From NCBI RefSeq assembly GCF_001999905.1, contig NZ_CP019640.1, positions 1,406,001 to 1,470,000 on the forward strand: a stretch of 64,000 bases of DNA, read 5' to 3'. This DNA is from Planococcus lenghuensis. Lineage in GTDB: Bacteria > Bacillota > Bacilli > Bacillales_A > Planococcaceae. The notes under the pieces were generated by a model that had not been told where the DNA came from, made no database searches, and saw nothing but the letters and a program-made list of their open reading frames with translations. Below, piece by piece: positions 1-64,000 of this stretch. Within the stretch, counting starts at the first letter, position 1. Each line of letters starts with the position of its first letter. The position numbers and the translations under genes are program-made.

Positions 1-1
1 G

Positions 2-199
2 GGCCGGATGGCGATTCATGAAGTGCTCGTTATTACAGATGAAATGAAGACGGTCATCAATTCCGGTGGGTCTGCGGCAGATATCCGGCGCATCGCTGTC
101 CAGGAAAACACTGTTTTCCTGATTGATGATGGACTGATGAAAGTACAGCAAGGACACACTACGACGGAAGAGGTGCTTCGAGTTGCAATTGCCGACTGA
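2..199 (+). CDS. pilB: Type IV pilus assembly ATPase PilB, C-terminal end (partial)
   Basis: Only the last 65 or so codons are in the window; the gene begins upstream. The visible protein starts GRMAIHEVLVITDEMK, the conserved C-terminal segment of GspE/PilB-type secretion ATPases that follows the tetracysteine zinc site. PilB-family hexamers power pilus extension at the cytoplasmic face of the membrane. The stop codon overlaps the TTG start of pilT, so the two are translationally coupled. A competence ATPase (ComGA) is the main alternative, but the following pilT and pilM/N/O genes argue for a pilus system rather than a comG operon. Confidence 0.85.
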   Translation, partial: GRMAIHEVLVITDEMKTVINSGGSAADIRRIAVQENTVFLIDDGLMKVQQGHTTTEEVLRVAIAD

Positions 200-1247
200 G
201 GACGTACAGACGCTAGTTAATATAGATGAAATATTGACCACCGCGCACAAACTCGGTTCATCGGACGTCCACATAACGGTCGGTGTTCCGCCGATTTTCC
301 GTGTGCATGGTCAATTGAAGCGGTATGGCGAAGAAAAAATCACCCCGGAAGTTTCAGAAGTCATTGCCCGGCAAATACTGCCGGCAAAAATGTGGGATCG
401 ATTTGTGGAGCGCGGCGAAATGGACTATTCCTATTCCTTGGACGGAGTCGGCCGGTTCCGTGTGAACACATTCCAGCAACGCGGATCAATGTCGCACGCC
501 TTCCGGACGATTCCGACGAAGATTCCGACAGTCGACGACCTCCAAGTACCGCAAGTACTGAAAAAATTGGCGGAAACACATCAGGGCCTGATCCTCGTCA
601 CCGGACCGACGGGCTCAGGGAAATCGACGACACTCGCAGCGATGATCCGGCATATCAACGAAAATTTATCGAAACATATCATCACGCTCGAAGATCCGAT
701 CGAGTATTTGCATAATCACGGTTCATCCATCATTGACCAGCGGGAAGTCGGATTTGATACGCAGACGTTTGCGAATGGATTGCGTGCAGCCCTCCGTCAA
801 GACCCGGACGTGCTGCTCGTCGGGGAGATGCGCGATCTGGAAACGATTTCGACAGCGATCACTGCTGCAGAAACCGGTCACTTAGTTCTGGCGACACTCC
901 ATACATCGAGCGCCGCTTCGACTGTGGAACGAATCATTGATGCATTTCCAGGTGAACAGCAGTCTCAAGTGCGGACGCAACTCGGCGGTATTTTGAAAGC
1001 CGTTATTTCCCAGCGACTGCTGCCGACAATTGACGGGCAGGGACGCAAAGCTGCAACGGAGATCATGATCAACAACCCGGCGATCGGCAACTTGATCCGT
1101 ACAGAAAAAGTACACCAGATTCCGAACGTCATCATGACGAACCGCGCAATGGGCATGCACATGATGTCAACATCTGTGCAGGAACTGTTAACGCGAGGAC
1201 TCATCAGTAAGCAAGTAGCCCAGCCTTTTTTAACAGAGGAGGAGTAA
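183..1247 (+). CDS. pilT: Type IV pilus retraction ATPase PilT
   Basis: Hexameric ATPase that depolymerises the pilus and drives twitching motility and DNA uptake. Of 354 residues, an N-terminal PAS-like domain covers about 12-110. Walker A GPTGSGKST lies at 141-149, the Asp box ITLEDPIEY at about 167-175, Walker B with LLVGEMRD at about 211-218 and the His box TLHTSSAAS at 238-246. The C-terminal retraction motif AIRNLIRE is present as AIGNLIRT near 300-307, which separates PilT from PilB. The start is TTG at 183, overlapping the end of pilB, with GAAGAGG a few bases upstream; no ATG gives a full N-terminus. Second gene of the pilus operon. Confidence 0.93.
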   Translation: MQLPTEDVQTLVNIDEILTTAHKLGSSDVHITVGVPPIFRVHGQLKRYGEEKITPEVSEVIARQILPAKMWDRFVERGEMDYSYSLDGVGRFRVNTFQQRGSMSHAFRTIPTKIPTVDDLQVPQVLKKLAETHQGLILVTGPTGSGKSTTLAAMIRHINENLSKHIITLEDPIEYLHNHGSSIIDQREVGFDTQTFANGLRAALRQDPDVLLVGEMRDLETISTAITAAETGHLVLATLHTSSAASTVERIIDAFPGEQQSQVRTQLGGILKAVISQRLLPTIDGQGRKAATEIMINNPAIGNLIRTEKVHQIPNVIMTNRAMGMHMMSTSVQELLTRGLISKQVAQPFLTEEE

Positions 1248-1248
1248 C

Positions 1249-2460
1249 ATGGCTCGTTTTCAGTATGAAGGGCGTGACCATAAACGCGTGAGGGGCGGCG
1301 TAGTAACCGCTCAGAGCCGCCGAGAAGCGGTGGAAATGCTGCGGGATCAAGGCGTACGCATCACCGATATCCGGGAAGCGAAAGAAACGACGCTGACAAA
1401 AGATATTTCAATCGGTGCCCCTGTAAAGCGCGAGCAGTTCATTATGTTTTTGCGTCAGTTCGCCACGCTCATGAGGGCTGGTGTAACGATTGTCGCGGCT
1501 ATCGAGATACTGGCTCAGCAAGTGGAGTCAAAAGCGCTCGCTAAAGCATTGGATAAAGTCGGAGATGAACTAAGGACAGGGAATTCACTATCCGATGCAT
1601 TTGCCAAACATCCGAAGATTTTCGAACCGCTCACGATTAATCTCATCCGTGCGGGAGAAATGACAGGGAATATTGACGAATCGCTTGATCGGCTGGCGGT
1701 ACATTATGAGAAAGCGTACCAGACGAGACAGAAAGTTATTTCCGCATTGACGTATCCGGTTGTCGTTGCTTTTCTTGCCATTGGTGTTGTGATCTACCTG
1801 CTGACTTCTATCGTGCCGATGTTCGTCGATATGTTTAATGATTTCGGCGGGGAATTGCCGCTCGTGACGCAATTTGTCATGGGGGCGAGTGAAGTTGTAC
1901 AGCAATACTGGTATCTGCTGGTACTTGTCGCACTCATTATTCCTATAGTTCTGACACTAACGCGACGATCGCCACAAGGACGTATGGCGCTTGACACTAT
2001 TTTATTAAAACTGCCTATATTCGGGAAGATCTTGAAGAAATCCGCGCTCGCGCGAATGACCCGGTCATTAAGCTCATTATTTTCAAGTTCGGTACCGATT
2101 CTCCAAGCCATGACGATGGTTGAGAAAGTGGTCGGCAATGAAGTGATGGCAAAAGTCGTTCGGGAATCCCGAGAAGCGCTTCATAAAGGTGGTTCTATGA
2201 CCGAACCGATGAAGAACCATTGGGCGTTCCCACCACTTATTCCGCATATGATCGCGATTGGGGAATCAACCGGTGCGCTGGATCATATGCTCTCTAAAGT
2301 TGCTGATTTCTACGAGAAAGAAGTCGAAGCGGAAACCGATCGTCTAAAGGCGCTGATCGAGCCCTTAATGATTGTTATTTTGGCCGCTTTGGTAGGTACC
2401 ATTGTACTAGCTATCATGATGCCGATGTTTGAGATGTTCGAGAACGTGGACAAGTTGTAG
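1249..2460 (+). CDS. pilC: Type IV pilus inner-membrane platform protein PilC
   Basis: Polytopic membrane platform on which the PilB and PilT motors act. The 403-residue protein has the family layout: two T2SF (GspF) domains at about 66-188 and 268-392, with membrane segments near 168-190, 221-238 and 370-394. The motif PVVVAFLAIGVVIYLL after the first domain and the C-terminal IEPLMIVILAALVGTIVLA are typical. The ATG at 1249 follows ACAGAGGAGGAG directly after the pilT stop. A 135-bp AT-rich gap with a promoter follows, so the pilin can be transcribed separately. Confidence 0.93.
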   Translation: MARFQYEGRDHKRVRGGVVTAQSRREAVEMLRDQGVRITDIREAKETTLTKDISIGAPVKREQFIMFLRQFATLMRAGVTIVAAIEILAQQVESKALAKALDKVGDELRTGNSLSDAFAKHPKIFEPLTINLIRAGEMTGNIDESLDRLAVHYEKAYQTRQKVISALTYPVVVAFLAIGVVIYLLTSIVPMFVDMFNDFGGELPLVTQFVMGASEVVQQYWYLLVLVALIIPIVLTLTRRSPQGRMALDTILLKLPIFGKILKKSALARMTRSLSSLFSSSVPILQAMTMVEKVVGNEVMAKVVRESREALHKGGSMTEPMKNHWAFPPLIPHMIAIGESTGALDHMLSKVADFYEKEVEAETDRLKALIEPLMIVILAALVGTIVLAIMMPMFEMFENVDKL

Positions 2461-2513
2461 GATAAAATTAATAAATTTTTCTATAAAAGTGAATAAAAAT
2501 ATCTAAAAAGCTA

Positions 2514-2541
2514 TTGCTTTTATCAAGACAATTGATATAAT
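2514..2541 (+). promoter_or_regulatory. Sigma-A-type promoter of the pilin gene
   Basis: TTGCTT (2514-2519), a 16-nt spacer and a consensus TATAAT (2536-2541) in an AT-rich gap upstream of the pilin gene. A strong ribosome-binding site, AAGGAGG (2580-2586), precedes the pilin ATG. A dedicated promoter fits the need for far more pilin than assembly proteins. Confidence 0.7.
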
Positions 2542-2595
2542 AAAAATGTACTCAAAGAGTACTAAATTTTTAGAAAACTTAAGGAGGAAAAGAGA

Positions 2596-3090
2596 ATGAA
2601 AAAACTGCTTCAAAAGAAACTGAAAGATGAGCGTGGACTCACGCTGATCGAACTTCTCGCCGTTATTGTTATTTTGGCTATCATCGCTGCAATCGCGATT
2701 CCAGCTATTGCAGGAATTATCGAGAATAGCCGAGTGGGGGCAGTTAAGTCGGATGCAATTAACTTAATTAATGCTGCAAATCTCTATGAGGCTGATACAC
2801 CGGTAGATCCCACTACCCCTACTCCTGATACTCGAGTAACTTTAGGCGAACTCGAAGCTGGTGGATACATTGATGATGCAGGATCTTTTGACGGTGCTTC
2901 TGCTACTAACGTATTTGTTGATTACGATGCTGAAACTATTACAGGTACAAACACTGCATTAGGGGATGTAGTATTAACTTTCACTGCTACAACGATTGAT
3001 CAAATTGGTGCTATGCCAAATGGACAAGGAAACGGAACCACATTTGGTGGAGTGGCAGGTGCAGCGAATACAATCGGAGTAGTAAGATAA
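2596..3090 (+). CDS. Type IV major pilin (prepilin)
   Basis: Structural subunit of the pilus. The 164-residue preprotein has a basic leader of 14 residues ending in Gly14, then LTLIELLAVIVILAII, the class III signal with Glu at mature position 5; the prepilin peptidase encoded at 5500 should cleave after Gly14 and methylate Leu15. A hydrophobic N-terminal helix covers about 15-38. The rest is Thr/Asp/Ala/Gly-rich with no cysteine and no recognisable domain. The 3-prime two thirds is visibly AT-richer than its neighbours, common in surface antigens under diversifying selection. It is followed at 18 nt by pilM. Confidence 0.9.
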   Translation: MKKLLQKKLKDERGLTLIELLAVIVILAIIAAIAIPAIAGIIENSRVGAVKSDAINLINAANLYEADTPVDPTTPTPDTRVTLGELEAGGYIDDAGSFDGASATNVFVDYDAETITGTNTALGDVVLTFTATTIDQIGAMPNGQGNGTTFGGVAGAANTIGVVR

Positions 3091-3108
3091 AGAATTGGAG
3101 TTGATTCC

Positions 3109-4047
3109 ATGAAGCTCGCACCCTCATTTCTAAACCGACGCACCCGCGTGATGACGGTGACAATTGAAGAAGATGCAGTTCGCTGTGTTGAGCTGAGAGC
3201 GGCTTCGCCGCTCCAGCTGGATTTTGCAGATGAAATCATGTTGCCGCTCGGTACGATCGAGAATGGCAAAGTGATTGACCCGGAAGCGCTGGCGTCGGTG
3301 CTGGATGAGGCAGTCGTTCAGTGGAAGCTCTCCAAAAAATTCGTCCGGTTTCTTGCGCCGGACGAATTTGTGGTTATCCGCAAAGTTCCTTATCCGCACG
3401 ACGTGCAGACAGACGAACTGAAAGGTTACTTCTTTATTGAAATCGGATCGACGCTGCATTTGCCGTTTGATGATCCTGCATTTGATGTCGTTCCATACAA
3501 GACCGACGGAGAATCGCCAGAAGCCATCATCATCGCTTCCAAAGAATCGGTCTTGAAGCAATATGAAGACTCGTTATCAAAGTCAAAGATGAAACCGCTT
3601 GTTGCAGACATTTCACCGCTCGCACTTTATCGGCTCGCTTACATGCAGCATGATTTCTCAGCTGATGAGCATGTAATGTTACTTGATGTGTATAAGGATT
3701 CCGTTACCGTTTCCATCTTTAATGGCCATTATCCATTATTCATGCGTCACGTCGATTTCAGTAAAGAAATGGTTACTGGCGAACAGGAGAAAGTGGCTCT
3801 GATCAATACAGAAGCCGAAAAAATAGCGAACTTCTACCGTTATAATATGCAAAATGGTGAAATGGGCGTTTCTAAAATCGTCACGAACGGTGAATTCGAG
3901 GATTGGCAAGCGTTTCAGCAGTTAATGGAACAGCGATTCTCGGTTCCGGTCATGCCCATCGTTTTAAAACCGATTCCGTCAGATACAGAACAAGCCGTAC
4001 CGGCTCGCTTCAATCGCGCAATCGGATTGGCCCTGAAAGAGGTGTAG
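3109..4047 (+). CDS. pilM: Pilus alignment protein PilM
   Basis: Actin-like (FtsA fold) cytoplasmic protein that binds the N-terminal INLLP peptide of PilN and links the motor side to the membrane alignment complex. The 312-residue protein begins with a phosphate-1-like strand (TVTIEEDAVRCVELR) and has a central VMLLDVYKDSVTVSIFNG segment resembling the second phosphate-binding strand. Sequence conservation in this family is low, so the assignment rests on fold-like motifs plus position directly before pilN and pilO. pilN starts three nt after the stop. Confidence 0.8.
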   Translation: MKLAPSFLNRRTRVMTVTIEEDAVRCVELRAASPLQLDFADEIMLPLGTIENGKVIDPEALASVLDEAVVQWKLSKKFVRFLAPDEFVVIRKVPYPHDVQTDELKGYFFIEIGSTLHLPFDDPAFDVVPYKTDGESPEAIIIASKESVLKQYEDSLSKSKMKPLVADISPLALYRLAYMQHDFSADEHVMLLDVYKDSVTVSIFNGHYPLFMRHVDFSKEMVTGEQEKVALINTEAEKIANFYRYNMQNGEMGVSKIVTNGEFEDWQAFQQLMEQRFSVPVMPIVLKPIPSDTEQAVPARFNRAIGLALKEV

Positions 4048-4050
4048 TGT

Positions 4051-4785
4051 ATGCTCGTCGATATTAACCTGCTGCCGCAGAAGGAACGAAATAATCCGAC
4101 TGTCATCATCGCAGTCATTGCGCTTCTTTTTGCGGCCCTTCTTTTATGGATTGTCTTTTTCTTTCTGACGAAATCAGAAGAAAACCAGCAGCAGCTACTT
4201 TTGGCCGAGAGCCAGGAACTGGCTGCCCTCCAAACCGAATTGCGGGATGAAATTGCGATGCGATCCGGGTTAAGTGAAGAACAGGAACTTCAAGCAACCG
4301 TTACGTGGGCACAAAGTTATCAATATGATACTGTCCCTCTTTTGACGGAACTTGCTTCACTTCTGCCAGCTCGAGGGTTCTTTCAGACATTCACTTACAC
4401 AGGTCCTAACACAGCAAAGCTCGACGTTCAATTCGATAATGCGCGGGAAGCTGCATTTTATTTGACTCACTTAAAAAATTCAGAGCTTTTGAGTGATGTG
4501 TCCTTGCTGTCAGTGGCTACAGAAGATCTGGTAACAGAAGAAGCGGAGGAAGAGGTAGACGAGGAAGATACAATGATTCTCCCCCGCTACGTCGCTTCTT
4601 ACGAAATGACGTTCGTTGATGAACGGATTCCAGCTACTGACGCCGCAACTGTTGCAGGGGAAACGCTACCTGCAACAACAGCGGATGTACCGGTTGACGG
4701 CACTGCTCCCGTAGAACCTGTTCCGGCATCAGAAGCGGCTCTGGCAGAACAAGCACCAGCAGAGGAGGTGCCGGCAGATGAGTAA
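4051..4785 (+). CDS. pilN: Pilus assembly protein PilN
   Basis: Bitopic inner-membrane protein of the PilMNO alignment complex. Its first residues MLVDINLLPQKER contain the INLLP peptide that docks into PilM. One membrane helix at about 18-40 is followed by a coiled-coil stretch (about 45-75) and a ferredoxin-like domain. The last 80 residues are an acidic, Ala/Pro/Glu-rich tail (for example EEAEEEVDEED), longer than in typical PilN (about 180-200 residues) and probably disordered. The 3-prime end overlaps the pilO start by 8 nt. Confidence 0.82.
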   Translation: MLVDINLLPQKERNNPTVIIAVIALLFAALLLWIVFFFLTKSEENQQQLLLAESQELAALQTELRDEIAMRSGLSEEQELQATVTWAQSYQYDTVPLLTELASLLPARGFFQTFTYTGPNTAKLDVQFDNAREAAFYLTHLKNSELLSDVSLLSVATEDLVTEEAEEEVDEEDTMILPRYVASYEMTFVDERIPATDAATVAGETLPATTADVPVDGTAPVEPVPASEAALAEQAPAEEVPADE

Positions 4786-5458
4786 TTTAACGAAACGCCA
4801 GAAAGAACGGGCGCTGGTCATCCTGGCAGTTGTTCTCCTTCTCGCTGTTGCGGCTTATTCCTATTTCAAGATGTACGCGCCGGCCCATTCTGCTCGGGAA
4901 CAAGCAGAATTGATCGTTTCATCTGAACGGGAAGTAGTCATTGCGCTGGAAGACCAACTTATGAATTTGCCGATTGCCGAGCCGGTCAGCGCTCGCATGC
5001 TGCAGCAGGAAGTGCCGGTCCAGCCGCTTGCAGATCGCCTTTTGTTGCAGATTGAAGAAGCGGAATTCATGTCCGGTACGTTTGTGAACTCTGTTGAGTT
5101 TGCTCAAGGTCCGTTCACAATGCCTGCACCTGTTGAAGGCGTGGAGCAGATTGAAGTGGTTACGACGAACGTATCATTCCGGGCAGAAGATTATGAGAAC
5201 ATCACTGATTTCATCACAGAAATTGAAAAAATGGACCGGATCATGGTCGTGGATGCCATTGAGTTTTCTTCATATGAGGAAATGACGGTTGCTGAAACAG
5301 AGAACGAACCGATGGAAGTGTCGATTTCTTTCTCGGCGTTTTACCGGCCGGATCTGATTGCATTGGAAAACACAGCGCCACGGGTGGATGCACCGGTGCC
5401 CGCAGCAAAAGTCAATCCGCTTCCTATCAATGGTGACACGAATTCTGAAGACGAATGA
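4778..5458 (+). CDS. pilO: PilO-like pilus assembly protein
   Basis: A 226-residue bitopic protein with one N-terminal membrane helix at about 12-31, a short helical region and a mixed alpha/beta extracytoplasmic domain. This is the PilO layout; PilO pairs with PilN through ferredoxin-like domains. Sequence similarity alone is weak; position after pilM-pilN and translational overlap with pilN support the call. A strong intrinsic terminator immediately follows the stop, ending the pilin-pilO transcript. Confidence 0.72.
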   Translation: MSNLTKRQKERALVILAVVLLLAVAAYSYFKMYAPAHSAREQAELIVSSEREVVIALEDQLMNLPIAEPVSARMLQQEVPVQPLADRLLLQIEEAEFMSGTFVNSVEFAQGPFTMPAPVEGVEQIEVVTTNVSFRAEDYENITDFITEIEKMDRIMVVDAIEFSSYEEMTVAETENEPMEVSISFSAFYRPDLIALENTAPRVDAPVPAAKVNPLPINGDTNSEDE

Positions 5459-5482
5459 GACCGGCGCAAGCCGGTCTTTTTT
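5459..5482 (+). terminator. Intrinsic terminator after pilO
   Basis: GACCGGC (5459-5465), GCAA loop, GCCGGTC (5470-5476), then six T. It separates the pilus operon from the prepilin peptidase gene that starts 18 nt further on, so the peptidase may rely on read-through. Confidence 0.85.
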
Positions 5483-5499
5483 AAAAAGGTGTGAGTGGA

Positions 5500-6252
5500 A
5501 TGGAAATCGTTATTGCATTATTTGTGTTCGCGTTTGGTCTCGTATTCGGGTCATTCTATAATGTGGCCGGCCTCCGGATTCCGGTCGGGGAATCGATCGC
5601 GTATCCGCCGTCGCATTGCACGACGTGTGACCGCCGGCTGACCGCGGGTGATCTTGTGCCAGTTTTGTCGTTTCTCGTGCTGCGAGGGAAATGCCGGTCG
5701 TGTGGCGAGCGCATCCGCTGGGTATATCCGTTCATGGAATTCGTCACGGCGCTATTGTTTGCCGGCGCGTATTTGCAGTTCGGCCTGACGCCGGAATTTT
5801 TCGTAGCAGTTTTATTCTTATCACTGCTCGTGATCATTACGGTCTCGGACATTGCCTATATGCTCATTCCGGATAAAGTATTGCTGCCGATTGGTGCCGT
5901 GCTGCTCGTGGCCCGTCTGTTCGTGCCGCTCAATCCTTGGTGGGATTCAATCGTCGGCGGCCTCGTCGGATTCAGCTTACTTATGCTTATTGCGCTCGTT
6001 TCAAAAGGCGGCATGGGTGGTGGTGACATCAAATTATTCTTTGTCATCGGCCTCGTGCTTGGTACAGCCGGAACCTTACTGACGCTGTTTCTGGCATCGC
6101 TCATCGGAGCAGTCGCAGGGATCATCCAGCTCCGTGTCACAAAACAAGGACGCAAAACACCGATTCCGTTCGGTCCGTGGATTGCACTTGCCTCCGTCAT
6201 CGTCTACTTCTGGGGCAGCCAACTCATGTCCCTTTACATGGGGCTATGGTAA
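5500..6252 (+). CDS. comC: Prepilin peptidase (ComC/PilD type)
   Basis: Membrane aspartyl protease and N-methylase that processes prepilins such as the one at 2596. The 250 residues include the N-terminal GSFYNVAGLRIP motif and the four-cysteine zinc loop (CTTC about 50 residues in, then CRSC). The two catalytic aspartates lie in SDIAYMLIPD and in GGGDIKLF (the GxGD motif), and there are about eight membrane helices. AAAGGTG (5485-5491) is correctly spaced for ATG 5500; the in-frame GTG at 5491 lies inside that site and is less likely. In B. subtilis comC occupies the same place before maf-radC-mreB; spoIIB, which lies between comC and maf there, is absent. Confidence 0.92.
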   Translation: MEIVIALFVFAFGLVFGSFYNVAGLRIPVGESIAYPPSHCTTCDRRLTAGDLVPVLSFLVLRGKCRSCGERIRWVYPFMEFVTALLFAGAYLQFGLTPEFFVAVLFLSLLVIITVSDIAYMLIPDKVLLPIGAVLLVARLFVPLNPWWDSIVGGLVGFSLLMLIALVSKGGMGGGDIKLFFVIGLVLGTAGTLLTLFLASLIGAVAGIIQLRVTKQGRKTPIPFGPWIALASVIVYFWGSQLMSLYMGLW

Positions 6253-6427
6253 ACTCTTTATCTGCCTAAAAGAACTGAATAACTTGAGCGGGAATGCAGG
6301 CAGGAATCTTGCGGAACAATGCAAGTAACAATCGCATGTAGGCATTGTATAAGGACAGGAGTTGAGGATCTAATCTAGTTATCTGGATTGATTGTCTACT
6401 TTCTGTTGTCTTAAAGAAGGAGCGACA

Positions 6428-6521
6428 GCCGGCGACTCCTGCGGAATCAGCGGTTTTATCGAGACCCCGGAGAAGCGAAGCGACGAGGAGGCTCGATGGA
6501 CCGCCCGCGGAAAGCGCCGGC
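6428..6521 (+). repeat. Structured intergenic repeat, copy 1
   Basis: Closing arms GCCGGCG (6428-6434) and CGCCGGC (6515-6521) are perfect inverted repeats. Inside are ACTCCTGCGG near the left end, an internal GAG..CCTC hairpin, and CCGCGGAAAGCG near the right end. The same end motifs (GACTCC.GCGG and CCGCGGAAAGC) recur in other copies in this window, all in intergenic DNA. The 6253-6700 gap otherwise holds only a terminator-like hairpin at 6561-6584. Confidence 0.75.
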
Positions 6522-6560
6522 TAGGAACGATTTCGATAAATCAATATTTTCATCTTCCTT

Positions 6561-6584
6561 GGCTGCCCTTTGGCGGCTTTTTTT
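6561..6584 (+). terminator. Terminator-like hairpin upstream of maf
   Basis: GGCTGCC (6561-6567), a 4-nt loop, GGCGGCT (6572-6578) with two G-U pairs, followed by a T run. It probably ends transcription from comC before maf. Confidence 0.65.
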
Positions 6585-6700
6585 ATTGAAAACCTTAGTT
6601 TCCTCACACTTCCTTCTCCAAATCCCCGTTTTCACGTTTCCTGCACAATTTTCCTTCTCCCGATTTTTGGTTATAGTCATAGAAAGGAGAGTGGACTGCC

Positions 6701-7306
6701 ATGCAATTCAAAAACAATTACCCGATCATTCTCGCTTCGGCTTCGCCCCGCCGCCAGGAACTGCTTGCATCGCTCGGATTTCCGTTCGACGTGATTCCAA
6801 GCAAAAAGATGGAGCCGGACCCGAAGGATTTTTATTCACCGATCGCGTATGTCACGGAAACAGCGGAACAGAAAGCGCGCGAAGTCGCCGACGCGCATCC
6901 CGGCCATATCGTCATCGGTGCCGATACGATCGTCGTTTGGGAAAACGAGGTGTTACTGAAGCCGGCCAATGCCGAGGAAGCACGAAATTACCTGGAGAAG
7001 CTGTCCGGTCACATGCATAACGTCGTGACGGCGGTGGCGGTCATCGACGGGAAGAAATCGATGCCATTTTACGAGCGGACGGAAGTGACATTCCGGGACC
7101 TGCCCGCCTCATGGATCAGCGGATACGTTGCAACTGAAGATCCGTATGATAAAGCGGGCGGCTACGGCATCCAGACCGCCGGGAAACTGTTCGTCGAGAA
7201 AATCTATGGGGATTACAACAATGTCGTCGGCTTGCCGATCAGCCGTCTGGCTCATTTACTCGACAGCTGCGGTTATATTTCCGTAAAAGGAGGAGAAGAG
7301 GGGTGA
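6701..7306 (+). CDS. maf: Maf nucleotide pyrophosphatase
   Basis: House-cleaning nucleoside triphosphate pyrophosphatase (dTTP/UTP and modified nucleotides) of the Maf/Ham1 fold. The 201 residues contain the N-terminal ASASPRRQELL loop, the GADTIVV motif with the conserved Asp, and the DKAGGYGIQ motif. The ATG follows AGAAAGGAGAG. The gene overlaps radC by four bases. The position next to radC and mreB is conserved in Bacillales. Confidence 0.93.
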   Translation: MQFKNNYPIILASASPRRQELLASLGFPFDVIPSKKMEPDPKDFYSPIAYVTETAEQKAREVADAHPGHIVIGADTIVVWENEVLLKPANAEEARNYLEKLSGHMHNVVTAVAVIDGKKSMPFYERTEVTFRDLPASWISGYVATEDPYDKAGGYGIQTAGKLFVEKIYGDYNNVVGLPISRLAHLLDSCGYISVKGGEEG

Positions 7307-7995
7307 GCGGAATGATGGAATTGATGATCCGCGATGTGCATATCGCCGACCGGCCGCGCGAACGGCTCATCCGCCAAGGGGCGATGAGCTTGTCGAATCA
7401 GGAGCTGATCGCCATCTTGCTCCGGACGGGGACGAAAGACGAATCCGTTCTGCAGCTCGCGAACCGCGTTCTGTTGCACGTCGAGAAAATCCATGAGCTG
7501 AAGGATGCGACGATTGAAGAAATGACAGCGATCAAAGGAATCGGGGAAGCGAAAGCGGTCCAGTTGCTCGCTGCGGTCGAGCTCGGCCGCCGGCTCGCCC
7601 AGCAGCAGACCGATGAAAAGTTCACGATCCGGTCACCGAAAGACGCCGCGGATTACTTAATGGCGGATATGACATCGCTTAAACAAGAACATTTTGTGGT
7701 ATTGTTCCTGAACATAAAGAACCAGATTATGCATAAGCAGACGATCTTTGTCGGCTCACTCAATGCCTCGATCGTGCACCCCCGGGAGATTTTCCGTGAA
7801 GCTGTGCGCCGTTCATCGGCGTCCATCATCTGCGCGCATAACCATCCATCCGGCAATCCGACGCCATCGCCTGAGGATATTGACGTGACAAAACGATTGG
7901 CTGAGGCTGGTTCGATTGTCGGGGTCGAATTGCTCGACCATGTGATAATAGGTGACCATCAATTTACAAGCTTAAAGGAAAAGGGGGTCATGTAG
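7303..7995 (+). CDS. radC: RadC family JAB-domain protein
   Basis: Contains a helix-hairpin-helix segment (IKGIGEAKAVQLLAAVELG, about 75-95) and a C-terminal JAB1/MPN metalloprotease-like domain with the JAMM signature HNHPSG...PEDID. The cellular role is not firmly established; the historical link with DNA repair was not upheld. GTG at 7303 is chosen because AAGGAGG (7287-7293) lies nine bases upstream and the maf stop overlaps; an ATG at 7312 is possible. 230 residues, usual length. Confidence 0.9.
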   Translation: MSGMMELMIRDVHIADRPRERLIRQGAMSLSNQELIAILLRTGTKDESVLQLANRVLLHVEKIHELKDATIEEMTAIKGIGEAKAVQLLAAVELGRRLAQQQTDEKFTIRSPKDAADYLMADMTSLKQEHFVVLFLNIKNQIMHKQTIFVGSLNASIVHPREIFREAVRRSSASIICAHNHPSGNPTPSPEDIDVTKRLAEAGSIVGVELLDHVIIGDHQFTSLKEKGVM

Positions 7996-8003
7996 CCCTT
8001 TTT
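7979..8003 (+). terminator. Weak terminator overlapping the radC stop
   Basis: AAAAGGG (7979-7985) can pair with CCCTTTT (7996-8002) across the radC stop codon, followed by more T. Thermodynamically modest. A TATAAT at 8022-8027 without a good -35 box follows and could start mreB transcription. Confidence 0.35.
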
Positions 8004-8069
8004 CTTTCCCGTGCTTTCCTCTATAATAAACCCTAACTTTGCAATGAAGCACAGAAGGGAAGATCCTAA

Positions 8070-9092
8070 TTGTTCGGGTTCGGTTCAAAAGATGTTGGCA
8101 TAGATCTGGGAACGGCAAATACGCTCGTATATATGAAAGAACAAGGCATCATCCTGCGCGAGCCATCCGTCGTCACCCGGAATATACATACACGGGAAAT
8201 TGTGGCAGTAGGTTCGGAAGCATATAAGATGATCGGTCGGACGCCGAATACGCTGGAAACGATCCGGCCAATGAAAGACGGCGTCATCGCGGATTTTGAT
8301 ATGACAGCGGCAATGATGCGGCATTATTTGCGGGAAGCATTGAAGACGGCCGGCGGCTCCATGCTGTGGAAGCCGAATGTGATGGTGTGCGCACCGTACG
8401 GCATTACGTCCGTGGAACAGCGGGCGATTATCGATGCCACGTATCAGGCGGGTGCAGGTAACGCATTCACCATTGAAGAACCACTCGCAGCGGCGATCGG
8501 TGTGGGACTCCCGGTTTGGGAACCTGCCGGCAGTATGATCGTCGATATAGGTGGCGGGACAACGGAAGTGGCGGTTGTGTCGCTCGGCGGCATCGTCGTC
8601 AGCGAATCGGTGCGCATTGCGGGCGATGCGATGGATCACGCCATCATGACGTACGTCCGCAGAAAACATAATGTCATGATCGGGGAACCGACGGCGGAGC
8701 GCATCAAGATGGAAGTCGGGACAGCGCGCGTGTACCGGGAAAACAAAAGCATGCAGATCCGCGGACGCGATATGCTTACGGGGCATCCGCAGACGGTGAC
8801 CATCACGTCAGAAGAAGTGGCGGAAGCGCTCAAAGAGCCGGTTTCTGCTATTATAGAAGGCGTGAAGAAAACACTTGAAACGACACCGCCGGAACTTTCG
8901 GTGGATATTCTTGAAACGGGCATCATGCTGACAGGCGGCGGTGCCTTATTGAAGAACCTCGACCGGGTGTTGAGTGAAGAAATGCAGATGGGTGTGAATG
9001 TCGCAGATTCACCGCTTGACTGCGTAGCCATCGGTACCGGCATGGCGCTCGAGAATATGCGTCCGGCCCGCCGCCAGGCACGGCAAAGATAA
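8070..9092 (+). CDS. mreB: Rod-shape determining actin MreB
   Basis: Actin-like ATPase that forms membrane-bound filaments guiding lateral cell-wall synthesis. The 340 residues have phosphate-1 [14 protein letters not shown], phosphate-2 [14 protein letters not shown] (about 152-165) and the adenosine motif LTGGGALL near 290. The start is TTG at 8070 after AGAAGGGA; no ATG exists upstream and the next would remove the phosphate-1 loop. It heads mreB-mreC-mreD, so the organism is probably rod-shaped or descends from rods. Confidence 0.95.
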
Positions 9093-9104
9093 GGAGGGCA
9101 TTTC

Positions 9105-9989
9105 ATGCCTCGATTTTTTTCAAATAAGCGGCTGATCATTTTGCTGGTGGGGGTTATCATCCTCGTCGCATTGATCGGCTTTTCGCTGCGGGACCGGGAT
9201 AATGTAACCCTGCCTGAGCAGTTCATTAAAGATGCAGCCGGTATCGGACAGACTATCATCTCGCGTCCGGCGTCATTTGTCGCCGGTGCAATCGAGCAGG
9301 CGGATTTGCTCCTCGATTCCTATGAAGAGAACCGGCGGCTGAAAGCGCGGCTCGAGGAATATGCGAGCGTGCAGGCGGAAGTGGCGGATTTACGGATCGA
9401 AAATGAAGAGCTCCGGAAAATCGTCGGTAAAGAAGAAGACCTCCGGGATTTTAATCCGATCCAGGCGAATGTCATCGGACGCAATCCCGATCAATGGGAG
9501 AACCGGCTGATCCTCGATCAAGGTTCATCGAAAGGCATTGCCCCGAACATGGCCGTGATGACGGCGAACGGATTGATCGGCAAAGTGGCAACAGTCACGC
9601 CGCTCACATCGACAGTCGAACTTCTGACATCTGAAAGTGCGGATTACCGCGTATCAGCTATTGTTACGGGTGCAGATGCGCAAGTGCATGGATTGATCGA
9701 AGGCTATGATGCCGAGCGAGGGGAATTACTGCTCAAGCGAGTGGCATCGAACTTGGACATCCAACCGGGTCAGCAAGTTGTGACAAGCGGTCTTGGCGGG
9801 GTGTTCCCGCGCGGCATCGTCATCGGTGAAATCACGGAAGTGACAGTCGACGAATTCGGTCTGACGAAGCTCGCTTATGTGAAACCGTCAGCTGAATTCC
9901 CGCTGCTTGACCACGTCATGATCGCTGACCGGATTGCACCTGAAATCGAACCGGTTGAACTGAACGGACTGGAAGGCGAAGAGGAATGA
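9105..9989 (+). CDS. mreC: Rod-shape determining protein MreC
   Basis: Bitopic protein that links MreB filaments to penicillin-binding proteins and RodA. One membrane helix at about 9-27 is followed by a coiled coil at about 65-112 and the two-barrel MreC domain (from about 120, with NRLILDQGSSKGI and GLIGKVATVTP). Its 294 residues are usual. AAGGAGG precedes the ATG; the last bases overlap mreD in an ATGA. Confidence 0.94.
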   Translation: MPRFFSNKRLIILLVGVIILVALIGFSLRDRDNVTLPEQFIKDAAGIGQTIISRPASFVAGAIEQADLLLDSYEENRRLKARLEEYASVQAEVADLRIENEELRKIVGKEEDLRDFNPIQANVIGRNPDQWENRLILDQGSSKGIAPNMAVMTANGLIGKVATVTPLTSTVELLTSESADYRVSAIVTGADAQVHGLIEGYDAERGELLLKRVASNLDIQPGQQVVTSGLGGVFPRGIVIGEITEVTVDEFGLTKLAYVKPSAEFPLLDHVMIADRIAPEIEPVELNGLEGEEE

Positions 9990-10516
9990 ACCGGGCGTTG
10001 ATCCCGCTCATCCTTCTGCTGTTGTTTTTTATCGAACCGATTTTTACGCTGTTTTCTCCATTCCGGGTAAGCGATGAATTCTTTATCATCGTCCCAAGGT
10101 TCGTGCTCATCTTCCTGATGATGATCGCCATCTATGCGGATCGCATGCATGCGGTCTTGTGGGGGTTTGTGTTCGGTGTGATGCATGACGTGTTTTTCAT
10201 TGATATCGTCGGCTTGTACGCGCTGTTTTTTCCGGTCGCGGCACTCGTCGCATCGTTCACGGCTTCCCGGTTTGACGACCGGCCGATTATTGGCACGGCA
10301 ATCGGCTTCGGCATCCTGGTTGCATTTGAAGTCGTTTTATACGGCGTCTTCCTGCTGATCGGTTTTACATCAATGCCGGTGGGCGAATTCCTCGTTTACC
10401 GGTTATTCCCGACGGCGCTGATGAATGGCCTGCTGCTTTTCGGCGTTGCGTTTACCCTGTTCCGTTCCCGGGCCAGAGAGCGCAGCTCGAAGTACCAGGT
10501 CGGCAGCTTCCGGTGA
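9986..10516 (+). CDS. mreD: Rod-shape determining protein MreD
   Basis: Polytopic membrane protein of the elongasome, 176 residues with five or six hydrophobic segments and the family motif GFVFGVMHDVFFID near 55-68. Translationally coupled to mreC. In B. subtilis minC, minD, spoIVFA and spoIVFB follow; here none do, and a terminator stands at 10590-10615. Confidence 0.9.
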   Translation: MNRALIPLILLLLFFIEPIFTLFSPFRVSDEFFIIVPRFVLIFLMMIAIYADRMHAVLWGFVFGVMHDVFFIDIVGLYALFFPVAALVASFTASRFDDRPIIGTAIGFGILVAFEVVLYGVFLLIGFTSMPVGEFLVYRLFPTALMNGLLLFGVAFTLFRSRARERSSKYQVGSFR

Positions 10517-10589
10517 AGAAAGCTGCTGTTTAAATGAACACTGTTTAGAGAAGCTTTCATACTAAACATGCTTATCTAGTGATTACTGG

Positions 10590-10615
10590 GCTATCCTGAT
10601 TAGGGTAGCTTTTTT
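10590..10615 (+). terminator. Terminator of the mreBCD transcript
   Basis: GCTATCCT (10590-10597), loop GATT, AGGGTAGC (10602-10609), then a run of T. One G-U pair. Confidence 0.8.
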
Positions 10616-10785
10616 AATGCCAAAAAGCGGCACGGATTTTCTTATAAACATCAATAAGGAATGAAAGATGAAAAATTGCATTTTGCAAATTTGATTAATA
10701 ATTATTCATTGATGGATTGGTTTAATTACTGTAAGCAATTAATAGAGCGACTGGAGCGTTGTTAACTTGATTTAATATGAGAGGA

Positions 10786-10892
10786 GCGGCAGGCGGCGAC
10801 TCCGGCGGGAACAGCACGAGCTGAAGACCCTGGACTGAGTGAAACGAAGGAAGCGGCTGAAGCCGTGCCCGCGGAAAGCGTCCGCCTGCCGC
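10786..10892 (+). repeat. Structured intergenic repeat, copy 2
   Basis: Ends are perfect 11-bp inverted repeats: GCGGCAGGCGG (10786-10796) and CCGCCTGCCGC (10882-10892). Next to them are the family motifs CGACTCCGGCGGGA and CCCGCGGAAAGCG, which pair through GCGGG/CCCGC. An inner GCACG/CGTGC pair continues the stem. It lies upstream of the rplU promoter in the 10517-11098 gap, which otherwise contains the mreD terminator and the L21 leader. Confidence 0.8.
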
Positions 10893-10954
10893 TATTTCTT
10901 TTTTTATAAAGAAATCATGTCCTCTGATGCTCCCAAACTTTCGTAGCGCAATCA

Positions 10955-10986
10955 TTGACAACACTTGTCTGGTGTACTAATATAAT
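10955..10986 (+). promoter_or_regulatory. Sigma-A promoter of rplU-prp-rpmA
   Basis: Consensus TTGACA (10955-10960) followed at 17 nt by TAATAT (10978-10983). A perfect TATAAT overlaps it at 10981-10986 but would need a 20-nt spacer. Confidence 0.75.
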
Positions 10987-10989
10987 ACT

Positions 10990-11090
10990 GTTATGTTTGT
11001 AGCACCCCGTGCTACTGTAACCGCTCGAATCGGGTTCAAGCATCTGCGCATGCGGATCACCTGAAGAGGCGAGTCTGAGTCTAAGAGGAG
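10990..11090 (+). promoter_or_regulatory. L21 ribosomal protein leader
   Basis: The 5-prime UTR of rplU has the features of the Firmicutes L21 leader: a first hairpin TAGCACCCCGTGCTA, the conserved ACCGCTCG...GGTTCAAGC, and GATCACCTGAAGAGGCGAGTC before the ribosome-binding site. Such leaders are thought to bind L21 for autogenous control. A covariance search with the Rfam L21_leader model would settle the boundaries. Confidence 0.85.
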
Positions 11091-11098
11091 GTGCAAGT

Positions 11099-11407
11099 AT
11101 GTACGCAATTATTGAAACAGGCGGCAAGCAAGTGAAAGTGGCGCCAGGCCAGGAAATCTTCATCGAGAAGCTTCCAGCTGAGGCAGGCGACACAGTGACG
11201 TTCGATAAAGTTCTGCTCGTAGGCGGAGACAACACGCAAGTCGGTGCTCCTTACGTTGATGGAGCAACTGTTACGGCGAAAGTCGAAAAACAGGGACGCG
11301 CGAAGAAAATCACGGTTTTCAAATACAAAGCGAAAAAGAACTACCGGCGCAAGCAAGGTCATCGTCAGCCTTACACGAAAGTCGTAATCGACGGTATCAA
11401 CCTGTAA
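11099..11407 (+). CDS. rplU: 50S ribosomal protein L21
   Basis: 102-residue 23S rRNA-binding protein with typical [18 protein letters not shown] start and basic [19 protein letters not shown]-terminal signature. First gene of the rplU-prp-rpmA operon; AGAGGAGGTG precedes the ATG. Confidence 0.98.
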
Positions 11408-11408
11408 G

Positions 11409-11738
11409 ATGATCCAAGTGATTGTTACGGAACATGACGGCCGGGTTGCTTCGTTTGAAATGTCCGGACATGCCGATTATGCAGAACACGGTCAGGATCT
11501 CGTCTGTGCCGGCGCTTCCGCTGTCTCGTTCGGGGCAGTGAACGCCATTGTGGAACTGACGGGGATTGAGCCTGCGATCGAGCAGGCCGACAGCGGTTAT
11601 CTGCAGGTCGGTTTTCCGGAACTGCCAGACAGGGTAAAGGATGAGCAAGTACAGCTCATTGTCCGGTCGATGATTGTTTCCTTACAGACGATTGAACAAG
11701 GCTACGGTGATTTTATTGCCATTACCTTCAAAGGGTAG
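11409..11738 (+). CDS. prp: Ribosomal-processing cysteine protease Prp
   Basis: Cysteine protease that removes the N-terminal extension of ribosomal protein L27 in Firmicutes and relatives (family knowledge, best studied in Staphylococcus aureus). The 109 residues contain catalytic His21 in SGHADYAEHG and Cys33 in DLVCAGASAVSFG. It lies between rplU and rpmA, its substrate gene; the start is one base after the rplU stop. Formerly called YsxB. Confidence 0.93.
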   Translation: MIQVIVTEHDGRVASFEMSGHADYAEHGQDLVCAGASAVSFGAVNAIVELTGIEPAIEQADSGYLQVGFPELPDRVKDEQVQLIVRSMIVSLQTIEQGYGDFIAITFKG

Positions 11739-11750
11739 GAGGTGGAACAA

Positions 11751-12041
11751 ATGTTGAAATTGGATCTTCAGTTTTTCGCATCCAAAAAGGGTGTAGGTTC
11801 AACGAAAAACGGACGTGACTCCGAATCGAAACGCCTTGGCGCTAAACGCGCTGACGGCCAGTACGTTTCAGGCGGTTCGATCCTTTACCGCCAGCGCGGT
11901 ACAAAGATCTATCCGGGTGAAAACGTCGGACGCGGCGGAGACGACACACTTTTCGCTAAGGCGGACGGCATCGTGCGCTTTGAGCGTTACGGACGCGACC
12001 GCAAAAAAGTGAGCGTGTATCCTGCAGTGCAGGAAGCTTAA
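11751..12041 (+). CDS. rpmA: 50S ribosomal protein L27 with cleavable extension
   Basis: 96-residue L27. The N-terminus [14 protein letters not shown] carries the extension whose LQFF|A site is cut by Prp, exposing the A/SKKG end that reaches the peptidyl transferase centre. ATG 11751 is chosen because AGGAGGTG (11737-11744) is correctly spaced; the longer in-frame GTG at 11742 lies within that ribosome-binding site. A strong terminator follows. Confidence 0.97.
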
Positions 12042-12049
12042 TACTTGAG

Positions 12050-12082
12050 AAAAAGGGCTGCGTAACGGCAGCCCTTTTTCTT
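12050..12082 (+). terminator. Terminator of the rplU-prp-rpmA operon
   Basis: AAAAAGGGCTGC (12050-12061) pairs perfectly with GCAGCCCTTTTT (12068-12079) around a 6-nt loop, followed by T-rich sequence. Confidence 0.92.
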
Positions 12083-12139
12083 TTGGCGGAACTGTTGGTA
12101 TACTAAGGGGAGACACAACAGGAAAGCGGGATCAGACAC

Positions 12140-12655
12140 ATGAAGGACAAGCTTACTGTAGCGGAAGCCCTGCAGCATGCGCGCCACGATTTTTTGAATA
12201 AACTCCAGCTCATTAAAATCAATGCCGATCTTGGGAAAACGGACCGGATCAGCGGGCTGATCGAGGAGTTTGCGGAACTGGCGAAAGTACAGAGCTGTCT
12301 AGTGCGGCTTGGGCTGCCGGTCACGGAAGAGTGGCTGCTGACAGCCGGGTGGCGCTTTCCTGAATTCCTGGTGAATGTGGAATGCAGCGGCGACCGGGCA
12401 CCGCAGGAGTTGGACCAGCAATTTACTGATTTTCTTGAAGCGCTGTTGATTGGCATCACGGAAACGTGCGATATGGAGACGGAAACCGTCTGTACCGTGC
12501 GCCTTGGTGCTGAACAGTCGCTGTTTAAAATAACCGTCCTGTTGAACGGTCATTTGCCGGCACTGCCTTCTTACCCGGAAGATGTGCTGACAGTGGAACA
12601 GCAGCAAGCGGAACAGGATACGATTATCACTGTGACCGCGAAGTTGGAGGGATAA
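12140..12655 (+). CDS. spo0B: Spo0B-like phosphotransferase
   Basis: 171-residue protein whose N-terminal helical hairpin contains HARHDFLNKLQLIK, matching the dimerisation and phosphotransfer helix of Spo0B; His16 would be the phosphorylated residue. The C-terminal half resembles a degenerate GHKL-like fold without ATP-binding motifs. In sporulating Bacillales Spo0B passes phosphate from Spo0F to Spo0A. It sits directly before obg as in B. subtilis. No other sporulation gene is in the window, although several normally would be, so its current role is uncertain. Confidence 0.82.
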   Translation: MKDKLTVAEALQHARHDFLNKLQLIKINADLGKTDRISGLIEEFAELAKVQSCLVRLGLPVTEEWLLTAGWRFPEFLVNVECSGDRAPQELDQQFTDFLEALLIGITETCDMETETVCTVRLGAEQSLFKITVLLNGHLPALPSYPEDVLTVEQQQAEQDTIITVTAKLEG

Positions 12656-12661
12656 TATACA

Positions 12662-13951
12662 ATGTTTGTAGATCACGTAAAAGTGTATGTGAAAGGCGGC
12701 GACGGCGGCGACGGAATGGTGGCGTTCCGCCGCGAGAAATACGTCCCGAACGGCGGACCGGCCGGCGGCGACGGCGGCAGAGGCGCCGACGTCATATTTG
12801 AAGTGGATGAAGGTTTGCGGACATTGATGGATTTCCGCTATAAACGCCATTTTAAAGCGGACCGCGGCGAGCATGGTATGAGCAAAAACCAGCACGGCCG
12901 GAAAGCGAAAGAAATGGTGGTTCCTGTACCGCCGGGCACAGTCGTCATGGATGCGGAAACAGGCGCCGTGATTGCGGATCTCGTGGAACAGGGCCAACGG
13001 GCAGTCATTGCCCGCGGCGGACGGGGCGGACGCGGCAATACGCGCTTTGCCACACCGAAAAACCCGGCACCGGAACTATCGGAAAAAGGCGAACCGGGCG
13101 TGGAGCGCGATGTCGTCCTTGAACTGAAAGTGCTGGCGGATGTCGGCCTGGTCGGCTTCCCGAGCGTCGGGAAATCGACGTTATTATCGGTTGTCACATC
13201 AGCGAAACCGAAAATCGGCGCGTATCATTTCACGACGATCGTTCCGAACCTCGGCATGGTCGAAACACCGGACAACCGCAGCTTTGCCATGGCGGATCTG
13301 CCCGGACTGATTGAAGGCGCACATGAAGGGGTCGGGCTCGGCCATCAATTCCTGCGTCACATCGAGCGGACTCGCGTCATCGTGCATGTCATCGACATGT
13401 CCGGTATGGAAGGCCGCGATCCGTATGAGGATTATGTGACGATCAATGAAGAGCTTAAGCAATACAATTTGCGCCTGACCGAACGGCCGCAATTGATCGT
13501 GGCGAATAAAATGGATATTCCGGATTCGGAAGAAAACCTGAAAGCGTTCAAGGCGAAACTGCCGGAAGATGCCAAAGTATTCCCGATTTCCGCCGTATCC
13601 CGCGATGGATTGTCGAACCTGCTGTTTGCGATTGCGGACCTGCTCGAAGTCACGCCGGAGTTCCCGCTCATCTCGGAAGAAGAACTGGCGTCTGATAAAG
13701 CAGTGCTGTACAAGCATGAAGCAAAAGGTGATGAATTTGTCATCACGCGCGATGATGACGGTGCGTTTGTCGTGACGGGTTATGCAATCGAGCGTCTGTT
13801 CAAGATGACCGATTTCTCCCGCGAAGACTCGACCCGCCGGTTTGCGCGACAGATGCGCGGTATGGGCATTGATGACGCGCTGCGTGAACGCGGTGCGGAA
13901 AATGGCGACACCGTTCGTCTGCTCGATTACGATTTCGAATTCATTGACTGA
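12662..13951 (+). CDS. obg: Obg/CgtA ribosome-assembly GTPase
   Basis: Essential GTPase of 50S assembly and stress signalling. The 429 residues form the glycine-rich Obg fold (1-158, with GGDGGDG and GGRGGRGN stretches), the G domain (about 159-330; G1 [10 protein letters not shown]3 [10 protein letters not shown]4 NKMD) and the OCT domain (about 350-429). The start is a few bases after spo0B. pheB, which follows obg in B. subtilis, is absent and pheA comes next. Confidence 0.97.
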
Positions 13952-14006
13952 TTTGATCAATAAAGCTGCCGGCATGTCCGGCGGCCGTACATAGGAGGAG
14001 CCGCAG

Positions 14007-14873
14007 ATGATGGAACATTCGACCCGTGGAGCGATATCTTATCTTGGACCGAAAGCGTCATTCACGCATTTGGCCGCAGCCCGATTATTCGGCGATGACA
14101 ACCTGAAGCCGTATACGACCATACCTGAATGCATCGAAGCGGTGGCGGAAGGTGCGGTGGACTATGCGGTGGTGCCGGTGGAAAATGCGCTTGAAGGTTC
14201 AGTCTCGCTGACAGTCGATTACTTGTTTCATGACGTCGAGCTGTACGTGGCTGCGGAAATAACATCACCGATCGAGCAGCATTTGCTTGTCCATCCGGAT
14301 AACCGGGACGCGGACGCATTTGAAGCGATTTATTCGCATCCGCAGGCGCTTGCGCAATCCCATAAATTCCTGTATTACACGTATCGGTCCACACCGCTCG
14401 AGCAGATGACGTCCACGGCAGCGGCCGCCAAAATGGTGAGCGAGCTGCCGGAACGCGCGATTGCCGCAATCGGTAATGAATTTTCGGCGAAAACATACGG
14501 ACTGACGATTCTCGAGCGCAATATCCATGATTTCCATTTCAATCATACGCGCTTTTTCGTCTTGAGCCGGGATAACCAAAAGCTTGGCTTGCCGAATCAT
14601 AAAGGGGACGTGAAGACAACGCTGATGATTTCACTGCCGGCGGATGACCGGTCGGGCGCACTTCATCAGGTGCTGTCAGTCTTCGCGTGGCGTCAGCTCA
14701 ACTTGACCAAAATCGAGTCGCGGCCGCTGAAAACCGGCCTTGGCGATTATTTCTTCATTGTCGATGTGACAGAAGACGCGGCGGCGCGCATGATGCAAGG
14801 GGCATTCGAAGAACTCGAAGCTCTTGGCTGTGACGTGAAATCGCTCGGATCGTATTATAGGTATGAGGGCTGA
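14007..14873 (+). CDS. pheA: Prephenate dehydratase
   Basis: Converts prephenate to phenylpyruvate in phenylalanine biosynthesis. The 288 residues comprise a periplasmic-binding-like catalytic domain (about 8-185, with the catalytic NHTRFFVL motif near 178) and a C-terminal ACT domain (about 203-285) with the ESRP phenylalanine-binding motif, implying feedback inhibition. Start ATG 14007 (an ATG also at 14010) after ATAGGAGGAG. Confidence 0.95.
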   Translation: MMEHSTRGAISYLGPKASFTHLAAARLFGDDNLKPYTTIPECIEAVAEGAVDYAVVPVENALEGSVSLTVDYLFHDVELYVAAEITSPIEQHLLVHPDNRDADAFEAIYSHPQALAQSHKFLYYTYRSTPLEQMTSTAAAAKMVSELPERAIAAIGNEFSAKTYGLTILERNIHDFHFNHTRFFVLSRDNQKLGLPNHKGDVKTTLMISLPADDRSGALHQVLSVFAWRQLNLTKIESRPLKTGLGDYFFIVDVTEDAAARMMQGAFEELEALGCDVKSLGSYYRYEG

Positions 14874-14898
14874 TCTGCAGAAGCAGGTCGGCTTTTTT
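14869..14898 (+). terminator. Terminator of pheA
   Basis: GCTGATCTGC (14869-14878), AGAA loop, GCAGGTCGGC (14883-14892), then six T; the stem includes two G-U pairs and overlaps the stop codon. Confidence 0.88.
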
Positions 14899-14963
14899 AT
14901 TGGGAGGTGTTTAAAAGTACTAAATTACAGAAGGTTAATAAAAAACAAAAAAAGACACAAGAA

Positions 14964-15090
14964 ATCTTAAAGCGAACTTAATCGGTCTTAAAGTTAATTC
15001 AACCATCCTTAAAGTGACTTCAACCGGTGTTAAAACTCGTTCAGCCACTTTTAAAGTGCACTCAGCCGATCTTAATAGCCACTCATTTGA
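14964..15090. repeat. Array of about six 21-bp tandem repeats (family A)
   Basis: Degenerate 21-bp units with consensus YTCARCCRNTCTTAAAGTGNA in + orientation run from the GAAATCTTAAAG region to the CTCATTTGAA region. They lie between the convergent genes pheA and niaR. The same unit occurs in inverted orientation at 36344-36448. No open reading frame or spacer sequence is seen; units are contiguous. Confidence 0.8.
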
Positions 15091-15108
15091 ATTTCCACCA
15101 CAAATCAC

Positions 15109-15142
15109 AAAAAGCTGATACCGGTTTTCCGGCATCAGCTTT
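15109..15142 (-). terminator. Terminator of niaR
   Basis: AAAGCTGATACCGG (15111-15124), TTTT loop, CCGGCATCAGCTTT (15129-15142), with a T run on the minus strand at 15109-15113. It overlaps the niaR stop codon. Nearly the same hairpin sequence is found at 36258-36289. Confidence 0.88.
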
Positions 15143-15671
15143 CCTGATCTTCAATAAGAAATCCATGTTCACGCATGGCAACAATCGCGCGTTCGATGGC
15201 TGCTTCATTCGGCGCCGTCAGCGTATGGAGATGAAAACCCTCCGTCAGTTCCAGCAGGTAACCGGCATTCGCTTTCCGGATTTTTTCAATGAATGCTTCC
15301 GCTTCTTGTTCTGTCGAGACGAACACGTTCGCAGTCAGCTCACCGTATACGGGATGCTCGATTGTGACATCTTTCACTGTGGCACCGGCTGCTGTAATAA
15401 TCTTTAATTCGCTTGCTGTATCTTCCGGCCGGTGGACGCACGCAATCTGACGGCTGACGATGCGCTCTTTCCGGTCTTCCAAATACAGATAGCCCTGGCT
15501 CGTGGAAATGATCGGTTCCTTGCGCGCTTTCAGAAGTGTCATATCGCTTACGATCACTTGGCGGGAGACGTTCGCCAGTTTTGCCAGCTCAGTGCCGGTG
15601 AGCGGACCGCCTGCGGTCGCGAGCTGTTCCAGCAAATACGCACGCCGCTCTTCACCGTACATTTTTGTCAT
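15135..15671 (-). CDS. niaR: NAD biosynthesis repressor NiaR
   Basis: 178-residue transcription factor with an N-terminal winged helix (HTH_11, about 5-60, containing LAKLANVSRQVIVSDMTLLK) and a C-terminal 3H domain named for three conserved histidines that bind metal and sense nicotinic acid. In Firmicutes NiaR represses niacin uptake and NAD synthesis genes. The ATG at 15671 lies six bases after AGGTG; the in-frame GTG at 15680 is an alternative. The nifS-nadBCA cluster that adjoins it in B. subtilis is not here, so its targets lie outside the window. Confidence 0.9.
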   Translation of the reverse strand: MTKMYGEERRAYLLEQLATAGGPLTGTELAKLANVSRQVIVSDMTLLKARKEPIISTSQGYLYLEDRKERIVSRQIACVHRPEDTASELKIITAAGATVKDVTIEHPVYGELTANVFVSTEQEAEAFIEKIRKANAGYLLELTEGFHLHTLTAPNEAAIERAIVAMREHGFLIEDQES

Positions 15672-15760
15672 CGGATTCACCTGTCCTTTTCGTTTTTCAG
15701 TTTAACATGAAACGGCCGGCTTCGCAGGTATCCGTCATACTCCCGGGCCGCACGGAATTG

Positions 15761-15769
15761 TGATATAAT
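15761..15769 (+). promoter_or_regulatory. Extended -10 promoter of ruvAB
   Basis: TGATATAAT (15761-15769) is a perfect extended -10 element; no good -35 box is visible 17 bp upstream. It starts about 30 bp before the ruvA ATG. Confidence 0.55.
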
Positions 15770-15798
15770 CGAGCTATTGCATTTAAGGAGCGAGGCAT

Positions 15799-16401
15799 AT
15801 GTACGACTACATAAAAGGGGCAGTCACACGGGTGACGCCTGAATATGTGACGGTGGAGCAAGGGGGAATCGGCTGGCTGATTTATACGCCGAACCCGTAC
15901 GTGTTTCATTCGTCTGAAGAAACACAGCAAGTATTCATTCACCAGCATATCCGGGAAGATGCGCATTTCCTGTTCGGCTTCAAAAGCATCGAGCAGCGCG
16001 AGTTGTTCCGGAAGCTGATTTCCGTCTCCGGCATCGGACCAAAAGGCGCACTGGCCATTCTGGCATCCGGCCAGCCGTCGCATGTGATTGATGCCATTGA
16101 ACGGGAAGACGAGGCGTTCCTCACGAAATTCCCGGGCGTCGGCAAGAAAACCGCCCGTCAGATGATTCTTGATCTGAAAGGGAAGTTGAAGGATTTATAT
16201 GAAGGATTCGGTGATGCGCCGGAGCGGATCCTGCCGGAACAGCAGGAGCGGGCGGAGCTGGAAGAAGCGATGCTGGCACTCGGTGCACTCGGATATTCCG
16301 AACGTGAAATCAATAAAGTGAAACCGCAGCTTGCGGAAATGGATCTCGATACAGAAGGCTATATGAAACAGGGCTTGCAGCTATTATTAAAAAAGAAATA
16401 A
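15799..16401 (+). CDS. ruvA: Holliday junction helicase subunit RuvA
   Basis: Tetrameric protein that binds four-way junctions and loads RuvB. The 200 residues have the OB domain (1-64), two HhH motifs (SGIGPKGALAIL near 79-90; FPGVGKKTARQMI near 112-124) and the flexible C-terminal RuvB-binding domain (about 155-200). TAAGGAG precedes the ATG. ruvB follows at 15 nt. Confidence 0.96.
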   Translation: MYDYIKGAVTRVTPEYVTVEQGGIGWLIYTPNPYVFHSSEETQQVFIHQHIREDAHFLFGFKSIEQRELFRKLISVSGIGPKGALAILASGQPSHVIDAIEREDEAFLTKFPGVGKKTARQMILDLKGKLKDLYEGFGDAPERILPEQQERAELEEAMLALGALGYSEREINKVKPQLAEMDLDTEGYMKQGLQLLLKKK

Positions 16402-16416
16402 GAGGAGGCGGCGGCT

Positions 16417-17418
16417 ATGACTGAACGGATCATTGCGGGCGAGGTATCGGAGTTCGATGAGAACTTTGAACAGTCGCTCCGGCCGCAGTATTTAGCGCAG
16501 TATATCGGCCAGCATAAAGTTAAACAGCATTTGGAGATTTTCATCGAAGCGGCAAAGATGCGCGAGGAAAGCCTCGATCACGTCCTTCTGTACGGCCCGC
16601 CAGGCCTCGGGAAAACGACGCTTGCATCCGTCATCGCCAATGAAATGGGAGTCGGCATCCGCATGACAAGCGGCCCTGCCATCGAACGGCCGGGCGATCT
16701 CGCTGCAATCGTATCGTCACTGGAACCGGGCGATGTGCTGTTCATCGACGAAATCCACCGGCTGAACCGGGCAATTGAAGAAGTGCTGTACCCGGCGATG
16801 GAGGATTTCTGTCTGGATATCGTCGTAGGCAAAGGACCGGAAGCGCGCACTGTGCGGCTCGATCTGCCGCCGTTTACGCTGATCGGTGCAACGACACGGG
16901 CGGGCGCCTTGTCTGCGCCGCTCCGTGATCGGTTTGGTGTTATGAGCCGGCTGGAGTATTACGATGCGGAAGCGCTGACGGAAATCGCAGTGCGCAGTGC
17001 GAAATTGTTCGGCGCCGGCATCTCCCGGGAAGCGGCTGTGGAAATCGCCCGGCGTTCCCGGGGAACCCCGCGAATCGTCAACCGCTTATTGAAGCGGGTG
17101 CGGGATTACGCGCAAGTGCGAGGTGATGGCGACATCACACTCGACATGGCGCAGCAGGCGCTTGAACTGCTGCAAGTCGATCCGCTCGGACTTGACAGCG
17201 TCGACAGCAAATTGATCGAAGCGATGATCGAGCGCTTCCGCGGCGGACCTGTTGGTCTGGATACGATCGCGGCAAGCATCGGCGAGGAATCGACGACCGT
17301 CGAAGACGTCTATGAACCGTATCTCCTGCAGATTGGCTTCATCCAGCGTACGCCGCGCGGACGCGTCGCCTCGCATATGGCATATGAACACTTCGGCTTT
17401 GCGCTGCCGGAAGCATAG
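16417..17418 (+). CDS. ruvB: Holliday junction branch-migration ATPase RuvB
   Basis: AAA+ motor of branch migration. The 333 residues show Walker [10 protein letters not shown] (about 59-67), Walker B LFIDEIHR (about 108-115), sensor 1 IGATTRAG and the arginine finger region APLRDRFG, then a winged helix (about 255-330). bofC and related sporulation genes found near here in B. subtilis are absent. Confidence 0.97.
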
Positions 17419-17540
17419 GATCAACGAATATCGAGTAATTTTGTTTATATCTTAATAATTTAAACGGAAATTTTATCTCAGCACTGCGCGTCTACGGGAG
17501 AAGCGGGGCTGTAAGACCGGCGGTGTTTGCCGGGCTTGCG

Positions 17541-17745
17541 GCGGGAGCTCTCCCAGAGCGGGCGGTGCGGCTGAAAATGAATGGGACTTCTTGCTGGTTA
17601 CAGAACAAGTAACTTTAATTTAGAAGGTTTTTATCTTTTGGGCTCCAAGCCAAGTCATTATGCTCAAAAAACAACCGCAGTTTAAGCGACGCCACCATAG
17701 GAAAAGCGGGAGCTTCCCCAGAGCGGGCGGTACGACTAAAAGAAC
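17541..17745 (+). repeat. Imperfect 40-bp direct repeat upstream of queA
   Basis: The stretch at 17541-17580 (GCGGGAGCTCTCCCAGAGCG then GGCGGTGCGG) is repeated at 17706-17745 with about seven changes, 165 bp apart. It fills much of the 376-bp gap between ruvB and queA. No riboswitch was recognised in this gap. Confidence 0.6.
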
Positions 17746-17794
17746 GCAGATTTTATTCAGAAACAGAATTTCAAATAAGGATTGTGAACGAGTA

Positions 17795-19978
<2,184 letters not shown>

Positions 19979-19980
<2 letters not shown>

Positions 19981-20002
19981 AATCCGCAGATCTGCGGATT
20001 TC
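19979..20002. repeat. Perfect 24-bp palindrome between tgt and yajC
   Basis: GAAATCCGCAGA (19979-19990) followed directly by its reverse complement TCTGCGGATTTC (19991-20002), overlapping the last base of the tgt stop. There is no T run, so it is not a classical terminator; it could be an mRNA processing or stabilising hairpin, or a dyad binding site. Confidence 0.7.
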
Positions 20003-20049
20003 ACCGCAAGCCATAAACAGAGAGAACGATTGAAAGGGGGAACCACCAA

Positions 20050-20310
20050 ATGGAAACACTTTTTGCATTAGCACCGCTTCTGCTCATGTTCGTCCTCATG
20101 TGGGCACTCATCATCCGCCCGGCACAGAAGCGACAGAAAACGACAGCGAAAATGCAGTCGGACCTGCAGCGCGGCGATCGCGTGGTTACGGTCGGAGGAT
20201 TGCATGGCTCGGTCGACGCACTGGATGACACAACTGTCTATCTCACAGTTGCAGACGGCACACGCATGCAATTCGAACGTCAGGCAATTGCACGCGTCGT
20301 GGACAAATAA
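20050..20310 (+). CDS. yajC: Preprotein translocase accessory protein YajC
   Basis: 86-residue single-span membrane protein (helix at about 6-24) that associates with SecDF and YidC. Cytoplasmic part contains the family signature LQRGDRVVTVGGLHGSV. It follows tgt as in most Firmicutes. A terminator follows at 20318-20352. Confidence 0.95.
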   Translation: METLFALAPLLLMFVLMWALIIRPAQKRQKTTAKMQSDLQRGDRVVTVGGLHGSVDALDDTTVYLTVADGTRMQFERQAIARVVDK

Positions 20311-20317
20311 AAGACAT

Positions 20318-20352
20318 GTTCCGCTTTCTCCATAGGAGAGCGGAACTTTTTT
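20318..20352 (+). terminator. Terminator of queA-tgt-yajC
   Basis: GTTCCGC (20318-20324) pairs with GCGGAAC (20340-20346), extended by TCTCC/GGAGA in the inner part, followed by six T. Confidence 0.88.
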
Positions 20353-20411
20353 AGCGGTTTTATGTCAGAGTATTCGATCAGCTCGTGGTGCAGCTGAAGA
20401 AAGGAAAGGCC

Positions 20412-20741
20412 ATGCCTCAACAACCGCAACACTATACACTCTTGCTCCCGGTACTTGAAGCCAAATGTACGGAAATGCGTTTATTGGAATCCGGCCGGCT
20501 GACGCCGGAACAATTATGGGCGTATTGCGTCCAGAATATATGGCGAAAAAAGAACATTGACGGGTTGGCGCTGCATGAAAAAGTGCGGGATATCCTGAAT
20601 GTCCGTTTATCTGGTTATATGGAATTCCGCCAGCTGGAAGGATTCAAGCGGGATAATTGGTTTTCGGAGACCGCTGCAGACGACTGGAAGGAATTGCTGA
20701 AGTCACCGGCAAAAGGCGAAAAGCGGTTTGACACGCACTAG
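20412..20741 (+). CDS. comN: ComN-like post-transcriptional regulator
   Basis: 109-residue protein resembling B. subtilis ComN (YrzD), which acts post-transcriptionally on the comE competence mRNA and lies just before secDF there. Visible features are a short acidic/aromatic helical protein with LLPVLEAKCTEM and AYCVQNIWRKK. ATG 20412 is chosen because AAGGAAAGG (20401-20409) precedes it; the longer frame from GTG 20385 lacks a ribosome-binding site. The assignment is from size, position and overall resemblance. Confidence 0.72.
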   Translation: MPQQPQHYTLLLPVLEAKCTEMRLLESGRLTPEQLWAYCVQNIWRKKNIDGLALHEKVRDILNVRLSGYMEFRQLEGFKRDNWFSETAADDWKELLKSPAKGEKRFDTH

Positions 20742-20796
20742 GGCGTGTCCCATAATGAAGGTGCTGTGTTTTTAGATAGAGGAGGAAGTGCATAAC

Positions 20797-23073
20797 ATGA
20801 AAGCAAGAGGCCGGATTATCGTCTTTTTTCTGATTGTTGCGGTACTGTTCGCGACAATTTTGACAACGGCTTTGCCGACTGCCAAAAACATTAATTTAGG
20901 ACTCGACCTGCAGGGCGGGTTTGAAGTGCTGTATCAAGTGACTGAGCTGGAAGATGGTGTGGAAATCACCGATGACGTGCTCGCCGATACGACGACCGCA
21001 CTCATGAGACGGATCAACGTGCTCGGCGTCAGTGAGCCGAACATCCAGATCGAGAGCGGTGACCGCATTCGCGTTCAGCTCGCCGGTGTGGAAGATCAGT
21101 CGCAGGCGCGGGAGCTGCTGTCGACGGAGGCGAATCTGTCGTTCCGGGACACGGATGACAACCTGCTGCTGGACGGCAGTGATCTCGAACAAGGCGGTGC
21201 CAACGCAACAATCGGTCAGACCGGCACGCCGATTGTGACGCTCGAACTGAAAAATCCGGATGAATTCGCCGAGATTACAGAAGAGATTTCACAGCGGCCG
21301 TTCGGTGAAAACCGGATCGTCATCTGGCTTGATTTTGAAGAAGGAGTCGATTCCTACCGGTCGGAAGTAACATCCGCCAATCCGGAATTCATTTCAGCTC
21401 CTGGCGTGGACCAGCGCATCAATTCGACGAATGTGCAAATTGACGGCATCCCGACAATCGAAGAAGCGACCAACTTGGCGGGTATCCTGAATGCAGGCGC
21501 ATTGCCGGTTGATCTCGAAGAAATCTATTCGACATCCGTCGGGGCCCAGTTCGGCGAACAGGCGCTTGATAAGACAACATACGCTGCAGCGATCGGCATC
21601 ACGCTTGTCCTGCTGTTCATGCTTTTCTATTACCGGCTGCCGGGCTTCATCGCCGTCATCACCCTGTCGGTATACGTTTATCTCATCCTCGTGGTTTTTG
21701 AATTAATCGAAGGTGTTCTGACGCTCCCTGGTATTGCTGCGATCATGCTCGGGGTCGGGATGGCGGTCGACGCCAACATCATCACCTACGAACGGATCCG
21801 GGAAGAACTGCGCACGGGCCGCTCTGTAAAAGAATCGTTTAAAGCGGGCGCAAGTTCATCGTTCTCGGCGATTCTGGATGCGAACATCACGACACTCCTG
21901 GCGGCGGCTGTCCTGTTCTATTTCGGGACGAGCTCTGTTAAAGGGTTTGCAACGATGCTCATCATTTCGATTCTGTCGAGCTTTATCACAGCTGTCTGGG
22001 GTACACGGGTCCTTCTTGGACTGTGGGTCAACAGCGGCGTGCTCGACGGCAAGTACTGGCTGTTCGGCTTACGTAAGTCGAAAGTGCATGACGCGAAAGA
22101 AAATTACAGCATTCTCGATCTCAGCACGAAGTTTGACCGCTTTGATTTTGCCGGCAACCGCCGGAAGTTCTTTGCGGCATCACTCGCGCTCATTACGATC
22201 GGCATGATTGTCCTTGCGATTTTCCGCCTCAACCTCGGCATCGATTTTGCCAGCGGAACGCGCGTGGAAGTGACGGCGGACGAAACGCTGACGCAGCAGG
22301 AAGTGGCGGCAACGGTCGAGGAAATCGGCTATCCGTCTGATAAAATCGTCATTTCCGGCGATGATGGCTCCATCGGGGTCATCACGTATGTCGAAGAATT
22401 CAGTCAGGAACAGATTGAAGAAATCCGGACTGAACTGGCGACGGTTTACGGAGCAGATCCGAATGTGAGCACTGTATCGCCGACGGTCGGCATCGAACTT
22501 GCGCAGAATGCGCTTAAAGCCCTTGCCATCGCATCGATCGGCATCATCATCTATGTCGCTTTCCGCTTTGAGTGGCGGATGGGGGTTGCGTCCATCGTGG
22601 CGCTCCTGCACGATGCGTTCTTCATTGTGGCGGCGTTCAGCCTGCTGCGGCTGGAAGTGGATATCACGTTCATCGCTGCTGTGCTCACAATCATCGGTTA
22701 TTCCATTAACGATACGATCGTGACATTCGACCGCATTCGGGAAAACATGCGGCGCATGAAGAAAATCGATACGGTTGAAGCACTGGAGAGCATTGTGAAC
22801 AAATCGCTCCGCCAGACGCTCGGCCGGTCGGTGAACACCGTACTGACGGTTGTCCTGGTCGTCATCGCCCTCATTTTCTTCGGAGCGGCATCGATCCTGA
22901 ACTTCTCGATCGCGCTCTTGATCGGTCTGATCGCCGGCACGTACTCGTCAATCTTCATCGCGGCCCAGCTATGGCTCGTGCTGAAGAAACGGGAACTCCA
23001 GAAGAGCGGTCCGATCGATATCGAAAAACGGGAAAAAGAACGGCAGTGGGGAACCGACGAGCCGGTTGTATAA
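20797..23073 (+). CDS. secDF: Fused protein-export component SecDF
   Basis: Proton-driven RND-type export factor, SecD and SecF joined in one 758-residue chain as in Bacillus. The SecD half (about 1-430) has helix 1, the P1 domain and DLQGGFEVLYQV; the SecF half starts near 440 with LNLGIDFASGTRVEV. Twelve membrane helices are expected; the conserved Asp is in GMAVDANIITYERI. ATG 20797 follows AGAGGAGG at normal distance; GTG 20788 is too close to it. A terminator follows. Confidence 0.96.
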   Translation: MKARGRIIVFFLIVAVLFATILTTALPTAKNINLGLDLQGGFEVLYQVTELEDGVEITDDVLADTTTALMRRINVLGVSEPNIQIESGDRIRVQLAGVEDQSQARELLSTEANLSFRDTDDNLLLDGSDLEQGGANATIGQTGTPIVTLELKNPDEFAEITEEISQRPFGENRIVIWLDFEEGVDSYRSEVTSANPEFISAPGVDQRINSTNVQIDGIPTIEEATNLAGILNAGALPVDLEEIYSTSVGAQFGEQALDKTTYAAAIGITLVLLFMLFYYRLPGFIAVITLSVYVYLILVVFELIEGVLTLPGIAAIMLGVGMAVDANIITYERIREELRTGRSVKESFKAGASSSFSAILDANITTLLAAAVLFYFGTSSVKGFATMLIISILSSFITAVWGTRVLLGLWVNSGVLDGKYWLFGLRKSKVHDAKENYSILDLSTKFDRFDFAGNRRKFFAASLALITIGMIVLAIFRLNLGIDFASGTRVEVTADETLTQQEVAATVEEIGYPSDKIVISGDDGSIGVITYVEEFSQEQIEEIRTELATVYGADPNVSTVSPTVGIELAQNALKALAIASIGIIIYVAFRFEWRMGVASIVALLHDAFFIVAAFSLLRLEVDITFIAAVLTIIGYSINDTIVTFDRIRENMRRMKKIDTVEALESIVNKSLRQTLGRSVNTVLTVVLVVIALIFFGAASILNFSIALLIGLIAGTYSSIFIAAQLWLVLKKRELQKSGPIDIEKREKERQWGTDEPVV

Positions 23074-23085
23074 CGTTTATGTAAG

Positions 23086-23130
23086 AATCAGAACAGGGTA
23101 AAGTACTATAGCCCTGTTCTGATTTTTTTA
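23086..23130 (+). terminator. Terminator of secDF
   Basis: AATCAGAACAGGG (23086-23098) pairs with CCCTGTTCTGATT (23112-23124) and is followed by a run of T. Confidence 0.93.
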
Positions 23131-23143
23131 TTGTCCAGACTAC

Positions 23144-23320
23144 AGCGGCCAGACTCTCGGGGTCATAAGTCCCCGCCCTCAGGAATCGGGATTTCCTGAG
23201 GATGTCGCCTTATGCCTGTTAAGGGCCCGCACGAAGCGGGTCAGGCAACCGTTGCGGCAGGAAGCCGTGGTCTTAGGTTGCCTTCCTCAATTCGGGCCGC
23301 TTGCGCTTTTCTAATTGAGG
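23144..23320 (+). repeat. Structured dispersed repeat of the Bacillales type, upstream of lapA
   Basis: Closing arms AGCGGCC (23144-23150) and GGCCGCT (23295-23301). Inside are a CCTCAGGAA/TTCCTGAGG hairpin, a CCCGC/GCGGG hairpin and CTCGGGGTCATAAGT. The right edge GCTTGCGCTTTTCT is a sequence I recall as the end of a common intergenic repeat in Bacillus and Geobacillus genomes. A further CCTCAATT (23285-23292)/AATTGAGG (23313-23320) hairpin ends just before the lapA ribosome-binding site. Different family from the copies at 6428 and 10786. Confidence 0.65.
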
Positions 23321-23337
23321 CGAAAGGAGGAAATGAT

Positions 23338-23703
23338 ATGAAAGTGCAATGGTTTCTGATTATCAGTTTATTGTTTGCAATTATCATCGCCGTTTTTGCG
23401 GTTAATAATGTGGACGCTGTGCCGGTCAATTACGTATTTGGCGAAGCCCAGTGGCCGCTCATCCTGATCATTCTGCTTTCAGCATTCGCGGGGGCGCTTA
23501 TCAGCGGCAGCTTCGCATTGTTCCGCAGCTACAGGCTGAGCCGCGAAGTGAAGTCGCTGAAAAAGGAAATGGCTGAAAAAGAGTCGAAGATCGCTTCCCA
23601 GCAAAATGAAATCAGTGCATACAAGCGCTCATCCAATGAACCAGGCAAACCGGATGAACGGGACGAGCTGATTGTGGTCACCGACGAAAAAAATCCGACG
23701 TGA
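23338..23703 (+). CDS. LapA-domain membrane protein (YrvD-like)
   Basis: 121-residue protein with two membrane helices (about 5-22 and 41-63) separated by NVDAVPVNYVFGEAQWP, the LapA (DUF1049) pattern, followed by a charged coiled coil (about 66-95). Bacterial LapA/YciM-type proteins are linked to envelope homeostasis; function in Firmicutes is unknown. B. subtilis yrvD holds the same place after secDF. ATG 23338 follows AAAGGAGG; the longer frame from 23212 lies in repeat DNA. Confidence 0.85.
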   Translation: MKVQWFLIISLLFAIIIAVFAVNNVDAVPVNYVFGEAQWPLILIILLSAFAGALISGSFALFRSYRLSREVKSLKKEMAEKESKIASQQNEISAYKRSSNEPGKPDERDELIVVTDEKNPT

Positions 23704-23759
23704 TTTCAACAAGTCCGGATCGACATTGTATTGCTTCATGTTTTTAATGGTAATTGTGG

Positions 23760-23792
23760 AACCTTCCGGGAATCACCTGGAAGGTTTTTTGG
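23760..23792 (+). terminator. Terminator of the lapA-like gene
   Basis: AACCTTCC (23760-23767) and GGAAGGTT (23779-23786) with following T. The rest of the gap to recJ shows only a TATAAT at 24024-24029 with a poor -35 box, a possible recJ promoter. Confidence 0.85.
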
Positions 23793-24052
23793 TTTCCGAG
23801 AAAAACTAAAGTGATCCATCCAACTCCTTAAAAGAAGTAAATGTAAAAATCCCTTATGGCAGTCCGTCCCACATTTCCTTCTGCATTTGGAACCTGTAAT
23901 CCCTTTGTTTCCGGCTTACTCAGCTGTGGTCATGCATACGACAGTTAGAAATTCTTAACCGATACAAGCTGACGCCGGGTTTAAATAGGAATGTCAACAC
24001 TATTCTTACCGGGTCCCTTTTTGTATAATGAATGCGTGAGGAAGTGACATCT

Positions 24053-26395
24053 ATGATTGAATCCAAAAAACAGTGGCAATTGTCCACACCTGATGAACAT
24101 AAAACTAAACAGCTGGAGCGGGAACTCGATATTCCGCCGGTTCTTGCAAAAATACTCGTTTCCCGCGGCATGGATACGCCTGAAAAAGCCCATGCTTTTA
24201 TGAATATCGACCATACATCGCTTCACGATCCGTATTTATTGAAAGACATGGATAAAGCGGTCACCCGCATCCGCGAGGCGATCGACAAACAGGAACAGAT
24301 CATCGTATACGGCGATTATGATGCCGATGGCGTCACGAGCACATCGGTCATGATGACCGTGCTCCGGGACCTCGGAGCGGACGTGACGTTCATGATCCCG
24401 AACCGCTTCGATCACGGCTACGGTCCGAACAGTGAACTTTTCCAGTTGGCATCCGACAGCGGCTGCACGCTCTTGATCACCGTCGATAACGGCGTGTCGG
24501 GCATCGAACAGGCTAAGCTCGCCAAGCAGCTCGGCATGGATCTCATCATCACCGATCACCACGATATCGGGGAGGTGCTGCCGGAAGCGCATGCTGTCAT
24601 CCACCCCCGCCATCCGGACTCTACATACCCATTCGGCGAACTGGCCGGCGTCGGCGTCGCCTTCAAATTGGCGCATGCCCTTTACGGCGAAGCGCCTGAT
24701 CATTTATTGGAACTGGCCGCGATTGGCACCGTGGCGGACCTCGTGCCGCTGCACGGGGAAAACCGCTATCTCGTCCGGGAAGGCATCAGCCGCCTGAAGA
24801 CGACCGGCCGTGCAGCGATTGCGGCGCTTTGTGAAGTGGCGGGCGTCGGAGCGCATGAAATCACGGAAGAGACGCTCGGCTTCGCTTTCGGTCCCCGCAT
24901 CAATGCGATCGGCCGGCTCCAGGATGCCGGTCCCGCAGTCGATCTTCTGCTGTCGGCAGACCCGGCGGAAGCGCGGGGGCTTGCCAAGCAACTCGATATG
25001 CTCAATAAAGAACGGCAGTCCATTGTCGCGAAAATCACGGAGCAGGCGACAGCCCAAGTGCATGCGAGGCATCCGGACGGCGCGCCGCATGTCATCGTTG
25101 TCGCTCAGGAAGGCTGGAATCCCGGTGTCGTCGGCATTGTCGCATCCCGGCTCGTAGAATTGTTCTACCGGCCGACGATCGTCTTGTCGCTTGACCCGGA
25201 AACCGGAAAAGCGAAAGGGTCCGCCCGGAGCATCGAAGGCTTTCATCTATACAATGAACTGGCGCAGAACCGGGATATCCTCCCGCATTTCGGTGGCCAC
25301 CCGATGGCGGCGGGCATGACGCTTGCAGCCGCTGACGTCGATGCGCTGCGGGAGCGGCTCAACCGGCAAGGAGAAGCCGTGCTGACGGACGATCAATTGA
25401 TTCCGGCAGTGGAGATTGATATTCCGGTGGAACCGGCTGAAATCAGCATTGAGACGCTTGAATCGATTCGGTCGCTCGCCCCGTACGGCATGGGCTTCAG
25501 CCGGCCGAAATTTTATCTGAACGGTGTCCGGGCAGCGACGATCCGCAAAATCGGCGCCAATAAGAACCATTTGAAAATGGAACTTGAAAAAGACGGCACG
25601 GCGATCGACGCTATCGGATTCAGCCTCGGTCATTTGGCGGATGAGCTGACACCGGAAGTGAAAGTGGAAGCGATCGGCGATCTGCAGATCAACGAATGGA
25701 ATGGCCGCAAAAAGCCGCAGCTGCTGCTGGAGGACTTGCGGACGACCGAGTGGCAATTATATGACATCCGTGGTGTGCGGCAAGTGACGCGCTGGGCGCC
25801 GCTCATTCCTGAAACCGACCAACTGTACGTGGTGTTCCGGAACGAAACGGTGGAAGCATTCCAGAAGCTCGTGAAGGCGCCGATCAAGCAGGCGGACGGA
25901 CTTGATGAGGCGGATTGTGCTGCCCATCACCTTGTGCTGCTCGATCTGCCGGACAGCGAACAGCAGCTGCAGGATGTGCTGCTGCGCATTCGTCCAAGAA
26001 GGGTGTACTGCCATTTCTTCACAGAAGAATCCCATTATTTCGGCACATTGCCGGACCGGGATCAGTTTAAATGGCTGTTCGGCTTCCTGAAGCAGCGGGG
26101 CCGGTTCGATGTGCGGAAAGACGGAGAGACGCTCGCAAAGCATAAAGGCTGGAGCCGCGATTCACTCATTTTTATGCTGCAGGTGTTTTTTGAGCTCGGA
26201 TTTGTTAAAATGAATAATGGACTGACTGAAATCGCGGAAACGCCTGTCAAACGGGATCTTTCAGAAGCACCATCTTATCAGAAACGCCAGCGGCAGATGG
26301 AACTTGAACAGAAACTCCTGTATGCGTCGTATCATGACCTGAAGGAATGGTTCAATGCCCAGCTGTCAGCCAGGGAGGAAAAAGTATGGATTTGA
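24053..26395 (+). CDS. recJ: Single-stranded-DNA exonuclease RecJ
   Basis: 5-prime to 3-prime exonuclease of the DHH family, used in recombination and repair. The 780 residues include DHH motifs [13 protein letters not shown] and DHHDIGE, the DHHA1 part with [12 protein letters not shown] (about 415), an OB-fold segment (about 460-570) and the Firmicutes-specific C-terminal domain. ATG 24053 gives [10 protein letters not shown] and follows GAGGAAGTG; an upstream ATG at 24032 would span that site. The end overlaps apt by 10 nt. Confidence 0.94.
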
Positions 26396-26898
26396 AACAA
26401 TATGTAACCATTGTAGAAGATTGGCCGAAGCCGGGTATCCGCTTCAAGGATATATCAACGATCATGGACAACGGCACCGTTTATAAGTACGCGACGGACC
26501 AGATTGTGGAGTTCGCCAAAGAAGTCGGCGCTGAAATCATCGTCGGCCCGGAAGCGCGGGGCTTCATCATCGGATGCCCGGTCGCATATGCCCTTGAAAT
26601 CGGTTTTGCGCCGGTTCGAAAAGAAGGCAAGCTGCCGCGTGAAGTGATCCGGGAAGAGTACGGACTTGAGTACGGAAAAGACGTTCTGACCATGCATAAA
26701 GATGCCATCCGGCCGGGTCAGAAAGTGCTGATCGTCGACGATTTGCTCGCGACCGGCGGCACAGTGGAAGCGTCAGCCAAAATGGTGGAACGCCTTGGCG
26801 GTGAAGTGGTCGGCTGTGCCTTCCTCATCGAACTGACCTACTTGGACGGGCGGGACAAGATCAGCCAATTCCCGATCAAAACATTGGTTTCCTACTGA
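26386..26898 (+). CDS. apt: Adenine phosphoribosyltransferase
   Basis: Salvages adenine to AMP using PRPP. The 170 residues begin [18 protein letters not shown] and include the PRPP loop [13 protein letters not shown] (about 119-131). ATG 26386 after AGGGAGGAAAA, inside the last codons of recJ. It lies in the usual recJ-apt-rel order. Confidence 0.96.
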
Positions 26899-26907
26899 AC
26901 ATAAATC

Positions 26908-26938
26908 CCCTTCACCGGCAGACGGTGAAGGGTTTTTT
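26908..26938 (+). terminator. Terminator of recJ-apt
   Basis: CCCTTCACCG (26908-26917), a 5-nt loop, CGGTGAAGGG (26923-26932), then six T. Confidence 0.93.
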
Positions 26939-26988
26939 GCTTGATCTTTGTGAATATAGCGTGACCTTATGGCAGGAGGCGGCAGCAA

Positions 26989-28452
26989 GTGAAGTTAACA
27001 GAGACGCATAATCCGCTTCAGAATGAAGCATTGATTGACGGATTTTATTTTGATTTGCCGGACAGGCAGACCATCCTTGATGAAACGGCGAAATTATATG
27101 CAGAGGTCAGCGGGGGGAAACAACCGGACATCAAATCGGCGCGTCCGTCCATCCGGTCGGCTGATTTCTGGATGCGGCCTTTTTGGCGGCTGTCTGCAGA
27201 ACCGGTGCCGCCCGCTGTTCCGCTGACGGCAGAAAATGGTTTCTTTCCTGCGTGGAAAGAAGATCTCGATACGGAATACAGCAAATTTGAAGCCGGCACA
27301 CAGCAAGTGAATGTTGCGGATTTTGGCGCAGTAGGTGATGGCAAAACCGACAGCACGGCGGCCTTCATGAAAGCGATCGGCAACGGCGGCGTTACGGTCC
27401 GTGTGCCGGCGGGTGTATTTGTGGTGCGCGGCATTACGCTGCCGGACAATACGCGGCTTATCGGGGCGGGAAAGTCGGAGACCATCATCCGGCTGCACCG
27501 GGACGCGCCCAAAAAGCAGCGGCTCGTGGCAAACAGCAATAGCAAGAAAGGCAATCGCCGCATTGCAGTGGAAGAACTGACGCTCGACTGGAATGCGGAA
27601 CGGCTGCCGACAGAAGGCCGGACAAACACGTGGGGCACTTACTCAAGCTGTCTGACATTCGCCAATGTGACATACGGCTGGGTTAAAAACGTCGGGGCCC
27701 GCAACGCCGGTCTCCACGGGTTTGATGTGACGTCCCCCTTGTACAATTATGCGGGGGACGGCCAGCGGGCCAAAAGAGGGAGCCGTTATGTGTGGATTGA
27801 CGGTGCGAGCGCCTCAGGTTTCGGGGATGATGGCATCACGACGCATCACAGCGATCACATCCTCATTTCCCGGTCGCATGCATGCAACCCGAGCGGCCGG
27901 GCACATGAAGCGGGCCGTTCGAATTCGAACGGCATTGAGATTGACGACGGCTCGCGGGATGTATGGCTCGTCCATAACTCGACTTCGAATTGCGTAGGCG
28001 GCATCGAAATCAAAGCGCATTCCAATTCATCCGCAGCGGCGGACGTACATATATTCGGCCATCTATCGGTCGGTGATAACCGGTCATTTAATTTCCGTCA
28101 CATCGGACATCACCGGGACGGCGATCCGGTATCGCAGACAGCTTGGAACATCAAAGCCCAGCTCCTCGTCTCGATGGGGCCGGTGCCGACAGAACTGTAT
28201 CCTTCGTCGACACCGCGTGCGCTCACGGTTTCTGCTTACCGGCATGTGGCTGTTAACCGGTTTTGCTTTGTGGGCGAGGAACACATCGACTACGGGGGAG
28301 AGCCGGCAGCCTCCATTCAGTTCAAAGCGGATTACGTGGGATTGGCGAATGGCTGGATCGAAGGGTTTGGCACAGAAAATGGAATTGCTGTGCCGGCACT
28401 GGAAAAAGGCGCGAAATGTGTCTTATTGACGAATATTGTCGAAACGCCATAG
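26989..28452 (+). CDS. Pectate-lyase-superfamily beta-helix protein of unknown function
   Basis: 487 residues. After an N-terminal segment of about 100 residues with no recognised motif comes VADFGAVGDGKTDSTAAFMK (about 109-128), the start signature of Pectate_lyase_3 right-handed beta-helix proteins. Repeated strands such as GSRYVWIDGASASGFGDDGI and NGIEIDDGSRDVWLVHNST follow. Similar domains occur in glycoside hydrolases, epimerases and phage tail spikes; the substrate cannot be told. No signal peptide or membrane helix is visible, odd for a polysaccharide-acting enzyme. GTG 26989 is preceded by GGAGG at normal spacing. It is an extra gene inserted between apt and rel. Confidence 0.75.
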   Translation: MKLTETHNPLQNEALIDGFYFDLPDRQTILDETAKLYAEVSGGKQPDIKSARPSIRSADFWMRPFWRLSAEPVPPAVPLTAENGFFPAWKEDLDTEYSKFEAGTQQVNVADFGAVGDGKTDSTAAFMKAIGNGGVTVRVPAGVFVVRGITLPDNTRLIGAGKSETIIRLHRDAPKKQRLVANSNSKKGNRRIAVEELTLDWNAERLPTEGRTNTWGTYSSCLTFANVTYGWVKNVGARNAGLHGFDVTSPLYNYAGDGQRAKRGSRYVWIDGASASGFGDDGITTHHSDHILISRSHACNPSGRAHEAGRSNSNGIEIDDGSRDVWLVHNSTSNCVGGIEIKAHSNSSAAADVHIFGHLSVGDNRSFNFRHIGHHRDGDPVSQTAWNIKAQLLVSMGPVPTELYPSSTPRALTVSAYRHVAVNRFCFVGEEHIDYGGEPAASIQFKADYVGLANGWIEGFGTENGIAVPALEKGAKCVLLTNIVETP

Positions 28453-28460
28453 TCTAAAGC

Positions 28461-28489
28461 TTTACATTTGGCAGAAAGTTTTCGATAAT
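28461..28489 (+). promoter_or_regulatory. Sigma-A-type promoter upstream of rel
   Basis: TTTACA (28461-28466), 17-nt spacer, GATAAT (28484-28489). It gives a leader of about 210 nt containing two hairpins without T runs: TCAGGGCA (28576-28583)/TGCCCTGA (28593-28600) and TGCCGGC (28650-28656)/GCCGGCA (28663-28669). Confidence 0.65.
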
Positions 28490-28705
28490 AAAGGAATACA
28501 CTTTTGGAACAGTCCGCACGTGAGATAGCCGGCGATCAGCCAGGCAAGCAAGAATTTCAGGATATCGGCGATCAGTCAGGGCAGCATTGTTTTGCCCTGA
28601 TTACTTATGGGAAAGCAGATGTTGTCGGGTATTTGAACAAGCAGCTCCCTGCCGGCAGATCCGCCGGCAAAGCTGAAGGAAATAACAAAAGCAAGGTGGG
28701 CAATT

Positions 28706-30904
28706 ATGGCGAAAGATCAAATCAAAACAGCCGAAGATGTCTTTGCGGACGCGGCAGCTTATATGAATGAGCAGCATGTCGCGATGGTAAAAAAGGCATA
28801 CGATGTCGCAGAACTGGCACACCGCGGCCAGCTCCGTAAATCAGGTGAACCGTATATTGTCCATCCTGTTCAGGTTGCCGGCATTCTGACCGATCTGCAG
28901 ATGGACCCGCAGACCGTCGCAGCCGGTTTCCTGCATGATGTCGTCGAGGATACGGACGTCTCGCGCGATGACATTGTCCGGGAGTTCAGTGAAGAAGTCG
29001 CACTCCTGGTGGACGGTGTAACAAAGCTCGGTCAGATTAAATACATGTCCAAAGAAGAGCAGCAGGCGGAAAACCACCGGAAAATGTTTGTGGCCATGGC
29101 CCAGGATATCCGGGTCATTTTGATCAAACTGGCGGACCGGCTGCACAATCTGCGGACATTGAAATACCAGACGGCGGATAAACAGCGGATGAAAGCGGCA
29201 GAGACGCTTGAAATTTTTGCGCCGATCGCACACCGGCTTGGAATTTCCACCATTAAGTGGGAGCTTGAAGATACCGCCCTCCGCTACTTGAATCCCCAAC
29301 AGTACTACCGCATCGTGAACCTGATGAAGAAAAAACGCAACGAGCGGGAAGATTACCTGAAAGACGTCATTGAAGAAATCCAGCGCCAGCTCGATGAAGT
29401 GGAAATTGAAGCGGATATCTACGGCCGTCCGAAACATATCTACTCCATCTATAAGAAAATGGCGATGCAAAACAAGCAGTTCAATGAAATTTATGATTTG
29501 ATTGCGGTGCGCATCACGGTCGGCAGCATCAAGGACTGCTATGCAGTGCTCGGCATCATCCATTCGACGTGGAAACCGATGCCCGGCCGCTTTAAGGATT
29601 ATATTGCAATGCCGAAACAGAATTTGTACCAGTCGCTCCATACGACCGTGATCGGACCGCAGGGCGACCCGCTTGAAGTGCAGATCCGCACGGAAGAAAT
29701 GCACCGCATCGCCGAATACGGGGTTGCGGCCCATTGGGCGTACAAAGAAGGCAAAAATATTGAAACGACCCAGAATACGGTCGATCAGCGGCTGACATGG
29801 TTCCGGGAAATCCTCGAGTTCCAGAATGCTTCGTCCAACGCGGAAGAATTCATGGAGTCGCTGAAATTCGATTTATTCTCGGATATGGTTTACGTCTTTT
29901 CACCAAAAGGCGATGTCATGGAATTGCCGGCCGGTTCCTGTCCGATCGATTTCGCTTACCGCGTGCATTCGGAAATCGGCCATAAAATGATCGGGGCCAA
30001 AGTGAATGGCAAGATGGTACCGCTCGACACGAAACTGAGCACCGGTGATATTGTGGAAGTGCTGACATCAAAGCAATCATTCGGCCCGAGCCGGGACTGG
30101 CTGAAAATCGCTCAGTCCTCTCAGGCAAAGAATAAGATCAAGCAATTTTTCAAGAAGCAGGTCCGCGATGAAAACGTCAATAAAGGCAAGGACATGATCG
30201 AACGCGAAATCCGGTCACAGGACTTTACCGTCAAGGATATCCTGACAAATGAAAATATCAAGCGGGTCTGTGAAAAATACAATTTTGCCGGGGAAGAAGA
30301 TCTGTATGCGGCTGTCGGATTCGGCGGCATCACTGCCCAGCAAATCGTCAATCGCCTGGCGGAGCGGGAACGCCGCAAACGCGAACAGGATGAAGCGCTT
30401 GAACGGGTGACGATTGAAATGCGGACGGCTACCCCGAAAAAACCGACGGAATCCGGCGTCGTAGTGCGGGGCATCGATAATTTGATGATCCGCCTGTCCC
30501 GCTGCTGCAATCCGGTGCCGGGTGACCCGATCATCGGTTTTATCACAAAAGGACGCGGCGTTTCTGTACACCGCGGCGACTGTCCGAATATTTCGGTTGA
30601 AGAAACTGAACGTCTGGTGCCGGTGGAATGGGACGGATCGGAAAAAGAAGCGGCTGCGCTCAAACAGTATTCCGTGGATATCGCAGTGGAAGCGTACGAT
30701 CGGCCTGGCCTCGTAAATGAAGTGATGCAGCTTGTCAATGACACCCGGACAAGCATCACGGCCGTGAACGCCCAGGCGGATAACGATAAAATTGCAACGA
30801 TTAACCTGACCATCATGATTCCGAACGTTTCAACGCTTGACCGCGTTGTCGGCCGGATCAAAGGGCTGCCGGATATCTACTCCGTTCAGCGGGTTACGAA
30901 TTGA
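28706..30904 (+). CDS. rel: Bifunctional (p)ppGpp synthetase/hydrolase Rel
   Basis: Stringent-response enzyme. Order of domains in the 732 residues: HD hydrolase with His53 and the HD pair at 77-78 in FLHDVVEDT (intact, so hydrolysis is expected), synthetase with [10 protein letters not shown] near 295 (RxKD type, as in bifunctional Rel), TGS about 393-452, a zinc-finger-like segment with [12 protein letters not shown], and a C-terminal ACT domain (about 657-730). Often called relA in Firmicutes. dtd follows. Confidence 0.96.
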
Positions 30905-30913
30905 GGTGAGACC

Positions 30914-31369
30914 ATGAAGATTGTGCTTCAGCGCTCGAAGGAAGCGGCAGTGACGGTTGACGGTGAAGTTACCGGGAGCATTGCATCCGGCTATGTGCTT
31001 CTCGTCGGTCTCACGCATATGGATACACAAGAAGATGTGAAATATACAGCGAAGAAAATTGCCGGGCTCCGGCTGTTTGAAGATGCGGAAGGCAAAATGA
31101 ACCGATCGATTCAGGAAGCGGGCGGGGAAGTCCTGTCCATTTCCCAATTCACTTTGTACGGCGATGTGCGGAAAGGGCGGCGGCCGAGCTTCACGGAAGC
31201 GGCCCGGCCCGAACAGGCGGAACAGCTGTACGAAGCGTTCAACGACGAGCTCCGGAAACACGGATTGACTGTTGAAACCGGCGTATTCGGCGCAATGATG
31301 GATGTATCACTCGTCAACGACGGCCCGGTAACGATAATCGTTGAATCCAGGCAAACAGAAAAAGACTGA
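30914..31369 (+). CDS. dtd: D-aminoacyl-tRNA deacylase
   Basis: Removes D-amino acids (and glycine from tRNA-Ala) from tRNA. The 151 residues contain the family motifs [17 protein letters not shown] (about 78-94) and the cross-subunit Gly-Pro motif NDGPVTI. TGAGGTGA precedes the ATG; coupled in transcription to rel. Confidence 0.96.
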
Positions 31370-31394
31370 CTCACTTGGAGTCAGTCTTTTTTTT
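31364..31394. terminator. Bidirectional terminator between dtd and the gluconate regulator
   Basis: GACTGACTC (31364-31372), loop ACTTG, GAGTCAGTC (31378-31386), with a T run of eight on the + strand and an A run upstream that gives Ts on the minus strand. It serves both convergent genes in only about 24 bp. Confidence 0.92.
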
Positions 31395-32244
31395 ATAGCC
31401 GTTTTTGCGACATGGCGTTCCGCATGTTATTGATGGCTTGTTTCCCTTTATCGCCGCGGGCAATCATTAAATTCGTATAAAGGGCGTCAATCAGCGACAA
31501 TTGGGCGATTCGCGAAGACAGCGCTTCCGAACGGTAATCCGTTTCTTCGGAGACTGTATAAAGTGCAATGTCCGCTTCTTTTGATAGAGGTGACTTGGCG
31601 AAATTGGTCACACAAATCACCGTTACTTCCTTTTCCTTCAGCACGCGGAGTACTTCCAGCACATCGGTTGTGGAACCGGAGTGGGAAATGATGATCGCGA
31701 CATCCCCTTTTTCAAGTTGTGACGCTGACATCAATTGAATGTGCGCATCGAGATTCATCGCCACGTGAAGACCGAGGCGGATGAATTTATGATAGCCGTC
31801 CAGTGCCACGATGCCCGATCCGCCGTTTCCAAAAAACTCGATTTTCCTTGCGCTTAAAATTTCTGCTGCGGCTCGTTCGATGGCAGCCTCGTCTAAAATT
31901 CCAAGTGTGTCCTCAATGGCTTTCATATTTGTATGGAAAACTTTTTCGGAGACAGTCTTCATGCTGTCTCCTTCTTCAATTTCCTCGTGAATATCTTTCA
32001 AAGGTGTCACGATTTCTGCCGCAAGCGCGATTTTGAACGCCTGAAATCCCTTAAAGCCAATGCGCTGACAGAAGCGGAAAATGGTTGATTCCGCCAGATT
32101 CAGCTCATCTGCGATTTGATTGATCGTCAGGTGGATGATGTTTTTTGGATCTGCCAGTACAAAATCGGCTATTTTTCGCTCTTTGTCACTGAACTGAGAA
32201 TAACTGCCGCGGATTGCGGCAAGTGCGTGCGTTTGTCCCTGCAA
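31393..32244 (-). CDS. RpiR-family transcriptional regulator, probable gluconate regulator
   Basis: 283 residues: N-terminal HTH_6 domain (about 1-77, with INQIADELNLAESTIFRFCQR) and a SIS sugar-phosphate-binding domain (about 120-260, with FGNGGSGIVALDGYHKF and SHSGSTTDV). It is divergent from gnd-gntP-gntK, so it probably controls that operon in response to a phosphosugar such as 6-phosphogluconate; that function is inferred from position. ATG after AAAGAAGGGAT. In B. subtilis the gnt repressor is of the GntR family, so this is a different regulator solution. Confidence 0.88.
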   Translation of the reverse strand: MQGQTHALAAIRGSYSQFSDKERKIADFVLADPKNIIHLTINQIADELNLAESTIFRFCQRIGFKGFQAFKIALAAEIVTPLKDIHEEIEEGDSMKTVSEKVFHTNMKAIEDTLGILDEAAIERAAAEILSARKIEFFGNGGSGIVALDGYHKFIRLGLHVAMNLDAHIQLMSASQLEKGDVAIIISHSGSTTDVLEVLRVLKEKEVTVICVTNFAKSPLSKEADIALYTVSEETDYRSEALSSRIAQLSLIDALYTNLMIARGDKGKQAINNMRNAMSQKRL

Positions 32245-32296
32245 TGAAATCCCTTCTTTCTATCGCTCAGTTTTATTTTACATGAAAAAGAAACTA

Positions 32297-32349
32297 TTGC
32301 TTATAGAAAAATATTCGATATAATATTAAATATAAAGAAAAAAATTCTT
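32297..32349 (+). promoter_or_regulatory. Promoter and candidate operator of the gluconate operon
   Basis: TTGCTT (32297-32302), 16-nt spacer, TATAAT (32319-32324). Downstream of the -10 box is an interrupted palindrome AAGAA-AAAAA-TTCTT (32335-32349), a plausible binding site for the divergent RpiR protein. AT content makes chance dyads common, so the operator is tentative. Confidence 0.55.
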
Positions 32350-32370
32350 CCAAACAAAAGGAGTGCTAAT

Positions 32371-33255
32371 ATGCAGATCGGAATGATTGGCTTAGGCAAA
32401 ATGGGAAAGAACCTGGCGCTTAACTTGGCAGATCACGGCCACGAGGTAATCGGATACGACAGCAATGCGGCCGGAGAAGAAAACGGTTTCAAACTGGCGA
32501 AATCGGTTGGAGAACTTGTCGAGCGTCTTGAAAAACCCCGTACCGTCTGGCTGATGGTGCCGGCGGGTGACATCACGGAAACGGTCCTGACGGAACTGAG
32601 CGGGCTGCTAGAAGCAGGAGATACGATTATCGATGGCGGAAATTCCAATTACAAAGATACCGTCCGGCGGGCGAAGGAATTGAATGAGAAAGAGCTTTTC
32701 TTCTTTGATTGCGGCACAAGCGGCGGAACGGAAGGCGCCCGGAACGGGATTTGCGCAATGATTGGCGGAGATGCGGAAAAGTTTAAAGAACTTGAGCCGG
32801 TATTCCAAGGGATCTCTGTGACGGATGGCTATCTGTATACCGGAAAAGCCGGGAGCGGCCATTTCCTGAAGATGATTCACAACGGCATCGAATATGGCAT
32901 CATGCAATCGATTGCTGAAGGGTTCGACATTCTGAATAAAAGTGATTTTGACTATGAGTACGAAAAAGTGGCCCGGGTTTGGAATAACGGTTCGATTATC
33001 CAGTCATACCTCATGGGACTCACAGAAAATGCATTTTCGAAAGACCCGGAACTGGAAAGCATCCGCGGTGTGATGAATTCTTCCGGGGAAGGAAAATGGA
33101 CAGTCGAAACAGCGCTGGACTTCAACGTTCCTGCTCCAGTTATCGCGTTGTCTCTGATGATGCGTTACCGCTCACAAGAAGACGACACATTCACCGGAAA
33201 AGTGGTGGCAGCTCTCCGGAATGAATTCGGCGGACACGCCGTTGAGAAAAAATAA
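32371..33255 (+). CDS. gnd: 6-phosphogluconate dehydrogenase (short YqeC type)
   Basis: Oxidises 6-phosphogluconate to ribulose 5-phosphate and CO2. At 294 residues it belongs to the short class, lacking the C-terminal tail of classical Gnd (about 470 residues). N-terminal Rossmann GLGKMGKNLALNL, substrate motif FFDCGTSGGTEGARNG (about 112-127) and the helix KMIHNGIEYG with the catalytic Lys. First gene of gnd-gntP-gntK. Confidence 0.92.
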   Translation: MQIGMIGLGKMGKNLALNLADHGHEVIGYDSNAAGEENGFKLAKSVGELVERLEKPRTVWLMVPAGDITETVLTELSGLLEAGDTIIDGGNSNYKDTVRRAKELNEKELFFFDCGTSGGTEGARNGICAMIGGDAEKFKELEPVFQGISVTDGYLYTGKAGSGHFLKMIHNGIEYGIMQSIAEGFDILNKSDFDYEYEKVARVWNNGSIIQSYLMGLTENAFSKDPELESIRGVMNSSGEGKWTVETALDFNVPAPVIALSLMMRYRSQEDDTFTGKVVAALRNEFGGHAVEKK

Positions 33256-33300
33256 CGTTTAACGATTGAGTTTGAAACAGCATGTTGAGGAGGGTGACAA

Positions 33301-34644
33301 ATGGATGGATCGTTGTTAATTTTAGTGGCGCTTGCCGGGATTCTGCTGTTATTATTCCTGGTGATTGTAGTGAAACTGCACGCATTTGTTGCGCTGCTGC
33401 TCGTCAGCTTACTTGTCGGCATAGCCGCTGGAATGCCGCTGACAGGAGTACTTGAATCGATTATCGAAGGAATGGGCGGCACGCTCGGCTTTGTGGCGAT
33501 CGTCGTCGGACTCGGTGCCATGTTCGGCAAAATGCTTGAGATCTCAGGCGGAGCGGAGCGGCTTGCTTCCACGCTGATCAAAAAATTCGGGGAAGATAAA
33601 GCGCAATGGGCGCTTGGCATCACCGGCTTTATCGTTGCCATTCCCGTATTTTTTGATGTCGGCTTCATCATTTTAGTGCCGCTTGTATACGGTCTGGCAA
33701 GAAAGACCGGCCGTTCTTTACTGTATTACGGCATTCCGCTGCTGGCGGGTCTTGCTGTCACGCATAGCTTTATTCCCCCGACCCCCGGCCCGATCGCAGT
33801 GGCGGATTTAGTCGGAGCGGAGCTTGGCTGGGTCATCCTGTTTGGTGCGATGGCGGGTCTTCCGGCAATGATTCTGGCCGGACCGCTTTTTGGCCGATTT
33901 ATCGCGAAGCGAATCCATGTGAGCATTCCGGATTATATGGAAATTGATACGGAGAAGGAATACGATAAAGAAATGCCGAGCTTTGGTATGATCACGTTCC
34001 TGATTCTGATTCCGCTGATCCTGATTCTGTCGAATACACTTTCAACCGTGCTGTTGGAAGAAGGGAATGCGCTTCGAAGTGTGTTGGTATTCCTTGGCCA
34101 TCCGATCGTCGCGTTAATCATTGCGACATTGCTGACTTTTTACTTGCTCGGCACACGTCGCGGCTATACACGACAGGAAGTGCAGGATATTGCGACAAAA
34201 GCATTGGAGCCTGCGGGAATTATCATTCTCGTCACAGGTGCCGGCGGTGTGTTCAAACAAGTGCTGATCGATTCCGGAGTCGGTGTGGTATTGGGTGAAA
34301 TGATGAATAATTCAGCCATGCCTGCAATCGTACTGGCATTCCTTATTGCAACGGCTGTCCGTGTGGCTCAAGGTTCTGCAACCGTTGCCATGGTGACAGC
34401 AGCCGGTCTGATTACACCACTGTTGGAGCTAAATAACGTGACGGGACCGGCGCTCGGTTTGATTGTTATTTCCATTGCGTCAGGAGCAACTGTGCTTTCC
34501 CATGTGAATGACTCAGGTTTCTGGCTCGTTAACCGGTTCTTCGGTATGGATGTGAAAGACACACTGAAATCTTGGACGGTTATGGAAACCATCATCGGTC
34601 TTACCGGTTTCGTCGTGGTGCTTACAATTAGCTTATTCATTTAG
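33301..34644 (+). CDS. gntP: Gluconate:proton symporter GntP
   Basis: 447-residue permease of the GntP family, with about 12-14 hydrophobic helices and the family motifs FFDVGFIILVPLVYGLAR and THSFIPPTPGPIAVADL (near 157). It imports gluconate for GntK. GAGGAGGGTG precedes the ATG. Confidence 0.92.
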   Translation: MDGSLLILVALAGILLLLFLVIVVKLHAFVALLLVSLLVGIAAGMPLTGVLESIIEGMGGTLGFVAIVVGLGAMFGKMLEISGGAERLASTLIKKFGEDKAQWALGITGFIVAIPVFFDVGFIILVPLVYGLARKTGRSLLYYGIPLLAGLAVTHSFIPPTPGPIAVADLVGAELGWVILFGAMAGLPAMILAGPLFGRFIAKRIHVSIPDYMEIDTEKEYDKEMPSFGMITFLILIPLILILSNTLSTVLLEEGNALRSVLVFLGHPIVALIIATLLTFYLLGTRRGYTRQEVQDIATKALEPAGIIILVTGAGGVFKQVLIDSGVGVVLGEMMNNSAMPAIVLAFLIATAVRVAQGSATVAMVTAAGLITPLLELNNVTGPALGLIVISIASGATVLSHVNDSGFWLVNRFFGMDVKDTLKSWTVMETIIGLTGFVVVLTISLFI

Positions 34645-34652
34645 CAAAGCGG

Positions 34653-34690
34653 AAAAAGAAAAAGGGCTGTTCCTTTTTCTTTTTCTTTTG
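34653..34690 (+). terminator. Attenuator-like hairpin between gntP and gntK
   Basis: AAAAAGAAAAAGG (34653-34665) pairs with CCTTTTTCTTTTT (34672-34684), followed by T-rich sequence. The stem is nearly all A-U, so termination would be partial; it may lower gntK expression relative to gnd-gntP. Confidence 0.6.
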
Positions 34691-34708
34691 ATATAAGGAG
34701 AGAATGCA

Positions 34709-36256
34709 ATGACTGAACACCATTATTATTTAGGTGTGGATATCGGGACGACATCCACAAAGGCTGTCCTGTTCAATAAAAGAGGCGAAACGATTGCGAG
34801 TGCAACCGTATTGTATCCATTGCATACACCGACACCGACAACAGCTGAGCAGGACCCGGAAGAATTGTTCCAGGCTGTGCTTGAAGCGATCCGCAGCGCG
34901 GTCAAGAAAAGTGAAGTCGATGCGAAAGCGATCCGGTTCGTCTCTTTCAGCTCGGCCATGCACAGCCTGATCGCCGTCGACGCAGCGGGGAAGCCGCTGA
35001 CCAATAGCATTACGTGGGCGGATACGCGAAGTGCACCATTTGCAAAACAAATTTTAAATGAACTGGACGGGCATGCAATTTACTTGCGGACGGGCACGCC
35101 GATTCATGCGATGTCACCCCTTTCAAAGCTCGTCTGGCTGAAATCGGAAAAGCCGGCGCTGTTTCAAACGGCTGCAAAGTTCATTGGCATCAAAAGTTTC
35201 GTCTTTCATAAATTATTCGGTGAATATATTGTCGATCACTCCATTGCATCGGCTTCAGGGCTGTTCAATTTAAAACAGCTGGACTGGGACAGCGGGGCAC
35301 TGGAAGTGGCTGGCGTTACGCAGGATCGCTTAGCGAAAGCGGTTCCGACGACATTCCAGCTGTCAGGCCTCAAAGAAAAGTATGCCGCCTTCATGGGATT
35401 GCCGGCGAAAATTCCATTTGTCATTGGGGCAAGCGATGGCGTGCTGGCGAATCTCGGTGTGGATGCCATTGAACCGGGGGCTGTAGCAGTGACAATCGGG
35501 ACAAGCGGAGCGATCCGTACCGTAACACGTGAACCAAAAACAGATCCAAAAGGAAGAACGTTCTGTTACGCGCTGACAGAAGATCATTGGGTAATCGGCG
35601 GCCCTGTCAATAACGGCGGGATTGTGCTTCGCTGGCTCCGGGATGAATTCGCTGCAGCGGAAGTGGAAACGGCAAAACGGCTTGGCATCGATCCGTATGA
35701 TGTGCTGACAAAAATTGCATCCGGCGTGAATCCGGGGGCTGATGGACTGCTGTTTCATCCCTACATGACCGGAGAACGGGCGCCCTTATGGAATGCGGAT
35801 GCCCGGGGATCATTTTTCGGACTGAGTATCCACCATAAAAAACAACATATGATCCGCGCTGTTCTTGAAGGGATCGTGTTCAATTTATACACTGTCCTGC
35901 TCGCTTTGGAAGAACTGGCGGGAGAGCCGCTGCGGATCCAGGCATCCGGCGGGTTCGCGCGTTCAGCTATGTGGCGTCAATTGATGGCGGATATTTTCGA
36001 TAAACCAGTCATTATACCGGAAAGCTTTGAAAGTTCCTGTCTTGGAGCAATCATCCTCGGCATGTATGCGACCGGTGAAATCCAGGACTTCAATGTGGTG
36101 TCCGATATGATCGGCAAAACGCATACCCATCACCCGGAGGCAGAATCGAGCGGCGTTTACCGGGAACTGCTGCCAATCTATATCCGGCTGTCACGGCTGC
36201 TGGAAGAAGAGTATGGAAGCATCGCGGAATTCCAGCGAAAACATATTCAGGAATAA
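34709..36256 (+). CDS. gntK: Gluconate kinase (FGGY family)
   Basis: Phosphorylates gluconate to 6-phosphogluconate. The 515 residues comprise two actin-like FGGY domains: N-terminal GVDIGTTSTKAVLF with ITWADTR (about 98), C-terminal GASDGVLANLGV, TIGTSGAIR and the signature segment near ASGGFARSAMWRQL (about 412). Gluconate specificity is inferred from the gnd and gntP neighbours; xylulose or glycerol kinases share the fold. A strong terminator follows. Confidence 0.9.
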   Translation: MTEHHYYLGVDIGTTSTKAVLFNKRGETIASATVLYPLHTPTPTTAEQDPEELFQAVLEAIRSAVKKSEVDAKAIRFVSFSSAMHSLIAVDAAGKPLTNSITWADTRSAPFAKQILNELDGHAIYLRTGTPIHAMSPLSKLVWLKSEKPALFQTAAKFIGIKSFVFHKLFGEYIVDHSIASASGLFNLKQLDWDSGALEVAGVTQDRLAKAVPTTFQLSGLKEKYAAFMGLPAKIPFVIGASDGVLANLGVDAIEPGAVAVTIGTSGAIRTVTREPKTDPKGRTFCYALTEDHWVIGGPVNNGGIVLRWLRDEFAAAEVETAKRLGIDPYDVLTKIASGVNPGADGLLFHPYMTGERAPLWNADARGSFFGLSIHHKKQHMIRAVLEGIVFNLYTVLLALEELAGEPLRIQASGGFARSAMWRQLMADIFDKPVIIPESFESSCLGAIILGMYATGEIQDFNVVSDMIGKTHTHHPEAESSGVYRELLPIYIRLSRLLEEEYGSIAEFQRKHIQE

Positions 36257-36257
36257 G

Positions 36258-36290
36258 AAAGCTGATGCCGGGTCTCCGGCATCAGCTTTT
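36258..36290 (+). terminator. Terminator of the gluconate operon
   Basis: AAAGCTGATGCCGG (36258-36271), GTCT loop, CCGGCATCAGCTTT (36276-36289). The stem sequence is nearly the same as the niaR terminator at 15111-15142. Confidence 0.93.
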
Positions 36291-36343
36291 GTGGTTTGGC
36301 GTGAAAATTCGCTGGAAGCAGCAGAAAGGGGTGGAGTGAAACC

Positions 36344-36448
36344 ACGTTAAAAGCCAGTGGGTGCATAATAAAATCTGCTGAGTGCACATTAAGATCTGTT
36401 GAACACACTTTAAGAAGGAATGAGCCGCTATAAGTCAAGAGCCAGCCG
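36344..36448. repeat. Array of five 21-bp tandem repeats (family A, inverted orientation)
   Basis: Contiguous 21-bp units start at 36344, 36365, 36386, 36407 and 36428. Read on the minus strand they match the consensus YTCARCNGATCTTAAAGTGCA of the array at 14964-15090. They lie between convergent gntK and the amidase gene. On the minus strand this array, like the first, is followed by an ACCACAAAAGCTGATGCCGG hairpin. Confidence 0.8.
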
Positions 36449-36501
36449 AGTGTGCTGTCTTTCTTGAGCAGAAGGTCTTTGACAGAACGGGGAATCTTCA
36501 T

Positions 36502-36542
36502 AAAAAAACAGGCGGATCAGGAAATTTCCTGATCCGCCTGTT
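36502..36542 (-). terminator. Terminator of the amidase gene
   Basis: A perfect 32-bp palindrome (36509-36540; half site CAGGCGGATCAGGAAA) flanked on the plus strand by seven A, which read as a T run on the minus strand. Confidence 0.92.
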
Positions 36543-36553
36543 GATCTGCAGAT

Positions 36554-38074
36554 TTAATTAAAATAATCCACAAGTCCTGTGTAAATGCCGTACGCTGCCT
36601 GCCGGCGATACTGATCCGTCGACACGAACCGCTCTTCGTTCGGATTGCTCAGGAAACCGAGCTCGACGAGGATGGCTGCCTGGCGATTTTCCCGGAGCAC
36701 TAAGTAATTGCCGGTACGAACGCCGCGATCCCGCAAGTTCGTCTGGCCGTCAACGCCGTCGCTGACATGCTGGGCGAGGCTCTTTTGATAGTTATGCAGG
36801 TAATACGTAGTGAATCCATTGACTGAGCGGTCGTACGTTGAATCGTAATGCAGGCTGATGAATGCGTCAGCATCTGTCTGATGTGCGATGGCCACACGGT
36901 CCCGCAAATAGACATAGTGATCGGACGATCGGGTGAGCGTCACGGAAGCGCCTGCCGCCCGCAGATTGGCAGCGAGCAGTTCAGCGGTTTGCAGCGTCAG
37001 CGTCTTCTCCACGGTTTTATAATACCCGACGGTTCCGCCGTCAATGCCGCCGTGGCCGGGATCAATCACAATCGACACACCTGAAAGAGACCCGGAACTG
37101 GCTGTCTGCTGGGCTGCCGGTGCTGTAATTTTCGAACCGTCACTGGATGAAACGACCCAGCCCGCAATCCATGCGGTTTTGCCATTGCTCAGTTTCACTT
37201 GATACCAATTATTGGACATGTCCGTAACATTCAGAACCGTTCCGGCATTCAGCTGCCCGATGACAGCTGATGAAGTTGTCGGGTTGGAACGCACATTGGT
37301 GCGGTTTTGCAGGACCGTCACAGTTTTACCGGTGTTTGCGACTGCAGGTTTCGGCTGTGCCGTTTCTTTGCCGGACAGACTGCCGTATGATTTATACACC
37401 CAGCCGCTGCCGCCGTCCGCAAGCCGGATATTCACCCAGCTGCCTTGGACGCCAAGAACTTTGAATGATTGGCCTTTATGGACAGTGCCGATTTTTTTCG
37501 AATTCAGATCTGCACCTGAACGCACGTTCAATGTGTTTACTGAAACCGTGAATGCCGATGCGGAAGCTTGAGCCGGCTGTGGTTTCGGCTGCGCCTGTGC
37601 TGCCGCTTTTGATATTATGTATTGGCTGGAAACAAATCCGCGCGTGCCTTTGAAATCGACTTCCGTCCACCCGCCTGCCGAACTTTTAACCGTTGCCGTG
37701 TCTCCTTTGTCCATCTGTGTCAGTACTTGGCCGGACGTGCTTGGCTGGGAGCGGACATTCAACCGGTTGACGCTGGATACAGCAGTTGCGCTGGCGGTTG
37801 TCTCTGAAGATACGGTTTTTGTCAGCCAGGAAGCGATCCAGCCAGTTTTACTGCCGACTTTGACTTCATACCAATCTCCTTTTTCCGACAGGACATTGAC
37901 GTCATTTCCTTTTGACAGGCTGCCGACGAGGCCATGGGACAGGCTTGGACCGGACCGGACATTCAACGATGGAACTGTCACTTCCACGGTGCCGGCCGCA
38001 GAAACGGGGGCACTGAAGAACATGGCGATCAATAAGATTAGGATAATATGTAGTGCGACCCATTTTTTGTTCAA
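36554..38074 (-). CDS. N-acetylmuramoyl-L-alanine amidase with four SH3b repeats (YrvJ-like)
   Basis: Secreted cell-wall hydrolase of 506 residues. Signal peptide at 1-27 (hydrophobic core then PVSAAG). Four bacterial SH3 domains, each with an LNVRS or TNVRS motif, cover about 28-315 and should bind wall polymer. The C-terminal Amidase_3 domain (about 332-506) shows zinc ligands in IDPGHGGIDGG, the VEK glutamate, SLHYDS and the catalytic Glu in VELGFLSNPNE. TTG at 38074 is the start, preceded by AGGAGGTG at normal spacing. B. subtilis yrvJ holds the same position between dtd and hisS. Confidence 0.92.
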   Translation of the reverse strand: MNKKWVALHIILILLIAMFFSAPVSAAGTVEVTVPSLNVRSGPSLSHGLVGSLSKGNDVNVLSEKGDWYEVKVGSKTGWIASWLTKTVSSETTASATAVSSVNRLNVRSQPSTSGQVLTQMDKGDTATVKSSAGGWTEVDFKGTRGFVSSQYIISKAAAQAQPKPQPAQASASAFTVSVNTLNVRSGADLNSKKIGTVHKGQSFKVLGVQGSWVNIRLADGGSGWVYKSYGSLSGKETAQPKPAVANTGKTVTVLQNRTNVRSNPTTSSAVIGQLNAGTVLNVTDMSNNWYQVKLSNGKTAWIAGWVVSSSDGSKITAPAAQQTASSGSLSGVSIVIDPGHGGIDGGTVGYYKTVEKTLTLQTAELLAANLRAAGASVTLTRSSDHYVYLRDRVAIAHQTDADAFISLHYDSTYDRSVNGFTTYYLHNYQKSLAQHVSDGVDGQTNLRDRGVRTGNYLVLRENRQAAILVELGFLSNPNEERFVSTDQYRRQAAYGIYTGLVDYFN

Positions 38075-38163
38075 TTAAACACCTCCTGTTTTCCTATCCA
38101 TATTATACAATTCCGGTCAAATAAATCTACGTTTTCTGAAAAAATAAGCAAAAATAATGCGGC

Positions 38164-38192
38164 TTGACAAGTGCATGCCGGATGATTAACAT
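38164..38192 (+). promoter_or_regulatory. Sigma-A promoter of hisS-aspS
   Basis: TTGACA (38164-38169), 17-nt spacer, TAACAT (38187-38192), just upstream of the T-box leader. Confidence 0.75.
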
Positions 38193-38198
38193 AAGGTT

Positions 38199-38476
38199 TA
38201 TTCAATTAGGATGAATAGTTGCCGATATGATGAAGAAAGTAGCAGCAATACCGGCTGTAAAAGAGAGGGAAGACCGAGGCTGAAAGTCTTTCTCCAGACG
38301 CTTGCTGTGAACGACACTTCAAAGGCTTTTTTCTGAAAGGGATTGTCCTCATTAGGAAAAGACGGCACCGGCCGTTATCCGGTTTTGAGGCGGGCGCATG
38401 ATGCGCCAATTAGGGTGGAACCGCGGAAGCTATGAGCTCTCGTCCCTTGCGATAAGCAAGGGGCGGGGGCTTTTTT
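38199..38476 (+). promoter_or_regulatory. T-box riboswitch of hisS-aspS, aspartate (GAC) specifier
   Basis: Leader RNA that senses uncharged tRNA and prevents termination. Stem I is readable: GAAG...CTTC and CAGCAA...TTGCTG flank a specifier loop with an AGTA motif on the 5-prime side and TGAACGACA on the 3-prime side. By geometry the codon is GAC (38313-38315, Asp) followed by a purine. The T-box core AGGGTGGAACCGCG is at 38412-38425. The terminator uses CGTCCCTTGC...GCAAGGGGCG and six T (to 38476). The variable T-box base is A (38419). Confidence 0.93.
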
Positions 38477-38503
38477 GTATCCGCAGAAAAGGAGAGATCA
38501 TTC

Positions 38504-39787
38504 ATGAGCATTCAAGTACCGCGCGGCACCTATGATGTTTTGCCGGACCAGGCGGCGAAATGGCAGGCAGCCGAAGAAAAAATCCGGGAACTGTGCAAGC
38601 TTTATCAGTACAAGGAAATCCGGACACCTGTGTTTGAACAGACAGAATTGTTCCAGCGGGGCGTCGGCGATACGACGGACATTGTCCAAAAAGAAATGTA
38701 TTCATTCACCGACCGGGGAGACCGGTCATTGACATTGCGGCCGGAAGGGACGGCTTCGGTCGTCCGGTCATATGTTGAAAATAAATTATTCGGCTTGCCG
38801 GATCAGCCGGTGAAGCTATATTACATGGGCCCGATGTTCCGCTACGAGCGGCCCCAGGCGGGCAGAACCCGTCAGTTTGTCCAATTTGGGATCGAAGCGA
38901 TCGGATCGAAGCACCCGGCCGTCGATGCGGAAGTCATCGCACTCGCGATGGATGTCTATCGGTCACTCGGACTAAAGAAACTGCGGCTCGTCATCAATTC
39001 GCTCGGCGATACGGAAAGCCGCAATGCGCATCGCGATGCGCTTGTGATGCATTTCTCACCGCGGATCGATGAATTTTGCCACGACTGCCAGACCCGGCTG
39101 GAGAAAAATCCGCTCCGCATCCTTGATTGCAAAGTGGACCGCGACCATCCGTTGATGGCGACGGCGCCGGCATTGACCAATTATTTGAACGAGGAATCAC
39201 AAGACTATTTTGATCAAGTGAAAGCGTTCCTTGCCGGATTGGACATTGCGTATACGGTGGATCCGAATCTCGTGCGCGGACTGGATTATTACAATCACAC
39301 CGCATTTGAAATCATGAGTGACGCCGAAGGATTCGGCGCCATCACGACATTGGCCGGCGGCGGCCGCTATAACGGGCTTGTGGAAGATCTCGGCGGACCG
39401 GCTTCGCCGGGCATCGGCTTCGCGATGAGCATTGAACGGCTGCTGCTTGCGCTGGAGATGGAAAAAGTGGAGATCGGGGAAGCGGCGGACCTGGATGTAT
39501 TCGTTGCGGTACTCGATGAAGCTTCGCGCCAGGATGCTTTCCGGCTTGTCCGGGATTTCCGGGCGAACGGAATCTCCGCGGACATGGATTACGCAGGGAA
39601 AAAACTGAAAGCACAGATGAAAGCGGCGGACCGCAAAAGTGCGCGCTTTACAATTGTGCTCGGTGAAACTGAAATCGCTGAACAGCGGGCAGGCATCAAA
39701 ACAATGGAAACAGGTGAAACAGATCAAGTGGCATTTGCCGATATGGCAGATGCGGTGAAACGTAAATTGAGTGGGGAGGAATCATAA
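38504..39787 (+). CDS. hisS: Histidyl-tRNA synthetase
   Basis: 427-residue class II synthetase. Motif 2 region [20 protein letters not shown] (about 108-127), histidine motifs [15 protein letters not shown] (about 257) and [10 protein letters not shown], and the C-terminal anticodon-binding domain (about 325-425). AAAGGAGAG precedes ATG 38504. Stop and aspS start share one base (TAATG). Confidence 0.97.
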
Positions 39788-41592
39788 TGGCCAGATCACA
39801 TTATTGCGGCGAAGTAACCGAGCAGCACGCAGGCGAGCGCGTATTATTGAAAGGCTGGGTGCAGAAACGGCGCGACCTCGGAGGCCTGATCTTCATCGAC
39901 GTGCGTGACCGCACCGGAATCGTACAGGTCGTCTTCAATCCGGAAATCGCGGAAGAAGCGGCGGCGATAGCGGAAAAATTCCGCAGTGAGTTTGTCGTGC
40001 ACATCGACGGCCTCGTTGTGAAGCGCCAGGAGAACCAAGTGAACCCGGCGATCAAGACCGGCAAAATCGAAGTACAGGCAGACCATGCGAGCATCATCAA
40101 CACGGCGAAAACGCCGCCGCTCATGATCGCGGACGAAAGCGGCGTCGGTGAGGACCTGCGGCTGAAATACCGCTACCTCGACCTGCGGCGCAAACCGATG
40201 TTCGACACGATGAAACTGCGGTCGGATACAACTATTTCCATCCGGAACTTCTTGAATAAAGAAGGGTTCCTGGAAGTGGAAACGCCGATTCTGACAAAAT
40301 CCACTCCGGAAGGCGCACGCGATTATCTCGTGCCGAGCCGGGTGCATAAGGGAGAATTCTATGCATTGCCGCAGTCGCCTCAATTATTCAAGCAGATGCT
40401 GATGGTATCGGGCTTTGATAAGTACTTCCAGATTGCCCGCTGTTTCCGGGATGAAGATCTGCGGGCGGACCGCCAGCCGGAATTCACCCAAATTGACTTG
40501 GAAATGAGCTTCAAGTCGATGGAGGAAATCATCGAACTCAACGAGCGCATGATGAAGCAATTGCTTGAAGAAGTGAAAGACCTGAAAGTTGAGACGCCAT
40601 TCCAGCGCATGACGTATAAAGAAGCGATGAGCCGCTACGGCTCCGATAAGCCGGATGTGCGGTTCGGTCTGGAATTGGTGGATGTATCGGAGGTCGTTAA
40701 AGATTCAGCATTCAAAGTATTCTCCGGCGCCATTGAACGCGGCGGTGAAGTGAAATTGATTAATGTAAAAGGCCAGGCGGCGAATTACTCCCGGAAAGAT
40801 TTGGACGCGCTCGGCGAATTTGCGGCGATTTACGGCGCGAAAGGCCTGGCTTGGCTGAAAGTGGAAGAAGGCGGCATTAAAGGGCCGATCGCGAAATTCT
40901 TCGAAGGGGAAAAAGCCGAAGCGCTTATCGCAAAAGCGGAAGCGGAAGCGGGCGATGTGCTGCTGTTTGCAGCGGATGCGGCATCGATCGTTGCAGATAC
41001 ACTCGGCGCATTGCGCTTGAAATTCGGCCGCGAGCTCGGGTTGATTGACGAAAGTGTCTTCAAGTTTCTGTGGATTACGGACTGGCCGTTGTTTGAGTAT
41101 GATGCATCCGAAGAACGTTTTTATGCGGCGCATCATCCATTCACGGCACCGTTTGAAGAAGACGTCGACAAGCTGGAAAGCGACCCGCACAATGTCCGCG
41201 CCCAGGCGTATGACCTCGTGCTGAACGGCTATGAACTCGGCGGCGGCAGCCTGCGGATTTATCAGCGGGATGTGCAGGAACAAATGTTCCGCGCGCTGGG
41301 CTTCTCGACGGAAGAAGCGCGGGAGCAATTCGGCTTCTTGCTCGAAGCATTCGAATACGGCACGCCTCCGCACGGCGGCATTGCCCTGGGCCTTGACCGG
41401 CTCGTCATGCTGCTGGCCGGCCGCACGAACCTGCGGGATACGATCGCTTTCCCGAAAACAGCGAGCGCCAGTGATCCGCTGACCGATGCACCGAGTGCCG
41501 TTGCAGGCGGCCAGCTCACAGAACTTGGTCTGCGTGTGACACCGGCAGCTAAAAAGGAAGCGGCTGCTGAACAGACACAGGATTCTGAATGA
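39787..41592 (+). CDS. aspS: Aspartyl-tRNA synthetase
   Basis: 601-residue bacterial-type class II synthetase: N-terminal OB anticodon domain (1-105, with [20 protein letters not shown]), catalytic domain with motif 2 [18 protein letters not shown] (about 217-234), the bacterial GAD insertion (about 290-415) and motif 3 [13 protein letters not shown] (about 530). Slightly long C-terminal tail rich in Ala/Glu. Co-transcribed with hisS under the T-box. Confidence 0.97.
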
Positions 41593-41641
41593 GACGAATA
41601 GCGCACAGGCAGATTCGTTCGAAAGGTACAGAGTAAAATTA

Positions 41642-41670
41642 TTGTATCAGCATCCCGAATGTGCTAGGAT
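41642..41670 (+). promoter_or_regulatory. Promoter of 6S RNA
   Basis: TTGTAT (41642-41647), 17-nt spacer, TAGGAT (41665-41670) with an upstream TGC that makes an extended -10. Start expected near 41677-41681. Confidence 0.65.
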
Positions 41671-41680
41671 TAAATCAATA

Positions 41681-41870
41681 AGAATCCTGATGTGTTCGTT
41701 TTAAGCCAATCAGTTTTGACCGAACACTTCATCGTCGGGAGACCTACTTTTACCATGGATGGCATGCCTTCATCGGACGTCAAAAGTGGTAAAGGGGTCA
41801 CCCACCTGCTTATAGTGCGGGTTCAAAACGATGTGCATTAACAAGGACGGCACGATCGGGATTCTTTTTA
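41681..41870 (+). ncRNA. ssrS: 6S RNA (BsrA type)
   Basis: RNA polymerase-binding regulatory RNA located after aspS, as bsrA in B. subtilis. The ends pair over 10 bp: GAATCCTGAT (41682-41691) with ATCGGGATTC near 41855-41864. The 5-prime part TCCTGATGTGTTCGTT...TTTTGACCGAACA is characteristic of Firmicutes 6S RNAs. A T run follows the closing stem; a second, stronger terminator stands at 41884-41917, so a longer precursor is possible. Ends are approximate. Confidence 0.85.
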
Positions 41871-41883
41871 ACTCAACATACCA

Positions 41884-41917
41884 ACCCCACCGGGAATATT
41901 ACCGGTGGGGTTTTTTT
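41884..41917 (+). terminator. Terminator downstream of 6S RNA
   Basis: ACCCCACCGG (41884-41893) pairs with CCGGTGGGG (41902-41910), followed by seven T. Confidence 0.93.
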
Positions 41918-41987
41918 CTGTATGCTGGAAGAAGGCTTGTAGATGGTTAGTGAGAATCGAGGATTTGGCATGATCATCCGGATTATC

Positions 41988-42108
41988 GCGCATAAAGGTA
42001 GGGTTATCGATCATAAATTGGAATTAAAGAGCATAAATCCAAAATAACGATCATAAATTGAAATTAAAGAGCATAAATCCAAAATAACGCTCGTAAATCG
42101 AAAATAAC
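41988..42108. repeat. Array of 20-bp tandem repeats (family B)
   Basis: Five contiguous 20-bp units begin at 42009, 42029, 42049, 42069 and 42089, with a divergent 21-bp unit before them at 41988. Units 2 and 4 (GAGCATAAATCCAAAATAAC) are identical, and units 1 and 3 differ by one base, giving a 40-bp higher-order repeat. Core motif is CATAAATYSRAAWTAA. It lies between convergent 6S RNA and rarA. The rest of the gap to 42230 is AT-rich with nothing recognised. Confidence 0.88.
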
Positions 42109-42231
42109 TTACGCAGATAGAAAAAGTTTGATGATCTCCTGTTGATATACATAAAAAATTTGTTTTGCATCTCTACTAACGGGGATAAACTGAAAATACT
42201 ACGTAGAAACTCCGTCTCACCCCGTTCCAAT

Positions 42232-42259
42232 AAAAAAAGACCCGCCCTTCAGGCGGATC
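42232..42259 (-). terminator. Terminator of rarA
   Basis: GACCCGCC (42239-42246), 5-nt loop, GGCGGATC (42252-42259), with seven A on the plus strand (42232-42238) reading as Ts for the minus-strand transcript. Confidence 0.9.
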
Positions 42260-42270
42260 TTCGACAACAA

Positions 42271-43554
42271 TCACTTCTTCCGGAACGTCTTCAATTTCTC
42301 GTAAATCCCGGCAAGTTTCTTCTCATCTCCGGCAAGCACCGGTTCATAAAACGCTGTTCCGCGCACTTTCTCAGGCAGGTAATCCTGATCGACCCAGCCG
42401 CCGAACGAGCCGACGGGTGTGTCATGCGGATAGCGGTAGCCGACATGGCCCAATTCTTTCGCACCGGCGTAATGGCCGTCCCTCAAATGCGGTGGAATGT
42501 CGCCGGTTTTGCCGGCGTGGATGGCAGCGGATGCGGCATCGACGGCTCGGTAAGCGGAATTCGACTTCGGTGATAAACACATTTCCGCAACTGCATTTGC
42601 GAGCGGGATGCGCGCTTCCGGCAAGCCCAACCGGTCGGCGGCCTGACAGGCGGCGAGCACATGCGCGCCGACGTGAGGGGCCGCAAGACCGACGTCTTCA
42701 TACGCCATGACAAGCAAACGCCGGGTGACGGCGGTCAAATCGCCGTTCTCCAAAAGATGTGCCAAGTAATACATGGCCGCATCGACATCGCTGCCGCGCA
42801 CGGATTTCTGGAGCGCCGATAATAAATTGTAAAAATGCGAACCTTTCTTGTCACCGAACACGCCGATGCGCTTCATCATCTGTTCGATGATATCATCCTC
42901 GATGCGTACGATGCCGCCCGCTTCATCCGATGCAAATACGACGGATTCGAGCATCGTCAAAGCTTTCCGAGCATCACCGATGGACCCGACCGCGAGCCGT
43001 TCGATCTGCTCCGGTGAGATGTTAATGGACTGCCGGCCGAGTCCGCGTTCTTTGTCGTTCAACGCCGATTCGATCAGTTTCACGACGTGCGCTTCTGTCA
43101 GCCGTTTTAATTGCTTGATCTCGCCGCAACGCGAGCGGATTGCGGGGTTCACATCATGGAACGGATTTTCGGTTGTCGCGCCGATCAGGACGATTGATCC
43201 GCTTTCAACATGCGGCAGCAGGGCATCCTGCTGGAGTTTATTGAACCGGTGGATCTCGTCCAAAAACAGCAGGACTTTTCCGGTCAGCCGGGCTTCGTTG
43301 ACGACTTCCTCAACGTCTTTTTTTCCGGACGTCGTCGCGTTCAAGGCAATGAATGGCAATTCGGAAGTGCCGGCGATGGCGTACGCGATCGATGTTTTGC
43401 CGATTCCGGGCTCCCCGTACAGAAGCATTGATGGGATGTGTCCGTTTTTAATCATTTTATATAATGCGGTGGATGGTCCGATGACCGTTTCCTGCCCAAT
43501 CACTTCATCGATTGTGCGCGGACGCATCCGGAACGCAAGCGGTTCATTTTGCAA
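42271..43554 (-). CDS. rarA: Replication-associated recombination ATPase RarA/MgsA
   Basis: AAA+ ATPase acting at stalled replication forks. The 427 residues show PLAFRMRPRTIDEVIGQ at the N-terminus, Walker A GEPGIGKTS, Walker B LFLDEIHRFNK and a C-terminal tetramerisation domain with AMYYLAHLLENGDL. TTG at 43554 is chosen: AGGAG sits eight bases upstream, and the next residues QNEPLAFRMRP match the family start. The longer reading frame to 43632 lacks both. B. subtilis yrvN is the counterpart, placed before cymR. Confidence 0.93.
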   Translation of the reverse strand: MQNEPLAFRMRPRTIDEVIGQETVIGPSTALYKMIKNGHIPSMLLYGEPGIGKTSIAYAIAGTSELPFIALNATTSGKKDVEEVVNEARLTGKVLLFLDEIHRFNKLQQDALLPHVESGSIVLIGATTENPFHDVNPAIRSRCGEIKQLKRLTEAHVVKLIESALNDKERGLGRQSINISPEQIERLAVGSIGDARKALTMLESVVFASDEAGGIVRIEDDIIEQMMKRIGVFGDKKGSHFYNLLSALQKSVRGSDVDAAMYYLAHLLENGDLTAVTRRLLVMAYEDVGLAAPHVGAHVLAACQAADRLGLPEARIPLANAVAEMCLSPKSNSAYRAVDAASAAIHAGKTGDIPPHLRDGHYAGAKELGHVGYRYPHDTPVGSFGGWVDQDYLPEKVRGTAFYEPVLAGDEKKLAGIYEKLKTFRKK

Positions 43555-43639
43555 AGCGGTCTCTCCTCTCAAAACACTCCTACCAGTATAGCTTTCATTT
43601 GCAGAAAAGTCATTTCCGGCCCGGTGCAGCAAGGAATTA

Positions 43640-43648
43640 TGTTATACT
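43640..43648 (+). promoter_or_regulatory. Extended -10 promoter of cymR-iscS
   Basis: TGTTATACT (43640-43648), an extended -10 element about 40 bp before the cymR ATG; no clear -35 box. Confidence 0.5.
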
Positions 43649-43686
43649 GTCTTGAAGAACATTGGAAATCAAACCAGGGGTGCTTT

Positions 43687-44106
43687 ATGAAAATTTCAAC
43701 AAAAGGCCGTTACGGTCTGACCATTATGACGGAACTTGCCAAACGCTTTGGAGACGGACCTGTTCCGCTCCGAAAAATTGCGGCGCAGTACGAGCTGTCG
43801 GAAGCTTATTTGGAACAGTTGATCCCGCCGCTTCGCAACGCCCAGCTCGTGCAGAGCGTCCGGGGTGCACACGGCGGCTATATGCTTGCCAAAGCACCGG
43901 CCACGATCACTGCAGGAGACGTCATCCGCGTCCTTGAAGGACCGATCCAGCCGGTCGAAGGCATTGAAGACGAAAACCAGCCGCAGCGGGAATTATGGAT
44001 CCGCATCCGTGATGCTGTGCGCAATGTTTTGGATACGACAACGATTGAAGATCTGGCCAAGCATTCGGATGACAGCCCGGCCGATCCATATATGTACTAT
44101 ATTTAG
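43687..44106 (+). CDS. cymR: Rrf2-family cysteine metabolism repressor CymR
   Basis: 139-residue winged-helix protein, MKISTKGRYGLTIMTELAKR at the start and LEQLIPPLRNAQLVQSVRGAHGGY (recognition helix and wing, about 40-63). In Bacillales CymR with CysK represses sulfur assimilation genes. No iron-sulfur cysteines are present in the usual IscR loop, which supports CymR over IscR or NsrR. Start ATG 43687; the longer frame from 43549 overlaps the promoter. Precedes the cysteine desulfurase gene. Confidence 0.92.
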   Translation: MKISTKGRYGLTIMTELAKRFGDGPVPLRKIAAQYELSEAYLEQLIPPLRNAQLVQSVRGAHGGYMLAKAPATITAGDVIRVLEGPIQPVEGIEDENQPQRELWIRIRDAVRNVLDTTTIEDLAKHSDDSPADPYMYYI

Positions 44107-44118
44107 AGGAGAAATATT

Positions 44119-45249
44119 ATGAGCCGGATATATTTAGACCATGCTGCCACATCCCCGATTCATCCGGATGTGGTTGAGGTGTTTACCCGATTGCTGCCGG
44201 AATTGTACGGCAACCCGTCAAGCATCCACGACACCGGGAGAAAGTCGCGGAAAGTGCTGGACGACGCCCGCCGGACGTTTGCTGCCAGCATCGGGGCACA
44301 GGAAACGGAAATCATCATCACTAGCGGCGGAACGGAAGCGGATAATATGGCGATCTTCGGGACGGCCGCCCGCTTCGGGAAAGGCCATATCATCACGAGT
44401 GCCATCGAGCACCATGCCGTACTGAATGCGTGCAAGCAACTGGAGACGGAAGGCTATGACGTCACGTATTTGCCGGTTGACGAAGATGGACTTATCCGGG
44501 TCAGCGACGTGGAACAGGCGCTCCGGGACGATACGTTCCTTGTGACAATCATGCTCGGCAATAACGAAGTCGGGACCGTGCAGCCGATCGCTGAGATCGG
44601 TAACTTGTTGAGAGACCATGCTGCTGTATTCCATACCGATGCTGTGCAGGCGTACGGTGTCCTGTCGCTTGATGTCAATGAACTCGGGGTCGACTTTCTG
44701 TCCGTGTCTGCGCATAAATTGAACGGACCGAAAGGCATCGGGTTTTTATATCAGCGTAAAGGTGTCAATCTGTCACCGCTGTTATTCGGCGGCGAACAGG
44801 AACGGAAGCGCCGGGCTGGAACGGAAAATGTTCCGGCTGCCGCCGCGTTCGCCAAAGCGGTCGATATCGCACAGAAGACAATGGATGCAAAGACGGAAGA
44901 GTACTTGCGCTATAAGGAAATTTTCCGCAATACATTTACCGATCAGGAAATTTCATTCAAAGAAAATGGCGCGAACCAATTGCCGCATGTCCTGAATCTC
45001 AGCATTCCAGGCATCGACATTGAAGCGTTTCTCGTCAATCTCGATCTGGCGGGCATCAGCGCATCAAGCGGTTCCGCCTGTACGGCCGGTTCTGTAGAGC
45101 CGTCACATGTGCTTGTTGCAATGTACGGGGAAGAAGCCAGTGAAGGGCGGAACTCCATCCGTTTCAGTTTTGGCATCGGCTTGACGGAAGAAACCGTAAC
45201 GGAAGCGGCTGTCAAAACAGCGCGGATTGCCAGCCGGCTGATCAAGTAA
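44119..45249 (+). CDS. Cysteine desulfurase (YrvO type)
   Basis: PLP enzyme that takes sulfur from cysteine and, judged by position, feeds MnmA for 2-thiouridine in tRNA. 376 residues; PLP lysine is Lys200 in SVSAHKLNGPKG and the persulfide Cys is Cys321 in SSGSACTAGSVEPSH, the group II-like short active loop. GAGGAG precedes the ATG. In B. subtilis yrvO and mnmA are adjacent; here a small membrane-protein gene lies between. Confidence 0.93.
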   Translation: MSRIYLDHAATSPIHPDVVEVFTRLLPELYGNPSSIHDTGRKSRKVLDDARRTFAASIGAQETEIIITSGGTEADNMAIFGTAARFGKGHIITSAIEHHAVLNACKQLETEGYDVTYLPVDEDGLIRVSDVEQALRDDTFLVTIMLGNNEVGTVQPIAEIGNLLRDHAAVFHTDAVQAYGVLSLDVNELGVDFLSVSAHKLNGPKGIGFLYQRKGVNLSPLLFGGEQERKRRAGTENVPAAAAFAKAVDIAQKTMDAKTEEYLRYKEIFRNTFTDQEISFKENGANQLPHVLNLSIPGIDIEAFLVNLDLAGISASSGSACTAGSVEPSHVLVAMYGEEASEGRNSIRFSFGIGLTEETVTEAAVKTARIASRLIK

Positions 45250-45285
45250 CCGGCACAACGTCAAAGCCAGCAGAGGTGAAGCAGT

Positions 45286-46663
<1,378 letters not shown>

Positions 46664-46676
46664 CGGAGGGATTCAC

Positions 46677-47333
46677 GTGGATTATAACGAAACAGGCATT
46701 CGCGCGCTGCAGGATGGCCGGTACGAAGAAGCGGTGGCGGCTTTTACAAAAGCGATTGAGCAGGAACCGGACAATCCGCTCGGCTACATCAATTTCGGTC
46801 ATGTGCTCGCAGCAACCGGTGACACCGAGCGGGCGGAGCGCTTTTTCCAGAAAGCGTTGACGCTTGGTGAATCGGCAACCGCCTACTATGGTTTGGCAAA
46901 TCTTTATTTCAATGAAGACCGGTACGAGGAAGCGTTGAAGCTGTATGAAAAAGCGATTCAGCTGGGCATCGAAGGGCCGGACGCCCATTACATGATGGGC
47001 AAGAGCCTGGAGCGGCTGCAGCAGCCAAAACTTGCGCTGCCATACTTGCAGCGTGCAGTGGAGCTTGATGGCGAAGATACGGACGCGCGCATGAGCTATG
47101 GAATTGCGCTCGCCACGTTGGAATTATTCGATCTGGCGGAGCCCGAGTTCCAGCAGGTTCTCATTCAGGAGCCGGAACACGCGGATGCCCATTACAATCT
47201 CGGCGTACTGTATGCGGTATCGACTGAGAATACGGATGCGGCACTTTCGCATTTGAAGCGGGCATTCACTATTGACGAAAATCATGACCAGGCCCGCTAT
47301 GTGCATGACATGATTTTGCAGCGATTGAATTAA
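46677..47333 (+). CDS. TPR-repeat protein (YrrB-like)
   Basis: 218 residues made of about six tetratricopeptide repeats (for example GRYEEAVAAFTKAIEQEPDN and DRYEEALKLYEKAIQLG), a protein-interaction scaffold. GTG 46677 is chosen because GGAGGGA lies just upstream, after the mnmA stop; the longer frame lies inside mnmA. B. subtilis yrrB lies at the same place between mnmA and recD2. Partner unknown. Confidence 0.88.
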   Translation: MDYNETGIRALQDGRYEEAVAAFTKAIEQEPDNPLGYINFGHVLAATGDTERAERFFQKALTLGESATAYYGLANLYFNEDRYEEALKLYEKAIQLGIEGPDAHYMMGKSLERLQQPKLALPYLQRAVELDGEDTDARMSYGIALATLELFDLAEPEFQQVLIQEPEHADAHYNLGVLYAVSTENTDAALSHLKRAFTIDENHDQARYVHDMILQRLN

Positions 47334-47352
47334 TGGGAAGGAGACGGCCGCT

Positions 47353-49731
47353 ATGACACAACAGCCGGATTTATTCGAACAGGAAAAACAGTTTATATTG
47401 GGCCGTCCGGTCGTCTCCATTTTTCACAACCCGGAGAATTTGTTTACGATCGCGAAAGTGAAAATCTCGAAAACGAACACCTCATATGAAGACAAGGAAA
47501 TTGTCGTTTCGGGTTATTTTCCGGAGCTGTCGACGGACGAGAATTATAAATTCACGGGAAGCGTGAAGCAGCATCCGAAATACGGGACGCAGTTCCAGGC
47601 GGAAGCGTTTTCTCAGGAAGTGCCGGAGACGGAGCAGGGCATCATCCATTATTTATCGAGTGATATGTTCCCGGGCATCGGCCGGAAAACGGCAGAGACG
47701 ATTGTGAAGAAACTGGGGAAAGACACCATCCAGAAAATCCTCGATGACCCATCTGTGCTCGATGTTGTACCGAAATTATCGGATGATAAAAAAGAGACGC
47801 TGCAGCAGGGGCTTGAGTCGAATCTCGGACTGGAGCGCGTCATCATCCAGCTGAACGAGTGGGGATTCGGGCCGCAAGTGGCAATGCGAATTTATCAGGC
47901 ATATCGCGAAGAGACGCTTGAAACTTTATCCAAGAACCCGTACCGGCTCATCGAGGAAATCGAAGGTGTCGGTTTTCAGCGGGCCGATGAGCTCGGTGCC
48001 CGGCTTGGTTTGCGGGGCAGCCATCCGGACCGGATCAAGGCTTCGATCCTGCATTTGCTGAATCATTCATCGCTGTCGGATGGGCATGTGTATGCGGAAT
48101 CGGAATGGATCATTCCGGCTGCGAAAAACATGCTTGAGACGAGCCAGCAGGAGCCGGTCGAAATCGAAGCGATTTCAAAAGCGATCATTGAACTGGCCGA
48201 AGAAGGCCGGGTATCCGGCGAAGAAACTCGGCTCTACATGCCATCACTTTATTATTCGGAAGTGGGGATCGCCTCCAAACTTCAGCAGCTGATCGAATCC
48301 CAGGAAGAGCGGGACGGATTTCCGTCTTCGGAAGTCCGCATGGCGATCGGGGAAGCGGAAGAGCGGCTCGGGGTCACGTATGCGGAAACGCAGGCGGCGG
48401 CTATCGAGAAAAGCGTCAATTCATCGGTGATGGTATTGACGGGCGGACCCGGCACGGGAAAAACGACGGTTGTGCGCGGGCTTGTGGAAGTGTATGCGGA
48501 ACTGCACGGACTGTCACTCGACCCGAAAGAATACGCCAAGAAAAAAGAGCCGTTCCCGATCATTCTCGCGGCGCCGACCGGCCGGGCTGCCAAGCGGCTG
48601 AATGAGTCGACCGGGCTTCCGGCTATGACGATTCACCGGCTGCTCGGTTTCACCGGCCAGGAAAAAGAAGAAGAGACCGAGCGGGAAATTGAAGGCAAAC
48701 TGATCATTATCGATGAAGTATCGATGGTCGATACGTGGCTTGCCCATCAATTGCTGAAAGCGTTGCCGGATGACGTCCAACTGATCCTCGTCGGCGACCA
48801 GGACCAGTTGCCGCCGGTCGGTCCCGGGCAAGTGCTGCGCGATCTGCTCGATTCCAAAGCTGTGCCGGTCATCGAATTAAAAGAGATTTACCGGCAGGCG
48901 GAAGGCTCGTCGATTGTGACGCTCGCCCACCAGATGAAGCAGGGCCAGTTCCCGCAGGACATCCTGAATAAAACCGGTGACCGTTCATTTATCCGGGCCG
49001 GCACCGAACAAATTCCGTCTGTTGTGGAAGCAGTTGTGAAAAATGCGATCACCAAAGGGCATTCCATCCGGGATATCCAAGTGCTCGCGCCGATGTACCG
49101 GGGACCAGCCGGCATCGATGCGCTGAATAAACTCATCCAGGAACTCGTCAATGGCAATCCCGACGGTTCCCGGAAAGAGCTGACATTCGGCGACATTACA
49201 TACCGGATCGGCGATAAAGTGCTGCAGCTCGTCAATCAGCCGGAAAGCCAGGTCTTTAACGGCGATATGGGTGAAGTGATCGCGATTTTCAAAGCGAAAG
49301 AAAACGTGGAAAAACAGGATTTGCTCGTCGTATCGTTCGACGGCATCGAAGTGACGTACCAGCGGAGTGATTTGAATCAGCTGACGCTCGCGTATTGCTG
49401 TTCGATTCATAAAGCGCAAGGTTCTGAATTCCCGATTGTCGTCATGCCGGTCGTCCGGAGCTATATGAAGATGCTTCGACGCAATCTTCTGTATACCGGC
49501 ATCACCCGCAGCAAAAACTTCCTGATCCTGTGCGGTGACCCGGAAGTGTTCCGTTTCGGCATCACCCGCTCGGATGGCACGGAACGTCAGACGACGCTGA
49601 AGAGCCGGCTCGCCAAGCCGGTTGAAGAGAAAGCGGACGGACCGGTGCGGCTGACACCGGATAACCTGAACGACATCCCGCCGTTGATCGGCATGGATGG
49701 TGTGACACCGCAAGATTTCGTCGGGCGCTGA
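47353..49731 (+). CDS. recD2: RecD2-type DNA helicase
   Basis: 5-prime to 3-prime superfamily 1B helicase found in bacteria without RecBC. 792 residues: N-terminal OB and HhH-like region (FPGIGRKTAETIVKKLG near 98-114; IEGVGFQRADELG), Walker A LTGGPGTGKTTV (about 362-373), Walker B IIIDEVSMVD, and C-terminal SH3-like plus UvrD_C_2 motif YCCSIHKAQGSEFPIVV. Acts in mismatch repair-related and replication-fork maintenance functions in Bacillus. Confidence 0.95.
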   Translation: MTQQPDLFEQEKQFILGRPVVSIFHNPENLFTIAKVKISKTNTSYEDKEIVVSGYFPELSTDENYKFTGSVKQHPKYGTQFQAEAFSQEVPETEQGIIHYLSSDMFPGIGRKTAETIVKKLGKDTIQKILDDPSVLDVVPKLSDDKKETLQQGLESNLGLERVIIQLNEWGFGPQVAMRIYQAYREETLETLSKNPYRLIEEIEGVGFQRADELGARLGLRGSHPDRIKASILHLLNHSSLSDGHVYAESEWIIPAAKNMLETSQQEPVEIEAISKAIIELAEEGRVSGEETRLYMPSLYYSEVGIASKLQQLIESQEERDGFPSSEVRMAIGEAEERLGVTYAETQAAAIEKSVNSSVMVLTGGPGTGKTTVVRGLVEVYAELHGLSLDPKEYAKKKEPFPIILAAPTGRAAKRLNESTGLPAMTIHRLLGFTGQEKEEETEREIEGKLIIIDEVSMVDTWLAHQLLKALPDDVQLILVGDQDQLPPVGPGQVLRDLLDSKAVPVIELKEIYRQAEGSSIVTLAHQMKQGQFPQDILNKTGDRSFIRAGTEQIPSVVEAVVKNAITKGHSIRDIQVLAPMYRGPAGIDALNKLIQELVNGNPDGSRKELTFGDITYRIGDKVLQLVNQPESQVFNGDMGEVIAIFKAKENVEKQDLLVVSFDGIEVTYQRSDLNQLTLAYCCSIHKAQGSEFPIVVMPVVRSYMKMLRRNLLYTGITRSKNFLILCGDPEVFRFGITRSDGTERQTTLKSRLAKPVEEKADGPVRLTPDNLNDIPPLIGMDGVTPQDFVGR

Positions 49732-49732
49732 A

Positions 49733-49761
49733 TTGACAGCGGGAGTTCCGTTTCCTATAAT
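49733..49761 (+). promoter_or_regulatory. Sigma-A promoter of the alaS T-box leader
   Basis: Consensus TTGACA (49733-49738) and TATAAT (49756-49761) with a 17-nt spacer, starting directly after the recD2 stop. Confidence 0.92.
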
Positions 49762-49767
49762 GGAAAC

Positions 49768-49997
49768 ACATAAGGCAATACAGAGATGGAGAAACGGCTG
49801 AAACCGGCGTGCAAAGAGAGAAGTTCCAAGGCTGCAAGAACTTCCATGCCATTCAAATCCGTGCTGCTCCGGAGTGCAGGCTAATCCCTGCCGTCCTGCC
49901 GCGTTAAGGCAGACTTGAGAGACATGGCGATTTGCCGTGTAACTAGGGTGGTACCGCGAACAAAGCTTTCGTCCCTTTTTGGGGCGGAAGCTTTTTT
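49768..49997 (+). promoter_or_regulatory. T-box riboswitch, alanine (GCT) specifier
   Basis: Stem I pairs GGAG/CTCC and ACGG/CCGT around the specifier loop, placing the codon GCT at 49863-49865 followed by G. The T-box core AGGGTGGTACCGCG is at 49945-49958; its variable base T fits the A73 discriminator of tRNA-Ala. Terminator AAAGCTTTCGTCCC (49962-49975) with GGGGCGGAAGCTT (49981-49993) and T run. Unusually, alaS begins about 815 nt beyond the terminator. Confidence 0.95.
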
Positions 49998-50032
49998 ATG
50001 TTCAGATTTTCAGAGCGCCTGGCTGAATCCTT

Positions 50033-50138
50033 GCTGGTCCGCCGCGCTTTCCGTGGGTTCGTGCCGAACTAACTCAAGGCTCCCGCCTTGAGTGGATTTC
50101 GCCACTTCACAATCCCACAGGAGTCGCGGCAGCCCAGC
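50033..50138 (-). repeat. Structured intergenic repeat, copy 3 (inverted)
   Basis: Arms GCTGGTCCGCCGCG (50033-50046) and CGCGGCAGCCCAGC (50125-50138) pair with two mismatches. An inner GTGCCGAA stem with one mismatch and a perfect ACTCAAGGC/GCCTTGAGT hairpin lie within. On the minus strand it shows CGACTCCTGTGGGA and ACGGAAAGCG, the family end motifs. About 95% identical to copy 4. Confidence 0.82.
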
Positions 50139-50264
50139 TGGAACAGAAGTAAATCCGGCTTTACAGCCAGCTCACTCGTCAGGGGGCGTCTACCCGTAAA
50201 TCTGTTCAAACTTGTAACCAAACAGCAGGTCGGAGGAACTTTCCTGTATATTCGCTGAATCCTT

Positions 50265-50370
50265 GCTGGTCTGCTGCGCTTTCCGTGAGCTCGTGCCGAA
50301 CTAACTCAAGGCTCCCGCCTTGAGTGGATTTCGGCACTTCACAATCCCACAGGAGTCGCAGCAGACCAGC
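50265..50370 (-). repeat. Structured intergenic repeat, copy 4 (inverted)
   Basis: Arms GCTGGTCTGCTGCG (50265-50278) and CGCAGCAGACCAGC (50357-50370) pair perfectly over 14 bp; GTGCCGAA pairs with TTCGGCAC and ACTCAAGGC with GCCTTGAGT inside. Same orientation as copy 3, offset 232 bp. Confidence 0.85.
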
Positions 50371-50558
50371 CGGATCATGAGTGAGTTCAGCTCTGTTTTA
50401 TTGCAGCTAATTCGCTTAAGGGTTGCCTGCGTGATTTTGTATAAGACCGTTTCAGCCAAATTGATGTTTTATGTTTGTCTCTCACCGATTTCTATCTGCA
50501 GGTTCATAAAAAACAGTATTTGATTTGTTACTTACTTTTGGGATAGGATTTTTCATTT

Positions 50559-50680
50559 CGAAGCGAGCGGAGGGCGGTGACTCCTGCGGGAGCAGCGAGC
50601 CAGGCAAGACCCTGGAGACGCGGAGCGTCGAAGCGGCTTGCGGATCGCCCCGCGGAAAGCATCCGCCGGCAGCTGCTTCG
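50559..50680 (+). repeat. Structured intergenic repeat, copy 5
   Basis: Outer arms CGAAGC/GCTTCG, then GGCGG/CCGCC, with GTGACTCCTGCGGGA on the left and CCCCGCGGAAAGC on the right, matching copies 1 and 2. Direct orientation, upstream of alaS. The rest of the 50000-50812 spacer shows no gene; a possible start signal for a second alaS promoter was not clear. Confidence 0.78.
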
Positions 50681-50812
50681 AAGAAGCCGTAACATACTTT
50701 ATTATTCGCAAAAAAATCGCAACGGAAAGAACCGGTTCAGAAAGTATTTATAAGCAGTAGTAGAGATTAATAATTAAAAAATGTAAATGCATTATACAAG
50801 GAGGAAAACGAA

Positions 50813-53443
50813 ATGGAAAATTTAAAAGCTGCTGATATCCGGCGATTGTTTCTGGAATTCTTTAAGGAAAAAGGACATGATGTGGAGCCGAGTGCACCGC
50901 TCGTGCCATTCGAGGATCCATCCCTTTTGTGGATCAACTCAGGCGTTGCCACGCTGAAAAAATACTTCGATGGCCGGGTGATCCCGGAAAATCCGCGCAT
51001 CGTGAATGCGCAGAAATCCATCCGGACGAACGATATCGAAAATGTCGGACGCACTGCGCGCCACCATACATTTTTTGAAATGCTTGGCAATTTCTCGATC
51101 GGCGATTATTTCAAAACCGAATCGATCCACTGGGCATGGGAATTTCTGACCGATGAAAAATGGATTGGTTTCGACCCGGAAAAACTTTCGGTGACAATCC
51201 ATCCGGAAGATGAAGAAGCGTATGCCATCTGGCATGACGAAGTCGGTGTCCCGGCAGAACGCATCATCCGACTCGAAGGTAATTTTTGGGATATCGGGGA
51301 AGGCCCGAGCGGACCGAACTCGGAGATTTTCTATGACCGGGGTGAGTCATACGGCAACGATCCGGAAGATCCGGAACTGTATCCGGGCGGCGAGAACGAC
51401 CGCTACCTGGAAATCTGGAACCTCGTATTCTCCCAGTTCAATCACAATGCGGACCATACGTACACGCCGTTGCCGAAACAGAATATCGATACCGGCATGG
51501 GGCTGGAGCGGATGGCTTCGGTTGTCCAGGATGTGCCGACGAACTATGATACGGATCTGTTCATCCCGATTATCCGGAAAACGGAAGAAATATCCGGCCA
51601 GACATACGGCGAGTCAGCTGAAAAGGACATGGCGTTCAAATTGATTGCCGATCATATCCGCACAGTGGCGTTCGCAATCGGTGATGGTGCATTGCCGTCC
51701 AATGAAGGCCGTGGCTATGTGTTGCGCCGTTTGCTGCGCCGGGCTGTGCGCTATGGCAAGAAACTTGGCATTGAGAAACCGTTTATGTTTGAATTGGTGC
51801 CGGTTGTCGGCGATATCATGAAGGAATTCTATCCGGAAGTGAACGATAAAGAAGATTTCATCATCCGTGTTGTGAAACTTGAAGAACAGCGCTTCCATGA
51901 GACGCTTAACGAAGGCTTGTCCATCCTGTACGATATCATCCGTAAGGAAAAAGAAGCCGGTCACACAGTTATCCCGGGCGAAGAAATGTTCCGCCTGTAC
52001 GATACGTACGGTTTCCCGGTAGAGCTGACGGAAGAGTTCGCGGAAGAAGAAGGCATGACGGCTGACCGGGAAGGATTCGCGCATGCGATGGAACAGCAGC
52101 GTGACCGCGCACGGAATGCTCGTCAGGCGACCAATTCGATGCAGACACAGTCGGAAGTACTGGCAAATATCACGGCGCCGAGTGAATTCATCGGCTATGA
52201 AACGCTGACGACTGAAGCGGAGATCACAGCCATCGTCCAGCACGGCGAACTTGCCGATCACGTGCAGGAAGGGGAAGAAGCGCAGCTGATGCTCGATATT
52301 ACCCCATTCTATGCCGAGAGTGGCGGACAGATTGCAGACAAAGGGTTCATTCACAATGATGCTTTCCAGGCTGAAGTGCTCGATGTTAAAAAAGCGCCGA
52401 ATGGCCAGAACCTGCACACGGTCCGCATCGTATCCGGCGAGCTGTCAAAGGGCCGTGTACACGCGGAAGTATCAGCTGAAGAACGCCGCCATACTGTGAA
52501 AAATCATACGGCTACCCATTTGCTGCACCAGGCGCTGAAAGATGTGCTTGGCACGCATGTCAATCAGGCAGGATCGTATGTCGGACCAGACCGGCTCCGC
52601 TTCGATTTCTCCCATTTCGGCCAAGTGACGGCTGATGAACTGAAACAGATCGAACGAATCGTCAATGAAAAGATTTGGGAAGGCATCGATGTGGCGACGG
52701 GCTATCACAGCCTGCACGATGCGAAAGATATGGGTGCGATGGCATTGTTCGGTGAAAAATATGGAGATACTGTCCGTGTTGTCGACATCGGCGGATTTTC
52801 CCTGGAGCTTTGCGGCGGTGTGCATGTCCTCAATACGGCACAGATTGGGCTGTTCAAAATCGTTTCTGAAGGTGGAATCGGAGCTGGCATTCGCCGGATT
52901 GAAGCGCTGACCGGCAAGGCTGCTTATGAGAACCTGAAGAATACGGAAACGCAGCTGGAAGAAGCTGCCGGGCTGCTGAAGGCCAATCCGCGGGATCTGG
53001 TTCAGAAAGTAACAGCGGTTCAAGGGGAAATGAAAGAACTGCAGCGGGAAAATGAATCGCTGTCAGCGAAAATTGCCGGGGCCCAGTCGGCCGGTCTCCT
53101 GGATCAGGCAAGGGAAATTGATGGTGTGACAGTGCTGGCTGCCCGAGTGGATGCAAAAGACAACAACCAATTGCGGCAGATGGTGGATGATCTGAAACAG
53201 AAATTGGATCAGGCGGTCGTTGTTCTGGGTGCTGTAGCAGATGGTAAAGTTATGATTGCTGCTGGTGTAACCAAGAATATTGCCGGCAAGGAATACAATG
53301 CCGGTCAAATTGTCAAAGCCGTTGCAGAGCAATGCGGTGGCAAAGGTGGAGGGCGTCCGGACTTTGCAATGGCTGGTGCTAAAGACTCATCTAAACTGGA
53401 AAATGCACTTGAGTCTGTCTTCGGGACTGTGAAATCTGTTTGA
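50813..53443 (+). CDS. alaS: Alanyl-tRNA synthetase
   Basis: 876 residues, full bacterial length. N-terminal class II catalytic domain ([20 protein letters not shown], about 33-52; [19 protein letters not shown]), tRNA recognition domain, editing domain with zinc ligands HTATHLLH (about 565) and CGGVHV (about 665), then coiled coil and DHHA1-like C-Ala domain ending [19 protein letters not shown] precedes the ATG. Regulated through the T-box at 49768, provided read-through crosses the repeat-filled spacer. Confidence 0.97.
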
Positions 53444-53526
53444 TTCAAGACTGTTTTCAGTTATAATTGAATTCATGCAGAGATGAGAGGGTGCTTTTGC
53501 CCAAATCCCAAAGTGAGGTGCTTGTC

Positions 53527-53799
53527 GTGAGCTCGTTTGATAAGACCATGAAATTCAATGCGTCGGATGACTCGATGGAGCGTGAAGTGAAAGAAGTAAT
53601 GCTCCATGTGCATTCTGCGCTCAAAGAGAAAGGCTATAACCCGGTCAATCAGATTGTCGGTTATCTGCTGTCAGGAGATCCCGCCTATATCCCGCGGCAC
53701 GAGGATGCCCGGAATCTGATCCGGAAGCTGGAACGTGACGAAATTCTGGAAGAACTGGTCAAGTTCTATGTTAAAAAGAATGAACGGGACAGCGAATGA
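53527..53799 (+). CDS. reoM: IreB/ReoM family regulator
   Basis: 90-residue protein beginning [11 protein letters not shown]. In Listeria ReoM, and in enterococcal IreB, a threonine at or near position 7 is phosphorylated by the PASTA kinase, controlling ClpCP degradation of MurA (ReoM); Thr7 is present here. The core [20 protein letters not shown] is strictly family-like. GTG 53527 follows AGTGAGGTG; the longer frame from 53467 is not supported. Overlaps ruvX by an ATGA. Confidence 0.92.
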
Positions 53800-54212
53800 G
53801 GACAATGGGGCTGGACGTTGGCTCAAAAACGGTCGGGGTGGCGGTGAGCGATGCTCTCGGCTGGACGGCTCAAGGAATTGAAACCGTCAAGATTAATGAA
53901 GCAAAAGAGGAGTTCGGGCTGGAGCGGATCGGGGAATTGATCCGCCAGTACGAAGTGACGACAGTTGTTGTCGGCTTTCCGAAAAACATGAACAACACGG
54001 TCGGTCCGCGCGGAGAGGCATCGCAGAAGTTTGCTGCCCTGCTGGAGGAAGCTCACGGGATCCCGACTGTCCTTTGGGATGAACGGCTATCGACGATGGC
54101 TGCGGAACGCATGCTGATTTCAGCGGACGTAAGCCGCAAAAAGCGCAAAAAAGTGATCGACAAAATGGCGGCAGTGATGATTCTGCAGGGCTATCTGGAC
54201 AGTAAAAAATAA
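53796..54212 (+). CDS. ruvX: Putative Holliday junction resolvase YqgF / 16S rRNA processing nuclease
   Basis: 138-residue RNase H-fold nuclease. N-terminal [16 protein letters not shown] with the catalytic Asp, central [13 protein letters not shown] and C-terminal [14 protein letters not shown]. In E. coli the family matures pre-16S rRNA; the resolvase role was a fold-based proposal. Lies in the alaS-reoM-ruvX-yrzB cluster. Confidence 0.94.
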
Positions 54213-54224
54213 GGAGTGACAGAA

Positions 54225-54524
54225 ATGGAACACGGACAATCACAAATCACCATTATTGACGAAGAGGGAAACGAACAGCTGTATGAGGTGCTGTTTACAT
54301 TCGATTCCGAGGAATTCGATAAGTCTTACGTGCTGTATTACCCGGTAGGCGCAGATGAAGATGAAGACGGCGAAATTGAGATTCACGCATATTCCTTCAC
54401 GGAGCGCCCGGGCTCTGAAGCCAGCGAAGCATCCGGTGATCTGCATCCGGTTGAAACGGAAGAAGAATGGGATATGATCGAAGAAGTGCTGAATACGTTC
54501 CTCGATGAAGAGGAAGAAGAGTAA
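54225..54524 (+). CDS. DUF1292 protein (YrzB-like)
   Basis: 99-residue very acidic cytoplasmic protein with the DUF1292 core [19 protein letters not shown] followed by SYVLYYP and a poly-acidic end (LDEEEEE). No known function. ATG 54225 lies eight bases after AAGGAG; GTG 54216 is within that site. Terminator follows. Confidence 0.9.
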
Positions 54525-54532
54525 ACAGCAAG

Positions 54533-54560
54533 AGGCGGAAAAGTTCCGCCTTTTTCTTTT
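54533..54560 (+). terminator. Terminator of alaS-reoM-ruvX-yrzB
   Basis: AGGCGGAA (54533-54540), AAG loop, TTCCGCCT (54544-54551), then T-rich sequence. A TATACT at 54575-54580 follows and may start mltG transcription. Confidence 0.9.
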
Positions 54561-54608
54561 AAAGGAATTTCCTGTATACTGAACTGGAAAAGATAAGGGG
54601 GAGAACCC

Positions 54609-55730
54609 GTGGAAAACCAGTCAAAAAAAGACGTGATGTTTGAGCGGATGAAAGAGAAAAAAAGAGAAGCAAAGATCATCCGCCGCATTGTATTTGCTGT
54701 GTTCCTGATCCTGCTGATCATTGCCGGAACTGCAGGATATAAGGGCTATCAGTACGTCTATGGTGCCCTTCAGCCGGTTGATCCGGAAGCTGCGGATACA
54801 ATCACAGTTGAAGTGCCGATCGGTTCGAGTGTAGATTCTATCGCTGCTTTGCTTGAAGAAAATGGTCTCGTGGAAGATGAGCGAATCTACCGCTATTACG
54901 TTAAATTTAATAACGAAGCCGAGTTCCAGGCGGGCACGTATGAGTTATCGCCTTCCATGACGCTTGCGGAAATCACGGAAAGTCTGAAAACCGGGACCGT
55001 GTATCATGAACCGGTATTTACGATGACTGTGCCGGAAGGACTTCAGTTGGAGCAAATTGCTGCTATCGTTGCGGAGCATACCGATTATACAGCCGAAGAG
55101 TTTATGGAGCTGGCGACTGATGAGGAGTTCATCGATGAACTCATCGCTCAGTATCCGGGACTTTTGAGTGAAGAGATTAAAGGCGAGGGAATCCGATATG
55201 CACTCGAAGGGTATTTGTTCCCGATAACATATTCATTCTATGAGGAAGCCCCGCCGCTTGAAACCATTATCAACGATATGGTTGCCCAGACGGCACTGGT
55301 TCTCCAGGACTATACACCTGCTTTGCAGGAACTTGAAAAGTCGCCGCACTGGCTGCTGACATTCGCTTCCCTGCTTGAAGAAGAAGCGACGTCCCAGTCT
55401 GATCGGCAAACGATCGCCAGTGTATTCTACAACCGCTTGGATAATTCCATGCGGCTGCAGACAGACCCGACGGTTATTTATGGGATGGATGAGCATCAAG
55501 GCCGGCTGACGAATGCGGATTATCAGTTTGATAGCCCGTATAATACGTACTTGATCGACGGCCTGCCGCCCGGTCCAATTGCCGCTCCTGGCAGAGCTTC
55601 CATCGAAGCGGTTCTTGACCCGGCCAATACCGATTATCTGTTCTTCCTTGCTGACGAAAACGGCCGCAATTATTTTGCGGAGACGTACGAAGAACATCTG
55701 GAAAACCAAGCCGAGCATATTGGAAATTAA
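54609..55730 (+). CDS. mltG: Endolytic murein transglycosylase MltG (YceG-like)
   Basis: Membrane-anchored enzyme thought to cut nascent peptidoglycan and end glycan strands. 373 residues: short basic cytoplasmic part, membrane helix at about 25-46, LysM-like region, then the YceG domain with catalytic Glu in FASLLEEEATSQSDR (about 256), LQTDPTVIYG and YNTYLIDGLPPGPI. GTG 54609 follows AAGGGGGA. Same position as B. subtilis yrrL. Confidence 0.93.
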   Translation: MENQSKKDVMFERMKEKKREAKIIRRIVFAVFLILLIIAGTAGYKGYQYVYGALQPVDPEAADTITVEVPIGSSVDSIAALLEENGLVEDERIYRYYVKFNNEAEFQAGTYELSPSMTLAEITESLKTGTVYHEPVFTMTVPEGLQLEQIAAIVAEHTDYTAEEFMELATDEEFIDELIAQYPGLLSEEIKGEGIRYALEGYLFPITYSFYEEAPPLETIINDMVAQTALVLQDYTPALQELEKSPHWLLTFASLLEEEATSQSDRQTIASVFYNRLDNSMRLQTDPTVIYGMDEHQGRLTNADYQFDSPYNTYLIDGLPPGPIAAPGRASIEAVLDPANTDYLFFLADENGRNYFAETYEEHLENQAEHIGN

Positions 55731-55815
55731 GTTGAAAGAGGGGAGGCGTTCTCGCCTTCTTTCTTTTTTTGTGCTATGATTAGTCGTGATTTTTTGTGAG
55801 TAAAAGGAGCTTGGC

Positions 55816-57057
55816 ATGGACAGCAATCATTTGAAGTCTGTTTTACAGACGATGAGAGAATATGCACACGAACACCATGTGCCGATTATGGAAGATGAAG
55901 GAATGGAAGCACTGCTCGGCAGGCTCAGAAAACAGCGGCCGATCCGGATCCTTGAGATTGGTTCCGCCATCGGCTACTCGGCTCTCCGCATGGCGGAAGA
56001 GTTGCCGGATGCAGTGATTGATACAATTGAACGGAATTCGGACCGGGCAGCGCTGGCTGCAACCTTCGTGGCGGATGCCGGATGCACGCAAATAACGGTG
56101 CATGAGGGAGACGCGCTTGAATTTGAACCGGACCGGCTGCAGGCGAATTATGATGCCATTTTCATTGATGCCGCCAAAGGACAGTACGGGCGGTTCTTTA
56201 CAAAGTATGAGCCGCTGCTGGCTGAAAACGGGGTTCTGTATTGTGATAATGTGCAAATGCGCGGACTCGCAGCGCTTCCGCTAGAAGAAGTGCCGAAAAG
56301 TAAACGGACGATGATCCGGAAACTGCAGGAGTTCACGGATGGAATGAAGAATCATCCGTCCTATGTGACAGAACTTGTGGAAGCCGGGGACGGGCTGTTA
56401 ATCTGCAGGAAAAGGAGTGCCGGTATGAAAAAAAAGCGTCCAGTCGTCATTGGAATCGCAGGAGGTTCCGGTTCGGGAAAAACGAGCGTTACCAACGCGA
56501 TCTATGAGGTATACAAAGAGCATTCAGTCGTGGTGATCGAGCAGGACTATTACTATAAAGATCAAAGCCACCTGGCATTCGAGGAACGCCTGAAGACCAA
56601 TTATGATCATCCTTTGGCATTCGATACCAATTTGCTGATTGAACATGTGAATGAATTGCTGAAACGCCGGCCGATCGAGAAGCCGGTGTATAATTATGCC
56701 ATCCACACCCGGTCAGATGAAAAAATTCCAATTGAACCGAAAGATGTCATCATTCTGGAAGGCATTCTCGTCCTGGAAGATGAGCAGCTCCGCAATTTGA
56801 TGGACATCAAGCTGTTTGTCGACACGGATGCGGATCTCCGGATTATCCGCCGGCTCATGCGCGATATCAATGAGCGGGGCCGAACGATCGATTCAGTTAT
56901 TGAGCAATACATGTCGGTGGTCCGTCCGATGCATAACCAATTTATCGAACCGACGAAACGCTACGCCGATCTGATCATTCCGGAAGGCGGACAGAACGAA
57001 GTGGCCATTGACCTTATGGTGACGAAAATCAAGGCGATTCTGGAAGAACATCTATAG
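55816..57057 (+). CDS. O-methyltransferase (YrrM) and uridine kinase (Udk) in one reading frame
   Basis: A single 413-codon frame without a stop. Residues 1-203 are a YrrM-type class I O-methyltransferase (motif [17 protein letters not shown] at 45-60, FIDAAKGQY at about 116, YCDNVQMRG). Residues 204-413 are a complete 210-residue uridine/cytidine kinase (Walker [13 protein letters not shown] about 212-223; [25 protein letters not shown]). In B. subtilis yrrM and udk are separate and divided by two U32 peptidase genes, absent here. An internal AAAAGGAG-N7-ATG at 56410-56427 would make free Udk. So the locus could yield a fusion, a separate kinase, or both. Confidence 0.88.
56410..56427 (+). 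promoter_or_regulatory. udk: Internal ribosome-binding site and ATG for separate uridine kinase
   Basis: AAAAGGAG (56410-56417), 7-nt spacer, ATG 56425, in frame with the upstream methyltransferase. The product would start [20 protein letters not shown], 210 residues, the normal Udk size. This is as good a translation start as any in the window. Confidence 0.75.
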
Positions 57058-57173
57058 AACGTTCTGAATAAAGTGAATAAATATGTACTTGAAGTTCCAA
57101 TGATTGTATATTATGATATGACGAGATTGATGCACCGGATTCCGGAGCATCCGCAACTGAAGGGGTGGAAAGT

Positions 57174-57650
57174 ATGTCAACTGAAAAACAATATCCAATG
57201 ACCATAGACGGCAAACGGAAGCTCGAAGAGGAACTGGATTTCCTGAAGACGGTCAAACGCAAAGAAGTCGTTGAACGAATTAAAGTGGCACGAAGTTTCG
57301 GTGATTTATCCGAGAACTCGGAATACGATTCAGCAAAAGAAGATCAGGCATTTGTGGAAGGCCGCATCTCCACGCTGGAATCGATGATCCGCAATGCGGT
57401 CATCATCGAAGATGACGAACAGAATAACGGTGTCGTATCACTCGGCAAGACGGTTACATTCGTTGAAATTCCGGATGGAGACAAAGAAGAGTATACGATT
57501 GTAGGTTCAGCTGAAGCGGATCCGATCGAAGGAAAAATTTCGAATGACTCGCCAATCGCCAAAAGCCTGATCGGCCGCGGCGTCGGGGAAAAAGTGAAAG
57601 TGCTTACGCCCGGCGGCGAAATGGAAATTGAAATCCTATCCATCACATAA
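57174..57650 (+). CDS. greA: Transcription elongation factor GreA
   Basis: Rescues backtracked RNA polymerase by stimulating transcript cleavage. 158 residues: N-terminal coiled coil (about 10-75, with [21 protein letters not shown] containing the acidic tip) and C-terminal FKBP-like domain. ATG 57174 is used (AAGGGGTGG upstream); GTG 57165 lies within the ribosome-binding site. A CCAGTCATTT/AAATGGCTGG hairpin at 57656-57683 without a T run follows. Confidence 0.96.
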
Positions 57651-57717
57651 TGACACCAGTCATTTTCTTTGGGAAATGGCTGGAAGCCTGTAGATAAAAG
57701 ATTGTTTAGACAGAAAA

Positions 57718-57790
57718 CGGCGCTCCAACATTCCGCGGACTGACTGCCAAGCCTCCTCGTCTCTAAGGATTTCGGGGGGGCGGCAGCCGG
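57718..57790 (-). repeat. Degenerate copy of the structured repeat
   Basis: The region contains CCGCGGACTG and GCCTCCTCGTC in the order and spacing seen in the reverse complement of copy 1 (6428-6521), but the outer arms are not well paired. Probably a decayed copy. The rest of the 57651-57969 gap holds only the greA hairpin. Confidence 0.4.
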
Positions 57791-57969
57791 TTTTTCGCAG
57801 AGTGATGGGGCGATTTTTCTTTCTTCTCCTGATGCTGATATTGGCATAGATTGATATTCTTTAGAATTCGGACCAGTTATACAGCGGCAAGATGAAACAT
57901 TTTTTTAATGTGGTCGTCTGATTTGTAACGGACTGGCATGGTATAGTAATGCAGAAGGGGGCCTACAGA

Positions 57970-58617
57970 ATGGCAGATAAAAACCAGCGTTTTCCCTCTC
58001 GGATGAACAGAAGGAACCGCTCGAATTCAATTCTTAATATTTTAATCGCTCTTGTATTTGGACTAATTTTAATTACTGTGGCATTTATCATAATCGGCGG
58101 GGGAGATGACGGAGGCGTCGAACAGGAAACCGTCACTGTTTCTGATGAGCCGGCAGAGGTGATCGTGGAAGAGGACAGCCAGGAAGCAGCGGAAGAAGAA
58201 CAGCCGGAACAAACCGCGGGGGAAGAAACCGCTGAGGAAGAAGCGGCTGAGGAAGAAACCGTCGGTGGGACAATCACCCGAAAAGATTCCGATGATCCTC
58301 TTATAGAAGAGACGGTCGTCAATACAAGCTGGGAGCCGATCGGGACAGAACAGACGGGCAAGCATGTATCACGCTATGACGGGTCGAGTGCCGACTGGCA
58401 GGAAAAACTGGATGCCATTGCTTATGCCACTGGCTTGAACGCCAATCAGATGATCGTCTGGATGGTAGAGAACGGCGGTGGACCTCAGCAGTCGGTCGGT
58501 GTTGTCTCTTCAGCTGATAATACCAAGCATTACCGGGTATACTTGCAATGGGTCGACGGTGAGGGTTGGAAACCCGAAAAGATGGATGTCTTAACAACGG
58601 CAGAAGGCGCCTATTGA
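57970..58617 (+). CDS. YrrS-like membrane-anchored protein (DUF1510)
   Basis: 215 residues: basic N-terminus with NRRNRSNSILNILI, one membrane helix at about 21-41, a long acidic Glu-rich linker (about 50-95), and a C-terminal DUF1510 domain starting near WEPIGTEQTG with WVDGEGWKPEKMD at the end. B. subtilis yrrS is close to mtnN as here. Function unknown; extracytoplasmic C-terminus inferred. ATG 57970 follows AGAAGGGGG. Confidence 0.85.
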   Translation: MADKNQRFPSRMNRRNRSNSILNILIALVFGLILITVAFIIIGGGDDGGVEQETVTVSDEPAEVIVEEDSQEAAEEEQPEQTAGEETAEEEAAEEETVGGTITRKDSDDPLIEETVVNTSWEPIGTEQTGKHVSRYDGSSADWQEKLDAIAYATGLNANQMIVWMVENGGGPQQSVGVVSSADNTKHYRVYLQWVDGEGWKPEKMDVLTTAEGAY

Positions 58618-58634
58618 CGTAGGCGTCTTTTTTT
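58606..58634 (+). terminator. Terminator overlapping the yrrS-like stop
   Basis: GGCGCCTA (58606-58613) pairs with TAGGCGTC (58620-58627; one G-U), followed by seven T. Confidence 0.85.
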
Positions 58635-58669
58635 CGGTTTAATAATGAATGGAAAGGTGAGGATGAATC

Positions 58670-59374
58670 ATGAGAATCGGCGTAATCGGCGCGATGGAAG
58701 AAGAAGTGGAATTATTGCGTGACAGTTTGGCAGATCCAGTAACGGATACGATTGCCAATTGTGAATTTACACGCGGAACATACGAAGGGCAGGAAATCGT
58801 CCTGCTGAAAAGCGGCATCGGGAAAGTGAATGCAGCGATGTCGACAGCACTCCTGCTGCAGGAGTATAAACCGGATTTGGTCATCAATACAGGCTCCGCC
58901 GGCGGATTCGATGCTGAGCTTGAAGTCGGGGCAATTGTCATTTCAAGCGAGGTCCGGCATCACGATGTGGACGTAACGGCCTTCAATTACGAGATGGGCC
59001 AAGTGCCGCAGCTGCCAGCAGCTTTCCGTGCGAATGAGGAATTGGTCGAACTTGCCCACCAGGCGGCTAAGGAACTGAGCGAACAGATTCCGGCGGTCGG
59101 TTTGATTGCAACGGGTGACTCGTTCATGAACGATCCGGAACGGGTACAAAAGGTGCGCGGGTTCTTTCCGGAGATGAAGGCGGCGGAAATGGAAGCGGCA
59201 GCTGTGGCGCAGGTATGCTATCAATTTAATGTTCCATTTGTTGTTATCCGGGCACTTTCGGATATAGCCGGAAAAGAATCTTCTGTAAGCTTTGAAGAAT
59301 TCCTGCACACGGCAGCCAAGAACTCGACAGCCATCGTACTCCGGGTCATCCGGGATTTGACAGCCCGCCAATAA
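58670..59374 (+). CDS. mtnN: 5-methylthioadenosine/S-adenosylhomocysteine nucleosidase
   Basis: Cleaves MTA, SAH and 5-deoxyadenosine. 234 residues with [36 protein letters not shown] and the catalytic Asp in [11 protein letters not shown] (about 200). GAAAGGTGAGGATG region precedes the ATG. Confidence 0.96.
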
Positions 59375-59390
59375 TGTGAGAAATCTCACA
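59375..59390. promoter_or_regulatory. Perfect 16-bp dyad upstream of the 26-residue ORF
   Basis: TGTGAGAAATCTCACA is fully palindromic. It lies just after the mtnN stop; a TTGACA (59357-59362) is upstream and an extended -10-like TGCTAAACT (59409-59417) is downstream. It could be an operator for the small gene or a weak hairpin after mtnN. Confidence 0.45.
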
Positions 59391-59451
59391 GCCTTCGTAT
59401 CCTCCTTATGCTAAACTGGCAGCAGTTACCAAAGTGAAGGAGGGACGGATT

Positions 59452-59532
59452 ATGGTTTTTCTCATGGCGTTCGGCATGCTGGTGCCGGCTGTTCTCATGC
59501 TGATCATTTCTGCTGAAGTGGGAGAAAACTGA
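59452..59532 (+). CDS. Small membrane peptide, 26 residues
   Basis: ATG 59452 to TGA 59532; the peptide starts MVFLMAFGMLVPAVLMLIIS and ends with an acidic tail (AEVGEN). One transmembrane helix. A near-consensus AAGGAGG stands about 9 bases upstream and a strong hairpin directly follows the stop, so it looks like an independent short transcription unit. No homologue recognised. Chance of a spurious short ORF remains. Confidence 0.5.
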   Translation: MVFLMAFGMLVPAVLMLIISAEVGEN

Positions 59533-59562
59533 ACCGGAAGCGCATCTACTGCGCTTCCGGTT
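59532..59562 (+). terminator. Terminator of the 26-residue ORF
   Basis: AACCGGAAGCGC (59532-59543), 7-nt loop, GCGCTTCCGGTT (59551-59562), followed by an interrupted T stretch (TAAATTTT). Confidence 0.75.
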
Positions 59563-59652
59563 TAAATTTTCCGTAAAGTGATGTTGCTGATCATCAAGGC
59601 GGTGAACAGAAGCAGCAGTACGATATAAAAGTCAGGGTGGAAAAGATCCAGA

Positions 59653-59862
59653 GTGATCATGGCAAAAGTCGGTGCCATGTTTGCCAATTCGATTGAGCTT
59701 ACTCACATGGATTCCGTCTGGCAAAAAGGCGGGGAAATCGGTCATTTCTCCTTTGGCTCCACAATCGTGCTGTCCTTTGAAAAAGGGGAAATCGCGTTTG
59801 TGACGGACATCGCCGCAGGGAACCGCGTGAAGGTGGGAGAAGCCCTTGCTCATGTGCTATAA
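59653..59862 (+). pseudogene. psd: Remnant of phosphatidylserine decarboxylase (C-terminal third)
   Basis: The 69-codon frame carries KVGAMFANSIELTH and KGGEIGHFSFGSTIVLSFEKG, the last conserved segments of Psd, including a GST triad at the usual self-cleavage position (LGST in active enzymes, FGST here). The N-terminal two thirds of a normal Psd (about 260 residues) is missing: an in-frame stop occurs at 59626 and no Psd sequence was seen upstream. No good ribosome-binding site precedes the GTG. Best explained as a decayed gene. Confidence 0.7.
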
Positions 59863-59908
59863 TGATTTGAATCGCTAAAGAAGGTACGATTAGGAGCTGT
59901 TTAAACCG

Positions 59909-60424
59909 ATGTATCGTTTTTTTGTTCCCAATGAATACAAGAATAAAGTGACGGATATAACCCCCGAAATGCTGTTGAAGCGGGGGGTAAGAGGCGTGAT
60001 CACGGATTTGGATAACACGCTGATTGAATGGGATAGACCGGATGCGACGCCGATGCTGACCGACTGGCTGACATCACTGAAAAATGCCGGTATCCAAGTT
60101 GTGGTCGTTTCCAATAATAATGAAGAGCGGGTCCGGAAATTCGCCCGGCCGCTTGGAATTCCATTCATCCACAAAGCCCGGAAGCCGATGGGCAAAGCGT
60201 TCAAAAAAGCATTGCAGATCATGGATGTTCCCAAAGACGAAGTGGTGATGATCGGTGATCAGATGATGACGGATGTGTTCGGAGGGAATCTGAAAGGGCT
60301 TCATACGATCCTTGTGATTCCGGTTGCCCAATCGGATGGCTTTGTGACCCGGTTTAACCGGCTGCTCGAACGGCGCATCATGAAACGGCTGAAAGAAAAA
60401 GGCCATGTAACATGGGAGGATTAG
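59909..60424 (+). CDS. yqeG: HAD-family phosphatase YqeG
   Basis: 171-residue HAD subfamily IIIA phosphatase, motif I TDLDNTLIEW (about 33-42), motif II VVVSNN, motif III/IV KKALQIMDVPKDEVVMIGDQMMTD. Proposed substrate is phosphatidylglycerophosphate in some lineages; not proven. First gene of the conserved yqeG-yqeH-aroE-yhbY-nadD-yqeK-rsfS operon. Confidence 0.93.
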   Translation: MYRFFVPNEYKNKVTDITPEMLLKRGVRGVITDLDNTLIEWDRPDATPMLTDWLTSLKNAGIQVVVVSNNNEERVRKFARPLGIPFIHKARKPMGKAFKKALQIMDVPKDEVVMIGDQMMTDVFGGNLKGLHTILVIPVAQSDGFVTRFNRLLERRIMKRLKEKGHVTWED

Positions 60425-60431
60425 AACTGTT

Positions 60432-61535
60432 ATGACTGAAATAATACAATGCATCGGATGCGGCACTGCAATCCAGACGGAACATCCGAATGAAACGGGC
60501 TATGCACCGGCGGCTTCCCTTCAGAAAGAAGAAGTGATCTGCCAGCGCTGTTTCCGCCTGAAAAACTATAACGAACTCCAGCCGGTCTCGCTGACTGACG
60601 ACGATTTCCTGAACATCCTGAACGGCCTTGGGAGCCGCAAGGGACTGATCGTGAAAATCGTCGATTTATTTGATTTCAATGGCAGCTGGCTGCCCGGGCT
60701 CCACCGGTTCGCCGGCGGTAATGATGTGCTGCTGATAGCCAATAAAGTGGATCTGCTGCCAAAATCAATCAAACAGCCGAAGCTCGTCAACTGGCTGAGA
60801 CAGGAAGCGAATAAACTTGGCCTGAAGCCGGTCGATGTGCTGACCATCAGCGCCCATAAAGGGACAGGGGTCCCTGAAGCGATGGAAGCGATTGAGTCAT
60901 ATCGGAACGGCGGCGATGTATTCGTCGTCGGCAGCACCAATGTCGGCAAATCGACGTTCATCAACCGCGTCATCAAACAGGCTAGCGGTGGAGGGGATGT
61001 TATCACGACTTCCCATTTTCCGGGCACGACGCTGGACATGATTGAAATTCCGCTTGATGACGAGCAATCGATGTATGATACACCGGGAATCATTAATCAT
61101 CATCAGTTGGCGCATTATTTGCATGCGGATGATCTGAAAAAAATCATGCCGAAAAAAGAAATCAAGCCGCGGGTATTTCAGTTGAACCCGGAACAGACGT
61201 TGTTCATCGGCGGGCTGGCCCGTTTTGATTTCATCCAGGGGAACCGGTCGTCGTTCACGGTTTATGCCGCGAATGACCTGGATATTCACCGGACGAAGCT
61301 CGAGAATGCGACTGACTTGTATGCCCGGCAGCTCGGAGGGGTGCTGAGCCCGCCTTCAGCTGCGCATGCAGATGAATTCCCTGAGTTAGTGCGGAGGGAA
61401 TTTCGGGTAAAGGATGCTAAAACAGATATCGTGTTCTCGGGCCTTGGCTGGATTACCGTGCAGCACGCGAATGTCACCATAGCGGCATATGCACCGAAAG
61501 GCGTTGAAGTGATGGTTCGGCCATCACTTATCTAG
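60432..61535 (+). CDS. yqeH: Circularly permuted ribosome-assembly GTPase YqeH
   Basis: 30S-assembly GTPase. 367 residues: N-terminal zinc finger CIGCG...CQRC (7-38), then G motifs in permuted order, G4 NKVD (about 99), G1 GSTNVGKST (about 165) and G3 YDTPG (about 214), followed by a C-terminal RNA-binding domain. Follows yqeG by 7 nt. Confidence 0.96.
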   Translation: MTEIIQCIGCGTAIQTEHPNETGYAPAASLQKEEVICQRCFRLKNYNELQPVSLTDDDFLNILNGLGSRKGLIVKIVDLFDFNGSWLPGLHRFAGGNDVLLIANKVDLLPKSIKQPKLVNWLRQEANKLGLKPVDVLTISAHKGTGVPEAMEAIESYRNGGDVFVVGSTNVGKSTFINRVIKQASGGGDVITTSHFPGTTLDMIEIPLDDEQSMYDTPGIINHHQLAHYLHADDLKKIMPKKEIKPRVFQLNPEQTLFIGGLARFDFIQGNRSSFTVYAANDLDIHRTKLENATDLYARQLGGVLSPPSAAHADEFPELVRREFRVKDAKTDIVFSGLGWITVQHANVTIAAYAPKGVEVMVRPSLI

Positions 61536-61545
61536 GAGGATGCCC

Positions 61546-62370
61546 ATGAAAAAATGGTATGCAGTGATCGGCGATCCGATCTCCCATTCCCTGTCTCCTT
61601 ATATGCATGACATCTGGTTCCATGAATGCGGCATTGACGCTTCCATGATTCCTGTGCATATCCGGGTAGGTGAATTGAAAGAAGGGGTCGCTGCTCTTAA
61701 ACGATTGGGCGTCAGCGGATTTAATGTAACGCTGCCGTTCAAACAGGAAATTGTCCCGCTGCTCGGTGGATTGGATGCGGCAGCAGCGGAAATGAACGCA
61801 GTCAACACAGTCAGCTGCAACGACGGGCGGTTAACCGGCATGAATACGGATGGCGACGGCTTCGTCCGGGGACTGGCCGGAGAAAATGTGCCGAAAGATG
61901 CGCCGATCTTAATGGTCGGCGCGGGCGGGGCCGCCCGGGGCATTGCCTTCGCCCTGAAACGGCAAGGTTTTTCCCGGCTGTATATCGCCAACCGGACATA
62001 CCGGCGGGCAGAGGAATTGGCAGCGGCGTCCGGTGCCATTCCGCTGTCGATTGCTGAAGCCGAAGAGCAGCTCGGGGCAATGGCCGCTGTCATCAACACC
62101 ACTTCGGCCGGTCTGCAGGACGATACGGTTCCGCTCAAGCTCACCGGTTTGGCGCCGGGCACGCTTGTGTCGGACATTATCTACAATCCGCTGGAGACAC
62201 CTCTGCTGAAGCAAGCCGCCGACCAGGGCGGCCGGGTGCAGAACGGTGTGGTCATGTTCGTTCACCAAGGAGCCATTGCTTTTGAAGCATGGACCGGCAT
62301 CCGGCCGGATACAGAACCGATGATTGAAAAGATTAACAGGAAACTAGGAGGAAGTTATGCTCACAGGTAA
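61546..62370 (+). CDS. aroE: Shikimate dehydrogenase
   Basis: NADPH-dependent reduction of 3-dehydroshikimate. 274 residues: N-terminal substrate domain MKKWYAVIGDPISHSLSP, NVTLPFKQ with the catalytic Lys (about 65), NTDGDGF, and the Rossmann motif VGAGGAARGI (about 125). ATG 61546 is six bases from AGGAGG; the ATG at 61540 abuts that site. Overlaps yhbY by 14 nt. Confidence 0.96.
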   Translation: MKKWYAVIGDPISHSLSPYMHDIWFHECGIDASMIPVHIRVGELKEGVAALKRLGVSGFNVTLPFKQEIVPLLGGLDAAAAEMNAVNTVSCNDGRLTGMNTDGDGFVRGLAGENVPKDAPILMVGAGGAARGIAFALKRQGFSRLYIANRTYRRAEELAAASGAIPLSIAEAEEQLGAMAAVINTTSAGLQDDTVPLKLTGLAPGTLVSDIIYNPLETPLLKQAADQGGRVQNGVVMFVHQGAIAFEAWTGIRPDTEPMIEKINRKLGGSYAHR

Positions 62371-62653
62371 ACAGAAACGGTTTTTGCGCAGCAAAGCGCA
62401 TCATTTAGATCCGATCTTCCAGGTCGGCAAAGGCGGCGTCAGCGAAACAATGCTGAAGCAGCTGGAAGACGTGCTTGAAAAGCGGGAACTGATCAAAGTC
62501 AGCATCCTGCAGAACAATGAAGACGACAAGCATGAAGTGGCTGAAGCGCTTGCTGAAGGTACGGGTGCGGAGCTGGTGCAGCTGATCGGCCTTACGGTTG
62601 TTCTGTATAAACCGTCCGTTAATAACCGCCAGATCCAATTGCCGAAGAGCTGA
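62357..62653 (+). CDS. yhbY: CRM-domain RNA-binding protein YhbY
   Basis: 98-residue protein with the CRM fold and conserved LRSKAHHLDPIFQVGKGG segment; binds pre-50S ribosomes in E. coli. B. subtilis name yqeI. Translationally coupled to aroE and nadD. Confidence 0.95.
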   Translation: MLTGKQKRFLRSKAHHLDPIFQVGKGGVSETMLKQLEDVLEKRELIKVSILQNNEDDKHEVAEALAEGTGAELVQLIGLTVVLYKPSVNNRQIQLPKS

Positions 62654-63219
62654 TGCGAAAAATCGGGGTTCTCGGCGGCACGTTCAATCCGCCGCACATC
62701 GGTCATCTGATTATGGCGAATGAAGCGCTGTTCAAACTGGGGCTCGATGAAGTGCGGCTCATGCCGAATGCGGTGGCGCCACATAAGGAAGTGGCAGGTG
62801 CGGATGCGGCGCAGCGGCTCGAAATGACCCGGCTCGCTGCTTCTGGCTATCCCGGAATTGAAGTGGAGGCGTTCGAGATTGAAAAAGGCGGCGTTTCCTA
62901 CAGCGTTGATACGATGCAGCAATTGACGGACCGGGAACCGGATGCGGTGTTTTATTTTTTGATCGGCGGGGACATGATCGAAGGGCTGACGGACTGGCAC
63001 CGCATTGATGACCTGCTGAAGATCGTCACATTCGCCGGATTTCGGCGTCCTGGCTACAATGAAGAAACGGCCTATCCGGTTACTCTTGTGGACGCACCGG
63101 AACTGAAGCTGTCGTCGACGTTTCTCCGGGAGCGCATCGCTGCCGGCGGGCCGGTAGCTCATCTGATTCCTGATGCGGTCGAACAGTTCATACGGAAGGA
63201 GCATCTTTATGGATCGTAG
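62653..63219 (+). CDS. nadD: Nicotinate-nucleotide adenylyltransferase
   Basis: Forms deamido-NAD from NaMN and ATP. 188 residues: GVLGGTFNPPHIGHLIMA with the nucleotidyltransferase HxGH motif (about 16-19) and the C-terminal KLSSTFLRERIAAG (ISSTxxR-type) motif. One-base overlap with yhbY. NiaR (15135) might regulate NAD genes, but no site was recognised here. Confidence 0.96.
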   Translation: MRKIGVLGGTFNPPHIGHLIMANEALFKLGLDEVRLMPNAVAPHKEVAGADAAQRLEMTRLAASGYPGIEVEAFEIEKGGVSYSVDTMQQLTDREPDAVFYFLIGGDMIEGLTDWHRIDDLLKIVTFAGFRRPGYNEETAYPVTLVDAPELKLSSTFLRERIAAGGPVAHLIPDAVEQFIRKEHLYGS

Positions 63220-63784
63220 TGTCGTTCTGCAGAAAGTGAAAAAGCGCCTGCCCGAGAAACGCTATACGCATGTGCTCGGTGTGATGGCATCGGCCGCCGT
63301 TCTGGCGAAGGAATTCGGCGTGTCGGAAGAAAAGGCGAATCTGGCCGCCATCCTGCACGACGTGGCGAAGTTCTCGGACCGGGATTGGATGCGCAGCATC
63401 ATCATCAAGGAAAACATGGATCCGCGGCTCCTGGATTACCATGCCGAACTTTGGCATGCCCCGGTCGGTGCTTATGTCGCCGGGAAGGAGTTCGGCGTGA
63501 CGGATCCGGATGTGCTGAATGCGATCCGTTATCATACGACGGGCCGGCCGGATATGTCGGATCTGGAAAAAATTATTTATATTGCAGACTTGGTCGAACC
63601 GGGTCGCAAGTTCACAGGCGTTGAGGAGCTCCGGGCGAAGAAACAGGAAGGGCTGGATGAAATGCTGACAGCATGTGTCCGCCATTCGGTCGATTTTTTG
63701 AAATCAAAAGGCGCCGCTGTCTTTCCGGATTCACTGGATTGTTTAAATTATTATACAAATTCTGAGAGGAACGTGATTGAATGA
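63209..63784 (+). CDS. yqeK: HD-domain hydrolase YqeK (symmetrical Ap4A hydrolase type)
   Basis: 191-residue HD phosphohydrolase with metal ligands in YTHVLGVMASA, ILHDVAKF (about 50-57) and YHAELWHAPVG, and RYHTTGRPDMSDLEKIIYIADLVEP. Members in Firmicutes hydrolyse Ap4A symmetrically. ATG 63209 follows AAGGAG; it overlaps the end of nadD. Confidence 0.94.
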   Translation: MDRSVVLQKVKKRLPEKRYTHVLGVMASAAVLAKEFGVSEEKANLAAILHDVAKFSDRDWMRSIIIKENMDPRLLDYHAELWHAPVGAYVAGKEFGVTDPDVLNAIRYHTTGRPDMSDLEKIIYIADLVEPGRKFTGVEELRAKKQEGLDEMLTACVRHSVDFLKSKGAAVFPDSLDCLNYYTNSERNVIE

Positions 63785-64000
63785 ATAACGAACAATTACT
63801 TCAACTGGTACACGATGCAGCAGACGATAAAAGAGCAGAGGATATTGTCGTGCTGAACATGAAAGGCATCTCATTGCTGGCGGATTATTTCCTCGTAGCG
63901 AGCGGCGGGTCAGATCGGCAGGTTCAGGCAATTGCGCGTGAAGTGATCGATCAGGCAAATGAAAATGACATCACAGTCAGAAGCGTAGAAGGATTCGATG
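63781..64000 (+). CDS. rsfS: Ribosome silencing factor RsfS (partial)
   Basis: First 73 codons only; the gene runs off the window. The start MNNEQLLQLVHDAADDKRAE and LLADYFLVASGGSDRQVQAI match RsfS (Iojap/YqeL), which binds L14 and blocks subunit joining under starvation. ATGA overlap with yqeK. Confidence 0.94.
   Translation, partial: MNNEQLLQLVHDAADDKRAEDIVVLNMKGISLLADYFLVASGGSDRQVQAIAREVIDQANENDITVRSVEGFD

Follow-up and report, generated by a model that had tools for sequence, protein, structure and literature searches.

Introduction

The question raised by the locus described here is whether one gene encodes a single protein that joins the methyltransferase TrmR (YrrM) to the uridine kinase Udk and, if it does, whether Udk is also made from it as a free enzyme. 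The gene lies in a stretch of 64,000 nucleotides, referred to throughout as the window. TrmR methylates 5-hydroxyuridine (ho5U) at position 34 of tRNA, which gives 5-methoxyuridine (mo5U). According to one study, YrrM makes mo5U34 from ho5U34, for which there are two routes, TrhP and TrhO; its gene shares an operon with yrrN and yrrO, and some bacteria have trmR without trhP (PMC6599085).

We hypothesise that the gene is a genuine trmR-udk fusion with a bifunctional product, which carries the start of udk embedded within its frame, and we put the probability of this reading at roughly 0.78. To our knowledge Udk has no part in the mo5U34 pathway, and enzymes of the uridine kinase family Udk are tetramers.

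A single frame carries two full-length domains

It had been claimed from the letters of the DNA that yrrM and udk share one uninterrupted frame and that both domains are complete, and both points hold. The frame at 55816-57057 contains 413 codons and no internal stop, a ribosome that starts at 55816 meets its next in-frame stop at 57055, and the frame is common to the congener, G016 (Table 1). A Pfam search of the 413-residue translation places Methyltransf_3 at residues 6-199 and PRK/Udk at residues 211-396, whilst in NCBIfam residues 204-410 match the udk equivalog TIGR00235 with 302.9 bits against a cut-off of 220.3. The best solved-structure match of the TrmR half is B. subtilis YrrM, 5zw3 (E 3.3e-49, residues 12-200), and those of the Udk half are the uridine kinases 3w8r and 3asy. 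The ORF is a real in-frame fusion of a full-length TrmR and a full-length Udk.

Table 1. Features of the fused gene and its surroundings, in window coordinates.
Feature	Position	Strand	Basis or remark
Terminator-like hairpin with T tail, directly after mltG and upstream of the fused gene	55734..55767	+	15 pairs; pattern match only
Shine-Dalgarno AAAAGGAG of the fused gene (trmR start)	55802..55809	+	Sequence; duplex -8.5, generic anti-SD
TrmR(YrrM)-Udk fusion	55816..57057	+	One open frame of 413 codons, also present in congener G016
TrmR/YrrM domain, residues 1-200	55816..56415	+	Pfam, 5zw3 match, alignment
udk Shine-Dalgarno AAAAGGAG inside the coding frame	56410..56417	+	Translated as K199-R200 and part of S201
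Junction codons S-A-G (residues 201-203), from the last TrmR residue to the Udk start	56416..56424	+	
Udk domain, residues 204-413 and stop	56425..57057	+	NCBIfam, structure match; ATG at 56425

Conserved residues of both halves were compared in an alignment of 20 rows. The Udk core (G216, G217, G219-T223, D244, R345 and R349) is invariant, and the P-loop in the fusion reads GGSGSGKT. In the TrmR half, D118, D144 and N145 are likewise invariant and align with positions 133, 159 and 160 of 5zw3, which we take to be the divalent-metal ligands of that structure. The family's metal ligands are described as Asp, Asp and Asn on a relative (PMC6543040), and D118, D144 and N145 are thus putative metal ligands of the TrmR half. 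The genome also holds a second, distant O-methyltransferase-like paralogue (L002:1501-1974; G000:C1:713691-714164), which shares 32% identity with a portion of the TrmR half.

An AlphaFold2 model of the 413-residue protein, built from the same alignment, has a mean pLDDT of 84.8, with ten-residue blocks scoring 83-95 across TrmR and mostly 72-94 across Udk. Between the strand that ends TrmR (194-199) and the one that opens Udk (210-216) lies a coil at residues 200-209, the pLDDT falls below 50 at residues 203-206, and the pTM of 0.52 means that the relative placement of the TrmR and Udk domains is loosely defined in the model. The model thus suggests two folded domains connected through a flexible stretch of about ten residues and, from the position of the coil, this hinge would be the translated ribosome-binding site together with Udk's own basic N-terminus. 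The original prediction that the domains are joined with no linker is therefore right in that the added sequence amounts to only the three codons S-A-G, but not in that the modelled coil spans residues 200-209.

The junction and a probable embedded udk start

The fusion was compared across both of the searched genomes of the window's genus, the window's own (G000) and G016. The latter has the same stopless 413-codon frame and the same junction, within the same gene order (alaS, ruvX, mltG, greA and mtnN, names that we assigned by eye). The two fusion sequences are identical at 345 of 414 aligned positions (83%, the stop being counted), with a nucleotide identity of 77%, and over the whole ORF dS is about 1.5, which is near saturation, with a dN/dS of 0.07 (Nei-Gojobori).

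In the window the codons at the junction are TGC AGG AAA AGG AGT GCC GGT ATG AAA, of which K-R-S is read from the ribosome-binding site of udk, so that the AAGGAG and ATG (56425) of udk are retained inside the fused frame. A Shine-Dalgarno sequence and ATG had been predicted at this point and they are indeed present, as AAAAGGAG at 56410-56417 and ATG at 56425, the latter falling, in the 20-row alignment, where Udk begins in the Planococcus rows. The predicted duplex with the anti-SD at the Udk start is -9.1 and -8.8 in the two species, compared to -8.5 at the trmR start of the window. The codons AAA AGG AGT GCC before the Udk start are identical in the window and G016, and AGG, although rare (in six gene pairs from both genomes it accounts for 10 of 227 Arg codons), is unchanged at the junction. 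Retention of the Shine-Dalgarno, the ATG and the rare AGG in both species favours continued use of the start, albeit as a statistically weak argument. The embedded AAGGAG and ATG probably also yield free Udk and, going by the frame, the Shine-Dalgarno and the ATG, both products, fusion and free Udk, could come from a single mRNA.

An alternative is that all Udk is made within the 413-residue protein, with the embedded Shine-Dalgarno and ATG left as a little-used relic that is covered by ribosomes on their way through trmR. This would fit with the whole trmR frame passing over the site and with a junction such as a short spacer loss would leave. Moreover, a 14-nt block over the udk Shine-Dalgarno is identical in both species, but the same ORF has eleven further identical runs of at least 14 nt, making the block one of twelve and not outstanding. 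Furthermore, 110 of the 1210 stretches of 25 bases in the ORF equal or exceed the Udk start region in their pairing with the anti-SD, and stronger duplexes (-11.0 and -10.8) are predicted for start codons that lie in frame at residues 372 and 396, so the duplex score alone is no proof of initiation. Set against this are the AGG and AGT codons, both unchanged over a dS of about 1.5, a duplex as strong as that of the window's trmR start, and the alignment of the ATG with the Udk start in Planococcus. On balance we consider it unlikely that the fusion is the only source of Udk, and we favour a fusion with a working embedded start.

Selection on the two halves

By the Nei-Gojobori estimate both halves of the fused gene are under purifying selection, dN/dS between the window and G016 being 0.105 for the TrmR half and 0.029 for the Udk half. 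Judged by eye, a single change would turn few of the junction codons into a stop, so the lasting open frame in itself counts for little as evidence that the fusion was selected. It might be argued that the stop was lost by accident and its loss tolerated, with one domain, most likely TrmR, now decaying, and TrmR does evolve faster than Udk (dN of 0.183 versus 0.041). However, the TrmR dN/dS is still low at 0.105 and D118, D144 and N145 are invariant across the 20 rows, which makes such neutral decay very improbable, although this argues against decay only and not against a tolerated fusion.

Two separate proteins could in principle be made if ribosomes slipped at the A-rich codons of the junction, moving by +1 base to a TGA that overlaps the udk ATG (ATGA), which would give free TrmR and coupled translation of udk. 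The frame one base on does read GTG CCG GTA/GCA TGA in the two species, but a TGA in the shifted frame is automatic wherever ATG precedes A, the runs of A are only 4 and 5 long, and by eye we recognised no known frameshift signal; we therefore regard slippage as a highly improbable source of the two proteins. Least credible of all is an error of sequencing or assembly by which a stop was dropped or the frame moved, a worry raised by the original prediction and answered by the congener, a different species in a separate assembly, since two assemblies that differ by a dS of about 1.5 have the same length and junction.

Distribution of the fusion

In a search of 261 genomes of the family, at least 57 have a match that spans both halves, two of them stopless, both from the window's genus, and 55 with at least one stop. 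Those 55 are divided, among the matches listed, into 33 from genus g12, which includes Planococcus, and 22 from genus g17, which includes Sporosarcina, and the nearest spanning matches listed from outside the window's genus are from g12, at 69-72% identity. Both this search and one of a class sample of 398 genomes give listed matches only, and in the family search the score of any fused gene should have exceeded the threshold for listing. A search of the order reached no genomes beyond these 261 of the family. Among the 25 spanning matches listed for the class sample 23 have a stop, and the other two are those of the window's genus.

Two sets of loci, which overlap in species and were both drawn largely from the best matches to the fusion protein, were compared at the junction. 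The first, of 69 loci, has 66 in which the genes are adjacent and yrrM has its own stop (the gap being 24-63 nt in 63 and 159-249 nt in three), two in which they are about 2.2 kb apart, and one that is fused, in G016. Of the 80 loci in the second, yrrM ends at its own stop next to udk in 58 (0-249 nt), and in the other 22 the genes lie apart, by 306 nt or 2.2-2.4 kb. A 464-aa open frame in G200 was considered as an additional fusion but rejected, as its yrrM ends in its own TAA 63 nt before udk (L135). In Sporosarcina thermotolerans (L044:4600-4630) the TAA that ends yrrM abuts the udk ATG, both lying in the same frame (TAAATG); this yrrM seems to be extended beyond its usual end, with a tail ...GFPAFEGGK, and a single stop codon is all that separates it from a fusion. 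The literature matches listed included no paper on a fusion of TrmR with Udk. The fusion is a genus-level feature, present in both examined species, and a modest variation on known parts.

Origin of the fusion

In B. subtilis yrrM and udk are separated by two U32 peptidase genes, yrrN and yrrO, of family PF01136. The original prediction was that a single deletion removed these genes along with the yrrM stop, and this is not upheld by the relatives from Planococcus and Sporosarcina, in which the two genes are already adjacent, mostly at a distance of 24-63 nt, and yrrM has its own stop. When 23 genomes were searched for PF01136, 12 had no match: both from the window's genus, five from g12, four from g17 and one from g2, the 12 including G224, which is only 83% complete. 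The family is present in the remaining 11, which represent 11 further genera with one genome each. Thus, U32 is absent from all nine Planococcus and Sporosarcina genomes tested, in a group of relatives that keep the yrrM stop, and one deletion of yrrN, yrrO and the stop together is rejected.

In a tree of 32 rows the fused pair form one clade (100/100), sister to nine Planococcus rows, with support of 100/98 for the joint set. Since this sister group is adjacent, has the stop and lacks U32, loss of U32 and loss of the stop are separable events, and on the basis of these sequences the yrrM stop is a later and separate loss, on the branch to the window's genus. Two loci from genera that keep PF01136 (L140 and L141), in which yrrM and udk are 2.2 kb apart, fall next to the fused and Planococcus set and not outside Sporosarcina, with weak support (90/71), which leaves room for repeated loss of the U32 genes; the later loss of the stop holds either way. 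The junction of a Planococcus relative (L008) reads AGG AAA AAA TGA AAATCGAACCACAAGGAGCTAACGTAT ATG, compared to AGG AAA AGG AGT GCC GGT ATG in the window, and this comparison suggests the loss of a short stretch holding the yrrM stop and spacer, which would have brought the yrrM tail into the udk Shine-Dalgarno.

Transcription and the supply of Udk

The hairpin that follows mltG in the window has a similar terminator-like counterpart in the congener (L115:13288-13311). Before greA, both species have a promoter-like TTGAAG-17-TATGAT with identical hexamers (window 57089-57117; L115:14640-14668), by pattern match, and the same kind of search found no promoter-like site immediately upstream of the fused gene in either of them. 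With a hairpin after mltG and a promoter-like site before greA, the fused gene may be its own transcription unit. No known RNA element was found at gathering scores in window 50000-62000.

We sought, in both genomes, a second udk that might relieve the fused one of constraint. The fused gene is the single gene above the udk cut-off of 220.3 bits in each, other udk-family matches reaching 39.7-66.7 bits in G000 and 50.7-56.8 in G016. From their appearance we take one of these lesser ORFs (L003) to resemble pantothenate kinase and two (L004 and L005) to be other P-loop kinases. With one gene above the cut-off in each genome, the fusion gene must supply Udk, whether fused or from the embedded start, if the cell makes Udk.

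A proposed model for a bifunctional gene

We propose that in an ancestor with adjacent genes the yrrM stop and most of the short spacer were lost in frame. Ribosomes that start at 55816 would then produce a bifunctional protein whose two domains each carry out their own reaction, whereas those that start at the retained Shine-Dalgarno and ATG (56425) would make additional free Udk, and Udk would be produced in excess of TrmR. As the frame has no stop before 57055, TrmR would exist only as part of the fusion unless the frame slips or the protein is cut.

A more ambitious proposal is that the fusion was selected because the tie between TrmR and Udk links modification of the tRNA wobble uridine to uridine salvage, the oligomerisation or nucleotide state of Udk setting the activity of TrmR, and the embedded site fixing the ratio of fused to free protein to give mixed Udk tetramers with few TrmR units. 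We regard this as speculative and rather improbable.

TrmR would also need its substrate. The TrhP family, PF01136, has no match in G000 or G016, whilst the TrhO N-terminal family, PF17773, has one match in each, so a candidate source of ho5U34 is present in both. PF17773 is found in all 12 of the 23 genomes that are without PF01136, and the single genome without PF17773 (G143) has PF01136. In those 12 genomes any mo5U34 would depend on the TrhO route. The TrhO route is oxygen-dependent.

Comparison with known systems

B. subtilis TrmR (5zw3/5zw4) is like the N-terminal 200 residues of the fusion, as a near full-length match, but YrrM is a separate protein there and in the window it continues into Udk, in a genome with no match to the U32 family of yrrN and yrrO. 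Similarly, bacterial Udk (TIGR00235; 3w8r and 3asy) is like residues 204-410, except that the Udk of the window carries TrmR before its normal start. The arrangement in S. thermotolerans, nearly fused but with its stop kept, belongs to another lineage in the tree. One study (PMC6599085) describes TrhO-TrmR (yceA-trmR) fusions in Phytophthora sojae, P. ramorum and Phaeodactylum tricornutum, in which TrmR is also joined to a second enzyme. There the partner is the tRNA hydroxylase of the preceding step, in contrast to the nucleoside kinase of pyrimidine salvage that is the partner in the window.

Implications

Annotation pipelines may name only one of the two functions of a gene such as this. 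The locus also illustrates the transition from operon to fusion with its likely stages visible, from adjacent genes with a stop, through a stop that touches the next start (in S. thermotolerans, of the other lineage), to a stopless frame, and in the last of these a ribosome-binding site has turned into coding sequence whilst probably keeping its first role. The bifunctional enzyme would join tRNA wobble modification to pyrimidine salvage.
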